This document shows positions 1 through 64,000 of a stretch of DNA of 64,000 nt, piece after piece. Under the pieces are notes generated by a model that saw only the letters and a program-made list of their open reading frames with translations, ran no database searches and had not been told where the DNA came from. Position 1 is the first letter of the stretch. Every line of letters starts with the position of its first letter. This DNA is from an uncultured Gemmiger sp. (GTDB taxonomy: Bacteria > Bacillota > Clostridia > Oscillospirales > Ruminococcaceae), in NCBI GenBank assembly GCA_944386225.1, contig CALXAH010000011.1, forward strand, positions 1 through 64,000. The letters run 5' to 3'. Both the position numbers and the translations under genes were made by a program.

Positions 1-44
1 TATTGCCTGCGCTCGATGTGTGAGAGTGCAATCGTGACCAGTCG

Positions 45-584
45 GTGATCCAGGAGTTTGAGAAGTTTATGCAGGCGATCCAGGTGTCGGGCAACGCCGC
101 TGAGGTAAACCGGTTTTATCTGGACCGGCTGGGCGACCATGCAGACCTGATGCCCGGTGCGGCAGAGGTGCTGCGGGAGTTGTCGGAGGTGGCAACCCTG
201 GCAGTGGTCTCCAACGGCGTGGCGCGGGTGCAGTACAGCCGGCTGGAACAGTCCGGCCTGGACAAGTATATGGACGGCGTATTTGTGTCTGAAAAGCTGG
301 GGGTGGAAAAACCCAGCCGCAAATTTTTTGAAACGGCGCTGCGCACGCTGGGCGTGGAGCAGCGGGAAAAAACACTTGTGGTAGGGGACAGTCTGGCTGC
401 GGATATCCAGGGCGGCATCAATGCCGGTCTGGCTACCTGCTGGTTCAATCCGGCCGGGCAGGAAAATCCCGGTTCCATCCGCCCCACCCACACGATCACC
501 ACGCTGGAGGAACTGTATTCTCTGGTCATGGAGGAGGATGAACTGCAAAATGTGGGCTCCCGTAACCGAAGACATCAGATTTGA
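45..584 (+). CDS. YjjG-like HAD phosphatase, 5' part missing or frameshifted
   Basis: The readable part is a HAD-superfamily hydrolase resembling the YjjG 5'-nucleotidase group, which dephosphorylates (non-canonical) pyrimidine nucleoside monophosphates. Visible motifs are VVSNGV (motif II), EKPSRKFF with the motif III lysine, and VVGDSLAADIQGG (motif IV). The family's N-terminal DxDxT nucleophile motif and cap start are absent and would lie upstream of the window. The open frame begins at a GTG at 45, but residues similar to the family can be read back to about 24, where an in-frame TGA (21-23) blocks it. All three forward frames have a stop within the first 48 bases, so this is a frameshifted gene or a sequence error rather than a complete gene starting here. 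It overlaps the next gene by 35 bases. Confidence 0.7.
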   Translation: MIQEFEKFMQAIQVSGNAAEVNRFYLDRLGDHADLMPGAAEVLRELSEVATLAVVSNGVARVQYSRLEQSGLDKYMDGVFVSEKLGVEKPSRKFFETALRTLGVEQREKTLVVGDSLAADIQGGINAGLATCWFNPAGQENPGSIRPTHTITTLEELYSLVMEEDELQNVGSRNRRHQI

Positions 585-1488
585 TTCTGCTATGCCGGGC
601 CGAAGCATTACCGGCCATCTGTTTTACGATGCGGAAAAGCCGCCGCGTGCCATTCTGCAGATCAGCCATGGCATGTGCGAGTATATCGGCCGCTATGCTG
701 ATTTTGCTGCCTATATGGTGCAACACGGTTTTGCCGTGTGTGGTAATGAACATCTGGGCCACGGCGCAGGCTGTGCACCGGAGGATCTCGGCTATTTCGG
801 CCCCGGGGACGGGATTGGCTGCGTACTGAAGGATCTGCGCACTATGAACCGGATGGCACATGAACGCTGGTCAGGGCTGCCGCTGTTTCTGCTGGGCCAC
901 AGCATGGGCAGCTTTTTTGCCCGTGAGTACGCCGCGCGTTATCCCGGCACACTGGATTATCTGATCATCAGCGGAACAGGCGGCCCGAACCCCGCCTCGG
1001 CGGCCGGACTGGCGGTGATCCGGATGAGCATGGCTATAAAAGGGGACAGAGCCCGATCCGGATTGGTCAACAAGCTGGCGTTCGGCAGCTATCTGCGTCA
1101 TGTACCACACCCGGACACCCCTTATGACTGGATCAGCCGTGACAAGGAAATCGTCAGCCGATACGCCAAAGACCCACTGTGTACCTTTGTTTTTACGCTG
1201 AACGGCTTCCAGGTGCTGGTAAGCGTCCAGGATCTGGTAAACCACAAGGACTGGGCATCCCGGCTGTGTGCCGGTCACTGTCCGCCAATCCTGCTGGTAT
1301 CCGGCGATGAAGACCCGGTGGGCGCGTATGGAAAAGGTGTACGCCAGGTGTACGAGATGCTGAAGCAGGCAGGGGCACCGGACGTTCATATAAAACTGTA
1401 CCCGGGTGCCCGGCACGAAGTGCTCAATGAAACAAACCGCACGCAGGTCTATGAGGATATTCTGACCTGGTGCGAACGATATTTGTAA
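550..1488 (+). CDS. Alpha/beta hydrolase, lysophospholipase/monoacylglycerol lipase-like
   Basis: A 312-residue cytoplasmic serine hydrolase of the Hydrolase_4 type, expected to cleave acyl esters such as lysophospholipids or monoacylglycerols. The oxyanion-hole HGM motif is near residue 36. The nucleophile elbow GHSMGS places the catalytic serine at about residue 118, the acid is in GDEDPVG (about D255), and the histidine is in ARHEV (about H289). The ATG at 550 follows a GGAGGAGG ribosome site inside the end of the HAD gene, so translation is probably coupled. The length fits the family. The exact substrate cannot be told from sequence. Confidence 0.85.
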   Translation: MWAPVTEDIRFDSAMPGRSITGHLFYDAEKPPRAILQISHGMCEYIGRYADFAAYMVQHGFAVCGNEHLGHGAGCAPEDLGYFGPGDGIGCVLKDLRTMNRMAHERWSGLPLFLLGHSMGSFFAREYAARYPGTLDYLIISGTGGPNPASAAGLAVIRMSMAIKGDRARSGLVNKLAFGSYLRHVPHPDTPYDWISRDKEIVSRYAKDPLCTFVFTLNGFQVLVSVQDLVNHKDWASRLCAGHCPPILLVSGDEDPVGAYGKGVRQVYEMLKQAGAPDVHIKLYPGARHEVLNETNRTQVYEDILTWCERYL

Positions 1489-1516
1489 GCAAACGAACAA
1501 AAAAGCTGCGGCGATC

Positions 1517-1556
1517 AGCCGGGCGTCGGTGCTGACGGTACCGGGGTCCGGCTTTT
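1517..1556 (+). terminator. Possible terminator after the alpha/beta hydrolase
   Basis: AGCCGG at 1517 pairs with CCGGCT ending at 1553, with a small inner CGTC/GACG stem and a following TTTT. The stem is interrupted, so this is only a moderate candidate. Confidence 0.35.
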
Positions 1557-1594
1557 GCAGGCGGCTTGACCAAAAGATAAAGGACTTTTCAATC

Positions 1595-3481
1595 ATGCTG
1601 TTATCGATGCAAGACCTGGGGAAAAGCTTTGGTGAGCAGGTCATCCTGCAGGGTGTGACAGCCAGCGTAGAGAAAGGAGACCGCATCGGTATTATCGGAG
1701 AAAACGGGGCTGGCAAGACCACCCTGCTTCGGATACTGTGCGGCGAATATCTCCCCGACGAGGGCGAGTTTTCTCTTACGCATGGCGTAACGTTGGGATA
1801 CCTGGAACAGAACGGAAAGCTGGACCCGGACAAGGATGTATACGGCGAAATGCGCAGCGCCTATGCCCCCGTGCTGGAGGCGATGGCGCAGATGCAGATT
1901 TTGGAAAAAAAGCTGGCCGCCGCCCCCCACAACACGGAGCTGCTGGAACAGCATGCTGCCCTCAGTGCTGTGATTGACGCCGCAGATGGCTACCACATTG
2001 ACATCCAGATCAAAAAGGTGCTCAGCGGCATGGCGTTCGGTCCCGAAACCTATGAGAAGCCGGTTTCGGTGCTGAGTGGCGGCGAATATACACGGCTGCG
2101 TCTGGCCCGTCTCCTGCTGCAGAAACCGGATGTTCTGATCCTGGACGAGCCCACCAACCATCTGGATTTTGAAACGATGGAATGGCTGGAAAATTATCTG
2201 CTGGCCTATTCCGGCGCGGTGCTGGTCGTCAGCCATGACCGGTATTTCCTGGATCGGGTGTGCAACCGGATCTGGGAGGTAGAAGACAAAAGCCTGATAC
2301 CCTATAAGGGCAATTATTCTGCCTATATGCCGCAAAAAGAACAGGCTGTTGCGCTTCAGCAGAAACAGCACGACGCGGATGTGCAGAAAGCAGCCAAGCT
2401 GGAGGATTACATCGCGCGCAATCTTGTGCGTGCCTCTACGACCAAAATGGCGCAAAGCCGCCGTAAACAGCTGGAAAAGATGGAGATCACGGCGGCCCCA
2501 CGTACCTCAGTGCGGGAGATGAAATTCCGGTTTGAGTATGATATTACGCCGTATAATGAGTTGCTCACCGTCAAAAACCTGAGCATTGAGATCGGCGGCC
2601 GGACACTTCTGGAGCCCTGCAGCTTCCAGCTGCTTCGGGACGAGCGGCTGATTATTGCCGGCCCCAACGGTACCGGCAAGTCCACCCTGCTGCAGGTGCT
2701 GGACGGGCACAGAAAGCCTTCGTCCGGTATGGTGCGGCTGGGACAGGGGGCACGTCCCAGCATCTTTACCCAGCAGCAGGCACGCCGCGCCGGGCGGGTC
2801 ATTGATGCCATCTGGGATAAATATCCCCGCTTTACAGAGTTGGAGGTTCGCAGCCATCTGGCAAGGTTCAATTTCCGGGGCGAAGATGTGTTCAAGCCCT
2901 GTGCCAACCTGTCCGGCGGCGAACTGGGGCGGCTTCGTCTGGCGGAAATGGTACTGGAACGGCCTAACCTGCTGTTTATGGACGAGCCTACCAACCATCT
3001 GGATATCTACACGCGTGAAAGCCTGACCCAGGCACTGGCTGCCTATGAGGGGGCGCTGGTGCTGGTGACCCATGACCGATATCTTATGCAAACGCTGGCA
3101 TGCCCGATTCTCTACATAGAGAATGGAAAAGCCGTTCGGTATGAAACTTTTGATGCGCTTATGAACCGCAACAAAGCGGAGGAAGCGCCCGCAATGAAAG
3201 AACCGGCAGCACCTTCCCGGCCGGCTTATGGTAAGGAGCAGCGCAAGCGGCGTGCTGATCTCCGTGCTCGCCTGAAAGCGGTGGAAGACGAGATCGAAAC
3301 GGTCAGCGCCCGGGTTGTGGAATTGGAAAATGAGATCAACTCGCCGGAGGTTCTTCGGGATCACATCCTGCTGCGGGATAAATGCGACGAGTTGGAAGAT
3401 ACCCGTTTTCGCCAACAGGAATTGTTCGATGAATGGGAAAAGCTGCTGGAAGAGCAGGAGCAGATGGAAAAGGAGGAATAG
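1595..3481 (+). CDS. ABC-F family ATPase (Uup/YfmR-like)
   Basis: A 628-residue soluble protein with two ABC ATPase domains in tandem and no membrane segment, the ABC-F layout. These proteins act on the ribosome, either helping translation or protecting against antibiotics. Domain 1 has Walker A GENGAGKT (K41), the signature LSGGE and DEPTNHLD. Domain 2 has GPNGTGKST, LSGGELGRLRLAE and a second DEPTNHLD. The interdomain linker is rich in basic residues. The last 75 residues form a charged coiled coil, as in Uup. The ATG at 1595 has AAAGGAC nine bases upstream and starts the conserved MLLSMQDLGKSF; a longer in-frame start at 1529 adds 22 unconserved residues and is rejected. It is followed within three bases by the acetyltransferase gene. 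Confidence 0.9.
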   Translation: MLLSMQDLGKSFGEQVILQGVTASVEKGDRIGIIGENGAGKTTLLRILCGEYLPDEGEFSLTHGVTLGYLEQNGKLDPDKDVYGEMRSAYAPVLEAMAQMQILEKKLAAAPHNTELLEQHAALSAVIDAADGYHIDIQIKKVLSGMAFGPETYEKPVSVLSGGEYTRLRLARLLLQKPDVLILDEPTNHLDFETMEWLENYLLAYSGAVLVVSHDRYFLDRVCNRIWEVEDKSLIPYKGNYSAYMPQKEQAVALQQKQHDADVQKAAKLEDYIARNLVRASTTKMAQSRRKQLEKMEITAAPRTSVREMKFRFEYDITPYNELLTVKNLSIEIGGRTLLEPCSFQLLRDERLIIAGPNGTGKSTLLQVLDGHRKPSSGMVRLGQGARPSIFTQQQARRAGRVIDAIWDKYPRFTELEVRSHLARFNFRGEDVFKPCANLSGGELGRLRLAEMVLERPNLLFMDEPTNHLDIYTRESLTQALAAYEGALVLVTHDRYLMQTLACPILYIENGKAVRYETFDALMNRNKAEEAPAMKEPAAPSRPAYGKEQRKRRADLRARLKAVEDEIETVSARVVELENEINSPEVLRDHILLRDKCDELEDTRFRQQELFDEWEKLLEEQEQMEKEE

Positions 3482-3483
3482 TC

Positions 3484-4002
3484 TTGCCGCCGCGCGACAG
3501 AGAGCAGCTGGAATCGCCCCGGCTGATCATCCGCGGCTTTACGCCCGAGGATGCCGCCGACCTGCACGAGATCCTGGGAGATGCGGAGACCATGAAATAT
3601 TCCGAGCCTGCCTATGATTTTGAAAAAACCAAGAGGTTTCTGGCCTCCTTCTGCATCGCCCGCGGCGGCGCGAAGGCAGCGGTCCACAAGCAAAGCGCCA
3701 AGGTGATCGGATATATGCTGTTCAACGAAACAAGCCCCGGAGAATACGAATTAGGCTGGTTCGTTAACCGGCGCTTTTGGCGGCAGGGCTATGCGTTTGA
3801 AGCCTGCCAGGTTCTGATTCGCTATGCATTCAACGTATTGGGGGCGCAAAAGGTTTTTGCTGAAACCATCGACACGGTAAGATCCATTGGCTTGATGCGA
3901 AAACTGGGAGTGCACCCGGAAGAGCCTCGGCGTGATCTGCTGAACAAAACCACGCTGTATGTCTACACACTGAAAAACACAGATAAGGAAGTGTTGGTAT
4001 GA
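3484..4002 (+). CDS. GNAT-family N-acetyltransferase (RimJ-like)
   Basis: A 172-residue acetyl-CoA-dependent N-acetyltransferase of the RimJ/RimL type. It opens with LESPRLIIRGFTPEDAADL. The central EYELGWFVNRRFWRQGYAFEA contains the acetyl-CoA pyrophosphate-binding loop, and a later block is VFAETIDTVRSIGLMRKLG. The start is taken as the TTG at 3484, five bases after AGGAGGAA, which itself lies in the last codons of the ABC-F gene. No ATG or GTG fits as well. Its stop overlaps the next start in an ATGA, so the two are translationally coupled. The substrate is unknown. Confidence 0.85.
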   Translation: MPPRDREQLESPRLIIRGFTPEDAADLHEILGDAETMKYSEPAYDFEKTKRFLASFCIARGGAKAAVHKQSAKVIGYMLFNETSPGEYELGWFVNRRFWRQGYAFEACQVLIRYAFNVLGAQKVFAETIDTVRSIGLMRKLGVHPEEPRRDLLNKTTLYVYTLKNTDKEVLV

Positions 4003-4772
4003 AGTTTGAAAAAACGGTGGTTCTCTCCTTCAGCCCCACAGGCGGTACTGCAAAGGCGGCGCGCTTGCTGGCGGAAGGCCTGGCTCAGCCGGTGGAATTT
4101 CTGGATGTGACGGCGATGGCTGTGGAACGAGAGTTCCAGCCCGGTGTTCTGGCGGTACTGGCGGTTCCGGTGTACGGCGGCCGTGTTCCGGAACCGGCGC
4201 TGGAACGCATCCGGGCCTGCCGCGGCAACGATACACCGGCCATTCTGGTTGCTGTGTACGGAAACCGCGAGTTTGAGGATGCACTTCTCGAACTGGAAGA
4301 GACGGCCCGGAACAGCGGCTTTGTGCCGGTGGCCGGCGCGGCGCTGATAGCAGAGCATTCCATCTTCCGCAAGGTGGCGGCGGGCCGTCCGGATGACAAG
4401 GACGCCGCCGCGATCGCAGATTTGGCAGCGGCTATCTCTGCACGTCTTGAGGCGGCAGGCGACGTGGGGCAGGTTCCCGCACCGGAGTTCCCGGGAAACC
4501 GGCCCTACCGTAAATTTGACGGAGTGCCGATGAAGCCCAAGGCGGGCTCCGCCTGCATTCGCTGCGGACGTTGTGCCGTCGGATGCCCGGTGCAGGCAAT
4601 TCCGGCTTCCGCGCCGGATCAGACCGATACCTCCCAATGTATTACCTGCATGCAGTGTGTGCGCAACTGCCCCGTTGGTGCTCGGCAGCTGAACAAACTG
4701 ATTTTTGTCGCGGCTGAAGCCGGTTTTGTGGCAAAAAACAGTGCCCGCAAAGAACCAAAACTGTATCTGTAA
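3999..4772 (+). CDS. EFR1-like flavodoxin/ferredoxin fusion protein
   Basis: A 257-residue protein whose N-terminal half resembles a flavodoxin (SFSPTGGTAKAARLLAEGL as the FMN phosphate loop, then VPVYGGRVP). The C-terminal part carries two 4Fe-4S motifs, CIRCGRCAVGCP (about 186-197) and CITCMQCVRNCP (about 214-225). This matches the EFR1-type ferrodoxins of anaerobes, presumed low-potential electron carriers. It is coupled to the preceding acetyltransferase by an ATGA overlap and ends at a strong terminator, so it closes the 1.6-4.8 kb transcription unit. The redox partner is unknown. Confidence 0.85.
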   Translation: MKFEKTVVLSFSPTGGTAKAARLLAEGLAQPVEFLDVTAMAVEREFQPGVLAVLAVPVYGGRVPEPALERIRACRGNDTPAILVAVYGNREFEDALLELEETARNSGFVPVAGAALIAEHSIFRKVAAGRPDDKDAAAIADLAAAISARLEAAGDVGQVPAPEFPGNRPYRKFDGVPMKPKAGSACIRCGRCAVGCPVQAIPASAPDQTDTSQCITCMQCVRNCPVGARQLNKLIFVAAEAGFVAKNSARKEPKLYL

Positions 4773-4782
4773 GCGTGCTTAG

Positions 4783-4820
4783 AAGGCCCGCCTGCTTTTG
4801 AACGGCAGACGGGCCTTTTT
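4783..4820 (+). terminator. Terminator after the EFR1-like gene
   Basis: AAGGCCCG-c-CTGC pairs with GGCAG-a-CGGGCCTT around a short loop and is followed by five T. Confidence 0.85.
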
Positions 4821-4861
4821 ACGTGTATTCTTAAAACATATATTGTGATGCAAGATCGGAC

Positions 4862-4917
4862 TTGACAATGTCGATATTCGATAATATAATGAAACTGCAG
4901 AATGTCGATATTCGATA
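4862..4917 (+). promoter_or_regulatory. padR promoter with two identical operators
   Basis: A consensus SigA promoter, TTGACA (4862-4867), 17 bases, TATAAT (4885-4890). The 17-bp word AATGTCGATATTCGATA occurs twice, at 4867-4883 inside the spacer and at 4901-4917 in the leader. The core TCGA-tat-TCGA is near-palindromic. The placement fits autorepression by the PadR protein encoded just downstream. Confidence 0.8.
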
Positions 4918-4940
4918 TTGAGGAGGCCGGGAGGTGCTGC

Positions 4941-5264
4941 ATGCCACGGGAAAAGTTCAAGACCCTTACGGAGCAGATGTATTATATCCTGCTCTGTCTG
5001 GCGCAGGAATGCTGCGGCATGGACATTATGGATAAGATCCCGGAGATGACCGGCGGGCGGGTAAGGGTTGGCTCCGGCACTCTGTATAATCTGTTGGAGC
5101 AGTTTCTGGATGTGGAAATGATCCGGGAAACCCGCTGTGAAGGCCGGCGGCGCAGCTACATCCTGACCGAAAAAGGCCGCCGCTTACTGGAAGAAGAATA
5201 CCAGCGCCTGTGTGCGCAGGCACAGGACTATCGCCGGATCCTGGGCGAGGAGGTGCCCCGATGA
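4941..5264 (+). CDS. PadR-family transcriptional regulator
   Basis: A 107-residue winged-helix repressor of the PadR group. It contains the typical LTEQMYYILLCLAQE helix, the recognition segment with VGSGTLYNLLEQF, and the wing with RRRSYILTEKGRRLL. The ATG at 4941 is placed by GGGAGG six bases upstream; an upstream in-frame ATG at 4902 lies inside the second operator repeat and is unlikely. Its stop overlaps the DUF2812 start (ATGA). PadR and DUF2812 genes are a recurrent pair in Firmicutes, where the repressor controls its membrane partner. Two identical operators in front of the gene support autoregulation. Confidence 0.9.
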   Translation: MPREKFKTLTEQMYYILLCLAQECCGMDIMDKIPEMTGGRVRVGSGTLYNLLEQFLDVEMIRETRCEGRRRSYILTEKGRRLLEEEYQRLCAQAQDYRRILGEEVPR

Positions 5265-6901
5265 AGAACAAAAAATGGGAAATTCCGATGTTTTCCTTTT
5301 ACGATCATACCGGTATGGAGCGCCATCTGGAAAAACGGGCACGGCAGGGCTGGCTGTTGGAAAAAATGTCCGGCCTGGGCTGGACCTACCGGCGTATTCC
5401 GCCGCAGCCCCTCACCTATACGGTCAGCTACTTCAACCAGGAATCCCTTTATGAGCCGGAGCCTTCCGAGCAGCGGCAAAGTTTTCAGGATTTCTGTGAG
5501 CATGCAGGTTGGAAGCTGGCCGCCGCATCGCCTTGGGTACAGGTGTTTTACAACGAACGTCCCGACCACGTCCCCATTGAAACAGACCCGCAAATGGAAT
5601 TGGTCAGTGTCCATCGGGCGGTAAAAAAGACGCTGCCGGCCTATATTCTGATCATTCTGGCCGGGCTTTGGCTGGGGGGAAGTTGGCTCTGGCAGTTTCT
5701 GCAGGACCCGATTGACCTGTTGGTCAGCCCCAATTGGGCAGTGACGAGCTTCTGCTTCGGCCTGCTGTTTGTTTATATGGTTACCGATCTGATCTGTTAC
5801 TACCGCTGGCGCAGAAAAGCAATCCGGGCAGCCGAACATGGCGAATTTCTGCCTACTCGCGGCTTATATAAGCTGCATTATGTGCTGCTGATACTGGTCG
5901 CTCTTAGCCTTGTCTACTGGGCCCTGATGGTGACAACGCCCGGCCTGCGGGGCTTTTTCCTGGCGTATCTGCTTCTGATAGCGGTATTGTCGGTACTGAC
6001 AGCCTGGGTGCGGCGTACGCTCCAGCGCCGCCGCGTTTCGGCCGGTGTTAACCGGGCAGTTACGCTGGCCGTCAGTATCGGGCTCTCGCTGGCGTTGTTC
6101 AGCGGGCTGTTTGCCGGTATGTTTGCTGCGATCCAAAACGGCTGGGTGCGTCTGGATGGAGATATTCACAGCTCTACAACCTACGAATGGAATGGCCGGA
6201 CAATGGTTGCGTATTCCGATCCGCTTCCTCTGACGGTGGAAGATCTGACCGGTATCACGGCTGAAGGGTATTCCTGCCACCTGGAAACGGAAGCTTCGCT
6301 CCTGCTGAAACGGGAAGAAGGTGAGCAGCGGGCCCGTTACGATGTAGAAGAGGACCTGCCGCGGCTGGAGTACATCCGATACACCACCCGATTTTCAGGT
6401 GTTTACGACCTGTGCCTGAATGAGTTGCTTCGTGATTACGAAGACTGGAATATACCGGGAACCCCTTCGGAACAATGGATGCAGTACCGGCCCAGCGATG
6501 CGGCTGTGTGGGGGGCGCAGAATGCCTGGCAGCTGTATATGGGCAGCGAACCTATGTATTGCTATGTCCTCACCTGGCCCGATACCATTGTCCAGCTGGA
6601 GCCTGACTGGCTGCTGAATGAAAACCAGATGGCAATTGCCGGGCAGAAACTGCGAAAGAAAAGCGACGGCGTCGGCCGAACAGAGAGTATCTGTTTGGCC
6701 GGCGCCGCTATTTTATTTCAGGTAATCCCGCAGGCGAGCCAGATTTTCCCGCATGTCATGCACACCCAGGTCATAGGCCGCTTGCAGCTTTGCCGGATCC
6801 TTTTCGATCCGTTTTACCGCAACTGGCCGGGACGGCCGGATCACAAATGCCTTTCCGTCCTTTTCCCATTGCTTCAGAACCTCAATAGAGCGGTTATATA
6901 A
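5261..6901 (+). CDS. DUF2812 membrane protein, 3' end reads through a terminator
   Basis: A 546-codon frame. The N-terminal 130 residues match DUF2812 (FYDHTGMERHLEKRARQGWLLEKM, then PLTYTVSYFNQESLYEP). Several hydrophobic segments follow between about residues 125 and 310 (YILIILAGLWLGGSWLW, VTSFCFGLLFVYMV, YVLLILVALSLVYWALM, a run near LLLIAVLSVLTAWV, LALFSGLFAGMFAAI), then an extracytoplasmic-looking C-terminal domain. The function of DUF2812 proteins is unknown; pairing with PadR suggests an envelope response. The natural end is probably near residue 470: the frame then runs through a 17-bp terminator stem (6667-6707) and 189 bases of the convergent patatin gene. Confidence 0.75.
   Translation: MKNKKWEIPMFSFYDHTGMERHLEKRARQGWLLEKMSGLGWTYRRIPPQPLTYTVSYFNQESLYEPEPSEQRQSFQDFCEHAGWKLAAASPWVQVFYNERPDHVPIETDPQMELVSVHRAVKKTLPAYILIILAGLWLGGSWLWQFLQDPIDLLVSPNWAVTSFCFGLLFVYMVTDLICYYRWRRKAIRAAEHGEFLPTRGLYKLHYVLLILVALSLVYWALMVTTPGLRGFFLAYLLLIAVLSVLTAWVRRTLQRRRVSAGVNRAVTLAVSIGLSLALFSGLFAGMFAAIQNGWVRLDGDIHSSTTYEWNGRTMVAYSDPLPLTVEDLTGITAEGYSCHLETEASLLLKREEGEQRARYDVEEDLPRLEYIRYTTRFSGVYDLCLNELLRDYEDWNIPGTPSEQWMQYRPSDAAVWGAQNAWQLYMGSEPMYCYVLTWPDTIVQLEPDWLLNENQMAIAGQKLRKKSDGVGRTESICLAGAAILFQVIPQASQIFPHVMHTQVIGRLQLCRILFDPFYRNWPGRPDHKCLSVLFPLLQNLNRAVI
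6667..6717. terminator. Bidirectional terminator between DUF2812 and patatin genes
   Basis: A 17-bp stem (6667-6683 with 6691-6707, two G-U pairs) and a 7-base loop, followed by CTATTTTATTT on the plus strand and preceded by AAAGAAAAG, which gives a T-rich tail on the minus strand. The plus-strand DUF2812 frame has no stop before it. Confidence 0.85.
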
Positions 6902-7552
6902 AATATGCCGCTCCCGCAGCCGTTGGGCAACTGCCGGATAACGCCGGCCATACAACCGGGTCAGCAGCGGAGACATGGGCGTTTTGCGGTATTCCATGTC
7001 CCGGGTCAGAATTACAATCAAACGGTCACAGCCCTGCCGGGAAAGCCACTCAAAGGGAATACTGTCCGAGATACCGCCATCCAGATACCGCTGTCCGCCG
7101 ATTTCCACCGGGCGGGATACCATCGGCATGGAACCGGAAGCCCGCAGCACGTCCATCTGTTCAAATACGCTGCGAATCTGTACATATTCCGGCTCACCGC
7201 TGTCTATATTGGTGATTACGGCGTAAAAAGGAATGCCGGAACGTTGAAACGCCTCGTCATCAAAGGGATCCAGCCGGCGGGGAACTTCTTCATAGGCGTA
7301 CCGGGTGCTTACAATGTTGCCCTCCCGCAGAAGAGGCAGGATCCCCATATAGGCCCGATCCCCATTGAACCGCTTGTTATACCGGATCACGCGGCCTTTC
7401 TGCGCGGACAGATAGTTTACCCCAAACAGTGCCCCGGCGGAAACACCAGCCACGCAGTCGGCCTGAACGCCTTCTTCCAGAAACACATCCAGAACACCAG
7501 CGGTATACATGCCCCGCATGGCACCGCCTTCCAAAACCAATCCTGTTTTCAT
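6713..7552 (-). CDS. Patatin-like phospholipase (YjjU/RssA group)
   Basis: A 279-residue patatin-fold lipid acyl hydrolase. It uses a Ser-Asp dyad: the oxyanion loop GGAMRG is at residues 9-14, the nucleophile motif GVSAG at 36-40 (Ser38), and DGG with the catalytic Asp near 158. No signal peptide is seen, so it is probably cytoplasmic or peripherally membrane-bound, acting on phospholipid acyl chains. A GGAGA ribosome site precedes the ATG. It converges on the DUF2812 gene and shares its terminator. YjjU of E. coli is the closest named relative I can suggest; the exact subgroup is an inference. Confidence 0.88.
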   Translation of the reverse strand: MKTGLVLEGGAMRGMYTAGVLDVFLEEGVQADCVAGVSAGALFGVNYLSAQKGRVIRYNKRFNGDRAYMGILPLLREGNIVSTRYAYEEVPRRLDPFDDEAFQRSGIPFYAVITNIDSGEPEYVQIRSVFEQMDVLRASGSMPMVSRPVEIGGQRYLDGGISDSIPFEWLSRQGCDRLIVILTRDMEYRKTPMSPLLTRLYGRRYPAVAQRLRERHILYNRSIEVLKQWEKDGKAFVIRPSRPVAVKRIEKDPAKLQAAYDLGVHDMRENLARLRDYLK

Positions 7553-7643
7553 CGCGTTCTCTCCTTATCCATTCCTTGTATCGTAATTCCAATTTGAAGG
7601 TTTGTCAAGCCGGGGATGGCTGCCTTTGAACATCCACGCTGTT

Positions 7644-7676
7644 TTGACAGCCTTTTTCCTGCGGTGGGTGTACACT
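7644..7676 (+). promoter_or_regulatory. spoIIG-type promoter with 21-bp spacing
   Basis: TTGACA (7644-7649) and TACACT (7671-7676) are separated by 21 bases, ahead of spoIIGA. The B. subtilis spoIIG promoter has the same anomaly (22 bp) and depends on Spo0A~P. A TTTGTCAAG word at 7601 resembles part of the Spo0A box TTGTCGAA. Confidence 0.55.
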
Positions 7677-7703
7677 CAAGAACAGGGGAGGGGACACGCC
7701 GGT

Positions 7704-8627
7704 ATGAAGATTGTTGTCTATCTGGATATCCTGTTGCTGATCAACTTCCTTACAGGCTATCTGCTGCTTTGCGCTGCGGCTCGTCTGTCAGGTGGAGAAA
7801 CGTCTTGTATACGGCTCCTGGCAGGGGGAATAGCTGCTGCAGCCGCCTCACTGCTGGTTCTGTTGCCGCCGCTCCCTGTACCGCTGCAGTTCCTGAGCAA
7901 GACGGCAACAGCAGCAATGATTGTGCGCGCAGCATTTATCTGGCGGGGTTGGCGGATGTTTGGAAGACAAACTCTGTGGTTTTTGCTTCTAAACCTGCTT
8001 GCTGCCGGGAGCTGTCTGTTGCTTTCGCTTCGTTATGGAGTGCCGGATCTGCAGGTCAACAATCTGACAGTATATCTGAACCTGTCACCCATGTTATTGC
8101 TGGGGTGTATCCTGGTTGTCTATCTGACTGTGCGGATATTGCTGTTCTTGTTTGGTGCTCCGCGCCCGGCGGAAATCTGGCAGTTAAGCGCGCCGCTGGA
8201 ACCAGGACGCACACTCAGCCTTCCCCTTCTGCACGACACCGGATTTTTCCTCAAAGATCCATATAGTGGTGCACAGGCGATTCTGGTGGAGTATGCCTCC
8301 TGTGCCGGACAGCTTCCAGCGGATCTGCGGGCCTGTTTGGAGGGGTGCTTTTATCAGGAGCAGTGGCCGGAACCACCGCCTGGCCGGGCGGTACGAATTC
8401 TGGAGTGCCGCACCGCTTCCGGTCGACGCCTGCTGCCTGCGCTGTGCGTAAAAGATGCAGTGCTCTCCCGGCAGCACCAAAAAATCCGGCCTGGGGAACT
8501 GACCATTGTATTCAGCCCGGAACATAGTATGGGCGGAAGATTCTGCGGCTTGTTCGGTACAGATCTGCTGACCGGCCAGCCGGCAACACGAAAAGGGGAG
8601 GATGGAAGATGGATTTCGGTAGGGTAA
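7704..8627 (+). CDS. spoIIGA: Sigma-E processing peptidase SpoIIGA
   Basis: A 307-residue membrane-embedded aspartic protease that removes the pro-sequence of SigE in the mother cell after signalling from the forespore. The first 150 residues are five hydrophobic segments, beginning [22 protein letters not shown]. The C-terminal protease domain carries the active-site DTG at about residue 178, in [11 protein letters not shown]. The ATG at 7704 follows AGGGGAGGGG; a longer frame upstream lacks conservation. Its end overlaps sigE by 19 bases, as expected for the spoIIG operon. Confidence 0.9.
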
Positions 8628-9331
8628 AAACAAAAATCAAAGGGATGTGCCTTCACTTGTGGAGGGCGCTCCGCATGCCGGATCCGGTTTATTATATCAA
8701 TGGGCCGGAAACGCTGCCGCCGCCGCTGACGCCGGAGGAGGAAAAAATGGTGTTCGCCGGACTGGAAGAGGGCAGGGCCAGCTGCCGGGATATTCTTATT
8801 ACCCACAACCTTCGGCTGGTAGTCTACATAGCCAAAAAGTTTGAAAGCAGCAATCTTCCGGTGGAGGATGTAATTTCAATCGGAACCATCGGCCTGATCA
8901 AAGCTGTCAATACCTTTGCGCCTTCGAGGAACATCAAGCTGGCCACCTATGCCAGCCGGTGTATTGAGAATGAAATCCTGATGTATCTGCGTAAAGCATC
9001 CAACCGCCGTCAGGAAACCAGCATTGATGAGCCGCTGAATACTGACGGAGAAGGCAATGAGCTGCTTCTGTCCGATGTGCTGGGCACTGACCAGGATCAG
9101 ATCAGTGTACAGCTGGAGCAGGATGCGGAGCGGGATATGCTGCGCGCAGCGGTCAACCGGCTGGATGAGAGGGAACGCTGCATTATGCAGATGCGCTTTG
9201 GCCTGGAAGACGGGAAAGAACGCACACAAAAAGAGGTAGCCGATGCCATCGGTATATCACAAAGCTACATTTCACGTCTTGAAAAACGTATTATTCGCCG
9301 CCTGCGTCTGGAACTGGAAAGTGCTACCTGA
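8609..9331 (+). CDS. sigE: Sporulation sigma factor SigE (pro-sigma-E)
   Basis: A 240-residue sigma-70 family factor that directs early mother-cell transcription. The first 25 or so residues ([20 protein letters not shown]) form an amphipathic pro-sequence like that removed by SpoIIGA, followed by the SigE hallmark [19 protein letters not shown]. Region 2 contains [12 protein letters not shown] and [13 protein letters not shown], and region 4 has [24 protein letters not shown]. The ATG lies inside the end of spoIIGA after GGGAGG, so the two are coupled. It should control the spoIIIA operon and yunB found downstream. Confidence 0.95.
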
Positions 9332-9374
9332 TCTGATAGGGGAGGAAAAACTTTATTTCCGCACTGCATATCAT

Positions 9375-9419
9375 AAAAAAAGAGAGAATGGCGTTATTAA
9401 ACGCACATTCTCTCTTTTT
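9375..9419. terminator. Bidirectional terminator between sigE and tsf
   Basis: AAAAAGAGAGAATG and CATTCTCTCTTTTT form a long stem with an inner GCG/CGC, with A-runs and T-runs on both sides, serving the convergent sigE and tsf units. Confidence 0.9.
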
Positions 9420-9453
9420 GCGTCATTCAGCGGAAATGGTAAAATACAAGATC

Positions 9454-10374
9454 TTACTTCACCATGTTGGCGATCTCTTCAGCGAAGTTGTCCTCGCGCT
9501 TCTCCAGGCCCTCGCCCTTCTCGTAGCGAACGAACTTCACGATCTTGATTTCGCCACCCAGCTCCTTGCCAACCTTCTCGGTGTACTTGGCAACAGACAG
9601 GTCGGGATCCTTGACGAACTCCTGATCCACCAGGCAGTTCTCCTTGTAGAACTTGCCGATGCGGCCCAGAACCATCTTCTCCTTGATGGCATCGGGCTTG
9701 TTGGCATTCTTCGGATCGTTGGCGATCTGAGCCAGCAGGATCTCCTTCTCCTTCTCGATCACAGAAGCGGGAACCTCGCTCTCACACACGTAGCCGGGGT
9801 TGGCAGCGGCGATCTGCATGGCAATATCCTTGCCGTAAGCGGCAAACTCAGCCTTGGCAGCCACTTCGTCGCTGGTCTCGAAGTTCACCAGCACAGCGTG
9901 GGTGCCGCCGGCATGGATATAAGCGGCGCAGACGCCTTCGTAACGCTCAAAGCGGCGAATCTTGATGTTCTCGCCGATAACCAGGATCTTGTCCTTCAGA
10001 GCGGCCTCAACGGTGTCATCGCCCATCTTGCAGGCCAGCAGGGCTTCCACATCGGCGGGAGCCTGCTTCGCGATCACGTCGGCCACGTCCTTGACGAAGG
10101 TCTGGAACATGTCGTTCTTGGCCACGAAGTCGGTCTCGGCGTTGACCTCCAGGATCACGCCCACCTTGCACTCGCTGCAGTAGCTGGCGTACACCATGCC
10201 CTCAGCGGCGATGCGGCTGGCTTTCTTCTGCGCGGCGGCCAGGCCTTTCTCACGCAGGTACTCGATCGCCTTCTCAAAGTTGCCGTCAGCCTCGGTCAGG
10301 GCCTTCTTGCAGTCCATCATGCCACAGCCGGTCTGCTCGCGCAGGTTCTTGACGTCTTGTGCAGTAAAAGCCAT
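9454..10374 (-). CDS. tsf: Translation elongation factor Ts
   Basis: A 306-residue guanine-nucleotide exchange factor for EF-Tu. The N-terminal UBA-like domain (AQDVKNLREQTGCGMMDCKKALTEADGNFEKAIEYLREKG) is followed by VNAETDFVAKNDMFQ, the EF-Tu-contacting motif, and the two core subdomains. Codon use is strongly biased, as for a highly expressed gene. It is the second gene of the rpsB-tsf operon, 39 bases after rpsB, and ends at the shared terminator with sigE. Confidence 0.97.
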   Translation of the reverse strand: MAFTAQDVKNLREQTGCGMMDCKKALTEADGNFEKAIEYLREKGLAAAQKKASRIAAEGMVYASYCSECKVGVILEVNAETDFVAKNDMFQTFVKDVADVIAKQAPADVEALLACKMGDDTVEAALKDKILVIGENIKIRRFERYEGVCAAYIHAGGTHAVLVNFETSDEVAAKAEFAAYGKDIAMQIAAANPGYVCESEVPASVIEKEKEILLAQIANDPKNANKPDAIKEKMVLGRIGKFYKENCLVDQEFVKDPDLSVAKYTEKVGKELGGEIKIVKFVRYEKGEGLEKREDNFAEEIANMVK

Positions 10375-10413
10375 TTGTCTATACCCCTTTCTAATCCTTT
10401 ACGTTTACCCGAA

Positions 10414-11145
10414 TCAGGCCTCAGCAGCCTCTTCCACGGTCTCGGTGCCAGCGTTGTTCTGCTCGCCCTGACGGCCTTCCAGAACCGCGTCGGCCATAGC
10501 GCCGGCGATCAGCTTGACAGCGCGGATCGCGTCGTCGTTGCCGGGGATGACGTAGTCGATCTCATCGGGGTTGCAGTTGGTGTCCACGATAGCCACGATG
10601 GGGATGTTCAGCTTGCGGGCCTCGGAAACGGCAATGCGCTCCTTGTGGGGGTCAACGATGAACATAGCCTTGGGCAGGTCGTTCATGTTCTTCACACCGC
10701 CCAGGAACTTCTCCAGCTTCTCGATCTCCAGCTGCAGCTTGACAACTTCCTTCTTGGGCAGCAGGTCGAAGGTGCCGTCCTCGCTCATCTTCTTCAGCTG
10801 ATCCAGACGGTCGATGCGCTTGCGGATGGTGCGGAAGTTGGTCAGCATACCACCCAGCCAGCGGGCGTTCACATAGTGCATGCCGCAGCGGGTAGCTTCG
10901 TCACGGATGGACTCCTGCGCCTGCTTCTTGGTGCCGACGAACAGGATCTCACCGCCCTGAGCGGACAGATCACGGACAAAGCTGTACGCCTCGTCCAGCT
11001 TCTTCACGGTCTTCTGCAGGTCGATGATGTAGATGCCGTTGCGCTCGGTGAAGATGTACTTCGCCATTTTGGGGTTCCAGCGGCGGGTCTGATGACCGAA
11101 ATGCACGCCGGCTTCCAGGAGCTGCTTCATAGATACGACTGCCAT
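10414..11145 (-). CDS. rpsB: 30S ribosomal protein S2
   Basis: A 243-residue small-subunit protein needed for late 30S assembly and S1 docking. It opens with the conserved [32 protein letters not shown] and contains [32 protein letters not shown] and [23 protein letters not shown]. The start at 11145 is fixed by GGAGG and by conservation; the frame extends 61 codons further without homology. The C-terminus is acidic. It leads the rpsB-tsf operon, with a promoter at 11249-11277 and a structured leader. Confidence 0.97.
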
Positions 11146-11175
11146 AATAAATCCTCCAATTTTTTGTTTTACCTC

Positions 11176-11232
11176 CGCATTGCATGCATGCTTCCCGACC
11201 TGTAAAAAGGCACAGGGAAACACTGCAATGCG
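11176..11232 (-). other. Structured rpsB 5' leader (candidate cis-regulatory RNA)
   Basis: In the about 95-base leader between promoter and rpsB, a perfect 9-bp pair CGCATTGCA/TGCAATGCG (11224-11232 with 11176-11184) encloses a second stem CCTGT/ACAGG (11199-11203 with 11212-11216). Its position suits autogenous control by S2 or the S2/Ts operon, but I recognise no named Firmicute leader family. Confidence 0.45.
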
Positions 11233-11248
11233 TGCGTATTGCCGTAAT

Positions 11249-11277
11249 AGCATAGCACAAGCCGTTTTAGATTTCAA
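11249..11277 (-). promoter_or_regulatory. rpsB-tsf promoter
   Basis: On the minus strand TTGAAA (11277-11272), 17 bases, TATGCT (11254-11249), about 100 bases before rpsB. Confidence 0.75.
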
Positions 11278-11337
11278 GCATTTTTTTGAAAAACAGCCCG
11301 GAAAAACGCTTTTTATCATTCCGTGCACAAATTTATT

Positions 11338-11634
11338 TCAGCGGCCCAGCACCTGTGCCAGTCGTTGCCGCAGGGATATACCGGCCTGCGGTGCCGGCTT
11401 GGGCAGATCGGTCTGCACCAGAATCACATCACTGCCCAGATTTACAATATCCTGCCAGGGGATTGGTACATCCGGATCCCGCCCCAGCAGGCCCAAAAAA
11501 CGCGGCCTGCCGTATAGCACCAGAGCCTGGATACGGGCATTCTGCGCATCAAACTCCAGATCATCCACCCGTCCCAGATTGTCACCGGTACGGATCTGTA
11601 CCACGTCCTTGCGGGTCAGTTCTCGCAGAGTCAA
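11338..11634 (-). CDS. YlmC/YmxH-like PRC-barrel sporulation protein
   Basis: A 98-residue PRC-barrel protein of the YlmC/YmxH group, found in endospore formers near sigG. It begins MTLRELTRKDVVQIRTGDNLGRVDDLEFDAQ and has the conserved VPIPWQDIVNLGSDVILV segment. The TTG start at 11634 follows GGAGGTGA with good spacing, and no ATG or GTG is available. The molecular role is not established. In B. subtilis ylmC lies just after sigG; here it is on the minus strand about 0.8 kb from sigG. Confidence 0.8.
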   Translation of the reverse strand: MTLRELTRKDVVQIRTGDNLGRVDDLEFDAQNARIQALVLYGRPRFLGLLGRDPDVPIPWQDIVNLGSDVILVQTDLPKPAPQAGISLRQRLAQVLGR

Positions 11635-11670
11635 TCAACTCACCTCCTGCCTATAGATAGCAAAAGGGCT

Positions 11671-11699
11671 TTGTATATTAGAGACGAATCGTGTATAAT
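11671..11699 (+). promoter_or_regulatory. Promoter for the HAD hydrolase gene
   Basis: TTGTAT (11671-11676), 17 bases, TATAAT (11694-11699). Confidence 0.65.
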
Positions 11700-11756
11700 A
11701 GAAAAAACCGCCGTTCTGCGGCGGCAGATTCCCCGGCAGAAGGAGGCGCAATTCCC

Positions 11757-12398
11757 ATGTATAAGGCGATCGTACTGGATCTGGGCGGCGTGGTGGTGGA
11801 CTTTGACCCCCGCGGCTTTTTGATGGAACGGCTCTGCAACGAGAGCCGCGAAAATCAGGTGTTTGATCTTGTTTTCGGCAATAAACTCTGGCAGGACCTG
11901 GATGCGGGCCTTGTGACCCGCCCGGAGGCCAATCGGCGGATATTGGAGCAGGCCCGTGAACAGGGCCTGACTTTTGAAACCCAGGCCATTCTGGATGACT
12001 GGCCTCAGATGCTGCATACCCGCCGCCGCACGGTGGAACTGATGAAGCATCTGAAAAAACAGGGATACGCACTGTACTACCTGTCAAACATCGCGCCGGA
12101 CACTCTGGAAATGATGAAGGAGCGGGATTTCTGGCACCTGTTTACCGGTGGCCTGGCTTCCTGCGAGGTGCAGATCAACAAACCGGATCCGCGCATTTAC
12201 CAGGAATTTCTGCGCCGCACAGGTTTGTCCAGCGATTCTGTCGTTTTCGTGGATGATAATAAGGCAAATGTTCAGGCTGCGTTTGAACAAGGAATCGCGG
12301 GTATTCACTATAAAGGTTACAATTCCTTTGTCAAGGCTCTGGGCGCTTGTGGGATTCATCTGAAAGAACAGCTTGTTTCCCGCTCTGCCAAAGAGTAA
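11757..12398 (+). CDS. HAD-IA family hydrolase (YihX-like)
   Basis: A 213-residue haloacid dehalogenase-type phosphatase. Motif I is VLDLGGVVVDFD, with the first aspartate as nucleophile; the DxG variant is seen in the YihX/epoxide-hydrolase N-terminal branch. Motif II is YYLSNI, the motif III lysine is in QINKPDPRIY, and motif IV is VFVDDNKANVQAA. A helical cap lies between residues 20 and 80. The ATG at 11757 follows AAGGAGG. The substrate may be a sugar phosphate such as alpha-glucose-1-phosphate, as for YihX, but this is only by analogy. It is monocistronic, between its own promoter and terminator. Confidence 0.85.
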   Translation: MYKAIVLDLGGVVVDFDPRGFLMERLCNESRENQVFDLVFGNKLWQDLDAGLVTRPEANRRILEQAREQGLTFETQAILDDWPQMLHTRRRTVELMKHLKKQGYALYYLSNIAPDTLEMMKERDFWHLFTGGLASCEVQINKPDPRIYQEFLRRTGLSSDSVVFVDDNKANVQAAFEQGIAGIHYKGYNSFVKALGACGIHLKEQLVSRSAKE

Positions 12399-12409
12399 TC
12401 CGTCTGATA

Positions 12410-12442
12410 AAGCCGATGCCTCTCGCCGGGCGTCGGCTTTTT
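12410..12442. terminator. Terminator between the HAD gene and sigG
   Basis: AGCCGATGCC pairs with GGCGTCGGCT, followed by TTTTTGTTTT on the plus strand. The minus-strand tail (TTTAT) is weaker but could also serve sigG. Confidence 0.85.
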
Positions 12443-12445
12443 GTT

Positions 12446-13213
12446 TTACAGCTGGCTTCGGATGCGATCCATCGCACTTTTTTCCAGGCGGCTGACCTGC
12501 GCCTGGCTGATGCCGATTTCACGGGCTACTTCCACCTGTGTTTTGCCTGCCATATAGCGCAGCGCCATAATGCGCCGCTCCCGGGGAGAGAGTGATTCCA
12601 CCGTATCACGGAACATGATTCCGCTGACCCAGCTGTCTTCGCCGCCATCGTCGCCCAACTGATCCATTACATACAGCGGATCGCCTCCGTCGGTATACAC
12701 CGGCTCATACAAGCTGACCGGGTCCACGACCGATTCCAGCGCCAATACTACGGTCGGTTCCGGCAGACCTATCTGCCGGGCGATCTCGTCGGTGCGGGGT
12801 TCCCGGCCCAGCTGTTTCTGCAGGGCTTCCCGGGCCTGCATGGCCTTGTAGGCGGTATCCCGCACAGAACGGCTTACCCGCACTGCATTGTTGTCCCGCA
12901 GAAACCGTCGGATCTCTCCGATGATCATGGGGACCCCATAGGTGGAAAACCGCACATTCAAATCCGGGTCGAAATGGTCGATGGCTTTGATCAGGCCGAT
13001 ACAGCCAACCTGAAACAGGTCGTCGGCACTTTCGCCGCGCCCCGCAAATCGCTGCACCACACTCAGCACCAGCCGCAGATTTCCCTGAATCATGGTCTGC
13101 CGCGCCTGCATATCGCCGGCCCGCGCTTTGCGCAGCAGTTCGATCTTTTCCTTTTCTTTCAGCACGGGCAGCCGCGAAGTGCTCACTCCGCAGATTTCCA
13201 CCTTGTTGTACAT
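12446..13213 (-). CDS. sigG: Late forespore sigma factor SigG
   Basis: A 255-residue sigma factor of the SigF/SigG group that drives late forespore transcription. It begins MYNKVEICGVSTSRLPVLKEKEK, a SigG-specific opening. Region 2 holds NLRLVLSVVQRFAGRGESADDLFQVGCIGLIKAIDHFD and FSTYGVPMIIGEIRRFLRD, and region 4 ends in TQVEVAREIGISQAQVSRLEKSAMDRI. The start at 13213 is set by GGGAGGT. In bacilli sigG follows sigE directly; here it is inverted and about 3 kb away, with tsf, rpsB, the ylmC-like gene and a HAD gene between. Confidence 0.95.
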   Translation of the reverse strand: MYNKVEICGVSTSRLPVLKEKEKIELLRKARAGDMQARQTMIQGNLRLVLSVVQRFAGRGESADDLFQVGCIGLIKAIDHFDPDLNVRFSTYGVPMIIGEIRRFLRDNNAVRVSRSVRDTAYKAMQAREALQKQLGREPRTDEIARQIGLPEPTVVLALESVVDPVSLYEPVYTDGGDPLYVMDQLGDDGGEDSWVSGIMFRDTVESLSPRERRIMALRYMAGKTQVEVAREIGISQAQVSRLEKSAMDRIRSQL

Positions 13214-13361
13214 CGTTACCTCCCGCGGCCCCGGCGATTGCACGGAGCCTGCCCGTTCACAGTATGGCCGGAGGGGCGGTCGCAAAATCACGGGAGGTTC
13301 TGGCAAATATTGCACCCGGTCCGACGGGCCTGCATAGGATAAGGCAAAGGAGGCGGTAGGG

Positions 13362-13865
13362 ATGACCATCAAGGGGATTGTGATGCTGCTGATTTTCGCT
13401 GCGATCATCGCGGCGGCAATTGTGTATGGGATTGTGCGGGGACGGCTGCGTTCCGGGCCTGTGCGCCGGTATTATCCGCAGCCGGATTTTACCCGTCGGG
13501 CAGGGTTTCAGGTGGCGGAATATCCGGTCAATGACATTCTGACCTATACCGGCAGCTGGCTTTTGGCGGGCGGTGTGGCTGAACTTGAGTTCCGTGTCCA
13601 GCCGGACTGGAAATTGTGGCTGCGAGTGGCACAGGAGGGACGTTCACTGCGGCTGGATCAGTTCGACCGACAGTATGAAACCTACCAGACGGTATATTAC
13701 GACGGCATCCGGGTGGTGCTGCAGCAGACCCCAGGCGGTGCCGGATTGGCCACCTGGGTACGGGACGGATTTACCTATGCCCTGTACCTGCCCCGGGGTG
13801 AGATGGGTCTGCTGAACGGTCTGACTGTGGAGTTTGTGGAGGGCACAGCCTCCAGCGACAGTTGA
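13362..13865 (+). CDS. Hypothetical protein with an N-terminal membrane anchor
   Basis: A 167-residue protein that I cannot assign. Residues 5-25 (GIVMLLIFAAIIAAAIVYGIV) form a single membrane segment, followed by a basic patch (RGRLRSGPVRR) and a beta-rich soluble part of about 130 residues with several aromatic strands (YTGSWLLAGGVAELEFRVQPDWKLWLRV). The ATG follows GGAGG at good spacing, and a clean terminator follows the stop. It is divergent from sigG and precedes yunB, so a spore-related role is possible, but that is only from context. Confidence 0.75.
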   Translation: MTIKGIVMLLIFAAIIAAAIVYGIVRGRLRSGPVRRYYPQPDFTRRAGFQVAEYPVNDILTYTGSWLLAGGVAELEFRVQPDWKLWLRVAQEGRSLRLDQFDRQYETYQTVYYDGIRVVLQQTPGGAGLATWVRDGFTYALYLPRGEMGLLNGLTVEFVEGTASSDS

Positions 13866-13876
13866 TTGCGCTGGCG

Positions 13877-13907
13877 AGCGTTTCCGGCGGCGGAAACGCT
13901 TTTTCTT
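13877..13907 (+). terminator. Terminator after the hypothetical gene
   Basis: A perfect 10-bp stem AGCGTTTCCG/CGGAAACGCT with loop GCGG, followed by TTTTTCTTT. It separates the hypothetical gene from yunB. Confidence 0.92.
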
Positions 13908-13981
13908 TGGGGAAAACTGCACAAAACCGGGGATATGGGAATATAGTGAAAATATATTTCCAGGGAAAGAGGTTCCGGCTT

Positions 13982-14620
13982 ATGCAAAGAAAATGCCGCC
14001 CGCTTGTATGCCGCTGCCCGCGCCGCCGTACAGTTGCGCTTTTGCTGGGCGCCGCTGTAGTCTGTTATATTCTCTTCAGCGCCGAGGCCCGGCTGCGCCC
14101 GGTAATCCTGACCATGGCGGAATATGAATGCCGCCAGCGGGCCATACAAAAGATGAACACCGCCGTCACCGATATCATGACGGCAGAACCGCAGCTGTTT
14201 GACGGGCTGTATCAGATAGAACGGGATTCACAGGGGGCGGTACTGGCGGTAACCGGCGACGCTGCGGCCATCAACCAGGTCAAGGCACACCTGACCCAAC
14301 AGGTGTCGGCCGCCCTGGATCAACTGCGGGAACAGACCTTTTATGTCCCGGTGGGCTCTCTGCTGGGCTGGCAGCTGCTGGCAGGCCGGGGCCCTTCCAT
14401 CGGATTTCAGGCCATCCCGGATTCTTATGTGAACAGCGACATCATCACTACGCTGGACACCGCCGGGATCAACCAGACCGAATTGCGGGTGTTTCTGGTA
14501 CTGCAGGCTGATATGACCGCCATTCTCGGGGGATACTCTGCGGAAGTGTATGTGGAGAACCAGATCTGTATTGCCCAGGTGCTGATTGTGGGCCAGGTGC
14601 CGCAAACCTACGTGCAATAA
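13982..14620 (+). CDS. yunB: Sporulation protein YunB
   Basis: A 212-residue protein of the YunB family, a SigE-dependent sporulation protein. After a basic N-terminus a single membrane segment (TVALLLGAAVVCYILFSAEA) precedes the conserved body: ECRQRAIQKMNTAV, the linker through DAAAINQVKAHLTQQV, FYVPVGSLLGWQLLAGRGPSIGFQAIPDSYV, and the C-terminal TELRVFLVLQADMTAILGGYSAEV. The ATG at 13982 is chosen because family proteins start just before the membrane segment; the frame extends 40 codons upstream through a terminator. The biochemical function is unknown. Confidence 0.88.
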   Translation: MQRKCRPLVCRCPRRRTVALLLGAAVVCYILFSAEARLRPVILTMAEYECRQRAIQKMNTAVTDIMTAEPQLFDGLYQIERDSQGAVLAVTGDAAAINQVKAHLTQQVSAALDQLREQTFYVPVGSLLGWQLLAGRGPSIGFQAIPDSYVNSDIITTLDTAGINQTELRVFLVLQADMTAILGGYSAEVYVENQICIAQVLIVGQVPQTYVQ

Positions 14621-14725
14621 CCGCCGGAATATGCTATACTGTTCCTGCCTGCGGCGGTATGGCCGGTTCCGGGCAGAAATCGGGCTGTGGCGGATGATCC
14701 GGCACAAGACACGGGAGAAACGGAT

Positions 14726-16714
14726 ATGGAACAGAGAGAACGCATTGATTATCTTGTGGATACATTGAACCAGGCGTCCGAAGCCTATTACGGCGGAAAA
14801 GAAGAACGGATGACCAACTTTGAGTGGGATCAGCTGTTTGATCAGCTGGCCGAACTGGAGGCGCAAACCGGATATATCCGACCGGACAGCCCGACCCAGA
14901 CCACCAGCCACGCGGAGGGGGAACCGGATGCCGCCGGCGAAAAGGAGCCGCATGAATATCCCGCGCTCTCCCTGGCAAAGACCAAGGATGTGGCGGAACT
15001 GCAGAAATGGGCGGGCGACCGGGCGGTGTGGCTGTCCTGGAAACTGGACGGCCTGACCCTGGTGCTAACCTATGACGGCGGTCAGCTGGTCAAGATCCTG
15101 ACCCGTGGCAATGGTACCGTCGGCAGCAATATTACCTATATGAAGGAAGCTCTGGTCGGCGTGCCGCTGACTGTAGAGGAAACCGGCCATCTGGTGGTAC
15201 GGGGAGAGGCCACGATTTCCTATACGGATTTTGAGCGCATCAATGATACACTGGATGACGATGACGACAAATATGCCAACCCCCGCAATCTGGCTTCCGG
15301 CACGCTGGCGTTGGATAAAACCAATCTGGATAAGGTGAAGGAGCGTCGGGTCACCTTCAATGCCTTTACGTTGGTTCATACCGATCGGGAAATCCTGTCC
15401 TGGGGGGATCGGATGGACTGGCTGGACAGGCTGGGGTTCATTACAGTGGAACGGCAGCGTACCGACGCAGCAGGCCTTCCGGATGCGATCCAGCGCTTTA
15501 CCGACAAAGTGGATCGGGGAGAGATGGATCTGCCGGTGGATGGTCTGGTGCTGACCTATGATGATACGGAATACGCCTCCACCGGCAGTGTGACCGGCCA
15601 TCATGCCACCCGGGCCGGGTTTGCCTATAAGTGGCAGGACGTAAAAGCCGTGACTATGCTGGAAAGTGTAGACTGGTCCTGTGCTGCCTCCATCATTACA
15701 CCGGTGGCGGTATTTGCTCCGGTACAGCTGGAGGGTACCACCGTGACCCGTGCCTCCCTGTGCAATATCAGCGAGATGGAGCGGCTGGGCATCGGTGAAA
15801 ACGGCAAGACCGAGATCGAGGTCATCAAAGCCAACAAGATCATTCCCAAGTGCGTGGCAGTCCGCAAGGCGGAAGGGACATTTACGATTCCCTCGCAGTG
15901 CCCGGTGTGCAGTGCTCCTACCGAGATCCGGGTAAACGGCAAAGGGGATACCAAAACCCTGCGCTGTACCAATCCTGCCTGCCCGGCCAAGCACCTGAAA
16001 CGATTCTCCCGGTTTGTGAGCAAGACGGGCATGGATATTGACGGGCTGTCCATCCAAAGCCTGCGGGTATTCGTGAACCAGGGCTTTATCCGGGATTACG
16101 CGGACATCTACCATCTTAGTGAGCACAGGAACGCCATTGTGGATTTGGACGGCTTTGGCGAGAAATCCTATGAAAACCTGACAGCTGCCATCGAAAAAAG
16201 CCGCAACGCCCATCCGGCAAACTTTCTGTTCGCTCTGTGCATTCCGATGATCGGGGTGGATGCCGCCAAAAAGATCCTGGCGGCATTGGGCAGCGAAGGG
16301 TTTGCCAAGCGGGTGGAGGAAGGTCTGCCGTTCGATGACGTGGAGGGGATAGGCCCCGAGCGTTCCCATGCGCTGCAAAGCTGGTTTGCAGACGAGGAGA
16401 ACCGGGCTGTCTACCACAAGCTGCTGAATGAACTGCATCTGGAAACGGTGGAGCCCCGGAATACCACCGGCGGCCGCTGCGCCGGGATGACCTTTGTAAT
16501 CACCGGCAGCGTGCACATCTTTGTCAACCGGGCCGCTTTCAAAAAGTACGTGGAGGCCGAGGGCGGCTCGGTAGCAGGCAGTGTTTCCGGCAAGACCAGT
16601 TTTTTGGTCAACAATGACCGGGAATCCACCTCGTCCAAAAATAAAAAGGCGGCCGAACTGGGAGTGCCCATCCTGTCGGAGGAAGAATTTATCGGGCAGT
16701 TCGGTCAACCCTGA
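14726..16714 (+). CDS. ligA: NAD-dependent DNA ligase LigA, divergent
   Basis: A 662-residue ligase that seals nicks using NAD+. Domain order is Ia (EAYYGGKEERMTNFEWDQLFDQLAELE), adenylation domain with K106 in WKLDG, OB fold, a zinc finger with Cys 392, 395, 414 and 419, helix-hairpin-helix repeats (LDGFGEKSYENL, VEGIGPERSHAL) and a BRCT domain (CAGMTFVITGSV onward). Usually invariant residues differ: TRGDGxxGED(V/I)T is here TRGNGTVGSNIT (126-137), and the NAD-binding DxEYD reads NFEWD. The ATG at 14726 has GGGAGA upstream. It is flanked by its own terminator. It could be the main ligase of a divergent clade or a second ligase. Confidence 0.9.
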   Translation: MEQRERIDYLVDTLNQASEAYYGGKEERMTNFEWDQLFDQLAELEAQTGYIRPDSPTQTTSHAEGEPDAAGEKEPHEYPALSLAKTKDVAELQKWAGDRAVWLSWKLDGLTLVLTYDGGQLVKILTRGNGTVGSNITYMKEALVGVPLTVEETGHLVVRGEATISYTDFERINDTLDDDDDKYANPRNLASGTLALDKTNLDKVKERRVTFNAFTLVHTDREILSWGDRMDWLDRLGFITVERQRTDAAGLPDAIQRFTDKVDRGEMDLPVDGLVLTYDDTEYASTGSVTGHHATRAGFAYKWQDVKAVTMLESVDWSCAASIITPVAVFAPVQLEGTTVTRASLCNISEMERLGIGENGKTEIEVIKANKIIPKCVAVRKAEGTFTIPSQCPVCSAPTEIRVNGKGDTKTLRCTNPACPAKHLKRFSRFVSKTGMDIDGLSIQSLRVFVNQGFIRDYADIYHLSEHRNAIVDLDGFGEKSYENLTAAIEKSRNAHPANFLFALCIPMIGVDAAKKILAALGSEGFAKRVEEGLPFDDVEGIGPERSHALQSWFADEENRAVYHKLLNELHLETVEPRNTTGGRCAGMTFVITGSVHIFVNRAAFKKYVEAEGGSVAGSVSGKTSFLVNNDRESTSSKNKKAAELGVPILSEEEFIGQFGQP

Positions 16715-16737
16715 TCCGGATAGTTACGTATATTATA

Positions 16738-16775
16738 CAAAAGCGCGGAGACCTTTCCATGGCCTCCGCGCTTTT
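16738..16775 (+). terminator. Terminator after ligA
   Basis: AAAGCGCGGAG pairs with CTCCGCGCTTT around a 13-base loop, followed by TTTTC. Confidence 0.88.
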
Positions 16776-16780
16776 CTTGT

Positions 16781-16808
16781 TCTAAATCCGTCCGCCCGGC
16801 CATATAGT
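16781..16808 (+). promoter_or_regulatory. Possible SigE promoter of spoIIIA
   Basis: CATATAGT at 16801-16808 resembles the SigE -10 (CATACAMT), and TCTAAAT at 16781 with a 13-base spacer is a weak -35. No SigA promoter is visible in this gap. The spoIIIA operon is SigE-dependent in B. subtilis. Confidence 0.3.
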
Positions 16809-16834
16809 GGGAGCATGGAGAGCGAGGCGAAAAG

Positions 16835-17743
16835 ATGGACGAGTATTACCAGGTTATCCGGTGGCTGCCGGAAGAGCTGCAAACCCGATTGACCATGCTG
16901 CCATCCGGTGAAGCGCCCGGTGTACGGGAAATCCGGCTGCGCAGCGGCCGCCCGGTGGAACTGCGAGGCGAACGCACGCTCTATCCGGACATAACCGGCG
17001 GATTCTGTACCGATCCCTCTGGGTCTCCGCCGCTGAAGCATTCCCGGTTGCAGGAATGTTTCTATGCATTGTGCGGTCAGTCGGTTCACAGCCGGGCACC
17101 GGAACTCCGGAAGGGGTTCGTCACCCTGCCCGGTGGTCACCGGGTTGGTGTGGCGGGAATTCCGATCCGGGAAGAGGGCGGCGCAATTGCAGGCTTCAAA
17201 ACCGTCAGTTCACTGAACCTGCGGATTGCGCGACGGTGTGTCGCTCCTCTGCCCGAGGAGGCGGCACAAGTTCTGCAGAATTTCACGGGGCTCCTGGTGG
17301 CAGGCCCGCCCGGAAGCGGAAAAACTACCCTGTTGCGGGCTGTTGCCGAACAGTTGTGCCGAACAGGAAGGACGGTGGCGGTTGTGGACGAGCGGTGCGA
17401 ATTGTTTCCCTGTGCGCAGCAGGGGTTTACCTTCGAGTTACCCCTGCATTGCGATGTGCTTTCCGCCTGGCCGAAAGCGCAGGGAATCCTGCAGGCGGTG
17501 CGTACTCTGGGCCCGGATGTGATTCTGTGTGACGAACTGGGGGATGGGGAAGAGGTCCGCGCGGTCATGCAGGGGCTTCATGCGGGGGTGCGGTTTGTGC
17601 TTACGGTGCATGCTGCAAGCCGGGAAGACCTTTCCCGCCGCCCGCCTCTGCGGGAACTGACCTCCACCGGCGCTTTTGACAGGCTGATTCTGCTGGAAAG
17701 CTGTCTGCGTCCGGGGCGGGTACGGCAGGTGAGCAGTCTGTGA
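16835..17743 (+). CDS. spoIIIAA: Stage III sporulation protein AA (ATPase)
   Basis: A 302-residue ATPase related to type II/IV secretion motors. It powers the SpoIIIA-SpoIIQ channel between mother cell and forespore. Walker A GPPGSGKTT (K163) is followed by VVDERCEL, and Walker B-like VILCDELGD lies further on with VLTVHAAS. The N-terminal part has the family features VREIRLRSGRP and RKGFVTLPGGHRVGVAG. It is the first gene of the eight-gene operon; its TGA overlaps the GTG of spoIIIAB. Confidence 0.95.
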   Translation: MDEYYQVIRWLPEELQTRLTMLPSGEAPGVREIRLRSGRPVELRGERTLYPDITGGFCTDPSGSPPLKHSRLQECFYALCGQSVHSRAPELRKGFVTLPGGHRVGVAGIPIREEGGAIAGFKTVSSLNLRIARRCVAPLPEEAAQVLQNFTGLLVAGPPGSGKTTLLRAVAEQLCRTGRTVAVVDERCELFPCAQQGFTFELPLHCDVLSAWPKAQGILQAVRTLGPDVILCDELGDGEEVRAVMQGLHAGVRFVLTVHAASREDLSRRPPLRELTSTGAFDRLILLESCLRPGRVRQVSSL

Positions 17744-18213
17744 GCGGGTGGATACTGCGTCTGGCCGGAACGCTTCTGGCACTCTGCGCCGGGTACGGTT
17801 GGGGTGCCACACGGGTGGAACAGGCGTGCCGTCATACCCGCGCACTGGACGAGCTGGCCCGTGTGCTGGATTTCATCCGTGCTGCGATTTTATACCGGGA
17901 GATGGACTCCGGCGAAATTTTGCGTCAGCTTCATGCGGAGATGCCGTTGTCCTGGCTGCCGGGAAGCGGTGAAATGCTGTGTGCGCTGCGTCCGCCGCCG
18001 GTGCTGCCGCAGGCCCAATATGCAGTGTTTGCCGAATGTTTTTCCGGCCTGGGCCGCTGCAGTACCCGGGAAACCGTTCGCCGCCTGGATTATTGCCTGG
18101 CGCGCTGCGCGGAGTTTCAATCCTGTGCCAAACAGGAAGAAGAAAAAGCAAAAAAACTGTACCGGCAGGCGGGACTGTGCCTGGGTGCCCTGGCGGTGCT
18201 GTTTCTGCTGTGA
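17740..18213 (+). CDS. spoIIIAB: Stage III sporulation protein AB
   Basis: A 157-residue protein related to GspF-type inner membrane platform proteins, part of the SpoIIIA channel. It has an N-terminal membrane segment (ILRLAGTLLALCAGYGWGA), a cytoplasmic helical middle (ALDELARVLDFIRAAILYREM, a family hallmark) and a C-terminal membrane segment (AGLCLGALAVLFLL). The GTG start overlaps the spoIIIAA stop, indicating coupling. Confidence 0.92.
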   Translation: MSGWILRLAGTLLALCAGYGWGATRVEQACRHTRALDELARVLDFIRAAILYREMDSGEILRQLHAEMPLSWLPGSGEMLCALRPPPVLPQAQYAVFAECFSGLGRCSTRETVRRLDYCLARCAEFQSCAKQEEEKAKKLYRQAGLCLGALAVLFLL

Positions 18214-18240
18214 AAACAAGGGATCGGGAGGCGGCATTGC

Positions 18241-18435
18241 ATGGATATTGACCTTGTATTTAAGATCGCGGCTATCGGGATTATTGTGGCGGTGCTGAAC
18301 CAGCTTTTGATACGTTCCGGGCGGGAAGACCAGGCCATGATGACTACCTTGGCGGGGCTGATAGTGGTGCTTTCCATGATGGTGAAGGAGATCAGCGAAC
18401 TGTTTGTCACCATCAAAACGCTGTTCAACCTGTGA
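18241..18435 (+). CDS. spoIIIAC: Stage III sporulation protein AC
   Basis: A 64-residue, two-helix membrane protein of the SpoIIIA channel. The sequence matches the family in length and content: MDIDLVFKIAAIGIIVAVLNQLL, then a polar loop SGREDQA and a second helix TLAGLIVVLSMMVKEI. It lies 27 bases after spoIIIAB and overlaps spoIIIAD. Confidence 0.93.
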   Translation: MDIDLVFKIAAIGIIVAVLNQLLIRSGREDQAMMTTLAGLIVVLSMMVKEISELFVTIKTLFNL

Positions 18436-18821
18436 GCGCCGCGCAGATAGGCGCCGTGGCCGGCGTTGCCATCGTCACGGTTGTGCTGGCGGTTCTGCTG
18501 CGGCCGTATTCGCCGGTGTATGCACTGCTGGCATCGCTGGCCGGCACGGTCGTGCTGCTGGCCTGGATGCTGCCCTACGCGGCCCAGGCGCTGGAATGGC
18601 TGGATACCTTCTCGGTCTATCTGCGTCAGGAAGAATTTATCTGCCTGATCCGGGCGGCGGGGATCGCACTGGTAGCGCAGACGGCGCAGGATCTGTGCAA
18701 AGATGCAGGAATGACGGCAATGGGGGCTAAGGTGGAATTGGCAGGACGCTGCATGATCCTGCTTTCCGCGCTGCCCATGCTGCAGCAGGTGGTGGATGTA
18801 TGGAGTCGGTTGCTTCAATGA
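18432..18821 (+). CDS. spoIIIAD: Stage III sporulation protein AD
   Basis: A 129-residue integral membrane protein with three or four hydrophobic segments, homologous to SpoIIIAC in its first part. The conserved C-terminal block IRAAGIALVAQTAQDLCKDAGMTAMGAKVELAGR is typical. The GTG start overlaps the spoIIIAC stop, and the end overlaps spoIIIAE. Confidence 0.93.
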   Translation: MSAAQIGAVAGVAIVTVVLAVLLRPYSPVYALLASLAGTVVLLAWMLPYAAQALEWLDTFSVYLRQEEFICLIRAAGIALVAQTAQDLCKDAGMTAMGAKVELAGRCMILLSALPMLQQVVDVWSRLLQ

Positions 18822-19927
18822 AAAACGGATGCAAAATGCTGTGGCGGTTCCGGCTGCGGCGCCTGATGGCCGTGCTGCTGCTTGTAGCGATAGGGGGGGC
18901 GCTGTGCCCGGCTGTGTACGCGGAAGAAATGGATACACCTCCTCAAATTCAGGACTACCTGGACGAGCCTGGAATGAGCGCGGAGGAATTTTCTTCCGTG
19001 ACTCTGTCCGAGCTCCTCGCCGGCGTTTGGAAGACGGTTTCCGGTGAATTCCTGGCTCCGTTTCGGCTCTTGGGCCAGATCGGGGCACTGCTTTTGCTGG
19101 CTTCAGCCGCCCTGACCTTTGCTCCTTCGGAGGGCTGGCGGCAATGTATTGAACTCATCGCCGTAGCGGGCTGCTTCCTTTTATCAGCCGACGGCATACT
19201 GGAACTGGTCAGCCAGGTGTCCGCGGCTATCTCGGACTGGCGCCTGTATCTGGCGGGTTTTCTGCCGATTTTCGCCGGGGTTATGGTAAGCTGTGGCCAA
19301 AGCGCCGGGGCCCTGGTTTGTACGGGGCTGTTTTTTTCCATGGCATCCTTGTCTGCACAGTTGATCTGCGGTGTGGCTATGCCGCTGGTACGGGTCTATC
19401 TGGCACTGAACAGTGCTGCCGGTATCAGCGGTGTGCCGCCTCTGCAGGAGGCTACGCAGGGTTTGACCCGGTGCGTTCGCAGCCTGCTGCGAGGAATATC
19501 AATCGGCTTTGCTGCGGTGCTGGGCCTGCAGAACACGCTGGCCGCCCAGTCGGACAACCTGGCTATGCGGGCGGGAGGCGCTGTGCTGAGCAGCAGTATT
19601 CCGGTGGTTGGGGCCGCGGCCCAGGATGCCCTGGCCAGCGTGTTGGCCGGGCTGCGGGTGGTGAAAGGTTCACTGGGGTTTGCGGCGATTGCCGTGTTGG
19701 CAGCCGCGTTTTTGCCGTTGTTTGCGCGATGCCTTGTAATGCGTCTGGTTTTGGCGGCAGGCGGCCTGCTGGCCAAAGCCTTTGGATTGTCCCGCAGCGG
19801 CGCTGTACTGGAAGGCGCGGCGGAAGGGGCGGGGCTTTGCCTGTCTTTTCTGGTGTTTTTCTTTATGCTGGTCGTGCTGTCCACCGCGCTGATGATCGCG
19901 ACCGGAACAGGAGGTTTTTTCGGATGA
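18800..19927 (+). CDS. spoIIIAE: Stage III sporulation protein AE
   Basis: A 375-residue polytopic membrane protein of the SpoIIIA channel. A signal-like N-terminus (RRLMAVLLLVAIGGALCPAVYAEE) precedes a short soluble stretch and about seven membrane segments; conserved blocks include SLSAQLICGVAMPLVRVYLALN and LTRCVRSLLRGISIGFAAVLGLQ. The ATG at 18800 has AGGTGG seven bases upstream. An alternative in-frame ATG at 18818 overlaps the spoIIIAD stop (ATGA), like other junctions here, so the start is uncertain by six codons. Confidence 0.93.
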   Translation: MESVASMKNGCKMLWRFRLRRLMAVLLLVAIGGALCPAVYAEEMDTPPQIQDYLDEPGMSAEEFSSVTLSELLAGVWKTVSGEFLAPFRLLGQIGALLLLASAALTFAPSEGWRQCIELIAVAGCFLLSADGILELVSQVSAAISDWRLYLAGFLPIFAGVMVSCGQSAGALVCTGLFFSMASLSAQLICGVAMPLVRVYLALNSAAGISGVPPLQEATQGLTRCVRSLLRGISIGFAAVLGLQNTLAAQSDNLAMRAGGAVLSSSIPVVGAAAQDALASVLAGLRVVKGSLGFAAIAVLAAAFLPLFARCLVMRLVLAAGGLLAKAFGLSRSGAVLEGAAEGAGLCLSFLVFFFMLVVLSTALMIATGTGGFFG

Positions 19928-20385
19928 ACGAACTTCTTCGCCAATGGGCGGGGGGGATCTGCGCCGGCTGTATGCTGGCCGGCGCTGTCCAGGTGTTGAT
20001 GCCCTCCAGCCGGCATACGGCAGTCATAAAAAATATCGCTGTGCTGTATATTGTACTGGCCATCCTTTCTCCGGCAGAGCTTTCTGTAAAGCTGTTTGAC
20101 ATTACAGAGAAAACCGGCATTGAACCCAAGGTTCTCTACGACACAGAAGCGCTTGAAAACGACGCGACGGAAGGTGTGCTGGCAAAAACCTTTACAGATC
20201 AGTTGGAGGCTTTCGGCGTGCAGGCGGAGGTGGCTGTGAGCCTGGACGTATCCCAGGGGGAACAGGCCGTTACCGTGCAGGCCTTTGTTCCCACTGATGC
20301 GCAAAGCCGGGCGGCGGAGCTGCTTTTGCAGAAATGGGTTGGTGAAAGGGGGACGGTGGTATGCCGCACACAAATGGCGGAATAG
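19924..20385 (+). CDS. spoIIIAF: Stage III sporulation protein AF
   Basis: A 153-residue protein of the SpoIIIA channel with two N-terminal membrane helices (WAGGICAGCMLAGAVQVLMP and IKNIAVLYIVLAILSP) and a soluble ring-building-like domain after residue 60. The ATG overlaps the spoIIIAE stop, and the end overlaps spoIIIAG by 25 bases. Confidence 0.9.
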   Translation: MNELLRQWAGGICAGCMLAGAVQVLMPSSRHTAVIKNIAVLYIVLAILSPAELSVKLFDITEKTGIEPKVLYDTEALENDATEGVLAKTFTDQLEAFGVQAEVAVSLDVSQGEQAVTVQAFVPTDAQSRAAELLLQKWVGERGTVVCRTQMAE

Positions 20386-20909
20386 ATTGCCAGGCATTGG
20401 CGAAACTGGCGGCAAGCGCCGTCAAAAAGCCAGGGCTGCTGTTTGCACTGGGATTGGCTGGTATGGCGCTGATTCTGTTTGCCGATTTGTTCGACCCTGC
20501 CGGCAACGAAGCTTCCCGGCAGAGTGAAACGGGGCAGGCAGTCTCCGGCTCCGCGGAACTGGCCGAGTACGCGGATCGGCTTTCTACCCGGATGGAAGAC
20601 CTGCTCTCCGGCGTAGAGGGCGCCGGAGAAACCCGGGTCATGATCACCCTGGAAAACAGTGAGGAAACCGTTTACGCGCTGGACGAGAAACAGGGCGGTG
20701 CGGAAAGCTACGAGTGGAGTCATGTGATCCTGGATGACGGTACAGGTGATTCGGCCCTGGTGGAAACCACCTGGCTGCCCGAGGTACGCGGCGTGGCTGT
20801 GATTTGTCAGGGCGGGGATGATGCTGCTGTTCAGGCGCGTCTCACAGAAATGGTCTCGGTTCTGTTGGGGGTATCCACCAACAGGATCAGCATAGCAAAA
20901 ATGAGTTGA
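20361..20909 (+). CDS. spoIIIAG: Stage III sporulation protein AG
   Basis: A 182-residue ring-forming component of the SpoIIIA channel, related to the secretin/EscJ ring-building motif. One N-terminal membrane segment (KKPGLLFALGLAGMALILFADLF) anchors an extracytoplasmic domain with LLSGVEGAGETRVMITLENSEETVYALD and LPEVRGVAVICQGGDDAAVQARLTEMVSVLLGVSTNRISIAKM, both characteristic. It overlaps both neighbours. Confidence 0.93.
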   Translation: MPHTNGGIDCQALAKLAASAVKKPGLLFALGLAGMALILFADLFDPAGNEASRQSETGQAVSGSAELAEYADRLSTRMEDLLSGVEGAGETRVMITLENSEETVYALDEKQGGAESYEWSHVILDDGTGDSALVETTWLPEVRGVAVICQGGDDAAVQARLTEMVSVLLGVSTNRISIAKMS

Positions 20910-20923
20910 CGGAGGCAATGAAG

Positions 20924-21544
20924 ATGAGAACTGGAAAGCATAGTCAGAAACTTACGGTGCTCACGCTGGCGGTAGCGCTGGCAGTGGCGGTGTACCTGAA
21001 CTGGGAGTATGCCCGTACGGGTGATATCGCGGCGGAGCCTGATGCCGCCCAGACTTCGGCTTCGGCAGAAGATGCCGTGGTGGTGGATGCGCTTCCGGTG
21101 GCGGATCAGACCGTTGCAGGCGAAGAGTCGGCCACCGGAGACAAAAACTACGGTGAAGCGCAGCTGGTGAGCGTGACCGAGAGCACCGGCACGGAGTTTT
21201 TTGAGCAGGCCCGCCTGAGCCGGACCAAATCCCGGGACGAGGCGCTGGATACCCTGCAGAAAAGTCTGAAAAATGCCAAGCTGACCGATGAGGAAAAGGA
21301 AACTCTCACCGCACAGCTGTCGGCGCAGATTGACAGCATCGCCGCCGAGAATGAGATTGAGACACTGCTCAAAGCCAAAGGCTTTGTGGATTGTGTGGTG
21401 TTCATCGGCGAAGATACAGTGGATGTAACGGTCATGACCACCAATGCACAGCTGGGACAGAGCGAGGTGGCGCAGATCCGCGACGCGGTACTGGAACGGT
21501 GTGAAGTGGCTGCGCAGGATATTACCGTGGTGGAGGTGCGTTGA
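20924..21544 (+). CDS. spoIIIAH: Stage III sporulation protein AH
   Basis: A 206-residue protein that in model species spans the mother-cell membrane and binds SpoIIQ across the intermembrane space. It has an N-terminal membrane segment (LTVLTLAVALAVAVYLNW), a low-complexity acidic linker (about 30-75) and the conserved domain FFEQARLSRTKSRDEALDTLQKSL through the ring-building fold. The ATG at 20924 is eight bases after GGAGG; upstream in-frame starts sit on the ribosome site itself. It closes the operon. Confidence 0.93.
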   Translation: MRTGKHSQKLTVLTLAVALAVAVYLNWEYARTGDIAAEPDAAQTSASAEDAVVVDALPVADQTVAGEESATGDKNYGEAQLVSVTESTGTEFFEQARLSRTKSRDEALDTLQKSLKNAKLTDEEKETLTAQLSAQIDSIAAENEIETLLKAKGFVDCVVFIGEDTVDVTVMTTNAQLGQSEVAQIRDAVLERCEVAAQDITVVEVR

Positions 21545-21574
21545 CCGTCTGGTACAGACCTGCCGGAAAATCGG

Positions 21575-21603
21575 TTGCGAAATGTGAATAAGAGTGGTAT
21601 AAT
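21575..21603 (+). promoter_or_regulatory. Promoter of the Asp23-nusB run
   Basis: TTGCGA (21575-21580), 17 bases, TATAAT (21598-21603). It is followed by an 85-base leader with a CGGCTCC/GGGGCCG hairpin. No terminator or other good promoter is visible from here to recN. Confidence 0.75.
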
Positions 21604-21688
21604 AGGCAACAACAATGAAAAAGAACGGCAGGCGGCTCCGCGGGGGCCGATGATCCGTTTCGCAAAGATTTTGTAGGAGGGCTTTTCC

Positions 21689-22057
21689 ATGGAAGTGAAA
21701 GACCAGAACCTCGTGGGCGGAAGTCTGCAGATCTCTACCGATGTGATTGCCAAGATCGCCCGTCTGGCCGCGCTGGAGGTAGACGGCGTGCGGGAGGTCA
21801 AAGCCTGCCCGTACAGCATGAAAAGCCTTTTGGGCCGGTTGGCGGTGCCCAAGCCTGTAGAGGTTACCCTGCAGGACGAAGTGGCCGAGATCACTGTAAA
21901 TGTGACCATTGCCTACGGTGCCCGTATTCCGGCTTTGAGCGAGAAGGTTCAGCAGAATGTCAAGGCGTCCGTGCAGAACATGACCAGCATTACCGTCTCC
22001 CGCGTCAATGTGGTGATCACCGGCGTGGGCGTGGAAATGCCGGACGAGGAAGAATAA
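21689..22057 (+). CDS. Asp23/Gls24 family envelope stress protein
   Basis: A 122-residue Asp23/Gls24 (DUF322) protein. The family fold is seen in GGSLQISTDVIAKIARLAALEVDGVREV and VTIAYGARIPALSEKVQQNVKASVQNMTSITVSRVNVVITGV. Such proteins are small, cytoplasmic or membrane-associated and linked to envelope stress; this subtype next to nusB (YqhY-like) has been tied to lipid metabolism in B. subtilis. A TAGGAGGG ribosome site precedes the ATG. Confidence 0.9.
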   Translation: MEVKDQNLVGGSLQISTDVIAKIARLAALEVDGVREVKACPYSMKSLLGRLAVPKPVEVTLQDEVAEITVNVTIAYGARIPALSEKVQQNVKASVQNMTSITVSRVNVVITGVGVEMPDEEE

Positions 22058-22152
22058 AGCCAACAGGAAAGGACGCGTCTCTCCGTCGGCCGGGCCCGGT
22101 TGCTGCGGGAACCTTACCGGCGGGGGGCGTATTTTGTGTATAAGGAGAAAGT

Positions 22153-22587
22153 ATGGAACAGAAACTGCCCCGGCGTGCTGCCCGGGAAAATGCCTTTATC
22201 GCCGCGTTCAGCACCTCGTTTGATGTGGGAACGCTGGAAGAAGTGATTGAGTTCAGCCGTCAGGACGGCGAATATCCGGTGGACGCCTTCGGCGAAGCGT
22301 TGCTGCGCGCCTGCACTGCTCATGCCGCTGAGATTGACGCATTGATTGAGCCCCGGCTCAAGGGCTGGACCATGGCACGTCTGCCGCGTGTCAGCCTGAC
22401 TCTGGTGCGGCTGGCCATTGCCGAGATGCTCTATGGCGAGGAAAAACTGCCCGGCGTGGCAATCAACGAAGCTGTGGAACTGGCCAAGAAGTACGGCGGC
22501 GAAGAAGACTACCAGTTCGTCAACGGCCTGCTGGGCTCCATTGCCCGTGACATGGCGCAGGACAGTGAGGCACAGCCTGTATGCTGA
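22153..22587 (+). CDS. nusB: Transcription antitermination factor NusB
   Basis: A 144-residue all-helical RNA-binding protein that pairs with NusE (S10) on boxA during rRNA transcription. The family features are RRAARENAFIAAFS at the N-terminus and RLPRVSLTLVRLAIAEMLYGEEKLPGVAINEAVELAKKYGGEEDYQFVNGLLGSIAR at the C-terminus. An AAGGAGAAAG site precedes the ATG. It overlaps the next gene by seven bases. Confidence 0.94.
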   Translation: MEQKLPRRAARENAFIAAFSTSFDVGTLEEVIEFSRQDGEYPVDAFGEALLRACTAHAAEIDALIEPRLKGWTMARLPRVSLTLVRLAIAEMLYGEEKLPGVAINEAVELAKKYGGEEDYQFVNGLLGSIARDMAQDSEAQPVC

Positions 22588-23519
22588 CGCTGGGCATCGA
22601 CACAAGCAATTACGCAACCTCCCTGGCGGTGTTTGACACCGTCGCCGGGGAGGTTGTTTGTGATAAAAAGAAATTTTTGCCTGTCCGCCCGGGGCAGCTG
22701 GGCCTGCGCCAGAGCGAGGCGCTGTTTCATCATACCCAGGCGCTGCCCGAAATGCTGCGGGAGCTGGCATCCCGGGTTGACCTGACCGCGATCGGCGCGG
22801 TGGGCGTATCGGAAAAGCCCCGCCCCGTGGAGGGATCCTATATGCCCTGCTTTACGGCAGGGATCAGCGCTGCCTGGGCCTTTGCGGCCGGACGGGGGAT
22901 TCCGGTTCATTGTACCACCCACCAGCAGGGGCATATTGCTGCGGCCATCTTTGCGGCGCGGCGCCCGCAGCTGTGGGAACAGCCGGTGCTGGTGTTCCAC
23001 ATTTCGGGCGGCACTACGGATCTGCTGCTCCGACGGCCGGACGGCAGTGTGGAAACGCTGGGCACCAGCAGCGATCTGTATGCGGGCCAGGCTGTGGACC
23101 GCATCGGGGTTCGGCTGGGATTTGCGTTCCCGGCAGGGGAGCAGGTCTCCCGCCTTGCAGCCGAATGTGAGGAAGAAATACGGCCTCGTGCTACGGTGCG
23201 GGGGCTGAATTGCAGTTTGTCCGGGCTGGAAAACCAGTGCGCCCGCCTGCTGGAGCAGGGCAAAACCCCAGCGTATGTCTGCCGGTATTGCCTGCTCTGC
23301 GTGGGCGAAACCGTGATCCGGATGACCCGGGAGGCTCTGCGGCTGTATCCCGGCTTGCCGGTGGTCTGTGCGGGCGGTGTCATGAGCAGCCAGGTGATCC
23401 GGGACTATGTGCAGCGCCGTCTGCCGGATGTCTGCTTTGTGCCCGGGCGCTTTTCATCCGACAACGCCATCGGCGTGGCGGTTTTGACCGCCAGAGAGGA
23501 GACAGTATGCCCCAGGTGA
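22581..23519 (+). CDS. TsaD/Kae1-like (peptidase M22) family protein
   Basis: A 312-residue ASKHA-fold protein related to TsaD, the tRNA threonylcarbamoyl transferase subunit. It has LGIDTSNYATSLAVFD at the phosphate loop, the metal-binding THQQGHIAAA (canonical HxEGH has Glu instead of the second Gln), and FHISGGTTDLLL. It is shorter than true TsaD (about 335-340) and lies in the nusB-xseA context seen in many Clostridia as a second copy. I infer a paralogue with an unknown role rather than the essential TsaD. The reading frame ends inside xseA. Confidence 0.8.
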   Translation: MLTLGIDTSNYATSLAVFDTVAGEVVCDKKKFLPVRPGQLGLRQSEALFHHTQALPEMLRELASRVDLTAIGAVGVSEKPRPVEGSYMPCFTAGISAAWAFAAGRGIPVHCTTHQQGHIAAAIFAARRPQLWEQPVLVFHISGGTTDLLLRRPDGSVETLGTSSDLYAGQAVDRIGVRLGFAFPAGEQVSRLAAECEEEIRPRATVRGLNCSLSGLENQCARLLEQGKTPAYVCRYCLLCVGETVIRMTREALRLYPGLPVVCAGGVMSSQVIRDYVQRRLPDVCFVPGRFSSDNAIGVAVLTAREETVCPR

Positions 23520-24733
23520 TCGGCGTAACCGCCCTGAACCGATATGTTAAGTCGGTGCTGGAGGGAGATGCCGCTCTGGCGGATCTGGCCCTGCGGGGTG
23601 AGATAGCAAACTTTGTACGCCATGCCAAAAGCGGCCATTGCTACTTTTCTTTACGGGATGCCCAAAGCAGCGTCAAGGCAGTCATGTTCAGCCGGGATGC
23701 TGCCCGCCTGGCGTTTCGCCCGCAGGACGGTATGCAGGTTGTGGTCCGCTGTCGGGTCAGCCTGTATGAGCGTGATGGCGCGTTTCAGGTGTACGTGCGT
23801 GACCTGATGCCGGATGGCGTTGGCGCCGCCCAGATGGCTTTTGAAGAACTGAAAGCCCGCCTGGCTGCGGAAGGGCTGTTTCGCCCCGAAACCAAGCAGC
23901 CGCTGCCGCCTATGCCTTCCTGCGTGGGGGTGGTTACTTCCGGTACCGGGGCGGCGCTGCAGGATATTCTGCAGGTGATTGGCCGTCGCTGGCCCTTGAC
24001 CCGGTTGCTCGTTGCACCGGTCAATGTGCAGGGGCGTGAGGCTGCCGCTCAGATTGCCGGCGGGATCCGCGCCCTGGATGCGGATGGCCGGGCCCAGGTC
24101 ATAATTGTAGCCCGGGGCGGTGGTTCCCGGGAGGATCTGTGGGTGTTCAACGACGAGGGAATTGCTCGCGCCGCTTTTGCCTGCCGCACCCCGCTGATTT
24201 CCGCGGTGGGGCATGAGATCGACTTTACCATTCTGGATTTTGTGGCGGATATGCGGGCACCCACTCCCTCTGCGGCTGCGGAACTGGCGGTGCCCGATCA
24301 GGTGCAGATTCGCCGCTCACTTGCAGAGATTTATGATAAAATGCATAAAAATATGCAAGACAGACTGCATTTATGCTATAATGATACTGTTACGGCCCGT
24401 CAGGAACTGGCGGATCTTTCTCCTCGGCGTGGCATTGAGCAGAGAAGAACCCGGCTGGAAAGTACCTGTCGCCAGTTGAGCGGACAGATGGAAAACTGTT
24501 GCCGGGCCGCGCAGACCCGTTTTGCCCACAGCCTGCAGGTGCTGGATTCACTGAGCCCGTACCGGGTTTTGGCACGTGGTTATTGTATTCCGGAAACCCG
24601 GTCCGGCAAGAGTGTGCGCCTGGCTGAGCAGCAGCCAGGGCAGCAGTTCTGGCTGCGCGGCGATGGCTGCCGTGCCCGGTGCCGGATAGAAAGCGTTGAG
24701 GTCAAACAGAATGAAAACACCGAAAAACTTTGA
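23507..24733 (+). CDS. xseA: Exodeoxyribonuclease VII large subunit
   Basis: A 408-residue catalytic subunit of ExoVII, which degrades single-stranded DNA into oligonucleotides. It has an N-terminal OB fold (MPQVIGVTALNRYVKSVLEGDAAL to VRDLMPDGVG), then the nuclease core with VVTSGTGAALQDIL, IIVARGGGSREDLWVFNDE and PLISAVGHEIDFTILDFVADMRAPTPSAAAEL, then a coiled-coil C-terminus. The ATG at 23507 follows GGAG. It overlaps xseB by 23 bases. Confidence 0.94.
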   Translation: MPQVIGVTALNRYVKSVLEGDAALADLALRGEIANFVRHAKSGHCYFSLRDAQSSVKAVMFSRDAARLAFRPQDGMQVVVRCRVSLYERDGAFQVYVRDLMPDGVGAAQMAFEELKARLAAEGLFRPETKQPLPPMPSCVGVVTSGTGAALQDILQVIGRRWPLTRLLVAPVNVQGREAAAQIAGGIRALDADGRAQVIIVARGGGSREDLWVFNDEGIARAAFACRTPLISAVGHEIDFTILDFVADMRAPTPSAAAELAVPDQVQIRRSLAEIYDKMHKNMQDRLHLCYNDTVTARQELADLSPRRGIEQRRTRLESTCRQLSGQMENCCRAAQTRFAHSLQVLDSLSPYRVLARGYCIPETRSGKSVRLAEQQPGQQFWLRGDGCRARCRIESVEVKQNENTEKL

Positions 24734-24935
24734 GCAGGGGATGGGCCAGCTGGAGCAGTTGCTGGATAAACTGGCTGACCCGGATACTACGCTGGATCAG
24801 TCCATTGCCCTGTACGGTCAGGCGGCACAACTGGTCCGGTTCTGCGAAGAATCGCTTGCTCAGGCCAAGCTGCAGATTGAGCAGATCGACCAGACGCTGT
24901 TGTCCGCGTCGCCCACACAAACGGAGGAGGATTGA
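24711..24935 (+). CDS. xseB: Exodeoxyribonuclease VII small subunit
   Basis: A 74-residue helical hairpin protein that binds the XseA coiled coil. NFEQGMGQLEQLLDKLADPDTTLDQSIALYGQAAQLVRFCEESLAQAKLQIEQID covers the family. The ATG at 24711 is nine bases after GAGG and lies within the end of xseA, giving coupled synthesis of the two subunits. Confidence 0.92.
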   Translation: MKTPKNFEQGMGQLEQLLDKLADPDTTLDQSIALYGQAAQLVRFCEESLAQAKLQIEQIDQTLLSASPTQTEED

Positions 24936-24939
24936 CTAT

Positions 24940-25815
24940 ATGGATATGCCGGAGTACGCGCGGTATCAAAAACTGGCGGAAGACCGCCTGCAGGCACTTT
25001 GTGAAATCTATCTGCCGGAAGATTCGCAGGTTTGCCGGGCTGCCCGGTACAGTCTTCTGGGCGGTGGCAAGCGGGTACGGGCCGTGCTGGTGCTGGCGGT
25101 ATGCGATATGCTGGGCGGCGATGTGGAGGCTGCGTCCTGGCTGGCAGGCGCGGTGGAGATGCTGCATGCCTATTCCCTGATCCATGACGACCTGCCCTGC
25201 ATGGACGACGACGATTTCCGACGCGGGCGCCCTTCCTGCCACAAACAGTTTGGGGAGGCCACCGCGCTGCTGGCCGGCGATGCGCTGCTGACCACCGCCT
25301 TTGAAGTGATCGGAGACGCGCCGCTCTCCGCGCAGGCCCGTGCAAACGCGGTGCAGGCACTGGCTCATGGTGCCGGTGCGCGAGGAATGGTACTGGGTCA
25401 GGAACTGGATATTGCCTGGGAGGGTAAGCCTGCCAGCGACGAGGTTCTGCGCCGCATCCATCGAAATAAGACCGGTGCGTTAATCAACGCGGCGGTACAG
25501 ATGGGTGCCGTAGCTGCGGATGGAAGTGCCGAACAGCGGCAGGCATTGGAGAACTTTGCCTACGGGCTGGGGCTTGTGTTCCAGATCGTGGATGACGTGC
25601 TGGATGTGACTTCCACGGCGGAACAGCTAGGCAAGCCCATCGGCAGTGATGCAGAAAACGGCAAGACTACCTTTGCAACCTTGTATGGCCCCGAAGGCGC
25701 ACAGCGCCTGGCGCAGCAGGTCAACGAACAGGCCTGCGCAGCCCTGGATGGTTTTGGCTCCCGTGCGGTTTTCCTTCGACGGATGGCCGGGGTGCTGCTG
25801 GAACGTAAAAAGTAA
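24940..25815 (+). CDS. ispA: Polyprenyl synthetase (farnesyl/geranylgeranyl diphosphate synthase)
   Basis: A 291-residue short-chain trans-prenyltransferase that condenses isopentenyl diphosphate with allylic diphosphates. The first Asp-rich motif is DDLPCMDDDDFRRG from about residue 83, preceded by SLLGGGKRVRAVL; the second is FQIVDDVLD at about 218. The insertion in the first motif fits bacterial FPP synthases. It lies four bases after xseB and near dxs, so it is part of an isoprenoid set. Confidence 0.92.
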   Translation: MDMPEYARYQKLAEDRLQALCEIYLPEDSQVCRAARYSLLGGGKRVRAVLVLAVCDMLGGDVEAASWLAGAVEMLHAYSLIHDDLPCMDDDDFRRGRPSCHKQFGEATALLAGDALLTTAFEVIGDAPLSAQARANAVQALAHGAGARGMVLGQELDIAWEGKPASDEVLRRIHRNKTGALINAAVQMGAVAADGSAEQRQALENFAYGLGLVFQIVDDVLDVTSTAEQLGKPIGSDAENGKTTFATLYGPEGAQRLAQQVNEQACAALDGFGSRAVFLRRMAGVLLERKK

Positions 25816-25833
25816 GGAGTGAGCGAAACAGGT

Positions 25834-26304
25834 ATGGAGTGGATCAAACTCGTTTACAGCTGGAACATCATACTCAGCATTGCGCTGATAGGATGGCTTG
25901 TGGCCCAGGTGCTCAAAACACTCATCAATTTTTGGGTGATCGGCGAGTTTGACCTGGAGCGTATGTGGGGGGCGGGCGGTATGCCCAGCGCCCATTCCAG
26001 CACGGTCTGTTCCATGCTGATCGCCACCGGCCGGTATGTGGGGGTGCATTCTCCCATGTTTGCTATGGCGTTTGTACTGGCGGTAATTGTCATGTATGAC
26101 GCCATGGGTGTCCGGCGGGAGACCGGCGAGCAGGCCAAGGTTCTCAACCGTATCCTTAACCAATGGATGGATGACAATGCCCGCAATGCGCCAATCTTTG
26201 CGGACAAGAAACTCAAGGAGATGGTTGGCCATACACCTTTTGAGGTGCTCAGCGGTGCAGTGCTGGGCATTCTGATCGGATTTGTTCTGCCGGTCAATCT
26301 GTAA
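25834..26304 (+). CDS. DUF212 (divergent PAP2) family membrane protein
   Basis: A 156-residue integral membrane protein of the divergent PAP2 group (YuiD-like). It has GGMPSAHSSTVCSML, which carries the PSxHS motif of the phosphatase family, and YDAMGVRRETGEQA, with at least three hydrophobic segments. Lying between ispA and dxs, it may dephosphorylate a polyprenyl phosphate, but activity is unproven. The ATG at 25834 starts the conserved part; a GTG at 25819 is possible. Confidence 0.85.
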   Translation: MEWIKLVYSWNIILSIALIGWLVAQVLKTLINFWVIGEFDLERMWGAGGMPSAHSSTVCSMLIATGRYVGVHSPMFAMAFVLAVIVMYDAMGVRRETGEQAKVLNRILNQWMDDNARNAPIFADKKLKEMVGHTPFEVLSGAVLGILIGFVLPVNL

Positions 26305-26327
26305 TCCTGTATTCGGAGGTCATGCGT

Positions 26328-28184
26328 ATGCCCTATCCGCTTCTGGACCGGATCAACAGTCCGCAGGAGCTGAAAAAGCTGTTTCCGGAACAGCTTCCCC
26401 TGCTCTGCCAGGAGATCCGGGATTTTCTGATTCAAAGCGTATCCCGTACCGGCGGTCATCTGGCCTCCAACCTGGGCACAGTGGAACTGACGGTTGCGCT
26501 TCATTATGTTCTTAACACCCCGCAGGACAAATTTGTCTTTGATGTGGGGCACCAGTGCTATACCCACAAGCTGCTTACCGGCCGCCGCAGCGGGTTTGAA
26601 AAGCTCCGTCAGGAAGGCGGGCTGTCCGGCTTCCCATCGCCGGCAGAAAGTGAGCACGATGCGTTTGTGGCCGGTCACGGCAATACGGCTATCTCGGCTG
26701 CCATCGGCATGGCTCAGGCAAAAAAGCTCAAAGGCGAGCCGGGCAAAGTGGTGGCGCTTGTAGGGGATGGCGCGTTTACCGGCGGCATGGTTTACGAGGG
26801 TATGAACAATGTGGATACTCTCAATAATCTTATTGTCATTCTGAACGACAATAAGATGTCCATTTCCAAAAACGTGGGTTCAGTGGCCCGCTACCTTACC
26901 GGGCTGCGCACCAATCCCCAGTACAATCAGGCAAAAGCCCGGATGGAAACCTTCCTGGATCATATTCCGGTGCTGGGCGGTTTTCTGGTTCGGGCTCTGC
27001 AGGCTTGCAAGCGGGCGTTGCGCCGTACAATTTATCACTCCACCATGTTTGAAGAAATGGGGTTCCAGTACATTGGCCCGGTGGACGGCCACGACGCCGC
27101 GCATTTGGTGGAACTGCTGCAGAACCTGCAGAAACAGGTGGCGCCGGTTTTCCTGCATGTGGTAACGGTAAAGGGAAAGGGCTTCCAACCCGCGGAGGAA
27201 AATCCGGGCGAGTTTCATGGCGTCTCTTCGTTCGATAAAGATCATCTGCCGGATCCGGATGTGGCGCCTGCCGAATCCTTCTCCACCCGGTTTGGTATGC
27301 AGCTGGTCCGGCTGGCGGAACAGGACGGCCGGATCTGTGCCATTACTGCCGCCATGAAATACGGTACCGGCCTGCAGTATATGTATCGCCGTTTCCCGGA
27401 ACGTTTTTTCGATGTGGGCATGGCGGAACAGCATGCGGTTACCTTTGCCGCCGGTCTGGCCAGCCAGGGTCTGCTGCCGGTGGTAGGGATCTATTCCACG
27501 TTCCTGCAGCGCTCTTTTGATCAGATCATCCACGACGTTCGGCTTATGGGGCTGAATGTGCTGCTTGCCGTAGATCGCGCCGGTCTGGTGCCGGGCGATG
27601 GTGAAACACATCAGGGCATTTATGACCCTGCCTATCTGAGCCAGGCGGGCGTGCCGGTCTGGTCTCCCTGCAACTATGCGGAACTGGATTACTGGCTGGC
27701 GGAACTGATGAAGGAACCGGACGGCCCTCGTGCCATCCGGTATTCCCGCGGCGGGGAAGACCCGGTGCTGGCGGCGCTGGGCTGCTCCGGCAAGCCGTAT
27801 GACCGGCTTATCCGGGCGGAAAACGCCCGCGGCGCTTTGATCAGCTACGGCAGTGAAACAGCCGACGTGCTGGTGGCCCGGGAACAGCTGGCCGCCGATG
27901 GGCAGGAAGTGGATGTGTATAAGCTGGTACAGCTCTATCCGCTGCCCGACGGATTGGTGGAGGATCTTTGCCGGTATGACACCCTGTTGTTTGCGGAAGA
28001 GTGCGTAGCTACCGGCGGTATCGGCCAGCAGCTGCAGGCCGCGCTTCTTACAGCCGGCTGGCACGGCCGGTTCATTCACCGGGCCGTTGCCACCAACAAG
28101 ATTGACCACGCGGATGTTTCCCGCCTGAAGGTTCAGCTGGGTCTGGACGCGGCGGCTCTGCGAAAAAGCTGGGAGGACGTATAA
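26328..28184 (+). CDS. dxs: 1-deoxy-D-xylulose-5-phosphate synthase
   Basis: A 618-residue thiamine diphosphate enzyme that makes DXP from pyruvate and glyceraldehyde-3-phosphate, the first step of the MEP pathway. FDVGHQCYTHKLLTGR and GDGAFTGGMVYEGMNN with NDN mark the ThDP site; the pyrimidine-binding domain has VGMAEQHAVTFAAGLA and DRAGLVPGDGETHQGIYD; a transketolase C-terminal domain follows. The ATG at 26328 is seven bases after GGAGGT; an earlier ATG at 26322 is too close to the ribosome site. Confidence 0.95.
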   Translation: MPYPLLDRINSPQELKKLFPEQLPLLCQEIRDFLIQSVSRTGGHLASNLGTVELTVALHYVLNTPQDKFVFDVGHQCYTHKLLTGRRSGFEKLRQEGGLSGFPSPAESEHDAFVAGHGNTAISAAIGMAQAKKLKGEPGKVVALVGDGAFTGGMVYEGMNNVDTLNNLIVILNDNKMSISKNVGSVARYLTGLRTNPQYNQAKARMETFLDHIPVLGGFLVRALQACKRALRRTIYHSTMFEEMGFQYIGPVDGHDAAHLVELLQNLQKQVAPVFLHVVTVKGKGFQPAEENPGEFHGVSSFDKDHLPDPDVAPAESFSTRFGMQLVRLAEQDGRICAITAAMKYGTGLQYMYRRFPERFFDVGMAEQHAVTFAAGLASQGLLPVVGIYSTFLQRSFDQIIHDVRLMGLNVLLAVDRAGLVPGDGETHQGIYDPAYLSQAGVPVWSPCNYAELDYWLAELMKEPDGPRAIRYSRGGEDPVLAALGCSGKPYDRLIRAENARGALISYGSETADVLVAREQLAADGQEVDVYKLVQLYPLPDGLVEDLCRYDTLLFAEECVATGGIGQQLQAALLTAGWHGRFIHRAVATNKIDHADVSRLKVQLGLDAAALRKSWEDV

Positions 28185-28185
28185 T

Positions 28186-28986
28186 TTGAAGATACGGCTG
28201 GATCAATACCTGTGCCAGAACGGTCTGGCGCAGAGCCGGGAACGGGCCAAAGCCCTGATTATGGCGGGTGTGGTGTTTGTCAATGAGCAGAAATGCGACA
28301 AGGCGGGCGACATGATCCCGGAGGATGCCAAGGTAGAGGTGCGCGGCCACGATATCGGGTATGTAAGCCGCGGCGGTCTGAAGCTGGAAAAGGCCATGCA
28401 GGTGTTCCCGGTACATCCGGCAGGTAAAGTCTGTATGGACATCGGTGCTTCCACCGGCGGCTTTACTGACTGTATGCTGCAGAACGGTGCCACCAAGGTT
28501 TACGCCGTGGATGTGGGGTACGGCCAGCTTGCCTGGTCGCTGCGCACCGATGCACGCGTTATCAATATGGAACGCACCAATATCCGCAACGTTACGCCGG
28601 ATATGCTGGCGGAACCGATAGAATTTTTCAGCGTGGATGTGTCCTTCATCTCACTCAAGCATATCTTTCCTGTAGCTGCCCGGATCTGTGTGCCCCAGGC
28701 CGACGGTGTTTGCCTGGTCAAGCCGCAGTTTGAGGCCGGCCGGGAAAAGGTCGGCAAAAAGGGCGTGGTGCGGGAGCCTGAGACTCATCTGGAAGTGCTG
28801 CTGCAGGCGATGGAACACGCCACGACCAACGGCTTTTCGGTGCTGGGTCTGGATCATTCACCAATCAAAGGCCCGGAAGGCAACATCGAGTTCTTAATGC
28901 ATGTGCAGCGTTCGGAATCCCCGACGGCGCTGGATGAGAGTGTGGCCCGGGATCTGGTGCGGCGCGCCCACGAAACCCTTGATTGA
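28186..28986 (+). CDS. tlyA: TlyA-family rRNA 2'-O-methyltransferase/hemolysin
   Basis: A 266-residue protein with an N-terminal S4 RNA-binding domain (LDQYLCQNGLAQSRERAKALIMAGVVFVN) and an FtsJ-like SAM methyltransferase domain (DIGASTGGFTDCML, then VDVSFISLKHI and LVKPQFEAGREKVGKKGVV). TlyA enzymes methylate 16S and/or 23S rRNA riboses; the older hemolysin name is probably secondary. The start is a TTG at 28186 after GGGAGG, one base past the dxs stop. Confidence 0.9.
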   Translation: MKIRLDQYLCQNGLAQSRERAKALIMAGVVFVNEQKCDKAGDMIPEDAKVEVRGHDIGYVSRGGLKLEKAMQVFPVHPAGKVCMDIGASTGGFTDCMLQNGATKVYAVDVGYGQLAWSLRTDARVINMERTNIRNVTPDMLAEPIEFFSVDVSFISLKHIFPVAARICVPQADGVCLVKPQFEAGREKVGKKGVVREPETHLEVLLQAMEHATTNGFSVLGLDHSPIKGPEGNIEFLMHVQRSESPTALDESVARDLVRRAHETLD

Positions 28987-29008
28987 TTTTCGCGGGAGGC
29001 ATCAAGCT

Positions 29009-29821
29009 ATGACCGTATACCTGGTACTCAATCAGCAGAAGCCGGAGGCTTTACAGGTTGCCCAACAGGCGGCTGCCATCCTGCAGCAGCAGGGGGCCTG
29101 CGCTGTCTGGCCGGAGCTCGACCCGGCCCGGGACGAGGCAGCATTGGCCTCTGCGGATGCTGTGCTAACTATTGGCGGCGACGGCACTATTCTGCACACG
29201 GCCCGGCGTACCCAGCCATACGGAATCCCGATTCTGGGGATCAATCTGGGACGGGTTGGATTTTTGGCTACCTGCGAGATTGAGGAGATGCCCGTCAAAC
29301 TGGCACGTCTGGCGGCTGGTGATTATCAGCTGGACAGACGGATGCTGCTTCGGGCCCGTTGTGACACCTGGGAACAAACCGCCCTCAACGATGTGGTTTT
29401 ATACAAAGGTTGGCGCATGCAAACCATTGAGTTTGCCATATGGTGCGACGGCACATTGGTAAACCGGTATCGGGGCGACGGTGTGATCGTAGCCACACCC
29501 ACCGGCTCCACGGCCTATTCCCTGAGCGCAGGCGGCCCGATTCTGGACGCCCGTATCGGCGGTATGGTTGTTACGCCTATCTGCGCCCATAGCCTGCAAA
29601 GCCCTCCTATGGTATTCAGTGCCCAGCGCCGCCTGACCATTCGGGTGGGGGAATATACCGGCAACGATCCTGTTTGCGTGTCGGCAGACGGATCCGGCGA
29701 TTACAGCCTTACCCCCGGTGCTCAGGTGGAAATCAGTCTGGCAGACAGCCATCTGGATCTGATCAGCTTTAACCCGGCCGATCAGTTCATGGCCATAGAT
29801 AAAAAACTGAAAGGTCGGTGA
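29009..29821 (+). CDS. nadK: NAD kinase
   Basis: A 270-residue enzyme that phosphorylates NAD+ to NADP+. The motif TIGGDGTILH (GGDG at 56-59) and the nucleotide-binding NLGRVGFLA and TPTGSTAYSLSAGGPI are diagnostic. The length is near the family norm of 270-290. The ATG at 29009 follows GGGAGG. It sits in the tlyA-nadK-argR-recN order conserved in Firmicutes. Confidence 0.94.
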   Translation: MTVYLVLNQQKPEALQVAQQAAAILQQQGACAVWPELDPARDEAALASADAVLTIGGDGTILHTARRTQPYGIPILGINLGRVGFLATCEIEEMPVKLARLAAGDYQLDRRMLLRARCDTWEQTALNDVVLYKGWRMQTIEFAIWCDGTLVNRYRGDGVIVATPTGSTAYSLSAGGPILDARIGGMVVTPICAHSLQSPPMVFSAQRRLTIRVGEYTGNDPVCVSADGSGDYSLTPGAQVEISLADSHLDLISFNPADQFMAIDKKLKGR

Positions 29822-29828
29822 ACCAACC

Positions 29829-30311
29829 GTGAAAAGCAAACGTCAGCAGGTGATCCTGCAACTGATCGAAGAACATCCCATCGACCGGCAGGAGGAGCTG
29901 CTGCAGCGGCTAAAGGAGGCCGGCTTTGAAGTGACCCAGGCCACGGTCTCCCGGGACATCCGGGAACTGGGGCTCATCAAAACTGCCGCCAGCGGTGGGG
30001 GATACCGCTATGTCACTCCTGCAAATCAGAATGCCTTTACGCCGCATTCTGCCAGCCGCTTCGAAACGATTTTCCGGGAATCGGTACTGCGAGTGGACCA
30101 TGCGGGCCATGTGGTGTTGGTCAAATGCTATTCCGGCATGGCCAACGCGGCCTGCGGTATGTTCGACGCTATGCCTTGGAAAAATGTAGTGGGGACACTT
30201 TCCGGCGATGATACATTTTTAATCCTGATGCGTACGGAAGAAGATGCCAGGACCATTACCCAGCAGTTAAACCAGTATGTTTCGCCCCATATGCCGGGCG
30301 CAGCGAGGTGA
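29829..30311 (+). CDS. argR: Arginine repressor ArgR
   Basis: A 160-residue regulator that represses arginine synthesis genes when bound to arginine. The N-terminal winged helix contains QVTQATVSRDIRELGLIK-type residues (EVTQATVSRDIRELG), and the C-terminal oligomerisation and arginine-binding domain has CYSGMANAACGMFDAM and GTLSGDDTFLILMRTEEDA. The GTG start at 29829 has only a weak ribosome site, consistent with coupling to nadK seven bases upstream. Confidence 0.92.
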   Translation: MKSKRQQVILQLIEEHPIDRQEELLQRLKEAGFEVTQATVSRDIRELGLIKTAASGGGYRYVTPANQNAFTPHSASRFETIFRESVLRVDHAGHVVLVKCYSGMANAACGMFDAMPWKNVVGTLSGDDTFLILMRTEEDARTITQQLNQYVSPHMPGAAR

Positions 30312-30320
30312 ACAGCCCAA

Positions 30321-31985
30321 ATGCTTTCCAGCCTGAAAATTGAAAATGTGGCGGTTATTGAAAAGGCGCAGGCACAATTCACCGCCGGACTGAACGTGCT
30401 CACCGGCGAAACAGGCGCCGGCAAGTCCATCCTGATTGATTCCATCAACGCGATCCTGGGCAATCGTACATCCCGGGATCTGGTGCGCACCGGCGCGGCC
30501 AAAGCCTGTATCTGGGCTACCTTCACCGATCTTTCCGCCCGCACCCGCGCTTTGCTGGAAGAGGCCGGTTATGAAGCGGAGGACGAACTGCTTCTTTACC
30601 GGGAGATCAGTGCGGAGGGAAAAGGCGGCTGCCGCATCAATGGAATGCCCGCTACTGCGGCAGTGCTTCGTGAGATAGGCGGCAGCCTGATCAATATCCA
30701 CGGCCAGCACGACAGCCAGAGCCTGACCAACCCGGCCCGTCATCTGGCGCTGCTGGATACATTCGCACAGGATCAGGCTCAGTTGGAGGAATATCAGCAG
30801 CTGTACCGTCAGTTGATTCGCGTCAAACGCCAGATGGACGCCCTGGAGATGGACGAGACCGAAAAGCAGCGCCGTATCGAGGTGCTGCAGTTTCAGCTGC
30901 AGGAGATCGAAGAAGCCCGTTTGCAGCCCGGCGAGGAAGAGCAGCTGCAGGCGCGCCGGCGGGTTCTGTCCCATGCGCAGACCATTGCACAGCAGTTGAG
31001 CGCGGCCTATGCGGCCGTATCGGGAGATGACGACATTCCCGGCGCAGCGGACGGCCTGGGGGCTGCCTGCGGTGCGCTGGAGCAGGCGGCCGCTCTGGAT
31101 CCGGATCTGCAGTCTCTGGCCGAGAAATTGAACGAATACTATTACGGCGTGCGGGATCTGGCTGAAGAACTGGCCCGCCGCCTGGAAAACACCGACGCGG
31201 AACCGGGCGAACTGGACCGCATTGAAGAACGCCTGGACTTGATTTATCGCCTGCGTCAGAAATACGGCACCGATTTGGTAGACGTGCTTGCTTTTGCCGA
31301 CAAGGCCCGTACCGAACTGGAGACCATTCAGACCAGCCAGCAGCAGCTGGAGGAACTGGCCATCCAGAAACAGCAGCTTTACAAGCAGGCGAAACAGGCC
31401 GCTGAAACGCTTACAAAAGTACGCCTGGCGGCGTTTGACGCCCTGCAGGGGCAGCTGGTGGAAGCCCTTACCTTTCTGAACATGCCGGGAATCCGGTTTG
31501 TGCTGCAGCACAGCCGCGGCCCGCTTGCCCTGGCCGGGCAGGATTCAGTGGAGTTCTATATCTCCGCCAATGCCGGCGAAGATCCCAAACCGCTGGCCCG
31601 GATTGCATCCGGCGGTGAGTTGTCCCGTATTATGCTGGCACTGAAGAGTGCCTTGGCGGATAAGGACGATATCCCCACGGTGATTTATGACGAGATCGAC
31701 ACCGGTGTTTCCGGTCTTGCCGCCGGGCGCATTGGGGAGAAACTGCGGCAGACTTCCCGCGGCCGGCAGGTTCTGTGTATCACTCACACCGCGCAGATCG
31801 CCGCGCTGGCGGATACCCATCTGCTGATTGCCAAGCAGGTGGAGGGGGCTCGCACCTATACCCAGATTCACCCGCTGGACGAACAGGGACGTGTGGAGGT
31901 GCTGGCCCGGATCATCTCCGGCGACCATGTGACCGAACTGAGCCTTGCCAATGCCCGGGAGATGCTGCAGCAGGGGAAAGCCTGA
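30321..31985 (+). CDS. recN: DNA repair protein RecN
   Basis: A 554-residue SMC-like ATPase acting early at double-strand breaks. It has Walker A GETGAGKSI (K35), a long central coiled coil (about residues 150-360) and the C-terminal ATPase half with ASGGELSRIMLALKS and IYDEIDTGVSGLAAGRIGEKL, ending in CITHTAQIAALAD. The ATG follows GAGGTGA. Confidence 0.95.
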   Translation: MLSSLKIENVAVIEKAQAQFTAGLNVLTGETGAGKSILIDSINAILGNRTSRDLVRTGAAKACIWATFTDLSARTRALLEEAGYEAEDELLLYREISAEGKGGCRINGMPATAAVLREIGGSLINIHGQHDSQSLTNPARHLALLDTFAQDQAQLEEYQQLYRQLIRVKRQMDALEMDETEKQRRIEVLQFQLQEIEEARLQPGEEEQLQARRRVLSHAQTIAQQLSAAYAAVSGDDDIPGAADGLGAACGALEQAAALDPDLQSLAEKLNEYYYGVRDLAEELARRLENTDAEPGELDRIEERLDLIYRLRQKYGTDLVDVLAFADKARTELETIQTSQQQLEELAIQKQQLYKQAKQAAETLTKVRLAAFDALQGQLVEALTFLNMPGIRFVLQHSRGPLALAGQDSVEFYISANAGEDPKPLARIASGGELSRIMLALKSALADKDDIPTVIYDEIDTGVSGLAAGRIGEKLRQTSRGRQVLCITHTAQIAALADTHLLIAKQVEGARTYTQIHPLDEQGRVEVLARIISGDHVTELSLANAREMLQQGKA

Positions 31986-32021
31986 CCGGGCGTATTTCCC
32001 GGAAAATACAAGGAGGCGTAT

Positions 32022-34013
32022 ATGGAGCCGCAGACCACCGTTACCGATCAGATCCGAAAAAATCTCAAATACCTTTCTCTGCTTGCGCGGGAGTACCCCA
32101 CAATTGCGTCAGCCTGCAGCGAGATTATCAACCTGCAGGCAATTCTGCGCCTGCCCAAAGGTACTGAGCACTTCATGAGCGATCTGCACGGGGAGTATGA
32201 GGCGTTTACCCATATACTGAACAATGCCTCCGGCGTTATCAAAGAAAAGGTAGATCGGGTTCTGGGCCCGTCGGTACCGGATGAGGAACGCGCGGAATTT
32301 GCCACCCTGATCTACTACCCGGCCCAGAAACTGGACGAGCTGAAAGCCGGCTGTGAGGATCTGGATGCCTGGTACCGCAAGACTCTGTACCGGCTGATTG
32401 ATGTATGCCGTATGGTGTCCTCCAAACACACCCGAAGCTTTGTGCGCAAACGGCTCCCGCCTGCGTTTTCTTATATCCTGGACGAGCTTCTCCACGCGCA
32501 TTTCGAGGATCATGACAAGGAATTTTATTACGAGCAGATCCTGTCCTCCATCATCGACGTGGACCAGGCGGATGAGTTTATCGAAGCCCTCTGCCAGCTG
32601 ATCAAAACACTGGCCGTGTTCAAGCTGCACATTGTGGGGGACATCTTTGACCGCGGCCCCCGCCCGGATATCATCATTGACCATTTGATGGCCCATCACT
32701 CGGTAGATATCCAGTGGGGCAACCACGATGTGGTGTGGATGGGGGCGGCGGCGGGCAGCCCACTGTGCATTGCTACGGTGTTGCGTACCACGCTTGCCTA
32801 CAACAACCTGGAAGCGCTGGAAGACGGCTACGGGATCAACCTGCGTCCTCTGGCCCTGTTTGCGGAGGCTGAATACCAGAACTGCGACATCCACCGGTTT
32901 TATCCCCATGTGGACGAGGCACGGGGCCCTTATCATCCCTCGGAACTGGCCCGCGTGGCCCGGATGCACAAGGCGATTTCCTTGCTGATGTTCAAACTGG
33001 AATGCCAGGTGATCGACCGGAATCCGGATTTTGAACTGGCGGAGCGGGATTTCCTGCGCCGCATTGACTACAACACCCGCACGGTTGTGATCGAGGGAAA
33101 ACGATATCCTATGCTGGACATGGATTTTCCCACTGTGGACCCGGCAAACCCGGCACAACTTACCGCCAGCGAGCAGCAGGTAATGAATACGCTCTGCCGA
33201 AGCTTTACTCAAAGTGAGCGGCTGCAGCGGCATGTCCGTTTCCTGTACGCCAAAGGCGGCGTTTATCACATCGAAAACGACAATCTGATGTTCCATGGTG
33301 CGGTGCCGCTGGCCGAAAGCGGTGGGTTTGCCATTGAGACCTTTGAAAACCGAAGCTATGCAGGCCGCTCTCTGATGGATTACTGTGATGAGAGGGCACG
33401 CCGGGGCTTTTTCGCTCCGGAAGGCAGTATTGCCCGTCAGAGCGGCGAGGATTTTTTGTGGTATCTTTGGTGCGGCAAACTGTCTCCGCTCTATGGCCGG
33501 GATAAAATGACCACTTTTGAACGTCTGTTTGTAGCGGATGAGGCTACCCACAACGAACGGAAAAACCCGTATTACCGCTTTATCAACGATACGCGTATGG
33601 CCCGTGCCATTCTGGCGGAATTTGGCCTGAACCAGGGGCATTGCCACATAGTCAACGGCCATGTGCCGGTACGTGCGGTGGAGGGGGAAACCCCCATCAA
33701 GGGCGGTGGAAAGCTGATCGTGATCGACGGGGGATTCTGCCGTGCCTATCACGAAAAGACCGGCATCGCCGGATACACGCTGGTTTACAACAGCCACGGC
33801 TTGAGCCTGCGGGTACACGAGCCCTTTGAGAGCACCGAAAAAGCCATCCGGGAGAACAGGGACATCCTGTCAAGTGTGGATGTGTTTGAAACCACCGAGC
33901 GGCGGATTCTAGTAGGCGACACCGATGAGGGCCGCAAACTTACCGCCAACGTGAGCGACCTAAAGCTGTTGGTGGCCGCCTATAAATCCGGTCTGGTAAA
34001 AGAAAAGCAATAA
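32022..34013 (+). CDS. fbp: Class III fructose-1,6-bisphosphatase
   Basis: A 663-residue Firmicute-type FBPase of the calcineurin-like metallophosphatase fold, for gluconeogenesis. The metal-binding motifs are FMSDLHGEYEAF, VGDIFDRGPRPD and WGNHDVVWMG, with a late GHVPV histidine motif. The length matches B. subtilis Fbp (about 670). An AAGGAGG site precedes the ATG. It follows recN by 36 bases without a visible terminator. Confidence 0.94.
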   Translation: MEPQTTVTDQIRKNLKYLSLLAREYPTIASACSEIINLQAILRLPKGTEHFMSDLHGEYEAFTHILNNASGVIKEKVDRVLGPSVPDEERAEFATLIYYPAQKLDELKAGCEDLDAWYRKTLYRLIDVCRMVSSKHTRSFVRKRLPPAFSYILDELLHAHFEDHDKEFYYEQILSSIIDVDQADEFIEALCQLIKTLAVFKLHIVGDIFDRGPRPDIIIDHLMAHHSVDIQWGNHDVVWMGAAAGSPLCIATVLRTTLAYNNLEALEDGYGINLRPLALFAEAEYQNCDIHRFYPHVDEARGPYHPSELARVARMHKAISLLMFKLECQVIDRNPDFELAERDFLRRIDYNTRTVVIEGKRYPMLDMDFPTVDPANPAQLTASEQQVMNTLCRSFTQSERLQRHVRFLYAKGGVYHIENDNLMFHGAVPLAESGGFAIETFENRSYAGRSLMDYCDERARRGFFAPEGSIARQSGEDFLWYLWCGKLSPLYGRDKMTTFERLFVADEATHNERKNPYYRFINDTRMARAILAEFGLNQGHCHIVNGHVPVRAVEGETPIKGGGKLIVIDGGFCRAYHEKTGIAGYTLVYNSHGLSLRVHEPFESTEKAIRENRDILSSVDVFETTERRILVGDTDEGRKLTANVSDLKLLVAAYKSGLVKEKQ

Positions 34014-34040
34014 ACCGTGTAAAGTCGGGAGGTGATACCT

Positions 34041-34820
34041 GTGCAGCTGGAAGAATACGAGCCGGGAACCCCGCTGCCCTTTGATGGCACCGACAACTTC
34101 CGGGAACTGGGCGGTTATCCTGTGCGGGACGGCCGCCGGGTGCGGCGTGGGATTTTCTGGCGTGCCGGTGCGCCGGCCAAACTTGTTTCCGAACATGACA
34201 GGCAGCTTTTTGATAGTCTGGGCATCCGTACAATCTTTGATTTTCGTTCCGCCGCGGAGCGGGAGTATCTGCCGGATCCGGCTTTCCCGGGGGTAACGCT
34301 GTATGAGATTTCTGCGATTCTGGACGAAAACGGTGTCGAAGTAAACTTTGATCCCCGGGAGCTGGCAGCTCAGGGCCGTGATGCTGCACGCCGGTATCTG
34401 GAAGAAGGGATTCCTCAGATTTACCGGCGGTTGCCATTTGATAACCCGGCGTACCGTAAACTGTTCGCCTTTTTGCTGGCGGAAGAAGTGCCGGTCCTGT
34501 TCCATTGCACCGCGGGAAAGGATCGCACAGGTATGGCAGCTGCGCTTATTCTGCTGGCGCTGGGGGCAGACCGGGAAACAATCCGTCAGGACTATCTGCT
34601 TACCAATCGCTGGCGCGCCGCCACCATCCGGGCAGCACAGGCCGCACAGCCGGAACGGGCCGACGATCTGGCCCTGCTGATGGGGGTGCGGGAGAAGGAC
34701 TTGGACACGGCGCTGGACGCCATTACCCGCGCCTATCCGGATTTGCGGGATTATTTTGCGGCAGAACTGGGTCTGGATGCCGCTGCGCTGCAGACCCTTC
34801 GTTCGATATACCTGGAGTGA
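34041..34820 (+). CDS. Tyrosine-protein phosphatase, DSP/PTP family
   Basis: A 259-residue phosphatase with the Cys-based P-loop HCTAGKDRTG (Cys156). Upstream features are FDGTDNFRELGGYPVRDGRRVRRGIFWRA and TIFDFRSAAEREYLPDP, typical of the Y_phosphatase3 group, which includes enzymes acting on phosphotyrosine or phosphoinositides. The GTG at 34041 is preferred because GGGAGGTGA lies seven bases upstream. No signal peptide is seen, so it is cytoplasmic. Confidence 0.88.
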   Translation: MQLEEYEPGTPLPFDGTDNFRELGGYPVRDGRRVRRGIFWRAGAPAKLVSEHDRQLFDSLGIRTIFDFRSAAEREYLPDPAFPGVTLYEISAILDENGVEVNFDPRELAAQGRDAARRYLEEGIPQIYRRLPFDNPAYRKLFAFLLAEEVPVLFHCTAGKDRTGMAAALILLALGADRETIRQDYLLTNRWRAATIRAAQAAQPERADDLALLMGVREKDLDTALDAITRAYPDLRDYFAAELGLDAAALQTLRSIYLE

Positions 34821-34877
34821 ATGGGCGTTCGCCTGCACTTCAGCTGTTAATATTACACAACAAAGGAGAGATTACCT

Positions 34878-35597
34878 ATGAGTACAGCTCACAACCGTGC
34901 CGAAAAAGGCCAGATCGCGGCAACAGTCTTGATGCCGGGCGACCCTCTGCGCGCCAAATTTATCGCCGAGACCTTCCTGACGGATCCTGTACTGTTCAAC
35001 GATGTGCGGGGCATGCTGGGATACACCGGCACCTACCAGGGCAAGCCGGTCAGTGTAATGGGCAGCGGTATGGGTATGCCCAGCATCGGCATTTACTCCT
35101 ACGAGCTTTATACCCAGTACGATGTTCAGAACATTATCCGTATTGGCTCGGCCGGCTCCTACACCCCCAAAGCTGCGCTCTTTGATGTGGTTCTGGCCAC
35201 CGGCGCCTACTCGGAAAGCAGCTTTGCCCGCACCCAGAGCGGCTGTACCGACGATACCATTCTGCCCAGCGAGGCACTGAACGACCGTCTGCGTGCCAGC
35301 GCCCGGGCGCTGAATATTCCCCTTATTGAGGGCATTATCCATTCCAGTGACGTATTCTATCGCCATGATGACCGCACCAATCCCACCTACTGGGAAGCTC
35401 TGCGGGATGAAAAGGGCTGCGTAGCTGTGGAAATGGAAAGCTTTGCGCTGTTCCACAATGCCCGCGTACTGGGCAAGAATGCCGCCTGCCTGATCACCAT
35501 TTCGGACAGCTTTGTGGACAGCCGCGTTACTACCGCCGAAGAGCGGCAGACCAGCTTTACCAACATGATGAAGATCGCACTGGGGGCTGTGGAGTAA
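34878..35597 (+). CDS. deoD: Purine nucleoside phosphorylase, DeoD type
   Basis: A 239-residue hexameric-type phosphorylase that splits purine (deoxy)ribonucleosides into base and (deoxy)ribose-1-phosphate. Features are VLMPGDPLRAKFIAETFL, GSGMGMPSIGIYSYEL, RIGSAGSYTP and the ribose-binding VAVEMESFALF, followed by the catalytic SDS. Its stop overlaps the cdd start (TAATG), so the two are coupled. It opens the nucleoside island. A TGTTAATATT word in the 57-base gap upstream also occurs before the bmpA-type gene. Confidence 0.94.
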   Translation: MSTAHNRAEKGQIAATVLMPGDPLRAKFIAETFLTDPVLFNDVRGMLGYTGTYQGKPVSVMGSGMGMPSIGIYSYELYTQYDVQNIIRIGSAGSYTPKAALFDVVLATGAYSESSFARTQSGCTDDTILPSEALNDRLRASARALNIPLIEGIIHSSDVFYRHDDRTNPTYWEALRDEKGCVAVEMESFALFHNARVLGKNAACLITISDSFVDSRVTTAEERQTSFTNMMKIALGAVE

Positions 35598-36007
35598 TGG
35601 ACAACAGGGAACTGGTGCGTATGGCCATTGCAGCCCGCGAAAACGCCTATACGCCCTATTCGCATTTCCGGGTGGGCGCGGCGCTTCTTGCCAAGGACGG
35701 GCGCGTATTCACCGGCTGCAACATCGAATGCGCCAGCTACAGTCCTACCAACTGTGCCGAGCGCACAGCCTTGTTCAAGGCGGTAAGCGAAGGTGTGCGG
35801 GAATTTTCCGCAATTGCCGTAGTGGGCTGGAAGGAAGGGGAGACCTGCACATCCTTTGCCACTCCCTGCGGTGTATGCCGGCAGATGCTGTTTGAATTCT
35901 GCGGGCCCGAAATGCCGGTAATTATGGCCAAAAATGAAGACGAAATCATGGTTATGACACTGGGAGAACTGCTTCCGGTCGGCTTTGGCCCCAAGGATCT
36001 TCTCTGA
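35597..36007 (+). CDS. cdd: Cytidine deaminase
   Basis: A 136-residue zinc enzyme that converts (deoxy)cytidine to (deoxy)uridine. Zinc ligands and the catalytic Glu are in TNCAERTAL (C53, E55) and PCGVCRQ (C91, C94). Substrate residues YTPYSHFRVGAALL and GCNIECASYS are present. It is coupled to deoD and feeds uridine to the pyrimidine phosphorylase encoded 7.6 kb downstream. Confidence 0.95.
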   Translation: MDNRELVRMAIAARENAYTPYSHFRVGAALLAKDGRVFTGCNIECASYSPTNCAERTALFKAVSEGVREFSAIAVVGWKEGETCTSFATPCGVCRQMLFEFCGPEMPVIMAKNEDEIMVMTLGELLPVGFGPKDLL

Positions 36008-36012
36008 TCCGG

Positions 36013-36043
36013 AACCCACATCATTCGCCCCTTTTTGTGGGTT
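36013..36043 (+). terminator. Possible terminator after cdd
   Basis: AACCCACA pairs with TGTGGGTT (8 bp), but the following tract (GTTAATATTTTG) is only partly T-rich. Confidence 0.4.
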
Positions 36044-36081
36044 GTTAATATTTTGTAACTGCCGCAGTTTGTGACAAACTG

Positions 36082-36110
36082 TTGAAATTGGCGGAATAAA
36101 AGACTATACT
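36082..36110 (+). promoter_or_regulatory. Promoter of the BmpA-type lipoprotein gene
   Basis: TTGAAA (36082-36087), 17 bases, TATACT (36105-36110). A leader of about 100 bases contains the inverted repeat CGCGGTA/TACCGCG. Confidence 0.8.
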
Positions 36111-36216
36111 TTTACTGTTACCGCGGTACAGATTTTACCATACCGCGTATCCGTCCCTGCCGGATGCTGTTTGCGTCCGCGTGGGAAAAATCGAACAGGA
36201 ATAGGAGAGTACAAGC

Positions 36217-37245
36217 ATGAAAAAGATTATTGCTCTGATTCTGGCTCTTGTCATGGCTCTGTCCCTGGTGGCCTGCGGCAGCGCCGGCAGCGAAGCCGGC
36301 TCTGAGTCCATCAAGGTCGGCATGGTTACCGACGTGGGCGGCGTAAACGACAAGTCCTTCAACCAGACCTCCTGGGAGGGCCTGCAGGCTCTGGCCGCTG
36401 AGAACTCCAATGTCGAGGTCAGCTACCTGGAGTCCAAGACCGATGCGGACTATCAGTCCAACATCGAGACCTTCATTGACGAGGGCTACGACCTGATCAT
36501 CTGCGTAGGCTACATGCTGGCTGATGCCACCCGCGAGGCGGCCGAAGCCAACCCCGATCAGAAGTTCGCCATTATTGACGACTCCACCATCGATCTGCCC
36601 AACGTGGCCTGCCTGATGTTCTCTCAGGCTGAGGCTTCTTACCTGGTGGGCATCGTGGCCGGCATGATGACCGAGACCGATACCGTGGGCTATGTCCAGG
36701 GCATGGTTTCCGATTCCATGAACCAGTTCGGCTGTGGCTTCATCGCTGGTGTTAAGGCTGCCAACGAGAATGCCACTGTTCTGCAGTACAATGCCAACAG
36801 CTTCGGCGATCCTGCTGCCGGCGGCACCGCTGCCAAGGACATGATCACCAAGGGAGCTGACGTTATCTTCCACGCTGCGGGCGGCACCGGCAACGGTGTT
36901 ATCGAGACCTGCAACACCGAAGGCATCTACGCCATCGGCGTAGACACCGACCAGTCTTCTCTGGCCCCCAACACCGTGATCACCTCCGCCATGAAGCGTG
37001 TGGATACTGCTGCACAGGACATCTCTCTGGCTGTTCTGAACGGCACCTTCACCCCGGGTGTGCATCTGTACAGCCTGGAGAATGGCGGCGTTGACCTGGC
37101 TCCCACCCGCGATCTGCTGCCTGAGGACGTGATCACTGCTGTTGAGGACGCCAAGGCCAAGATCATTGCTGGCGAAGTCACCGTGCCCTCCACTCCGGAA
37201 GAGCTGGGCGGCGGTCTGTTCACCCTGGCCGAAGAAGCTGCCTAA
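36217..37245 (+). CDS. BMP-family nucleoside-binding lipoprotein
   Basis: A 342-residue surface lipoprotein that should capture nucleosides for the ABC transporter encoded at 39.9-43.5 kb. The signal peptide ends in SLVACGS with the lipid-modified Cys20. The mature part matches BmpA/PnrA: VGMVTDVGGVNDKSFNQTSWEGL, DLIICVGYMLADAT, FHAAGGTGNGVIE and IGVDTDQSSLAPN. Codon use is very biased (ctg, aac, gcc), suggesting high expression. It has its own promoter and strong terminator, so it is made separately from, and probably in excess over, the permease genes. Confidence 0.93.
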   Translation: MKKIIALILALVMALSLVACGSAGSEAGSESIKVGMVTDVGGVNDKSFNQTSWEGLQALAAENSNVEVSYLESKTDADYQSNIETFIDEGYDLIICVGYMLADATREAAEANPDQKFAIIDDSTIDLPNVACLMFSQAEASYLVGIVAGMMTETDTVGYVQGMVSDSMNQFGCGFIAGVKAANENATVLQYNANSFGDPAAGGTAAKDMITKGADVIFHAAGGTGNGVIETCNTEGIYAIGVDTDQSSLAPNTVITSAMKRVDTAAQDISLAVLNGTFTPGVHLYSLENGGVDLAPTRDLLPEDVITAVEDAKAKIIAGEVTVPSTPEELGGGLFTLAEEAA

Positions 37246-37278
37246 GAGAAAATTCTCTCTTTGAAAATCAGCAATTGA

Positions 37279-37315
37279 AAAGTGCCCGGCGCATTTTTGT
37301 GCCGGGCACTTTTTC
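37279..37315 (+). terminator. Terminator after the BmpA-type gene
   Basis: AGTGCCCGGC pairs with GCCGGGCACT, with an inner GCA/TGT, followed by five T. Confidence 0.95.
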
Positions 37316-37390
37316 TGTGATTTTTCGGTATATTCTGCAAATAAATATCGTGAAATGTGCCGGAAATGACAGCGCAATATACAATTTAAG

Positions 37391-37419
37391 TTGAAATTTT
37401 TCCTGTTTTTTAGTACAAT
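37391..37419 (+). promoter_or_regulatory. Promoter of yjjI-yjjW (and probably the ABC genes)
   Basis: TTGAAA (37391-37396), 17 bases, TACAAT (37414-37419), in an AT-rich stretch 50 bases before yjjI. Confidence 0.75.
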
Positions 37420-37468
37420 AGAAAAGTCATGAAGACTGTTTTATTGTTGAATTGGAGGACATTTGCAG

Positions 37469-39010
37469 ATGAGACCTATTTCAATGGAAACTGTTGAGGA
37501 GAAGCGCCGTGAAATCCTGGCTACAATTCAGGATCGCACCGCTTCTCACGAACAGAAGGTTACCTATCTGGCGCGTCACGCTGAGAACTTTTTGACCGTA
37601 ATTGATGAGCCGGAAGAACTGGACGCGCTGATGCGCTGCCCGCAGCCGGAACGCTGCATCTGCAATCTGTTTGAAGGAGACGCGCCTTACCGGCCCCGCT
37701 ATATTTGCCCGGACTATCCCAAGTTCCTGAAACAGGGCAGCGAATTTTTGCAGCTGGAGGCACCGAAGGATCTGTGGGAGGCGCTGAATAACCTGCTCAT
37801 CCTGTATCATAACGTGCCCAGCATCACCAACTATCCGGTGTACATTGGTGATCTGGACAATCTTCTGGAGCCTTATGTAAGCCAGGTGGATGATGAAACG
37901 GCAAAAAAGGCGCTGCGCCTGTTCTTTATCCAGGTAGACCGCACCATTCTGGATTCTTTCTGCCATGCAGATATCGGCCCTGCGGATACTCGCACCGGTC
38001 GGCTGATTATGGAGGTGGAAGCCGAACTGGAGGATGCCGTTCCCAACCTGACAATGCGTGTCAGCGAGGATACTCCCGATGAATTCCTTCTTGCCGGTGT
38101 GAAGTGTGCGTTGCGTTCGGCCAAGCCCAGCTTTGCCAATGACAGAATGTTCCGGGGTGAACTGGGCGATAACTACTGCATTGCCAGCTGCTACAATGGC
38201 CTGTATAAAGCAGGCGGTTCCTATACCCTGTGTCGGCTGCTGCTGCACGGTATTGCCAAGCGTTCCTCCGGCATCGAGGACTTCAAGAAAAACCAGCTGC
38301 CGTATGTAATGGATGTGATGGCCCGGTATATGGATGCCCGCATTCGGTTCCTGGTAGAGGAAAGCGGCTTCTTTGAGAGCAATTTCCTGGCCCGCGAAGG
38401 ATTGATTCAGCGGGAGAACTTTACCGCGATGTTCGGCCTTGTCGGCCTGGCGGAGTGCGTGAATACCCTGCTGGAGAAAGAGGGCCGCGAGGGTCGGTTT
38501 GGCCACAGTGCTGAGGCGGATGCGCTGGGCGTGGAGATCATGGATCAGATCGCCGCGTTTAACCGGGCGCATCAGGCACCCTATTGTGAGGCCACTGACG
38601 GTCACTTCCTGCTGCATGCACAGGTGGGCATTGACAGCGACAAGGGCAGCAGCCCCGGAACCCGCATTCCTGTTGGGGAGGAGCCTGCTGAACTGGTGGA
38701 TCATCTGAAAAATATCAACCTGTTCCACAAGTATTTCCCCTCCGGAACCGGCGATATTTTCCCGGTAGACATGACTGTACACAAAAATCCTCAGTTTGTT
38801 CTGGATGTGATTCGCGGTGCTTTCCAGCTCGATATCCGGTACCTGTCTTTCTACAGCAGTGACAGCGATGTGGTTCGCGTGACCGGCTATCTGGTAAAGC
38901 GCTCTGAAATGGAAAAGCTTGCCGCCGGACAGAATGTGCGTCAGAACACCACCGGCCTTGGCCTGGGTGCTTCGACCAACTGTAAGGCACTGGACAGACG
39001 GGTACGCTGA
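37469..39010 (+). CDS. yjjI: YjjI-family glycyl radical enzyme, unknown substrate
   Basis: A 513-residue oxygen-sensitive glycyl radical enzyme of the YjjI (DUF3029) family. The C-terminal radical motif is RVTGY with the glycine at about residue 473. Candidate thiyl-forming cysteines are in NYCIASC (about C237 and C241). The MFGLVGLAEC block and the RVTGYL ending recall class III ribonucleotide reductase more than pyruvate formate-lyase, and the protein is short for the superfamily (usually 700-850). The ATG at 37469 has GGAGG ten bases upstream. It is followed by its activase and lies between the nucleoside-binding protein and its transporter. The reaction is not established; a nucleoside or deoxyribose-derived substrate is my inference from context. 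Confidence 0.88.
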   Translation: MRPISMETVEEKRREILATIQDRTASHEQKVTYLARHAENFLTVIDEPEELDALMRCPQPERCICNLFEGDAPYRPRYICPDYPKFLKQGSEFLQLEAPKDLWEALNNLLILYHNVPSITNYPVYIGDLDNLLEPYVSQVDDETAKKALRLFFIQVDRTILDSFCHADIGPADTRTGRLIMEVEAELEDAVPNLTMRVSEDTPDEFLLAGVKCALRSAKPSFANDRMFRGELGDNYCIASCYNGLYKAGGSYTLCRLLLHGIAKRSSGIEDFKKNQLPYVMDVMARYMDARIRFLVEESGFFESNFLAREGLIQRENFTAMFGLVGLAECVNTLLEKEGREGRFGHSAEADALGVEIMDQIAAFNRAHQAPYCEATDGHFLLHAQVGIDSDKGSSPGTRIPVGEEPAELVDHLKNINLFHKYFPSGTGDIFPVDMTVHKNPQFVLDVIRGAFQLDIRYLSFYSSDSDVVRVTGYLVKRSEMEKLAAGQNVRQNTTGLGLGASTNCKALDRRVR

Positions 39011-39011
39011 T

Positions 39012-39851
39012 TTGGAGGCGCTGGTCAATAAAATCATCCCGTTCAGTTCGGTGGACGGTCCCGGAAACCGCACCGCCATATTTCTCCAGGGATGCAATTT
39101 TTCTTGTCTGTATTGCCACAATCCGGAAACAATCCAGCTATGCCGTGCCTGCGGCATCTGCGTGGATAAATGTCCTACGGGCGCACTTCGTTTGGAAAAC
39201 GGCCATGTTCAGTATGACCCTGCCGTCTGCGTTTTCTGCGATACCTGCTTTAAAAGCTGTCCGCACAGCGCTTCGCCCCGGGTACGCAGCATGACGCCCC
39301 GGCAGGTTATGGAGGAAGTATCCCGCAACCAGCCGTTTATTCGAGGTATAACCGTTTCAGGCGGGGAGTGTACCCGTCAACGCGATTTTCTGGCTGAACT
39401 TCTTACATTGGCCGGGCAGGCCGGGCTGGATACGCTGCTGGACAGCAATGGAAGCTACGACTTTTCTACCGACCCGGAACTGATGGCGGTCACCGATGGG
39501 GTAATGCTGGATGTGAAAGCATGGGATCCGGCAGAACACCGGCGGGTTACCGGACAGGATAACCGGCAGGTTCTGGCGAATCTTTCCTGGCTTGCACAAG
39601 CGGGCAAATTGGAGGAAGTTCGCACCGTCGTGGTTCCGGAACTTTTTGATCCGGAGCAAACGGTGCGGGAAGTATGCCAAATCATCGCACCGCATATTGC
39701 AAAGCGAAACACGCGCTATAAAATTATCTGCTATCGGCCTTTCGGGGTTCGGCAGGAATATCGCGGGCTTACCCCTCCCTCCGGGGAACTGCTTGCGCAC
39801 CTGTGCCAGCTGGCTCAAAGCTGCGGAGTGCCCAATGCGGTTGTTGTATAA
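39012..39851 (+). CDS. yjjW: YjjW-family glycyl radical enzyme activase
   Basis: A 279-residue radical SAM enzyme that should install the glycyl radical on YjjI. The SAM-cluster motif is CNFSCLYC (C28, C32, C35), followed by an inserted ferredoxin-like pair of clusters (CRACGICVDKCP and CVFCDTCFKSCP) and the SAM-binding TVSGGECTRQ. Family members begin M-x-A-x-VNKIIPFSSVDGPGNR, so I choose the TTG at 39012 just after the yjjI stop. No ATG or GTG fits, and the ribosome-like GGAGG (39014-39018) lies inside the start, so coupling is likely. Confidence 0.88.
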   Translation: MEALVNKIIPFSSVDGPGNRTAIFLQGCNFSCLYCHNPETIQLCRACGICVDKCPTGALRLENGHVQYDPAVCVFCDTCFKSCPHSASPRVRSMTPRQVMEEVSRNQPFIRGITVSGGECTRQRDFLAELLTLAGQAGLDTLLDSNGSYDFSTDPELMAVTDGVMLDVKAWDPAEHRRVTGQDNRQVLANLSWLAQAGKLEEVRTVVVPELFDPEQTVREVCQIIAPHIAKRNTRYKIICYRPFGVRQEYRGLTPPSGELLAHLCQLAQSCGVPNAVVV

Positions 39852-39946
39852 AAGTCCCGCAAGAATTGAAATTCCCGCATAGATCTGCCGCTCTGGCCGG
39901 CACGTGCGGAACAAGTTAAAAGACAGTCTGCAAAGGAGGCATACAT

Positions 39947-41491
39947 TTGGCGAAGGAACGACACGTTGACCTTGGTACCACGGTCATCGAAATGCGGAAC
40001 ATAACCAAAAAATTCGGCAATTTCGTCGCAAATGACGGGATTAACCTGACGGTACACAAAGGGGAAGTCCATGCTATTTTGGGCGAAAACGGTGCCGGTA
40101 AAAGTACTCTGATGAACCAGCTGTACGGTATGTACCCGCCCACATCCGGCGAGATTTTTGTCAATGGCAAAAAGGTTGTACTGGACAACCCGAAAAAGGC
40201 CATTGAAGCGGGCATCGGCATGGTGCACCAGCACTTTATGCTGGTGCAGCCGTTTACCGTTACGGAAAATATTGTGCTGGGCATGGAGCCCTGCAAGGGC
40301 GTCAGCCTGGATATGGCCACGGCCCGTAAAAACGTGAAAGCCATTTCGGAGAAATACGGGCTGGAAGTGGATCCGGATGCCCGTATTGAAGATATCTCGG
40401 TAGGTATGCAGCAGCGCGTGGAAATCTTGAAAGCGCTGTATCGCGGCGTGGATATCCTGATCCTGGACGAGCCCACTTCTTCCTTGACCCCGCAGGAGAT
40501 TAAGGAACTGATCGATATTATGCACAGCCTGACGGCGGATGGCAAGTCCATTATTTTGATTACCCACAAACTGAAAGAGATCAAGTCTTCTGCAGACTAC
40601 TGCACCATTATCCGCATGGGCAAGTACATCGATACCGTGGATGTGGAGGCGGTGACAGAAAACGATCTGGCCAGCATGATGGTGGGCCGCAATGTCACGT
40701 TTACCGTTGAGAAGCCGGAGAAAGAACCGGGGGAACCCGTACTGCAGATCAAAGACCTGCATGCGCTGGATTACCGCAAGCTGGAAGCCCTTCGCGGCCT
40801 GAATCTGGAAGTTCGCCGGGGTGAGATTCTGGGCATTGCCGGTATTGATGGAAACGGCCAGACCGAGCTGGTGGAATGCATCACCGGCCTGCGCCGTGCA
40901 ACTGACGGTTCCATTACGGTCAATGGGATAGAGGTTGCCAATAAGCCTCCTCGCTTTGGCTTTGAAAACGGCGTGTCCAGCATTCCGGCTGACCGGCAGA
41001 AACATGGCTTGGTGCTGGAGTTCTCGGTTGCCGATAACATGATCCTGCAGAATTTTGCCGATGAACCGTATTCCCACCACGGATTCCTGGATCAGGCGGC
41101 AATCCGTAAGTTTACCGAGGAGAACATCGAGAAATTTGATATCCGGCCCCGGGATTGTGCTGTCAAACCGGCGGGTACCCTTTCCGGCGGTAACCAGCAG
41201 AAGGTCATTATTGCCCGCGAGGTAAACAATGACAAAGATCTGTTGATTGCGGTAAACCCCACCCGCGGTCTGGACGTGGGTGCAATCGAATATGTGCACC
41301 GCTATATCGTGGAACAGCGCAACAAAGGCAAAGCTGTGCTTCTGGTCTCCTTTGAACTGGATGAAATTATCAGCCTGTCCGACCGGATCGACGTTATCTA
41401 CGAGGGACGCATCACGGGCAGTATGCCGGGCAAGGACGCAGATGAAAACGTCCTGGGCCTGCTGATGGCGGGAGGTAAGAAGCATGAGTAA
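39947..41491 (+). CDS. Nucleoside ABC transporter ATP-binding protein (YufO/NupA-like)
   Basis: A 514-residue double ABC ATPase of the sugar/nucleoside uptake type. Domain 1 has GENGAGKST, ISVGMQQRVEILKAL and ILDEPTSSLTPQE; domain 2 has IAGIDGNGQTELVE in place of a full Walker A, and LSGGNQQKVIIARE, the usual degenerate second site. The TTG start at 39947 follows AAAGGAGG. It lies 95 bases after yjjW with no terminator between, so co-transcription with yjjI-yjjW is likely. Its stop overlaps the first permease. Confidence 0.93.
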   Translation: MAKERHVDLGTTVIEMRNITKKFGNFVANDGINLTVHKGEVHAILGENGAGKSTLMNQLYGMYPPTSGEIFVNGKKVVLDNPKKAIEAGIGMVHQHFMLVQPFTVTENIVLGMEPCKGVSLDMATARKNVKAISEKYGLEVDPDARIEDISVGMQQRVEILKALYRGVDILILDEPTSSLTPQEIKELIDIMHSLTADGKSIILITHKLKEIKSSADYCTIIRMGKYIDTVDVEAVTENDLASMMVGRNVTFTVEKPEKEPGEPVLQIKDLHALDYRKLEALRGLNLEVRRGEILGIAGIDGNGQTELVECITGLRRATDGSITVNGIEVANKPPRFGFENGVSSIPADRQKHGLVLEFSVADNMILQNFADEPYSHHGFLDQAAIRKFTEENIEKFDIRPRDCAVKPAGTLSGGNQQKVIIAREVNNDKDLLIAVNPTRGLDVGAIEYVHRYIVEQRNKGKAVLLVSFELDEIISLSDRIDVIYEGRITGSMPGKDADENVLGLLMAGGKKHE

Positions 41492-42557
41492 AGTGAAGAA
41501 AGCTCTGGAAAGCAAACTCGCCATCACGGTCTTTTCCATTGTTGTTTCGTTTGTGGTGGGCGCGTTCTTTCTGGCAATTATGGGCATCAGCCCTATCGAG
41601 GCGTACGCCAAGCTGTTTTCCAGCATTTTCAGTACGCCCAAAAACATGGCATACTGCGTGGTCTATGGTACTCCGCTGATCTTTACCGGCCTTGCGGTGG
41701 CGTTTTCGTTCCGTACCGGTGTGTTCAATATCGGTGCTGAGGGTCAGTTTGTGGTAGGCAGTATGGCTGCCTGTGTGGTAGGCATTCTGGTTCCGGCTCC
41801 GTCCATCGTGCTGGTTCCTCTCTGCTTTATTGCCGCGGCGGTAGCTGGTTGCCTGTGGGGTCTGATTGTGGCCTTCCTGAAGGTCAAGTGGGGCATTAAT
41901 GAAGTGCTTTCCATGATCATGTTCAACTGGATCGCCTACTACCTGTCCAACTATATTGCCGGATTCTCCCTGATTCACAGCGACGGCAATGCAGAAGCTA
42001 CCAAAAACGTGCAGGATGCAGCCCGTATCCTGTTCCCGGAATCCTGGCGTGACGCTCTCTGCCCCTCCTCCAACTGGGGTATCTTTGTGGCACTGGCAGC
42101 TGTGGTGGTTGTGTATATCATCCTGGAAAAGACCACTCTGGGCTATCAGCTGAAGGCTGTGGGCTTTAACCGGCACGCAGCGGAATACGGCGGCATCAAT
42201 GTAAGCCGCAATATTTATACCGCAATGGCAATCTCCGGTGCTCTGGCCGGTATCGGCGGTGCGGTGCAGCTGCTGGGCATGGGCGCCCGTATCAGCATCT
42301 TCACCAGCCAGGAAAGCTATGGCTTCCAAGGCATCAGTGTTGCTCTGATCGGCGCCTCCAATCCCATTGGTGTATTCTTTGCAGGCATCTTCTATGGTGC
42401 ACTGAAATACGGCGGCAGTAAGCTGAACCTGATCGGTGCCCCGTCCGAAGTGGTCAATATCATCATGGGTACCGTGGTATTCTTTATTGCGATTTCCCAT
42501 GTGTTCCGCTTTACCCGCATACGCAAGAGCAAGAAGAAAAAGGAGGGGGCTCAGTAA
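41484..42557 (+). CDS. Nucleoside ABC transporter permease (YufP/NupB-like)
   Basis: A 357-residue BPD_transp_2 permease. An N-terminal membrane segment (LAITVFSIVVSFVVGAFFLAI) is followed by about eight more; conserved blocks are GTPLIFTGLAVAFSFRTGVFNIGAEGQFVVG and LGYQLKAVGFNRHAAEYGGINVSRN (the EAA-like loop), then GAASNPIGVFFAG-like ALIGASNPIGVFFAGI. It should form the membrane channel with the next gene product. It overlaps both neighbours. Confidence 0.93.
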   Translation: MSKVKKALESKLAITVFSIVVSFVVGAFFLAIMGISPIEAYAKLFSSIFSTPKNMAYCVVYGTPLIFTGLAVAFSFRTGVFNIGAEGQFVVGSMAACVVGILVPAPSIVLVPLCFIAAAVAGCLWGLIVAFLKVKWGINEVLSMIMFNWIAYYLSNYIAGFSLIHSDGNAEATKNVQDAARILFPESWRDALCPSSNWGIFVALAAVVVVYIILEKTTLGYQLKAVGFNRHAAEYGGINVSRNIYTAMAISGALAGIGGAVQLLGMGARISIFTSQESYGFQGISVALIGASNPIGVFFAGIFYGALKYGGSKLNLIGAPSEVVNIIMGTVVFFIAISHVFRFTRIRKSKKKKEGAQ

Positions 42558-43504
42558 TGGACGCTTTTATCAATGATCTGGGCATCATCCTGTATGCCAC
42601 ACTGCTGTATACGCCGCCGCTGTTGTTTGCCGCTATGGGCTCCTGCTTCTCTGAGCTGAGCGGTATTGTCAATATCGGCATAGAAGGCATGATGACTATT
42701 GGCGCCTTTACCTCTGCCACGGTTGCCTATTATACCGGAAATCCCTGGATTGGTTTTCTGGCAGGTGGCCTTGCCGGCCTGGCGTTTGGCGCACTGCATG
42801 CGCTGGCAACCGTGAATCTGGGCGCGGATCAGACCATTTCCGGTACTGCCATTAACTTCCTTGCGCCGGGTGTTGCGATCCTGATGGCAAAGGCGCTGTT
42901 CAATTCTTCGGACACAATCCCCCTGGATCCTACCGCCAAAATTCCGCTTCTGTTCAGTGATGTATTCACCAGCGGCACGGTTTGGAGCAATTTCTTTAAG
43001 AATGTTTTCAATACCTACGCCTCTACCTATCTGGTGTTTATTGTCCTGATTGTGGTGTGGTTTGTTTTCTACAAAACCCGTTACGGTCTGCGCCTGCGGG
43101 CTTGCGGTGAGCATCCGGCCACCTGTGCCACGCTGGGCATCAGCGTAACCCGTACCCGGTTCTCTGCCGTGTGCATTTCCGGTTTCCTGTCTGGTCTGGG
43201 CGGTGCCTGTGTGACCATGGCTACTATGAACCAGTTCCGCCCCACCTCTATCGTGGGTCAGGGCTTCATTGCTATCGCGGCGGTTATCTTTGGTAAATTC
43301 CGCCCGCAGGGTGCCATGATTGCCTGTCTGCTGTTTGGTATGTGCTCCGGCCTCAAGGTCGTGGTTGGTACCAGCAATGCTGCAGTTTCGGCGCAGCTGA
43401 TCTCCATGATTCCGTATGTGGTCACCGTGATTGTGCTGATTCTGTTCGTGGGCAAATCCCGCGTACCGGCTGCCAACGGCAAACCGTATATCCAGGCTAA
43501 ATAA
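42557..43504 (+). CDS. Nucleoside ABC transporter permease (YufQ/NupC-like)
   Basis: A 315-residue second BPD_transp_2 permease of the nucleoside importer. Features are GSCFSELSGIVNIGIEGMMTIGAFTSATVAYYTG, the cytoplasmic loop TRYGLRLRACGEHPATCATLGISVTRTR, and GQGFIAIAAVIFGKFRPQGAMIACLLFG. The ATG overlaps the stop of the first permease (TAATG). A terminator follows. Confidence 0.93.
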   Translation: MDAFINDLGIILYATLLYTPPLLFAAMGSCFSELSGIVNIGIEGMMTIGAFTSATVAYYTGNPWIGFLAGGLAGLAFGALHALATVNLGADQTISGTAINFLAPGVAILMAKALFNSSDTIPLDPTAKIPLLFSDVFTSGTVWSNFFKNVFNTYASTYLVFIVLIVVWFVFYKTRYGLRLRACGEHPATCATLGISVTRTRFSAVCISGFLSGLGGACVTMATMNQFRPTSIVGQGFIAIAAVIFGKFRPQGAMIACLLFGMCSGLKVVVGTSNAAVSAQLISMIPYVVTVIVLILFVGKSRVPAANGKPYIQAK

Positions 43505-43524
43505 GCGCATTTCGTCGGATCCCG

Positions 43525-43556
43525 GCCCCCGGACTCCCTCCGGGGGCTTTATGTTT
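43525..43556 (+). terminator. Terminator between the nucleoside ABC genes and pdp
   Basis: GCCCCCGG pairs with CCGGGGGC around a 7-base loop, then TTTATGTTTTTT. Confidence 0.85.
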
Positions 43557-43580
43557 TTTAATAAAGGAGGCTTGGCCTGT

Positions 43581-44903
43581 ATGAGAATGTTCGATGTTAT
43601 TGCGAAGAAACGCGATGGCGAAACCCTTTCCAAAGAAGAACTTCAGTTTGTAATCGACGGATATGTTTCCGGGCAGATTCCAGACTATCAAATGAGTGCT
43701 TTGCTCATGGCGATTTATCTGCGCGGTATGACCGATCAGGAAACCGCACAGCTTACCGATATCATGGCGCACTCCGGCGATATGGTGGATCTGTCTGCCA
43801 TTCACGGCGTTAAGGTGGACAAGCATTCTACCGGTGGCGTAGGGGATAAGACCACGCTGGTTATTACGCCGATTGTGGCAGCCTGCGGCGTAAAGATTGC
43901 CAAGATGAGCGGCCGCGGTCTGGGACATACCGGCGGTACGGTGGATAAAATGGAATCGGTGCCGGGTACCCGTACCAGCCTGGACCGGCAGGAGTTTTTT
44001 GACCAGGTGAACCGCATTGGCATCAGCGTGATTGGACAAAGCGGAAATCTGGCGCCTGCGGATAAAAAGATCTATGCGCTGCGGGACGTGACCGCTACGA
44101 TCGGCTGTGTGCCGCTGATTGCCAGCAGTATCATGAGCAAAAAGCTGGCTGCCGGTTCCGACTGTATTCTGCTGGATGTGAAAACCGGTAATGGCGCGTT
44201 CATGAAAACGTTGGAGGGTTCCATTCAGCTGGCACAGGCCATGGTTGCCATCGGCACCCACAATGGACGAAAAGTTGCAGCCCTGATTACCGATATGGAT
44301 ACTCCGCTTGGCTATAATATTGGCAATAGCCTGGAAGTGATTGAGTCGGTGGAAGTACTGAAAGGGCATGGCCCTGCGGACCTGACGGAGGTTTGCTATC
44401 AGCTGGCCGCCAATATGCTGCTGCTGGCTGGAAAAGGTACCCTTGCTGAATGCCGCAAGATGGCGGAAGAAGCGGTTGTCAGCGGCGCTGCCTACGAAAA
44501 GCTGAAACAAATGTTTGCGGCACAGGGCGGTGATGTTTCGGTGCTGGATGATCCCGATAGCTTTGCCAAGGCCAAGTACAGTCGTGAGATCCGTGCGGAT
44601 CAGAGTGGCTGGCTATATGCCACCAACACCGAAATGATCGGCAATGCCAGTGTACTGCTGGGCGCTGGCCGCATCAAGAAGGAAGATGCCATTGATTTTG
44701 CCGCCGGTATCGTGCTGCATAAAAAGGCGGGCGATAAAGTAGAGAAAGGCGATCTGCTGGCTACCTTCTATGCAGAGGATGAGGCCAAATTCGCCCCTGC
44801 GGAGGAGATGTACCGGGGGGCACTGACCTTCCGGGACGAGAAACCGGTTCTTCCTGAACTGGTCATGGCCCGCGTGACCGAAGATGGCGTAGAGCGATTC
44901 TAA
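43581..44903 (+). CDS. pdp: Pyrimidine-nucleoside phosphorylase
   Basis: A 440-residue phosphorylase of the thymidine/pyrimidine nucleoside family that splits uridine and thymidine into base and (deoxy)ribose-1-phosphate. The phosphate-binding KVDKHSTGGVGDKTTLVITPIVAACG, KMSGRGLGHTGGTVDKMESVPG and the C-terminal domain with GRIKKEDAIDFAAGIVLHKKAGDKVEKGDLLATFYA are clear. The ATG at 43581 follows AAAGGAGG; the second ATG at 43587 is possible. It completes the salvage set with deoD and cdd. Confidence 0.93.
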   Translation: MRMFDVIAKKRDGETLSKEELQFVIDGYVSGQIPDYQMSALLMAIYLRGMTDQETAQLTDIMAHSGDMVDLSAIHGVKVDKHSTGGVGDKTTLVITPIVAACGVKIAKMSGRGLGHTGGTVDKMESVPGTRTSLDRQEFFDQVNRIGISVIGQSGNLAPADKKIYALRDVTATIGCVPLIASSIMSKKLAAGSDCILLDVKTGNGAFMKTLEGSIQLAQAMVAIGTHNGRKVAALITDMDTPLGYNIGNSLEVIESVEVLKGHGPADLTEVCYQLAANMLLLAGKGTLAECRKMAEEAVVSGAAYEKLKQMFAAQGGDVSVLDDPDSFAKAKYSREIRADQSGWLYATNTEMIGNASVLLGAGRIKKEDAIDFAAGIVLHKKAGDKVEKGDLLATFYAEDEAKFAPAEEMYRGALTFRDEKPVLPELVMARVTEDGVERF

Positions 44904-44911
44904 GGATGTAT

Positions 44912-44955
44912 AAAAAGGAACTCCCTGCGGCTTATGCCGCAGGGAGTTCCTTTTA
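44912..44955. terminator. Bidirectional terminator between pdp and htpG
   Basis: AAAAGGAACTCCCTGCGGC pairs perfectly with its complement around TTAT, with A and T runs on both sides. Confidence 0.95.
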
Positions 44956-44974
44956 TAATTGATAGGGAAGGGGA

Positions 44975-46876
44975 TTACTTCATCAGTTCGCAGACAGACT
45001 GCGCATACGCTACAGGATCCTCGATAGGAAGGCCCTCGATCAGCAAAGCCTGATCAAACAGCAATTTGGTATATTTATCCAGCTTTTCGGTATCGCCGGA
45101 TTCCTGCGCTGCTCTCAATACAGCAAACACAGGATGCTGGGCGTTGAGCTCCAGTACCTTGTCGCTCTTGACACCTTCCGCGCCCGGCTGCTGACGCAGC
45201 ACCTTTTCCATTTCGATAGACAGAGGGCCTTCGCTGGACAGGCAAACTGGATGATTTTTAAGCCGGGTGCTTACCTTGACCGCCTTTACCTTGTCACCCA
45301 GAGCCTTTTGCATAGCCTCAAACAGATCCTTGTTCTCGGCATTGGCTTCCTCTGCGGCCTTCTTTTCTTCTTCGCTTTCCAGCCCCAGATCGCCGCTGTT
45401 TACATTCTTGAATTCCTTTTCCTTATAGTTGCGCAGCACCTGCAGGCAGAATTCATCCACATCCTCGGTCAGAAGCAGCAGATCGTATCCCTTTTCCAGC
45501 ACCAGTTCGGCAGCCGGCAGTTTGGCCAGACGATCAGCGCTTTCGCCGGCGGCGAAATAAATGCACTTCTGATCTTCCGGCATGGCTTCCACATACTCGT
45601 CCAGCGTTACCATCTTCTGCTGTTTGGCACTGAAGAAGAGCAGCAGATCTTTCAGCAGTTCGCTGTGCATTCCGTAATCTGCGTAGCAGCCAAACTTCAG
45701 CTGACGGCCAAAATTTTTGAAGAACTCCTCGTATTTTTCGCGATCGTTGTTCTTGAAGGCGTTCAGCTCGTTCTTGATCTTCTTTTCCAGGCTGTTGCGG
45801 ATCAGTTTCAGCTGGCTGTCCTTCTGCAGCATCTCACGGCTGATGTTCAGGCTCAGATCCTGGCTGTCCACAATGCCTTTGACAAAACTGAAATGGTCGG
45901 GCAGCAGATCCGGGCACTTATCCATGATCAGCACGCCGGAAGCATACAGCTGCAGGCCCTTTTCGTAGTCACGGGTATAGTAGTCAAAGGGGGCGCGGCC
46001 CGGGATAAACAGCAAGGCGTTATAGGTGGCGGTACCCTCGGTGCGGCTGGTAATCACACGGGCCGGATCGGTGTAGTCAAAGAATTTTTCTTTATAGAAG
46101 TGGTTGTATTCTTCTTCCGTCACTTCGCTTTTATTGCGCCGCCACAGGGGAATCATGCTGTTCAGGGTTTCCAGCTCGGTATAGGTTTCATACTCGGGCT
46201 TGTAATCTTCACCGGCGTCAGCGGGCTTTTCCTTAGCGCGGGTCTTTTCACGGTACATCCGGATGGGATAGCGTACATAATCGCTGTATTTCTTGACGAT
46301 ATCCACCAGGGTGTACTCATCCAGGTACTGGTCATACTGATCCTGTTCGGTGTTTTCCTTGATAACCAGGATAATCTGAGTGCCGGCTTCCGCCTTTTCG
46401 GTCTGGGTCAGCGTATAGCCTTCAGCACCTTTGCTTTCCCACATCCAGGCCTCGTCGCTGCCGAACGCCTTGCTGATCACGGTTACACGGCTGGCAACCA
46501 TAAAGGCTGAATAAAATCCCACGCCGAACTGACCGATGATGTCGATGTCCTCAGCATGGTTTTCGGCCTTGAAATCCAGGCTGCCGCTGCGGGCAATGGT
46601 GCCCAGGTTCTTTTCCAGTTCTTCCTTGGTCATACCGATGCCGTTGTCGGTAATGGTCAGGGTGCGATCCGCCTTGTTTACCGTCAACAGAATCTGGAAA
46701 TCGTCCTTTGTCAGTTTGACGCTGTTGTCGGTCAGGCTGCGGAAATACAGCTTATCGATTGCGTCGCTGGCATTGCTGATGAGTTCCCGCAGGAAGATAT
46801 CCTTGTTGGTGTAAATGCTGTTGATCATCAGGTCCAGCAGCTTTTTGCTTTCCGCTTTGAATTGCTTCATAGCCAT
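44975..46876 (-). CDS. htpG: Molecular chaperone HtpG (Hsp90)
   Basis: A 633-residue ATP-dependent chaperone. The N-terminal GHKL domain is clear: [35 protein letters not shown] and [15 protein letters not shown]. The middle domain has MIPLWRRN and RGIVDSQ-like [20 protein letters not shown], followed by the dimerisation domain. A CIRCE operator overlaps the leader start, pointing to HrcA repression; B. subtilis htpG lacks CIRCE. The start at 46876 has AAAGGGG ten bases upstream; a second ATG lies two codons in. Confidence 0.96.
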
Positions 46877-46924
46877 CTGAAATACGCCCCTTTTATTTGA
46901 AATTCTTTTGGAACAAAAAATAGA

Positions 46925-46951
46925 TTAGCACTCTTTATATTTGAGTGCTAA
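46925..46951 (-). promoter_or_regulatory. CIRCE element (HrcA operator) before htpG
   Basis: TTAGCACTC, nine bases, GAGTGCTAA: a perfect match to the CIRCE consensus. It begins four bases after the -10 of the htpG promoter. Confidence 0.97.
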
Positions 46952-46954
46952 TCT

Positions 46955-46983
46955 ACTATACAACATTTTTGAGGAAATGGCAA
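46955..46983 (-). promoter_or_regulatory. htpG promoter
   Basis: On the minus strand TTGCCA (46983-46978), 17 bases, TATAGT (46960-46955), directly followed by CIRCE. Confidence 0.85.
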
Positions 46984-47070
46984 GAGACTTTACAAAAAGT
47001 TCAGAATTTCCATTTGTAAGGGCTGCGGAGAAGGCTTGTCCATCCGATTGGCGCTCGCCGGCTGAGACAG

Positions 47071-47724
47071 TCAGAATTCTTTATTTGCGTAGATGCGGCA
47101 GCTCAGGAAAAAGCAGATTACAGGGATCAGGATGGCAACTGCCAGTACGCCCAGTGCCCAGAGCAGGGGAAAGGCGGCAATGGAGGCAAGCACAGCCACT
47201 AATCCGGCATCATCCAGCATACCAATTTGCCCGCCCAGGAAGATGATAAGGAAGAATCCGATGAAAATCAGGAAGAACAGGCTTCTGGCCTTTTCCACAC
47301 CGGCACGGAAGGTCATGGCCAGCAAGATGGAAATCATGTCAATGGCGATCACTCCAACGACCACAGAGGAAACCGCCATATCTGACGCCAGAGTCTCACC
47401 GGGATGAAGCAGGCAGACCGCCGCCCCCACAACGCCGGCATAGATGGTGCCGGGCAGAATCCAGGAAATAGCCAGCAAAAATTTGCCGCCCACAATCTGC
47501 CGGGATGACACCGGTAAGGTACGGGCATAAAGATTCCAGCGGCAGCTTTCGTCCAGGGAGAAGCTGCTCAACGTATAGAAGCCCAGCAGCCACGGGGTCA
47601 TAAACAGGAAAAATGGCATGTTGAGAATCAGGCTCAGCGCCGCGTACAGTACCAGCACCAGCATCAAATTCTTTTTATACATTCCCAGCAGACCATACCA
47701 GTCTTTTAGAAAAAGGCCTTTCAT
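47071..47724 (-). CDS. ABC-2 type transporter permease
   Basis: A 217-residue integral membrane protein with about six hydrophobic segments of the ABC2_membrane_2 type (MLVLVLYAALSLILNM, PWLLGFYTLSSFS, ISWILPGTIYAGVVGAAVCLL, VVGVIAIDMISILLAM, SLFFLIFIGFFLIIFLGG, WALGVLAVAILIPVICFFL). The LDESCRWNLYARTLPVSSRQIVGGKFLL segment is typical of exporters in YtrA-regulated operons. It overlaps the ATPase gene by four bases. The exported substrate is unknown. Confidence 0.85.
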   Translation of the reverse strand: MKGLFLKDWYGLLGMYKKNLMLVLVLYAALSLILNMPFFLFMTPWLLGFYTLSSFSLDESCRWNLYARTLPVSSRQIVGGKFLLAISWILPGTIYAGVVGAAVCLLHPGETLASDMAVSSVVVGVIAIDMISILLAMTFRAGVEKARSLFFLIFIGFFLIIFLGGQIGMLDDAGLVAVLASIAAFPLLWALGVLAVAILIPVICFFLSCRIYANKEF

Positions 47725-48581
47725 TTTGTGTCCCTCCCGGTAAAAAACTGCATAATGATATCAATGTCTGCTTTGCCGAACACAGCGTTCGGCAGCTGCT
47801 GGCGCACTTGTTCCGGATTGCGAACCAGCGTTTCCCGCCCAAACGCGTGTTCGCGGCTGTGTACGATCCATTCAGCGGGCAGCCGGGCCAGATCCTGGGC
47901 GCTGCATTGAATGAGAGCATAGCTTTCCAGCAATTCGTCCTTGTCTTTCTGGAACAGAAGCTGCCCCTTGTGGATATAGGCTACGCTGTCGGCAATCTTT
48001 TCCAGATCACTGGTGATATGGCTACTCAGCAGGATGCTGTGATCCTCGTCCTGGATAAACTCCAAGAACATATCCAGAATCTCGCTGCGCACCACCGGAT
48101 CCAGACCGCTGGTGGCTTCGTCCAGAATCAGCAGACGGGGGTGGTGTGCCAGCGCGGAAGCCAGACTCAGTTTCATCCGCATCCCGCGGCTGAAATCTTT
48201 GACCATTTTGTCCTCTGTCAGCTGGAACTGGCGGCACAGTTCCTGAAACCGGGCGGAATCCCAGCCCTGTTTATACATTCCCTGCAAAATCCGTTCAATC
48301 TGCCGGGTGGTAAGTGTGGCCGGGAAATAGGCGTCCTCAAATACGACGCCTATCTGCGACACGGCTGCCGCTCCGGGCGCGCCGTCCAGCAGCCGGATCT
48401 CTCCGGCGTCCCGATGCAGAATCCCCAAAATACATTTCAGGGTTGTGGTTTTTCCGGCCCCGTTTTCACCGATCAGCCCCACAATACTGCCTTTTGGTAC
48501 TGTTAAATCCAGATCCCGTAAAGAAAAATCCTTTTTGGCGAAGGTCTTGCATAACCCCCGAACCTCAATGACGTTTTCCAT
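47721..48581 (-). CDS. ABC transporter ATP-binding protein
   Basis: A 286-residue ATPase with GENGAGKTT, FSRGMRMKLSLASALAHHPRLLILDEATSGLDPVVR and a switch histidine in LLSSHITSDLEK. The signature is SRGM rather than SGGQ, as in other drug or lantibiotic-type exporters of this group. It lies between its GntR regulator and the permease in one minus-strand operon. Confidence 0.92.
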   Translation of the reverse strand: MENVIEVRGLCKTFAKKDFSLRDLDLTVPKGSIVGLIGENGAGKTTTLKCILGILHRDAGEIRLLDGAPGAAAVSQIGVVFEDAYFPATLTTRQIERILQGMYKQGWDSARFQELCRQFQLTEDKMVKDFSRGMRMKLSLASALAHHPRLLILDEATSGLDPVVRSEILDMFLEFIQDEDHSILLSSHITSDLEKIADSVAYIHKGQLLFQKDKDELLESYALIQCSAQDLARLPAEWIVHSREHAFGRETLVRNPEQVRQQLPNAVFGKADIDIIMQFFTGRDTK

Positions 48582-48587
48582 ACTGCG

Positions 48588-48962
48588 TCATTCTCCTTCT
48601 GTCAACAAAGCCAATGTAGCCCGCACCTCATCGGCAGAAATGCCGCCAGCCCGCGCAGTATCCAGCGCCTGCTGAAGCAATTCTTCGACCCGCCGAAGGG
48701 TCTCCTCCCGGTGCAGTTCCGGGTTGGGCGCGCTCACAAATACGCCCTTTCCCGGCACGGTATACACAAATCCTTCCGCTTCCAGTTCTTCGTACGCTCG
48801 TTTGGTGGTAATTACGCTGATACGCAGTTCCTTGGCAAGCAGCCGGATGCTGGGCAACGCCTGGCCGGATGCCAGTTCTCCGTTCAAAATCTTCTCCTTG
48901 ATTTGGCCGGTGATCTGGGCATAGATTGGCAGGCTGCCGGTGTTGCTGATGTAGATCTCCAT
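48588..48962 (-). CDS. GntR-family regulator, YtrA subfamily
   Basis: A 124-residue regulator with an N-terminal winged helix (PIYAQITGQIKEKILNGELASGQALPSIRLLAKELRISVITTKRAYEELEAEGFVYTVPGKGVFV) and only a short helical tail, the layout of the YtrA subfamily that controls adjacent ABC exporters in response to cell-wall stress. The start at 48962 follows GAGGGTG. It is the first gene of the operon with the ABC pair. Palindrome-rich sequence in its promoter is the likely operator. Confidence 0.9.
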   Translation of the reverse strand: MEIYISNTGSLPIYAQITGQIKEKILNGELASGQALPSIRLLAKELRISVITTKRAYEELEAEGFVYTVPGKGVFVSAPNPELHREETLRRVEELLQQALDTARAGGISADEVRATLALLTEGE

Positions 48963-49013
48963 CAGGCACCCTCTTTTCCTGTAGATTGCAGACTGTACAT
49001 ATCTGCTATATAC

Positions 49014-49042
49014 AATATATACACGGTATACACAGTTGTCAA
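49014..49042 (-). promoter_or_regulatory. GntR-ABC operon promoter with repeat operator
   Basis: On the minus strand TTGACA (49042-49037), 17 bases, TATATT (49019-49014). The spacer holds GTGTATA-CC-GTGTATA and GTATAC, a likely operator for the YtrA-type regulator. Confidence 0.8.
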
Positions 49043-49056
49043 TAGGGTTACGGAAA

Positions 49057-49103
49057 AAGAAAAGCCCGGCGGCCATTTCATAAATGAAATGGTACCGCCG
49101 GGC
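49057..49103 (-). terminator. Terminator of the SCP2-ADH-ALDH operon
   Basis: On the minus strand GCCCGGCGG pairs with CCGCCGGGC, with an inner CCATTTCAT/ATGAAATGG stem, followed by TTTTCTTTTT. Confidence 0.93.
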
Positions 49104-49122
49104 TCAGCCAAGAAATCGTTCT

Positions 49123-50505
49123 TTATCGCAGGAAAAGATGAATCATTTTGTCGTACAGTTTGCTGGTATAGGGGAAATATCGCAAGGGCAGGTCGATCCA
49201 GCAAGCTTTCTCCACAATGCTTTTAGTGTGGCTGAAGGTATCAAAGCTGAATTTGCCATGATAGCCGCCCATACCACTGTTGCCCACGCCGCCAAATGGC
49301 ATTTCGTGGGTGGCCAGATGAATAATGGTATCGTTTACGCACCCGCCGCCGTAGCTGCAACGGCGCAACACCTGCTCCCGAGAGTGCTTGCTTTTGGTAA
49401 ACAGATAGAGCGCCAGAGGCTTTGGCCGGGCATTGACAAACGCAATGGCTTCTTCCAGGGTATCGTAAGGGATTACTGGCAGGATGGGCCCGAAAATCTC
49501 TTCCTGCATAGGTTTGCAGTTTTCCGGATCCGAAGCGTCCACAAGCGTAGGAGCAACCCAGCCGGAGATTTCGTCGGCGCAGGTCTGTCCGCCGCAGAGC
49601 AGCTTCTCATCCGCCAGCAGGCCTTGCAGACGCTCAAAATGCTTGCGGTTGATGATGCGGACAAAATCCGGATTGTGCACAGGATCCTCACCCAGCATTT
49701 TGATAAACTGCTTTTTCAGCTCTTCCACCAGTTTGTCTTTGACACTGCGCTGTACCAGCAGGTAATCCGGCGCTACACAGGTCTGGCCTGCATTCAGTAC
49801 CTTACCGAAAGCCAGCCGCCGGGCGGTAAGGGGGATATCCGCCGTTTCGTCCACAATGACGGGGCTTTTGCCGCCCAGTTCCAGCGTGACCGGGGTCAGG
49901 TGCTGGCTGGCCTTTTCCATAACCAGTTTGCCTACCGTTACGCCGCCGGTAAAGAAGATATAGTCGAATTTCTGATCCAGCAGCGCGGAGTTTTCTTTCC
50001 GGCCGCCTTCCACAACCGCTACCCAGCGGGGGTCGAAGACTGCGGCAACCAGTTCAGCCATGGCACGGCTGGTGGCCGGGGCATAGGCGCTGGGTTTCAG
50101 AACCACGCAGTTGCCTGCCGCTATTGCACCGATTACCGGATCCATGCTCAGCAGGAAAGGGTAATTCCAGGGAGCCATGACCAAAGTGAGGCCATAGGGC
50201 TCTTTCATCATATAACTGCGGGCAGAAAACTGCGCCAGGGGAGTGGCTGCCCGTTTGGGACGCGCCCACTTTTCCATTTTGCGAATGGTGTGGCCCAGTT
50301 CGTCCAGTACCAGGCCGATCTCGCACATGTAACTTTCGTAATGGCTTTTGTTCAGGTCCTGCCGCATTGCTTCGCAGAGGATGTCCTCACGGCGGCGAAT
50401 CTCTGCCTGCAGCCGGATCAGCGCCTCTTTTCGAAGTGTGACCGGCAGTGTGGCACCGGCGGCAAAATACTCTCGCTGGGCCTGTACAATAGTTTCAATA
50501 CTCAT
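49123..50505 (-). CDS. Aldehyde dehydrogenase (class 3-like, NAD(P)-dependent)
   Basis: A 460-residue aldehyde dehydrogenase oxidising aldehydes to acids. Conserved parts are MAPWNYPFLLSMDPVIGAIAAGNCVVLKPS, FFTGGVTVGK, the general base in LELGGKSP (E209) and the catalytic Cys in NAGQTC (C243); EEIFGPILPV is also present. It lacks a signal peptide, and a hydrophobic C-terminal tail is as in YwdH-like forms. The ATG at 50505 overlaps the alcohol dehydrogenase stop by one base (TAATG) and is six bases after GGAGGT. A strong terminator follows. Confidence 0.92.
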   Translation of the reverse strand: MSIETIVQAQREYFAAGATLPVTLRKEALIRLQAEIRRREDILCEAMRQDLNKSHYESYMCEIGLVLDELGHTIRKMEKWARPKRAATPLAQFSARSYMMKEPYGLTLVMAPWNYPFLLSMDPVIGAIAAGNCVVLKPSAYAPATSRAMAELVAAVFDPRWVAVVEGGRKENSALLDQKFDYIFFTGGVTVGKLVMEKASQHLTPVTLELGGKSPVIVDETADIPLTARRLAFGKVLNAGQTCVAPDYLLVQRSVKDKLVEELKKQFIKMLGEDPVHNPDFVRIINRKHFERLQGLLADEKLLCGGQTCADEISGWVAPTLVDASDPENCKPMQEEIFGPILPVIPYDTLEEAIAFVNARPKPLALYLFTKSKHSREQVLRRCSYGGGCVNDTIIHLATHEMPFGGVGNSGMGGYHGKFSFDTFSHTKSIVEKACWIDLPLRYFPYTSKLYDKMIHLFLR

Positions 50506-51689
50506 TACCATACCTCCTGCAGCAGCGCGCGGATATCGCTTGCGCCGGCTTCCCGGGGATTCACAATAATGGCGCCGTCGTTCAGGGCGCGGGCAATCAC
50601 CGCGTCAAAATCGCTTTCCTGCACCTTGCCGGTGTCCCGCAGCCGTGCCGGAAGTTTGCAGGTCTGCGCCAGACGGCCGCGTAAACCTTCAATTGCCTGA
50701 ATAGCGGCCATAGGCCGTTCCGGCGCGGGGGTTGCCGCATAGATCTCGGGGCCTGCCAGCGGCAGCAGCAATTCGCCGTACCGGCTGCCGCATTTGGAAA
50801 GATTATACCGCATAACCGCCGGCAGCAGGATGTTCATAGCCTCGCCGTGGGGTACACGGCACACGCCGCCCAGTGCGTGCCCGATAGCATGAACAAGGCC
50901 CACCATACTGTTGGAGAACGCCGCGCCCGCCAGCAGGCTGGCATTGGCCATTCCCTGACGGGCTGCCAGATTATCCCCGTCGTCCACGGCGTCGGTCAGG
51001 TGAGCCATAACCAGACCAATGGCTTTTTCCGCAAAAGCATCGCTGATGGGATTGCGCTGCAGACAGCTGGCGGCTTCTACCGCGTGGCAAAGAGTATCCA
51101 TACCGGTAGCCGCCGTTACCCGCGGGGGCAGGGTGCGGGTCATCCGGGGATCGAGCACCGCCACATCCGGCAGCAGATGATAACTGATGAACTCCATTTT
51201 TACCTGCCGGTCCGGGTCGGCAATCACCGCGACCAGCGTAGCTTCACTGCCGGTTCCGGCAGTGGTGGGGATCGCCACGTAAGGAATATGCTGGCCGCGG
51301 GGCAGTGCTTCACAACCCATGTTCTGGCGCAGATCCTCGGTTCCCTGCGCAAGAACCATGCCTACACCCTTGGCGGTGTCAAGCACACTGCCGCCGCCTA
51401 CAGCCACCAGACTGTCGCAGCCGTTGCAGCGGAACAGTTCGGCTGCCCGGTTGACCACCTGAATGGAAGAGTCGGCAGGCACATCGTAAAATTCAGCAGC
51501 CGGATGGCAGCCGCTGGCTTCCATGGCCGCCTTGACCTGACCGGCAACACCGAAGCGTACAAGCCCCGCATCGCTCATCAGCATAGGCGAATGGGCACCC
51601 AGCCCTTCCAGTTCGTGTGCGATATGTTCCAAAGCGCCGCCGCCGCTTAAAATCTTGGCAGGCAGCTTGAACTCAAAATATTCCTGCAT
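50505..51689 (-). CDS. Iron-containing alcohol dehydrogenase
   Basis: A 394-residue group III Fe-dependent dehydrogenase. The nucleotide-binding part has VAVGGGSVLDTAKGVG and IPTTAGTGSEAT; metal ligands lie in MDTLCHAVEA, LVHAIGHALGG and VPHGEAM. The substrate may be a short-chain alcohol or aldehyde, or a diol, which sequence cannot resolve. It is translationally coupled to the aldehyde dehydrogenase and follows the SCP2-like gene by 18 bases. Confidence 0.93.
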   Translation of the reverse strand: MQEYFEFKLPAKILSGGGALEHIAHELEGLGAHSPMLMSDAGLVRFGVAGQVKAAMEASGCHPAAEFYDVPADSSIQVVNRAAELFRCNGCDSLVAVGGGSVLDTAKGVGMVLAQGTEDLRQNMGCEALPRGQHIPYVAIPTTAGTGSEATLVAVIADPDRQVKMEFISYHLLPDVAVLDPRMTRTLPPRVTAATGMDTLCHAVEAASCLQRNPISDAFAEKAIGLVMAHLTDAVDDGDNLAARQGMANASLLAGAAFSNSMVGLVHAIGHALGGVCRVPHGEAMNILLPAVMRYNLSKCGSRYGELLLPLAGPEIYAATPAPERPMAAIQAIEGLRGRLAQTCKLPARLRDTGKVQESDFDAVIARALNDGAIIVNPREAGASDIRALLQEVW

Positions 51690-51707
51690 TTGCTTGCGCT
51701 CCTTTCT

Positions 51708-52214
51708 TTATTTTGCCAACAAAACCGCCAGATATACCCGAATTGCCGGCACCTCATGGGCTGGCACCTCTTTTAATATGCGGCGTGCCCAGAAGCGGGG
51801 GAACAGGTATCCCTCTGCGATGTCCACGCAGCGCACAAATCCCATAACGCTGCTTACGTTCCCGCGCAGTACAAAACGATGCTGTGCATATGCGCCTGCC
51901 ACACCCAGTCGCCCGGTACACAGATAAAACGCATCCTGCACACTCTTGAAACGGATCGCCACATCCGGTTGTACGGAGCTGTCAACCGGAACAAGGCCTT
52001 TGCTTTTGGTGTGGTGAAGCCGCAAAACAGGCCCGCCCGGCAGCTCCATGCTGATGCAAAATCCCTCCGGCCACTGCGCCATCTCACCGCGCACACGGCT
52101 GTCGCATCGCTCCAACCCGCGCAAAGCCCGGGACAGGCAGGTCAGTACCAGCGAACAAACAGCGCGCTGACAGCGCAGCTTTACGCGGTACAAGCGCTCT
52201 TTTTTCATCGGCAT
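51708..52214 (-). CDS. SCP2-like lipid-binding domain protein
   Basis: A 168-residue protein I can place only loosely. The middle (GFCISMELPGGPVLRLHHTKSKGLVPVDSSVQPDVAIRFKSVQDAFYLCTGRLGVAGAYAQHRFVLRGNVSSVMGFVRCVDIAEGYLFP) has the strand-helix pattern of SCP2 sterol-carrier domains. Basic residues dominate the first 30 positions. It heads the operon with Fe-ADH and ALDH, so a hydrophobic alcohol or aldehyde could be the common substrate. The ATG follows GGAGG at six bases. Confidence 0.65.
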   Translation of the reverse strand: MPMKKERLYRVKLRCQRAVCSLVLTCLSRALRGLERCDSRVRGEMAQWPEGFCISMELPGGPVLRLHHTKSKGLVPVDSSVQPDVAIRFKSVQDAFYLCTGRLGVAGAYAQHRFVLRGNVSSVMGFVRCVDIAEGYLFPRFWARRILKEVPAHEVPAIRVYLAVLLAK

Positions 52215-52238
52215 GACGTACCTCCTTTGAAAAATAGT

Positions 52239-52255
52239 TTTAATTTCAAATTAAA
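52239..52255 (-). promoter_or_regulatory. Palindromic operator of the SCP2-ADH-ALDH operon
   Basis: TTTAATTT-c-AAATTAAA, a perfect 17-bp palindrome, begins about seven bases after the predicted transcription start. The regulator is not in the immediate neighbourhood. Confidence 0.6.
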
Positions 52256-52268
52256 CGGAATGCACATT

Positions 52269-52297
52269 ATTGTATCACCAAATGCAGGCAATGTCAA
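52269..52297 (-). promoter_or_regulatory. Promoter of the SCP2-ADH-ALDH operon
   Basis: On the minus strand TTGACA (52297-52292), 17 bases, TACAAT (52274-52269). Confidence 0.8.
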
Positions 52298-52433
52298 AGC
52301 CCGTCGAAGGCTAATGCTGGAAAAAGAATCCGGCGGCAGGAGGCAAATATTCGCTGGTTTTGCACGCTTTCATCTGATATACTGGAAATACAGCCGCCCC
52401 ATGCAGGCGGTGATTGTCTGGCGGGGGAGTATC

Positions 52434-53801
52434 ATGAAGCGAGTTCTTGCATGTCTGGCAACAATTATACTGGCGCTGTGTTTGGTTCCGGCGGGGAGTG
52501 CTGTCTGGGAACTTCCGTTTTCAGTGGATTCCCAGGCAGTGTATCTTGTACATGTAAACACCGGTACGGTTGTGCTGGACGTGAACGGGTCGCAGCGGCG
52601 CAGCCCTGCCAGCCTGACCAAAATGGTCACGGCGCTGTTGCTGATGGAAAGCGGCGAAGACCTGGATACAGTGGTGACCATTCCTGAGCATCTCCAGGCA
52701 GAGTTTGACTTTATCCAGTCGGAAAACGGCTCCGATGCAGACCTGAAAATCGGGGAACAGATCACCCTGCGCAACCTGCTGTACGGCATGATGCTGCCCA
52801 GCGGTAACGATGCGGCTTCGGTGATCGGCGATTATCTCAGCGGCGGTGATCTGGACGCATTTGCTGTACAGATGACCGAATATGCGGCCGCATTGGGCTG
52901 TGAAGATACCCGCTTTTCCTGTGCGCACGGGCTGGCGGATATGGAGGACGGAAACTGGTCTACCGCCCGGGATATGGCGTTGATTCTGCGGGCTGTGTCC
53001 CGGAATCAGGCGCTTCTGGATGTGATGGGTACGGTGGAATGGTGGATGCCTCTTTCCAACATGCACACCGAGCCCAAAACCTACACCGACGCAGAAACAC
53101 CGGCCGGCATGGCATATCGGGTGCGGAATACCAACAGCATGCTGGCAGAGAACAGTGCTGTCTATCGCAGTTACGTTGTGGCGGGCAAAAGCGGCTTTAC
53201 CAATCAGGCGGGCCGCTGCTTTGCCAGCTTTTCCCGTCAGGGGGAGGACAGCTGGATTCTGGTGGTAATGGGCGCACGCCGGGAACTGGATGATGGCGTT
53301 ACCTATGCATCCCGGGATACAGTGGCCATCCTGGACTGGGCACTGGAACGCTTTGCAATCGGTCAGGCACCGGAGGAAACCGGGCCCCTGGCCGAAGTTC
53401 CGGTGCTCTGGAATGATAAGACTGATACGGTTTCGGTCTGGCCTGCCCAAACGATTACAGCATTGCTGGACAAGGAACAGCCGACAGAATGGCAGCTCGC
53501 TCTGCCGGAACAGCTGGAAACTCCGCTGAAAGCCGGTCAGACAGTGGGAGAAGCTGACCTGTACATAAACGGCGATTTAATCGGAACCGTTCCGCTGGAG
53601 GTGCGTGATGACCTTTCCCGCAGTTGGTGGCTGCACTTCACGGGTACCCATACCACCGGACAGATTGTTTTGTTGATTGCAGCCGTACTGCTGGCCATTC
53701 TTCTTGTTGCGGCTGTTGCTGTTTTGCGCCTGCGGTGCATGATCCGAAAGCGCCGTCGCCGAAAAGCTGCCGCAGCCGGGCGTTATCTCTACCGCGGGTA
53801 A
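52434..53801 (+). CDS. D-alanyl-D-alanine carboxypeptidase (DacF/PBP5-like)
   Basis: A 455-residue low-molecular-weight penicillin-binding protein that trims the terminal D-alanine of peptidoglycan stem peptides. The signal peptide is RVLACLATIILALCLVPAGSA. Active-site motifs are SLTK (S60, K63), SGN (S123) and KSG (from K252). A membrane anchor (IVLLIAAVLLAILLVAAVAVLRL, about 420-442) with a basic cytoplasmic tail ends the protein. The ATG at 52434 is preceded by GGGGGAG. It is divergent from the alcohol dehydrogenase operon and followed by a terminator. Confidence 0.92.
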   Translation: MKRVLACLATIILALCLVPAGSAVWELPFSVDSQAVYLVHVNTGTVVLDVNGSQRRSPASLTKMVTALLLMESGEDLDTVVTIPEHLQAEFDFIQSENGSDADLKIGEQITLRNLLYGMMLPSGNDAASVIGDYLSGGDLDAFAVQMTEYAAALGCEDTRFSCAHGLADMEDGNWSTARDMALILRAVSRNQALLDVMGTVEWWMPLSNMHTEPKTYTDAETPAGMAYRVRNTNSMLAENSAVYRSYVVAGKSGFTNQAGRCFASFSRQGEDSWILVVMGARRELDDGVTYASRDTVAILDWALERFAIGQAPEETGPLAEVPVLWNDKTDTVSVWPAQTITALLDKEQPTEWQLALPEQLETPLKAGQTVGEADLYINGDLIGTVPLEVRDDLSRSWWLHFTGTHTTGQIVLLIAAVLLAILLVAAVAVLRLRCMIRKRRRRKAAAAGRYLYRG

Positions 53802-53803
53802 CC

Positions 53804-53832
53804 AAAAAGGCGGTTTGAAAAACCGCCTTTTT
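53804..53832. terminator. Bidirectional terminator between dacF-like gene and the unknown ORF
   Basis: AAAAAGGCGGTTT pairs perfectly with AAACCGCCTTTTT around GAA. Confidence 0.95.
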
Positions 53833-53834
53833 AC

Positions 53835-54221
53835 TCAAATCTTCTGGAGCAGCCTTTTCAGAAACAGCCGCATACGGGAATAGCCATGCTGTTTGTCCGT
53901 TTTCAGGTCTTCCAGAAATTCCCACTTAAGACGGCTTCCGTCGAACCACAGAGTACTGCCCTCCTTTTTTGTAAGGCGGCAGGGAAGAGGCGGGTCTTTG
54001 GCGGCCCAGCTGGGAATTGCCTGCCAGACCAGCCCTTCCTCGCCTGCATCATGGCCGCGGACTTCCATAACAAGGCAGGCCGCCTCCCCGTAACAGTAGC
54101 GGGAAAAAATCACGTTACCATCTATATAGATGGTAAGCAGATCCCGATATTTGCTTACATATTCCTTTTCGTATCGCCGCCCACAGAGACCCTCCGGGAT
54201 GAGGCTGTTCAGACCGTTCAT
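53835..54221 (-). CDS. Hypothetical protein, 128 residues
   Basis: I do not recognise this protein. It is soluble, with no membrane segment or signal peptide. It has mixed strands in the middle (YRDLLTIYIDGNVIFSRYCYGEAACLVMEV) and a basic, Lys/Arg-rich C-terminal third (LKWEFLEDLKTDKQHGYSRMRLFLKRLLQKI). A GGAGG site precedes the ATG, a promoter (54258-54286) lies upstream and a bidirectional terminator lies at the stop, so it is a real monocistronic gene. It is divergent from deoC. Confidence 0.7.
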   Translation of the reverse strand: MNGLNSLIPEGLCGRRYEKEYVSKYRDLLTIYIDGNVIFSRYCYGEAACLVMEVRGHDAGEEGLVWQAIPSWAAKDPPLPCRLTKKEGSTLWFDGSRLKWEFLEDLKTDKQHGYSRMRLFLKRLLQKI

Positions 54222-54257
54222 ACGTTGCCTCCTGTTTTGTACAGTTCATCTGGATTA

Positions 54258-54286
54258 ATTGTAGCAGAAATTCGACATTTCGCCAA
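54258..54286 (-). promoter_or_regulatory. Promoter of the hypothetical 128-residue gene
   Basis: On the minus strand TTGGCG (54286-54281), 17 bases, TACAAT (54263-54258). Confidence 0.6.
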
Positions 54287-54304
54287 CAAAATCTGCAAAA
54301 ATGC

Positions 54305-54333
54305 TTGACCGAGTGCCTTTGTGGCGGTACGCT
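54305..54333 (+). promoter_or_regulatory. deoC promoter
   Basis: TTGACC (54305-54310), 17 bases, TACGCT (54328-54333). The TATAAG a few bases further gives an over-long spacer and is not used. Confidence 0.55.
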
Positions 54334-54372
54334 ATAAGTACGACCAAGAAATGTAAACAAGGAGAATCTGTT

Positions 54373-55038
54373 ATGCTGAACCAGTATATTGATCACACCT
54401 ATCTGAAACCCTTTGCCAAAAAAGAGGACATCCTGCGCGTATGCAGTGAGGCACGCCAGTACCAGTTTGCTTCCGTCTGCGTGAACCCCTGCAACGTGGC
54501 CCTTGTCCATGAAGCGCTGGCCGGTAGCGGTGTTAAGACCTGCAGTGTAATCGGGTTCCCGTTCGGTACCCACACAACTGCCATCAAGGTAGCCGAAGCG
54601 GAGGGTGCCATTGCAGACGGTGCGGACGAAATCGATATGGTCATCAATGTGGGCCGTCTGCTGGACGGTGACGAGGATTTTGTGCAGGCAGAAGTAGCGG
54701 CGCTGGTAGAAGCCTGCCACAGCCGTGGCGCACTGCTCAAGGTGATCATTGAGACCTGCTATCTGAACGAGGAGCAGATTGCCGCCATGTGCCGTATTGT
54801 GGAAGATACCGGCGCGGACTTTATCAAGACCAGCACCGGCTACGGTTCCCGCGGCGCCGATCCCCATGACATCGAGCTGTTCAAAAAGTATCTGAAAAAG
54901 CCGGCCAAGATGAAGGCTTCCGGCGGAATCCGCACCACCAAGGATGCGCAGATGTACGTGGATATGGGCTGTGCCCGTCTGGGCACCAGCAACGGTGTGC
55001 AGATCATGGAAGGCGCACAGGGCGGCGAAGCGTACTGA
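54373..55038 (+). CDS. deoC: Deoxyribose-phosphate aldolase
   Basis: A 221-residue class I aldolase that cleaves 2-deoxyribose-5-phosphate into glyceraldehyde-3-phosphate and acetaldehyde. The Schiff-base lysine is K152 in FIKTSTGY, a second lysine is in MKASGGIRT, and the N-terminal IDHTYLKP is typical. The ATG at 54373 follows GGAG. It is monocistronic, between its own promoter and terminator, about 10 kb from the nucleoside island whose deoxyribose it would consume. A deoB-type phosphopentomutase is not in the window. Confidence 0.95.
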   Translation: MLNQYIDHTYLKPFAKKEDILRVCSEARQYQFASVCVNPCNVALVHEALAGSGVKTCSVIGFPFGTHTTAIKVAEAEGAIADGADEIDMVINVGRLLDGDEDFVQAEVAALVEACHSRGALLKVIIETCYLNEEQIAAMCRIVEDTGADFIKTSTGYGSRGADPHDIELFKKYLKKPAKMKASGGIRTTKDAQMYVDMGCARLGTSNGVQIMEGAQGGEAY

Positions 55039-55059
55039 TTGTAAAAACTGATTATGAGC

Positions 55060-55094
55060 AAAAGAGCCAGCCGGGGATACCGGCAGGCTCTTTT
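55060..55094. terminator. Bidirectional terminator between deoC and the flippase-like gene
   Basis: AAAAGAGCC-a-GCCGG pairs with CCGGC-a-GGCTCTTTT. Confidence 0.93.
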
Positions 55095-55108
55095 GCTGGC
55101 AGACAGTA

Positions 55109-56170
55109 TCATGCGCGCTTGTGATGGCTTTTGGGGGGCAGCTTTGCGGAAAGCGGTGCGGCCCGGCGGAGCATAAGCTGGCTGACGCCCAATGCGGCGG
55201 CGCTGATGAGCAGAACCAGATAGAAACTTACTCCGCGGTTGATACACAATGAGGCCGCCAGATACTGGCCGGGAAATACGGCGGCGAATACGGTGGAATA
55301 GACAAGTTCGTTTGCTCCCATTGAGCCGGGGAGCGGCAGCATGTCCACCGCGATGTAGACGGAAGCCTGCAGAACCAGCACGGTAAGCAGGTCGGCCCCT
55401 CGCAGGCCGAGACCGCGATAAATGAACCAGGTCAAAACAAATAAGGTGCTGCGCTGCAGAAATGTCATGCCCACAGCCGTCAGAATGCAGCCGGGATGGC
55501 CGCGGAAATACCGCACCACATTCTGGTATTCTTCTACCGTGTTCATCAGCTTTTCATGACGGGCAGGGGAGGGCTTGAGCAGATGCAGCTTCTCCAAAAG
55601 AGCTTCCAGCCCGCTTACGACCCGGCGCGAGAAACGGGGGGTGACCATGACGAATACCAGGATGGCCACCAGCAGTATGTTCAGGCCGAGCCCCAGATAA
55701 TACAGCCAGAGCAAGCCGCCGAAGGCGCCGCGCAGAATATTGCCGGCGACTGCCATCAGTGCCAGGCCCAGTATAACCAGAACGAACTTGTACAGTACAG
55801 CCACTACCATGAGAACCGGTGTGCTGTCCGCAATGCGCACACCTTCCCGTTTCATGTAATAAACCTGTGCCGGCTGGCCGCCGGTAGCAGATGGTGTAAT
55901 GGCAGAAAAGAAAAAGCCAACAAAGGACCAGCGAATACACTGAGGCGGATGCACCGGAATATTCAGCGCCCGAAGCAGATACCAGATAATCATACCCTCG
56001 CCCGCTACAAACAGCAGTGCTGCCAGGATGCCGGGGGCCAGCCATGTCAGCTGCACCGCGGCAATAGCCGCCAGCACCGCCCGCATATCGTTGGATTTGA
56101 GCAGCACAAAAATCGTGGCGGCAATCAGAATCACAAGAAACAAAACGCTGCCTAAATATTTACGCTTCAT
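55109..56170 (-). CDS. Flippase-like membrane protein (UPF0104/MprF N-terminal domain type)
   Basis: A 353-residue polytopic protein of the lysylphosphatidylglycerol synthase transmembrane (YbhN/AglD-like) family. It has about eight membrane helices and the conserved FFFSAITPSATGGQPAQVYYM, AVLYKFVLVILG and PLPGSMGANELVY. There is no C-terminal aminoacyl transferase domain, so it is the membrane-only form thought to move lipids or lipid-linked sugars. The ATG at 56170 follows AGAGG. It overlaps the preceding gene by 11 bases as the third gene of a minus-strand operon. Confidence 0.88.
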   Translation of the reverse strand: MKRKYLGSVLFLVILIAATIFVLLKSNDMRAVLAAIAAVQLTWLAPGILAALLFVAGEGMIIWYLLRALNIPVHPPQCIRWSFVGFFFSAITPSATGGQPAQVYYMKREGVRIADSTPVLMVVAVLYKFVLVILGLALMAVAGNILRGAFGGLLWLYYLGLGLNILLVAILVFVMVTPRFSRRVVSGLEALLEKLHLLKPSPARHEKLMNTVEEYQNVVRYFRGHPGCILTAVGMTFLQRSTLFVLTWFIYRGLGLRGADLLTVLVLQASVYIAVDMLPLPGSMGANELVYSTVFAAVFPGQYLAASLCINRGVSFYLVLLISAAALGVSQLMLRRAAPLSAKLPPKSHHKRA

Positions 56171-56726
56171 ATGCGCGCCTCTTTTCATACATCAACGGCC
56201 GACGGCCAATATACCCGGCCAGGGAACCTTCATATACCAGCCGCGTTCCGGGCAGCTCATAAAAGTCGCGGGGCGTTACCAAAGAAAAGTGCTTGCTGAA
56301 CAGATGCATGCCGTTTTTGCTCAGTACGCGGGCCAAAAACGAACTGCAGGTGAAATGGTTCTTTTGATAAAAGGGCCGCCCCATCAGAATAAACGGAAGC
56401 CCCAGCACACAGTAGTGAAAGTGAAACCGGCGCTGCCAGCAAAGACGCATTTCCCGGCGCAGCCGTTCCTTAAACGCAGTGGTGCAGGGGTAACTGACCA
56501 CCCGATAGTTGGCCGTGGGAAAGACCTGAAGAATACGGTGCGCATCCTCCTGCACAAAACCGGCGATGACCGGAACCGAAGGTACGCGTCGCCCTACGCT
56601 GTAGGTCTCGTGAAGATCCGGGTCAAAGGCCAGCGCCACATGACAGTATTCGATACCGGTTGCCTGCCGGATAATGCTGGCGAACAGGCCTGGTGTGCTC
56701 ACAAGCACAAAATACAGGTTTTCCAT
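56160..56726 (-). CDS. Permuted NlpC/P60-like (YiiX/LRAT type) protein
   Basis: A 188-residue protein tentatively assigned to the permuted papain-like fold. A histidine in IEYCHVALAFD (H29) precedes the presumed nucleophile cysteine in FTCSSFLARVL (C127); that His-before-Cys order is the hallmark of the YiiX/LRAT branch. No signal peptide is seen. Such enzymes act on peptides or transfer acyl groups on lipids. It lies between a glycosyltransferase and a flippase-like gene, so an envelope substrate is likely. The ATG at 56726 follows GGAGA. Confidence 0.6.
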   Translation of the reverse strand: MENLYFVLVSTPGLFASIIRQATGIEYCHVALAFDPDLHETYSVGRRVPSVPVIAGFVQEDAHRILQVFPTANYRVVSYPCTTAFKERLRREMRLCWQRRFHFHYCVLGLPFILMGRPFYQKNHFTCSSFLARVLSKNGMHLFSKHFSLVTPRDFYELPGTRLVYEGSLAGYIGRRPLMYEKRRAYEA

Positions 56727-56739
56727 ACAGAGTTTCTCC

Positions 56740-57756
56740 TTACTGGAACTGCACCACCCGGCGGGCCAGACGATAGCCGGCCAGGGTAAGCCATCGGCCA
56801 AGACTTCCCGGCAGATAGGTAAAGCCGCTCAGACAATGGTAGCGCAGCTTTTTGTACAGGGACGGATCCAACCGGTCCATATACTCCCATAATTCCCGGC
56901 GCTTTTCCAGCGCCTCGGGGGTGCCGATCAGAAGCAGATGAATCGAGGAAATCGAGGTCATGATGGAAACATTGCGGGTCATATAGCGGGCCAGTTTGGG
57001 GCTGCGTACAGTTTTCAGATCCACGCTTTCCGCTACCAGCTTGTTCACCTTGATCTGCTGGTCGATCCGGCGCATCAGCACACTTTCGTTTACCGACTGA
57101 TCATCCCGTCCCAGAAAATAGTGGTACAGATCCATATCCAGATAACAGATTGTCTCTACCAGGGGCAGAGGTTTATAGGCAAAAAGATTGTCCACATAGA
57201 AAGTGTGAATGGGCAACCGTACCCCGCTGTCCCGCAGCAGCTGCGTGCGGAAAATCAGGGCATGCATAATCAGATACTGGGATGGCCCGAACCGGCCGGT
57301 GTCCTCCCAACCGCAAATTCTGTTGGCGGGGAAGATGTTTCCGTAGCCCATGGAATTTTGCCGGCCTTCGTGCAGGTGATCGTATACATAGTTGCATACC
57401 ACCATGTCCACACGGGTTTCGGTGCTGTGCCATGCCTCCAGCCTGTCCAGAAGACGCTCCAGGCTTCCGGTATCCAGCCAGTCGTCCGAGTCCACAACCT
57501 TATAATACAGCCCAGTTGCGTTGTCCAGACCGGCATTTACGCCGGCGCCGTGGCCCTGATTGGGCTGATGAATTACCTTGACGATATCCGGATGCTCCTC
57601 TGCGTAACGATCCGCAATGGCTCCGGTATTGTCTGTGGAGCCGTCGTCCACCAGAATGATTTCAACCCGGTCGCCGCCGGTGAGCAATGTATCCACACAG
57701 CGGGCCATGTAATCCTGCGAATTGTAGCAGGGCACCGCAAAAGTCAGAAATTTCAT
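56740..57756 (-). CDS. Family 2 glycosyltransferase
   Basis: A 338-residue GT-A fold glycosyltransferase. The N-terminal FLTFAVPCYNSQDYMARCVDTLL, VDDGSTDN (D37, D38) and the metal-binding DSD near residue 89 in YKVVDSDDWLDTG are diagnostic. The C-terminal 150 residues are helical and shared with enzymes that glycosylate lipids or wall polymers. The ATG at 57756 follows GGAGG. It is first in a three-gene operon with the NlpC/P60-like and flippase-like genes. The sugar donor and acceptor are unknown. Confidence 0.9.
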   Translation of the reverse strand: MKFLTFAVPCYNSQDYMARCVDTLLTGGDRVEIILVDDGSTDNTGAIADRYAEEHPDIVKVIHQPNQGHGAGVNAGLDNATGLYYKVVDSDDWLDTGSLERLLDRLEAWHSTETRVDMVVCNYVYDHLHEGRQNSMGYGNIFPANRICGWEDTGRFGPSQYLIMHALIFRTQLLRDSGVRLPIHTFYVDNLFAYKPLPLVETICYLDMDLYHYFLGRDDQSVNESVLMRRIDQQIKVNKLVAESVDLKTVRSPKLARYMTRNVSIMTSISSIHLLLIGTPEALEKRRELWEYMDRLDPSLYKKLRYHCLSGFTYLPGSLGRWLTLAGYRLARRVVQFQ

Positions 57757-57939
57757 ACTTACGCCTCCTGTCAGCACGTTCCGGGCGATTCAGCCGTGAA
57801 CGTGTCTTGCCGGCCTTTTTCGTACAGTCTTATATACGACAAAGCAGAAGCTTTGTTTTCAGAGCATTCAAAAGATTTACAAATGCTTTGCTGCTCTTAA
57901 ACCGGAAAACCCTCAAAACCCTGCGTTATAGCTTGTTTG

Positions 57940-57969
57940 TTGTGCAAATGGCACAATCTGTACTATAAT
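57940..57969 (+). promoter_or_regulatory. Distal promoter upstream of lysA with an inverted repeat in its spacer
   Basis: TTGTGC (57940-57945), 18 bases, TATAAT (57964-57969). TTGTGC-aaatg-GCACAA is a perfect inverted repeat covering the -35 and the spacer, a likely operator. The first gene downstream is lysA, 200 bases away. Confidence 0.6.
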
Positions 57970-58088
57970 TTTAACGCTTTTTTTCTACAGCGCTGTTTTT
58001 TCGGGTTCTGCAGACAGAAAGCTCTGAACCAAAGAAGACGCCTGTTCTTTGAAAATGAAAAAAGATGCAGATTTTTTTGCGTTTTCCA

Positions 58089-58117
58089 TTGCTACCCGTC
58101 GTTTTTTGCCCTATAAT
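58089..58117 (+). promoter_or_regulatory. Proximal lysA promoter
   Basis: TTGCTA (58089-58094), 17 bases, TATAAT (58112-58117), with a leader of about 52 bases. Confidence 0.75.
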
Positions 58118-58175
58118 ACAAACCGTCGGGAAAGTTAGATCGCCCGGAATTGAGGGCAAGAAAGGGAAGATCCGT

Positions 58176-59435
58176 ATGGAAAAGAAACCGTTTATCACGT
58201 TGGAACAGGCGCAGCGCATTATTGCGGATGTGCCGACTCCGTTTCATATCTATGATGAAAAAGGCATCCGGGAAAATGCCCGCCTGCTGAACAAGGCTTT
58301 TGCCTGGAACAAGGGGTATAAGGAATACTTTGCCGTCAAGGCAACTCCCAATCCGTATATTCTGAAAATTCTGCAGGAGGAAGGCTGCGGCGTTGACTGC
58401 TCGTCCTATACCGAGCTGATGCTGGCAGAGGCCTGCGGCTTTTCCGGCCAGGATATTATGTTTTCCTCCAACGTAACGCCCGTGGAGGATATGCAGCTGG
58501 CTGCCCGTCTGGGTGCTTACATCAATCTGGACGATTACACCCATGTGGAGTTCCTGGAGCGGGTGGCCGGTATCCCGGAGACCATCTGCTGCCGGTATAA
58601 CCCGGGCGGCGTTTTCTCCATGGGCAACGATATTATGGACAATCCTGGCGAGGCCAAATACGGCATGACCGAACAGCAGATGGTGGATGCCTATAAAAAG
58701 CTGATGGCCAAGGGGGCCCGGCATTTCGGTATTCATGCGTTCCTGGCCAGCAACACGGTCAGCAATGAGTATTATCCCACCCTGGCGGGCATTTTGTTTG
58801 AACTGGCGGTTCGGCTGAAAGACGCTACCGGAGCCCATATCAGCTTTATTAACCTGTCCGGCGGCGTGGGTGTGGACTATCGCCCGGAACAGCCCGCCAA
58901 CGATATCATGGTCATCGGGGAGGGCGTGCGCCGGAAGTTTGAGGAGATTCTGGTTCCGGCCGGCATGGGCGACGTGGCAATTTTCACCGAACTGGGCCGG
59001 TTTATGCTGGCGCCTTACGGACATCTGGTGAGCACCGTCCTGCATGAGAAGCATACCTATAAGGATTACATTGGGCTGGATGCCTGCGCCGCCAACCTGA
59101 TGCGTCCGGCCATGTATGGTTCCTACCATCACATTACCGTTCTTGGCAAAGAAAATGCGCCCTGTGATCATAAGTATGATGTGACCGGCGGCCTGTGCGA
59201 AAACAATGACAAGTTTGCCATCGACCGGATGCTGCCGGAAATCCAGATCGGCGATATCCTGGTGCTGCACGATACCGGGGCGCATGGTTTTTCTATGGGC
59301 TATAATTATAACGGCAAGCTGCGCAGCGCCGAGGTGCTGCTGCGGGAGGATGGTTCCCACAAGCTGATCCGCCGTGCCGAAACGCCGGAAGATTATTTTG
59401 CAACTTTTGACTTTGCGCCGTTCTTCAAAAAATAA
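58176..59435 (+). CDS. lysA: Diaminopimelate decarboxylase
   Basis: A 419-residue fold-type III PLP enzyme that decarboxylates meso-diaminopimelate to lysine. The PLP lysine is K55 in YFAVKATPNP. Further features are EGCGVDCSSYTELMLAEA, NLSGGVGVDYRPEQP and the C-terminal VTGGLCENNDKFAIDRMLPEIQIGDILVLHDTGAHGFSMGYNYNG, where the CEN motif and Tyr fit DAP decarboxylase rather than ornithine enzymes. The ATG at 58176 follows AAAGGGA. It has its own promoters and terminator. Confidence 0.9.
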   Translation: MEKKPFITLEQAQRIIADVPTPFHIYDEKGIRENARLLNKAFAWNKGYKEYFAVKATPNPYILKILQEEGCGVDCSSYTELMLAEACGFSGQDIMFSSNVTPVEDMQLAARLGAYINLDDYTHVEFLERVAGIPETICCRYNPGGVFSMGNDIMDNPGEAKYGMTEQQMVDAYKKLMAKGARHFGIHAFLASNTVSNEYYPTLAGILFELAVRLKDATGAHISFINLSGGVGVDYRPEQPANDIMVIGEGVRRKFEEILVPAGMGDVAIFTELGRFMLAPYGHLVSTVLHEKHTYKDYIGLDACAANLMRPAMYGSYHHITVLGKENAPCDHKYDVTGGLCENNDKFAIDRMLPEIQIGDILVLHDTGAHGFSMGYNYNGKLRSAEVLLREDGSHKLIRRAETPEDYFATFDFAPFFKK

Positions 59436-59440
59436 CCATA

Positions 59441-59475
59441 ACGGGCAGACCGCGAAATACGGCCTGCCCGTTTTT
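59441..59475 (+). terminator. Terminator after lysA
   Basis: ACGGGCAG pairs with CTGCCCGT, with an inner CCG/CGG, followed by five T. Confidence 0.92.
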
Positions 59476-59490
59476 ATGTGCGAAAAAGTA

Positions 59491-59521
59491 TTGACATTCC
59501 CCCGGGTGGAAGGTGTATAAA
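59491..59521 (+). promoter_or_regulatory. Possible promoter of the ABC exporter pair
   Basis: TTGACA (59491-59496) and TATAAA (59516-59521) with a 19-base spacer, longer than usual. Confidence 0.45.
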
Positions 59522-59578
59522 CAGGTCAAGAAAAGCGACCTGCTTCCGGGCAGGACGCTGGTCAGGAGGAAACAAGCG

Positions 59579-60304
59579 ATGCTTTCGATCGAACACTTTT
59601 CCAAAACCTATTCCGGCGGCAAGCGTGCCGTGGATGATCTGAACCTGGTGGTTCATGCCGGGGAGATCTGCGGCTTTATTGGGCATAACGGGGCAGGCAA
59701 AACTACGACTCTGCGTGCGGTGGCCGGTGTCATTTCCTATACCGAGGGGACCATCCGGGTGGACGGCAAAGACCTGCACACCAACCCGGTGGAGGCAAAA
59801 AAGGTGATGGCCTTTCTACCGGACAACCCGGATCTCTATGACTACATGAAGGGAATTGATTACCTGAACTTTATCGCGGATCTGTATGATATCCCGGGGG
59901 ATGACCGCACCCGGCGCATTGCACGGTATTGTGATGATTTCCAGATCACAGAGGCGCTGGGAAGCCCCATCGGGAGCTATTCTCATGGCATGAAACAAAA
60001 ACTGGCTTTGATCAGTGCTCTGATCCGTAAGCCCAAACTGTTAATTCTAGATGAGCCGTTTGTGGGACTGGATCCACAGGCATCGCATCTGCTCAAAGGG
60101 TATCTGGCAGAGCTGTGTGCCCAGGGCGGAGCGGTGTTTTTCTCCACCCACGTACTGGAAGTAGCGCAGAAGCTTTGCCACAAGGTAGCTATCATCCAGG
60201 AGGGAAAACTGATCCGGTATGGTACTATGGAAGAGGTAGTGGCTGGCGAATCGTTGGAGGAGGTTTTCCTGCGTCAGACAGCGGGAGGTGCCGACCATGC
60301 GTAA
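59579..60304 (+). CDS. ABC transporter ATP-binding protein
   Basis: A 241-residue ATPase with GHNGAGKTT, YSHGMKQKLALISALIRKPKLLILDEPFVGLDPQA and the switch FFSTHVLEVAQ. The sequence resembles ATPases of ABC-2 exporters. The ATG at 59579 is seven bases after AGGAGGAA. Its end overlaps the permease by eight bases. The substrate is unknown. Confidence 0.92.
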   Translation: MLSIEHFSKTYSGGKRAVDDLNLVVHAGEICGFIGHNGAGKTTTLRAVAGVISYTEGTIRVDGKDLHTNPVEAKKVMAFLPDNPDLYDYMKGIDYLNFIADLYDIPGDDRTRRIARYCDDFQITEALGSPIGSYSHGMKQKLALISALIRKPKLLILDEPFVGLDPQASHLLKGYLAELCAQGGAVFFSTHVLEVAQKLCHKVAIIQEGKLIRYGTMEEVVAGESLEEVFLRQTAGGADHA

Positions 60305-61868
60305 ATTCGGTGCTCTCCTGAAGGTAAGCTTTTGGGGTATGCTGTATGCCATGAACCTGGCCGGTGGAAGCCGGAAACGCCGTATCTCCGGTGCAGGGGT
60401 GCTGGCCCTGGCGGGAGGTTTGATGCTGATGCTTTCCGCTTCCTACAGCTTCAGCTTTTCCGCCGCACTGGCACAGCAGGGCGCGGTGGATATGCTGCCG
60501 GTGCTTATGTCGCTGCTGGCGGTTATCCTGTGCGCAGCTTTCAGCTTGTTCGGGGCGCAGGGGATACTGTTCAGTACACGGGATATGGATCTGGCGCTCT
60601 CCTGGCCGGTTCCGCCTCTGCAGCTGGTTGTATCCCGTGTGCTGGCGTTGTATCTGGAGAACCTGTTTCTTCTGGGCGTTTGGATGCTGCCTGTATGGCT
60701 GGCGTGGATGCTGCAGGGAGGCTGTATGCCTGCTGCCTTTATTGCGCTTCCGGTCAGCGTTCTGCTGCTGGCTTTTCTGCCCTGTGTTTTGGCCATGGCC
60801 GTCGGATTTGTGCTGGCCCTTGTTTCTGCCCGCTTCCAGCACAATGCATTGCTCAACAATCTGCTTTACCTGTTGTTGCTGGCGGGTATTTTTGCAGGAT
60901 CATTTTCTCTGCAGAGTCAGATATTCCAGGTGCAGAGTTCCTTCTTTACATCCTGGCTTATGCGCCCATTTCTCTGGTTCACCGGAGCCTTGAAGCTGCA
61001 GGATGTTTCGCTGGCAGCGCTGGCGGCGGTTTGTGTGCTGCCGTTTTTGCTGGTTGCCTGGCTGATCAGCCGGCGATATGCTGCTGTTTTGACCTTGCTG
61101 GCCAGTCACCGGGCACACTTCGATTACCGGCTGACCCGCCAGCATTCTGCCGGACGTATGCGTGCGCTGATTGGGCGTGAATTCCGCCGTTATTTCGGTA
61201 TCAGCATCTACCTGTTCAATACCGGGATTGGCTTGCTGCTGCTTGCGGTAGGCGCGATTGCTGCAGTACTGCAAAGGGACCAGCTTCAACATTTGATGGC
61301 TCAGTTTGGCTCCGAAGCAATACCCATGACAGCCGCTTTGGCGCTGACTGTTGGCTTTATCCTGGCGATGACGCAGCCCACCAGCTGTTCCATTAGTCTG
61401 GAAGGCGAGCAGCTCTGGATCATAAAGAGCGCACCTTTACGTCCCTGGGAACTGTTTGGAAGCAAAGTCGGAATGCAGCTGATTTTGGTGTTTCCGGTGC
61501 TTGCGGTCTGCGTTCCCGTTATGGGGTGGGCGCTGGGAATACCAGCGGCACAGAACCTTGCCCTGCTGGCAGCCGCCGCAGCGATGGCGTTCTGCGTGGC
61601 GCCTATGGGGCTTGTGGTGAATCTGCATTTTCCCAAACTGGATGCGCCGAATCCCACCGTAGTTGTTAAGCAGTCTGCCGCTACGCTTGTAGGGCTTCTG
61701 GCCGGATTTGCGCTGCTGCTTCCCGGTGCTGTGCTGTATAATCTGATACCGCAGGCGCTGAACGGCTGCGGTTGGCTTTCCGCTGCTGCGGTGCTATATC
61801 TGCTTGCGGGTGTCCTTTTCTGGCGCTTTTTGCTTACCCGAGGCGTTTCCATGCTGGAAGAACTATGA
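60297..61868 (+). CDS. ABC exporter permease, large polytopic
   Basis: A 523-residue integral membrane protein with about twelve hydrophobic segments, in two similar halves, each with several helices and polar loops such as GILFSTRDMDLALSWPVPPLQLVVSRVLALYLENL and SISLEGEQLWIIKSAPLRPWELFGSKVGMQLIL. These loops are typical of putative ABC exporters (YthB/ABC2-like) in Clostridia. The ATG at 60297 follows GGGAGGTG. It is coupled to the ATPase and followed by a terminator. Confidence 0.85.
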   Translation: MRKFGALLKVSFWGMLYAMNLAGGSRKRRISGAGVLALAGGLMLMLSASYSFSFSAALAQQGAVDMLPVLMSLLAVILCAAFSLFGAQGILFSTRDMDLALSWPVPPLQLVVSRVLALYLENLFLLGVWMLPVWLAWMLQGGCMPAAFIALPVSVLLLAFLPCVLAMAVGFVLALVSARFQHNALLNNLLYLLLLAGIFAGSFSLQSQIFQVQSSFFTSWLMRPFLWFTGALKLQDVSLAALAAVCVLPFLLVAWLISRRYAAVLTLLASHRAHFDYRLTRQHSAGRMRALIGREFRRYFGISIYLFNTGIGLLLLAVGAIAAVLQRDQLQHLMAQFGSEAIPMTAALALTVGFILAMTQPTSCSISLEGEQLWIIKSAPLRPWELFGSKVGMQLILVFPVLAVCVPVMGWALGIPAAQNLALLAAAAAMAFCVAPMGLVVNLHFPKLDAPNPTVVVKQSAATLVGLLAGFALLLPGAVLYNLIPQALNGCGWLSAAAVLYLLAGVLFWRFLLTRGVSMLEEL

Positions 61869-61875
61869 AATTACC

Positions 61876-61928
61876 AGCCAAGACCCTGGCCACATTGTAT
61901 ACAGTGCGGCCAGAGTCTTGGCTTTTTT
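61876..61928 (+). terminator. Terminator after the ABC exporter permease
   Basis: AGCCAAGAC-c-CTGGCC pairs with GGCCAG-a-GTCTTGGCT around a 16-base loop, followed by six T. Confidence 0.93.
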
Positions 61929-61978
61929 GCGTCCGACCTGAACACAGGATTCAATTTCTCCAAGAAATGAATTGGCCC

Positions 61979-62007
61979 TTGCATTCTGCAAAGCAATGTG
62001 ATATACT
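61979..62007 (+). promoter_or_regulatory. Promoter of the second binding-protein ABC operon
   Basis: TTGCAT (61979-61984), 17 bases, TATACT (62002-62007). The leader contains an AACGGCG/CGCCGTT hairpin. Confidence 0.75.
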
Positions 62008-62067
62008 TTGGTACATTAAATCAACGGCGTGTTAAAGGGCGCGCCGTTATGGGGAGGAAATACGCAG

Positions 62068-63072
62068 ATGAAAAAGGGTTTGGCTATTCTGGTCGGGGGC
62101 TGTATGCTGGCCCTCAGCCTGGCGGGTTGCGGCGGGGCCGGTTCTTCCGCTGCAGGGGGCTCGTCCAGTTCTCCGGCCGCCGGTTCTGACGGTTCCAAGG
62201 TGTTTCAGGTGGGCGTGCTGCAGCAGCTGGAGCACGAAGCGCTGGACGCTGCCACACAAGGTTTCCAGGACGCCTTGAAGGAGGCGCTGGGTGACCAGGT
62301 GGAGATTACCGTGCAGAATGCGCAGAACGATTCCAATACCTGTACAACGATCGCAACCAGTTTTGTTTCCAGTGGTATGGATCTGATTATGGCCAATGCC
62401 ACCAACGCCTTGCAGGCTGCGGCGGCCGCAACCGATACCATCCCCATTCTGGGCACTTCGATTACCGAATACGGCGTAGCGTTGAGCCTGACGGATTTTG
62501 ACGGTACCGTGGGCGGAAATATCTCCGGCACTTCTGACCTGGCGCCGCTGGATCAGCAGGCAGCTATGCTGCAGGAGTGGTTCCCAGACGCTGAAAAGGT
62601 GGGCCTGCTGTACTGCTCCGGCGAGCCGAACTCCCAGTATCAGGTGGACGCAGTAAAGGCTGAGCTGGAGGGGATGGGCTACACCTGCACGCTGTATCCT
62701 TTCTCGGATTCCAACGATCTGGCTACCATCGCCACCAGTGCCGCCGCGGAGAGCGACGTGATCTACGTTCCTACCGATAACACGGTGGCGGCCAACACCG
62801 GCATTGTGGACGGTATCTGCCGTCCCGCCAAGGTTCCGGTGATTGCGGGTGAAGAGGGCATCTGTGCCGGCTGCGGCGTGGCTACCCTGTCCATCAGCTA
62901 CTACGATATTGGCTATAAGACTGGTGAAATGGCTGCCCAGATCCTGACGGGTGAGGCGGACATCTCCACTATGAAGATTGAATACGCGCCTCAGTTTACC
63001 AAGAAATACAACGCTGCGATCTGCGAGGAACTGGGCCTTACCGCTCCGGAAGGCTACGAAGCCATTGGCTGA
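62068..63072 (+). CDS. ABC transporter substrate-binding lipoprotein (TrpX/DUF534-like)
   Basis: A 334-residue lipoprotein. The signal peptide ends LSLAGCGG with Cys21, followed by a Ser/Ala/Gly-rich linker to about residue 42. The mature protein (FQVGVLQQLEHEALDAATQGFQDAL, DLIMANATNALQAAAAATDTIPILGTSITEYGVAL, VGLLYCSGEPNSQYQVDAVKAELEGMGY, VIYVPTDNTVAANTGIVDGIC) matches the ABC_sub_bind (DUF534) family, which includes proteins linked to tryptophan or other amino-acid uptake. Its permease follows. Confidence 0.9.
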   Translation: MKKGLAILVGGCMLALSLAGCGGAGSSAAGGSSSSPAAGSDGSKVFQVGVLQQLEHEALDAATQGFQDALKEALGDQVEITVQNAQNDSNTCTTIATSFVSSGMDLIMANATNALQAAAAATDTIPILGTSITEYGVALSLTDFDGTVGGNISGTSDLAPLDQQAAMLQEWFPDAEKVGLLYCSGEPNSQYQVDAVKAELEGMGYTCTLYPFSDSNDLATIATSAAAESDVIYVPTDNTVAANTGIVDGICRPAKVPVIAGEEGICAGCGVATLSISYYDIGYKTGEMAAQILTGEADISTMKIEYAPQFTKKYNAAICEELGLTAPEGYEAIG

Positions 63073-63092
63073 CCAAAAAGAGATAGGTGAAC

Positions 63093-63134
63093 GGAACAGC
63101 GGGAGAGAGCGTGGCTTTTCCCGCTGTTCCTTCC
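63093..63134 (+). terminator. Intercistronic hairpin between binding protein and permease
   Basis: An 11-bp perfect stem GGAACAGCGGG/CCCGCTGTTCC with a 16-base loop but no T-run. It is more likely an RNA-stabilising or attenuating element than a full terminator. Confidence 0.6.
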
Positions 63135-63168
63135 GCATACAGAATGTACATGCAACGGGGGAACGATC

Positions 63169-64000
63169 GTGAGCTTTTTCCAATCTTTCTTGAACGCCAT
63201 GCCCGGCGCGGTGGCGCAGGGGCTGATCTGGGGCATCATGGCCATGGGCGTCTATCTGACCTATAAGGTGCTGGATGTAGCTGACCTGACGGTGGACGGT
63301 TCCATCTGTACCGGCGGCGCTACCGCTGTAATGGTGGTGCTGGCAGGGCACAGTGTCTGGCTGGCACTGCTGTGTGCGCTGCTGGCAGGCCTTTTGTGTG
63401 GCCTTATTACCGGTTTGCTGCACACCTTCATGGGGATCCCTGCTATCCTGGCCGGTATCCTTACCCAGCTTTCCCTGTACTCCATTAACCTGAAGATCAT
63501 GGGCAAGTCCAACCAGTCTGTTAATGTGGATCAGTTTGACGTTCTGATCTCCCTGCGCTGGGTCAAAGAGCTTTCTGTACGTAACCCGGTGCTGGTGGTG
63601 GCGCTCTTTACCGTTGTGATCATCGCGCTGCTTTACTGGTTCTTTGGTACAGAACTGGGATGCTCCATCCGGGCTACCGGCTGCAATCCTCACATGAGCC
63701 GCGCCCAGGGCATCAATACTAACCGGAACGTGGTGTTGGGCCTGATGCTTTCCAACGGGCTTGTGGCGCTTTCCGGCGCACTGCTCAGCCAGTATCAGGG
63801 ATTTGCGGATCTAAACATGGGGCGTGGCGCCATCGTGATTGGTCTGGCCGCGGTTATCATCGGCGACGCTATCTTCGGGCGGATTTTCCGCAACTTTGCA
63901 CTGCGGCTTTTAAGTGTTTGCCTGGGCGCTATCATTTACTATCTGGTGTACCAGTTTGCGGTGCAGCTGAAACTGGACCCGGATCTGCTCAAGATGCTCA
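63169..64000 (+). CDS. ABC transporter permease, 3' end outside the window
   Basis: At least 277 codons, open to the window end. The product is a BPD_transp_2-type permease partner of the upstream lipoprotein. It opens VSFFQSFLNAMPGAVAQGLIWGIMAMGVYLTYKVLDVADLTVDGS, a hallmark of the TrpY-like group, and later has GTELGCSIRATGCNPHMSRAQGINTNRN as the cytoplasmic loop, with about eight membrane segments so far. The GTG at 63169 follows GGGG, with no ATG nearby. An ATPase gene is expected just beyond the edge. Confidence 0.88.
   Translation, partial: MSFFQSFLNAMPGAVAQGLIWGIMAMGVYLTYKVLDVADLTVDGSICTGGATAVMVVLAGHSVWLALLCALLAGLLCGLITGLLHTFMGIPAILAGILTQLSLYSINLKIMGKSNQSVNVDQFDVLISLRWVKELSVRNPVLVVALFTVVIIALLYWFFGTELGCSIRATGCNPHMSRAQGINTNRNVVLGLMLSNGLVALSGALLSQYQGFADLNMGRGAIVIGLAAVIIGDAIFGRIFRNFALRLLSVCLGAIIYYLVYQFAVQLKLDPDLLKML

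Follow-up and report, generated by a model that had tools for sequence, protein, structure and literature searches.

Genes for the glycyl radical enzyme YjjI and its activase interrupt a nucleoside-type transporter operon in an uncultured Gemmiger

Introduction

On what substrate does the glycyl radical enzyme YjjI act, and what do the genes around it suggest? In the 64,000-nucleotide stretch of Gemmiger DNA analyzed here (the window), yjjI and its putative activase gene, yjjW, lie among genes for nucleoside uptake and salvage; in E. coli the same pair adjoins deoCABD, as the initial annotation of the window stated and as we found. YjjI was called uncharacterized in 2011, in a study that proposed a role in nitrogen metabolism from coexpression with nar genes in E. 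coli and Salmonella (PMC3228777). Elsewhere, yjjI and yjjW are marked as FNR activated (PMC2634741), yjjI appears in a listed FNR regulon (PMC3688515), and an ETEC strain has CRP sites at two places, in the yjjI-deoC interval and within yjjI itself (PMC4287617). Three further papers carry yjjI in expression lists that give nothing on its reaction (PMC9068703, PMC6643234, and PMC6561319), and among the open-licence papers examined here we found no assigned reaction for E. coli YjjI.

Results

A predicted nucleoside uptake and salvage locus surrounds yjjI and yjjW

All nine genes of the island lie on the forward strand (Table 1). Curated profile scores and coordinates bear out the annotated order from deoD to pdp, and with it the split of the transporter genes by yjjI-yjjW, which separates the binding-protein gene from the ATPase and permease genes. 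The start of yjjW is an inferred TTG, one base past the yjjI stop codon. Profile searches found no dehydrogenase among the nine genes; an aldehyde dehydrogenase family gene lies on the opposite strand at 49123-50511, 4.2 kb past pdp.

Table 1. Genes and candidate transcription signals of the yjjI locus (positions in the window)
Feature	Position	Strand	Basis
deoD-type purine-nucleoside phosphorylase	34878..35597	+	TIGR00107, 253 bits (cut-off 232)
cdd, cytidine deaminase	35597..36007	+	TIGR01354, 153 bits (cut-off 114)
Bmp/PnrA-type substrate-binding lipoprotein	36217..37245	+	PF02608, 257 bits (cut-off 24)
Terminator-like hairpin between Bmp gene and yjjI	37277..37314	+	17 pairs and T tail; -32.0 kcal/mol (56-nt stretch)
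Promoter-like site upstream of yjjI	37391..37419	+	TTGAAA-17-TACAAT, 10/12
yjjI, YjjI-family glycyl radical enzyme, 513 aa	37469..39010	+	TIGR04040, 685.8 bits (cut-off 498.3); PF11230, 731 bits
yjjW, radical SAM activase	39012..39851	+	TIGR04041, 357 bits (cut-off 250), match from residue 34 of longer ORF
Tandem ABC ATPase, nucleoside-type transporter	39947..41491	+	PF00005, two stretches
Permease 1	41484..42557	+	PF02653
Permease 2	42557..43504	+	PF02653
Terminator-like hairpin after permease 2	43524..43548	+	-21.4 kcal/mol (41-nt stretch)
pdp, pyrimidine-nucleoside phosphorylase	43581..44903	+	NF004747, 584 bits (cut-off 559)

By profile search the PnrA/Bmp-type ABC transporter set is complete, with a Bmp lipoprotein, a tandem ABC ATPase, and two BPD_transp_2 permeases. 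The solved chains nearest to the window's Bmp protein are 7x0r (Lbp), 6yab (Lipoprotein), and 2fqw (tmpC). Lbp is likewise nearest for the Bmp proteins of two other yjjI loci (L157 and L146), with tmpC, BmpA, and BmpD among the next matches for these three proteins. Lbp and tmpC/PnrA bind nucleosides, and the chains closest to the window's protein are Lbp and PnrA-type proteins; we infer by homology that this transporter carries nucleosides. A putative B6 ABC transporter model (NF047927) was rejected for the window's transporter at 106 bits against a cut-off of 400.

YjjI has a single invariant cysteine and an invariant radical glycine

The TIGR04040 match of the window's YjjI covers profile positions 2-497 of 497. 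The pyruvate formate-lyase-like model PF02901 also matches (31.6 bits; cut-off 24.3), over 70 residues only (176-245), while PF13597 (NrdD) falls below its gathering score (21.2 versus 26.2 bits). Counted from the ATG at 37469, the key residues are Cys241, Asn243, and Gly473; counted from the TTG at 37463, they are Cys243, Asn245, and Gly475.

We compared these positions in 133 aligned homologs, of which 79 belong to the window's clade and whose sources include the best 80 of 577 contig loci; L078 and L140 (<420 aa) were removed from these counts, and L078 also from an alignment for its in-frame stop. The annotated RVTGY radical site is present in the window, and its glycine is found in 133/133 proteins. 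C237 and C241 had been put forward as a pair; C241 is Cys in all 133, C237 in only 25, and the proposed pair is therefore a single conserved cysteine rather than a family trait. The 133 rows contain no second invariant Cys.

Glycyl radical enzyme dehydratases follow, as a family rule, a Cys-x-Glu catalytic motif, which in this analysis was read only in YbiW. Because the YbiW Glu is replaced by an invariant Asn in YjjI, the comparison argues against canonical radical dehydration. The earlier proposal, radical dehydration or deoxygenation of a nucleoside, (deoxy)ribose, or its phosphate, is partly supported; both its substrate and its reaction are candidates.

yjjI can be read together with the transporter genes

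The initial annotation saw no terminator up to 43525 and took yjjI-yjjW to be probably on one transcript with the transporter. From yjjI on, the first statement stands: between yjjI and 43524, the forward-strand scan found only short terminator-like sites of 5 to 7 pairs. Upstream of yjjI it does not, given the strong hairpin there. With this 17-pair hairpin and the promoter-like match downstream of it, transcription of yjjI is probably attenuated relative to that of the binding-protein gene or independent of it. The match is weak, as 12 promoter-like sites were found against 8.3 expected in shuffles; across the whole region, terminator-like sites numbered 12, against 12.1 expected from shuffles.

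Related loci, from a census that includes the best 80 of 577 contig loci, have the same layout. The transporter ATPase gene directly follows yjjW in 50 clade loci, with a median gap of 38 nt and terminator-like sites in 0/50 gaps; these 50 exclude the window, whose yjjW was missed by the codon-bias gene caller. Between the Bmp gene and yjjI, a terminator-like site occurs in 37 of 58 clade loci, window included. Together, these results indicate that yjjI can be read together with the transporter genes; with no strong terminator-like site in between, we infer that they share a transcript.

The nucleoside link is real and not universal

The initial annotation proposed to compare yjjI neighborhoods with those of random genes and expected a nucleoside link across phyla. 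In the census (genome contigs represented by the best 80 of 577 confirmed loci, so that the window's clade is overrepresented), nucleoside genes lie near yjjI in 69/80 loci of the window's clade, which carries deoD, deoB, deoC, cdd, add, and pdp; deoC itself is near yjjI in 27 of these 80. At least one locus has a nucleoside neighbor in 5 of 22 sequence groups, against 1 of 60 random windows (P = 0.005; tblastn on both sides), a count above random. The query genes were taken from the window and E. coli, which makes those two groups positive by construction; without them, the comparison is 3/20 versus 1/60 (P = 0.046). The link holds in the clade and in four other groups, E. coli among them, and fails in 17 of the 22, where the stretch scanned around yjjI contained none of the query genes (for three of them, L136, L138, and L139, this stretch was short of full length). 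Negative groups include Vibrio, Haliovirga, a Chloroflexota record, and a 15-locus Clostridium-type group; within the E. coli group, Proteus (71.8% identity) has no nucleoside neighbor.

Apart from E. coli, other phyla were reached through five plasmid-collection records only, species may recur between the genome sets counted, and the codon-bias script that called locus genes misses some, as with the window's yjjW. Nucleoside hydrolases and phosphoribosyltransferases were outside the query set, so L127 and L159 scored negative; L127 has a weak RihA/RihC similarity and L159 a xanthine phosphoribosyltransferase. L189 was removed as the same genome as L056, and L194 (Aeromonas, one in-frame stop) was kept for the neighborhood count and left out of the tree and residue counts.

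On the YjjI tree, the positive groups sit in separate parts, and the link is strongly clustered (9 changes versus 17.3 in shuffles, 0/500 as low). Several of the nine changes represent loss of the link within the window's clade, and few independent gains are shown; the clade enters the tree as 19 chosen rows of its 80 loci, of which 5 lack the link, a choice that partly determines the change count, and 7 truncated or short-window loci were left out of the label count. Across 398 genomes, in overlaps read by eye from tables, a Bmp protein is encoded in 26/26 YjjI-bearing genomes and 249/372 others (uncorrected for kinship and genome size); co-occurrence of deoC with YjjI is not significant (25/26 versus 315/372; P = 0.08).

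Individual loci place salvage genes beside yjjI

Four loci (L097, L105, L117, and L118) carry phosphorylase and deoB (phosphopentomutase) genes between yjjI and yjjW; in L117, the insert encodes a uridine phosphorylase and a phosphopentomutase, both above cut-off. In L157, one strand reads yjjI-yjjW-mtnA-class II aldolase-DeoR-like regulator-bmp-ABC-permeases, with mtnA at 448 bits against 279 (TIGR00512) and the aldolase matching, below cut-off, a ribulose-1-phosphate aldolase model among others. A 5'-deoxyadenosine deaminase gene (700 bits versus 522) follows about 12 kb on, outside the gene run.

Other neighbors of yjjI include Crp/Fnr-type regulators (L134, L141, L150, and L179), a cyclic-nucleotide-binding protein (Haliovirga), chemoreceptors (L132 and L168), and PfkB with LacI (L144). 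A PfkB-type kinase was rejected as a recurrent neighbor: those of L061 and L144 are 41% alike, those of L127, L065, and L133 only 26 to 29%, and L084 gave a short match. The neighbors in L176, guessed from their lengths to be a transporter, are RuvAB and SpoIID genes. Six viral-contig stretches matched a pattern for YjjI relatives, and none encodes one.

Discussion

We propose that YjjI and YjjW provide nucleoside catabolism with an oxygen-sensitive side branch and are coexpressed here with a PnrA/Bmp-type transporter, a reading to which we give an even chance. Nucleosides would be imported by the Bmp-type ABC transporter and split by phosphorylases (DeoD and Pdp, with uridine phosphorylase in relatives) into base and (deoxy)ribose-1-phosphate; in genomes that encode DeoB, this enzyme would turn the sugar phosphate into the 5-phosphate. 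SAM cleavage by YjjW would generate a radical on Gly473 of YjjI; this would pass to Cys241 as a thiyl, which would take a hydrogen from the substrate. The likeliest substrate would be a nucleoside-derived pentose or pentose phosphate, in a redox-neutral C-O cleavage or rearrangement. A bolder version, that YjjI with its single invariant Cys and Cys-x-Asn active site represents a new glycyl radical enzyme reaction class, cleaving in redox-neutral fashion a C-O bond of ribose-1-phosphate or another nucleoside-derived pentose phosphate in an anaerobic branch common to E. coli and gut Clostridia, strikes us as improbable as a whole. Comparable associations in some distant bacteria point to a role of YjjI in nucleoside breakdown without oxygen. 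From the neighborhood data, nucleoside-derived pentoses are the first substrate candidates; together with the residue comparison, this brings a long-standing question of gene function within reach of direct tests in a laboratory E. coli strain.

The alternative that survives best, somewhat unlikely in our judgment, is that YjjI, as a general anaerobic enzyme, acts on a substrate unrelated to nucleoside metabolism and was recruited to the operon in a few lineages for regulation, its E. coli neighbors being coincidental. An operon of this kind could carry a passenger gene whose substrate is unrelated. The link is missing from 17 of 22 groups, and the regulators, cyclic-nucleotide-binding protein, chemoreceptors, and PfkB-LacI pair show yjjI in other company; E. 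coli yjjI, moreover, follows FNR (PMC2634741 and PMC3688515) and covaries with nar genes (PMC3228777). Against this stand the random control (1/60), the separation of the positive groups on the YjjI tree, and the four loci whose yjjI and yjjW flank phosphorylase and phosphopentomutase genes.

More doubtful still is that the substrate of YjjI, rather than a pentose, is a C2 compound released when nucleoside sugars are cleaved (acetaldehyde via DeoC, or glycolaldehyde/ethylene glycol via ribulose-1-phosphate aldolase). L157, where yjjI-yjjW directly precedes mtnA and the possible ribulose-1-phosphate aldolase, would fit, as would deoC near yjjI in the 27 clade loci counted above and the aldehyde dehydrogenase family gene beyond pdp; haloarchaea turn guanosine into DHAP and ethylene glycol via ribulose-1-phosphate aldolase (PMC9700705). 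However, the island's nine genes include no dehydrogenase, and Cys-x-Glu of YbiW, the only dehydratase-type motif read, is Cys-x-Asn throughout YjjI. Least probable is processing of nucleosides modified at the 5' position, or of their sugars, for instance 5'-deoxyadenosine or methylthioadenosine from radical SAM and polyamine chemistry, which the mtnA, aldolase, and distant deaminase genes of L157 would suit, but this is one locus with the deaminase outside the gene run, and the window's clade has deoD, deoB, deoC, cdd, add, and pdp instead.

Comparison with known systems

The window shares with PnrA/Bmp-type nucleoside ABC transporters the Bmp lipoprotein, tandem ATPase, and two permeases, and differs in that yjjI-yjjW interrupts the transporter genes.

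Among glycyl radical enzymes (YjjI numbered from TTG-37463), NrdD gave the lowest hhalign E-value of three sets, 8e-17 (from sets of 10, 5, and 2 rows, which allows only a rough comparison of E-values). In E. coli NrdD, C384 aligns with Cys243 and G681 with Gly475. C175 of E. coli NrdD is a second active-site Cys, kept in that protein and the nine NrdD-like ORFs aligned with it; YjjI has no equivalent, lacks the C-terminal Cys-rich insert, and is shorter (median 514 versus 712 aa in E. coli NrdD). With pyruvate formate-lyase, YjjI has in common the C-terminal Gly loop, and Cys243 takes the place of the second member of the E. coli PflB Cys pair in the alignment; the first is Ser242 in 133/133 YjjI, and the adjacent Cys pair is absent. 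Short core blocks match YbiW, of the dehydratase branch (E = 0.008 in a PDB profile search, 1e-6 by hhalign), which has Cys-Ile-Glu where 133/133 YjjI have Cys-Tyr-Asn. This residue comparison points away from pyruvate formate-lyase-, dehydratase-, and ribonucleotide reductase-type chemistry.

The closest known counterpart is E. coli YjjI, of the same family (TIGR04040/PF11230) and about 43% identical, with the same full-length match, invariant Cys, Gly motif, and YjjW partner; by homology, the adjacent YjjW would make the glycyl radical in YjjI. E. coli has the yjjI-yjjW pair divergent from deoCABD, whereas in the window the pair separates the Bmp gene from the remaining transporter genes; in both, it adjoins nucleoside genes.

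Genomic context of YjjI in the window

The + strand of the window carries deoD, cdd, the gene for a PnrA/Bmp-type substrate-binding lipoprotein (Bmp), yjjI, yjjW, a tandem ABC ATPase gene, two permease genes, and pdp, all present and in the order given by the initial annotation. YjjI and its radical SAM activase YjjW score well over the cut-offs of their models (TIGR04040, 686 bits versus 498; TIGR04041, 357 bits versus 250). YjjI is 513 amino acids long, counted from the ATG at 37469, and the yjjW start is assumed to lie one base past the yjjI stop. Among the best 80 of 577 loci, the nearest from a named genome is that of Gemmiger sp. An120, whose YjjI is 97% identical. The gene set itself is ordinary, and YjjI is an already known family.

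The yjjI-yjjW pair had been proposed to share a transcript with the transporter. From yjjI to the second hairpin, a scan of the + strand yielded only 5- to 7-pair sites, in agreement with this proposal; a hairpin with a T-run, however, lies between the Bmp gene and yjjI (see the table). Within the 80-locus group that contains the window's YjjI (the window's clade), 58 loci have yjjI directly after the Bmp gene, and 37 of these gaps hold a terminator-like site. The gaps of the 50 loci where the ATPase gene directly follows yjjW hold none (background, 12 of 400 shuffled 200-nt pieces). This distribution suggests that yjjI-yjjW probably shares a transcript with the ATPase and permease genes of the transporter, downstream of a terminator that attenuates.

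Coordinates of features in the window and in YjjI loci of the census (L handles)
Feature	Position	Strand	Remark
Hairpin and T-run	window 37277-37314	+	3' of Bmp gene; -32.0 kcal/mol in 56-nt stretch
Second hairpin	window 43524-43548	+	3' of permease 2
Aldehyde dehydrogenase family gene (PF00171, 304 bits)	window 49123-50511	-	4.2 kb past pdp, opposite strand
Xanthine phosphoribosyltransferase gene	L159:11491-12063		directly 3' of yjjW
Weak RihA/RihC ribonucleoside hydrolase similarity	L127:15265-16275		~5 kb from yjjI; window's clade member without nearby Bmp transporter
YjjI reading frame with one in-frame stop	L194:9001-10530		Aeromonas caviae record
dCache chemoreceptor gene	L132:7713-9764		adjoins yjjI; Clostridium-type genome
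dCache chemoreceptor gene	L168:6726-8720		adjoins yjjI; Clostridium-type genome

Nucleoside genes recur near yjjI

We assembled 131 YjjI loci, to which a genome-contig profile search contributed the best 80 of 577, and added 5 from plasmid-collection records (136 in total). Linkage at 65% identity gave 18 groups, or 22 with the added records: the Proteus record joined the E. coli group (71.8%) and the others formed groups of their own; for the stop-broken Aeromonas frame, a 59.9% match to E. coli decided the placement. Nucleoside genes lie in the scanned neighbourhoods of 75 of the 136 loci, which include the best 80 of 577, and of 69/80 loci in the window's clade (49/55 where the neighbourhood is full-length). 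At the group level, the comparison with random neighbourhoods, named beforehand in the initial annotation, came out above random: 5 of 22 groups have at least one nucleoside-linked locus, versus 1 of 60 random windows drawn from 12 YjjI-bearing genomes (Fisher P = 0.0047). Without the two groups from which the idea came, that of E. coli and the window's clade, the excess is 3/20 versus 1/60 (P = 0.046), or 3/20 versus 0/60 for Bmp alone (P = 0.014). The query genes are absent from the scanned neighbourhoods of the other 17 groups, 3 of which are covered by short windows only; near yjjI in the Proteus, Vibrio, Haliovirga, and Chloroflexota records, other neighbours take their place.

The five positive groups (the window's clade, L146/L147/L149, L181, L157, and E. 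coli) are separate in a quick tree, in which L181 is a long branch of unsure position. The nucleoside link is clustered on this tree, as its label changes 9 times (7 forced by starred branches) versus an average of 17.3 in shuffles; some of the 9 changes are losses inside the window's clade.

Several arrangements are telling. In four loci (L097, L105, L117, and L118), phosphorylase and deoB genes sit between yjjI and yjjW; in L117 they encode uridine phosphorylase (TIGR01718) and phosphopentomutase (TIGR01696), both over cut-off. The order is yjjI-yjjW-bmp-ABC-permeases-cdd in L181, and bmp-ABC-permeases precede yjjI in L146, L147, and L149. L157 (with L191; genome G005, contig C2) carries on a single strand yjjI-yjjW-mtnA-class II aldolase-DeoR-like regulator-bmp-ABC-permeases, with a 5'-deoxyadenosine deaminase gene ~12 kb away from this run; its regulator scores 310 bits against the DeoR model, under the cut-off of 420, and no listed aldolase model reaches cut-off on its aldolase. 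The adjacency to deoCABD claimed for E. coli is present, with yjjI-yjjW in divergent orientation. In a separate group, a gene of 190 to 191 codons lies 3' of yjjW in 3 of 5 loci (L159, L161, and L162), and the L159 copy encodes xanthine phosphoribosyltransferase.

In the window's phylum, true YjjI (>280 bits; 1 a fragment) occurs in 26 of 398 genomes, spanning 15 families. In raw counts uncorrected for kinship and genome size, a Bmp protein is encoded by 26/26 YjjI-positive versus 249/372 YjjI-negative genomes (P = 4.6e-5) and deoC by 25/26 versus 315/372 (P = 0.08).

Crp/Fnr-type regulator genes adjoin yjjI in L134, L141, L150, and L179, and the gene for a cyclic-nucleotide-binding-domain protein does so in Haliovirga. 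These neighbours fit what is reported for E. coli, where excerpts mark yjjI and yjjW as FNR activated (PMC2634741) and list yjjI in the FNR regulon (PMC3688515). Regulator genes of one or the other type thus adjoin yjjI in several groups, the loci being L134, L141, L150, L179, and L195.

An unusual active site in YjjI

Residues are numbered in the frame from TTG-37463 (Cys243, Asn245, Gly475); subtracting 2 gives the numbering of the initial annotation. Among 133 YjjI sequences of at least 420 amino acids, 79 of them from the window's clade, Glu71, His168, Ser242, Cys243, Tyr244, Asn245, Arg258, Glu312, His385, Arg401, and Gly475 are invariant. Of the C237/C241 pair of the initial annotation, C241 (Cys243) thus holds throughout, but C237 is Cys in only 25/133.

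NrdD-like blocks had also been claimed. By hhalign, with sets unequal in depth, the E-value is lowest for anaerobic ribonucleotide reductase (NrdD; 8e-17), followed by pyruvate formate-lyase (PFL; 6e-7) and YbiW/PflD (1e-6). Other searches run counter to this ranking: the Pfam PFL-like model passes (31.6 versus 24.3 bits, covering 70 residues), the NRDD model falls below cut-off (21.2 versus 26.2 bits), and a PDB profile search places YbiW and NrdD nearly equal (E = 0.008 and 0.009).

Our literature search, in one open-licence collection, found no biochemical assignment of YjjI. Excerpts of PMC3228777 term it uncharacterised, mention an NrdD-like domain prediction, and put forward a role in nitrogen metabolism from co-expression. 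Elsewhere, again in excerpts, a CRP site is placed at yjjI/deoC and another within yjjI in an ETEC strain (PMC4287617), an anaerobic-growth transcriptome table of Yersinia intermedia includes yjjI and yjjW (PMC3792023), and a haloarchaeal route leads from guanosine to DHAP and ethylene glycol (PMC9700705). From the nucleoside link that recurs among YjjI loci, and from the unusual residues of the YjjI active site, we draw a specific, testable hypothesis, to which we give an even chance: the substrate of YjjI is a pentose (phosphate) derived from nucleosides. Any particular reaction is much less probable.

Three known classes offer hallmark residues for comparison: the Cys pair of PFL, the Cys-x-Glu of dehydratases such as YbiW, which with PflD is assigned to anhydrohexitol phosphates, and C175 of NrdD. 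In the hhalign alignments, Cys243 lies over NrdD C384 and, in the PflB pair, over the second Cys, and Gly475 lies over NrdD G681. The first Cys of the PFL pair is replaced by Ser in YjjI, the Glu of Cys-x-Glu by Asn, and C175 is without a counterpart, there being no second invariant Cys. To judge from these alignments, YjjI therefore appears to be without the hallmark residues of PFL, the canonical dehydratases, and ribonucleotide reductase alike.
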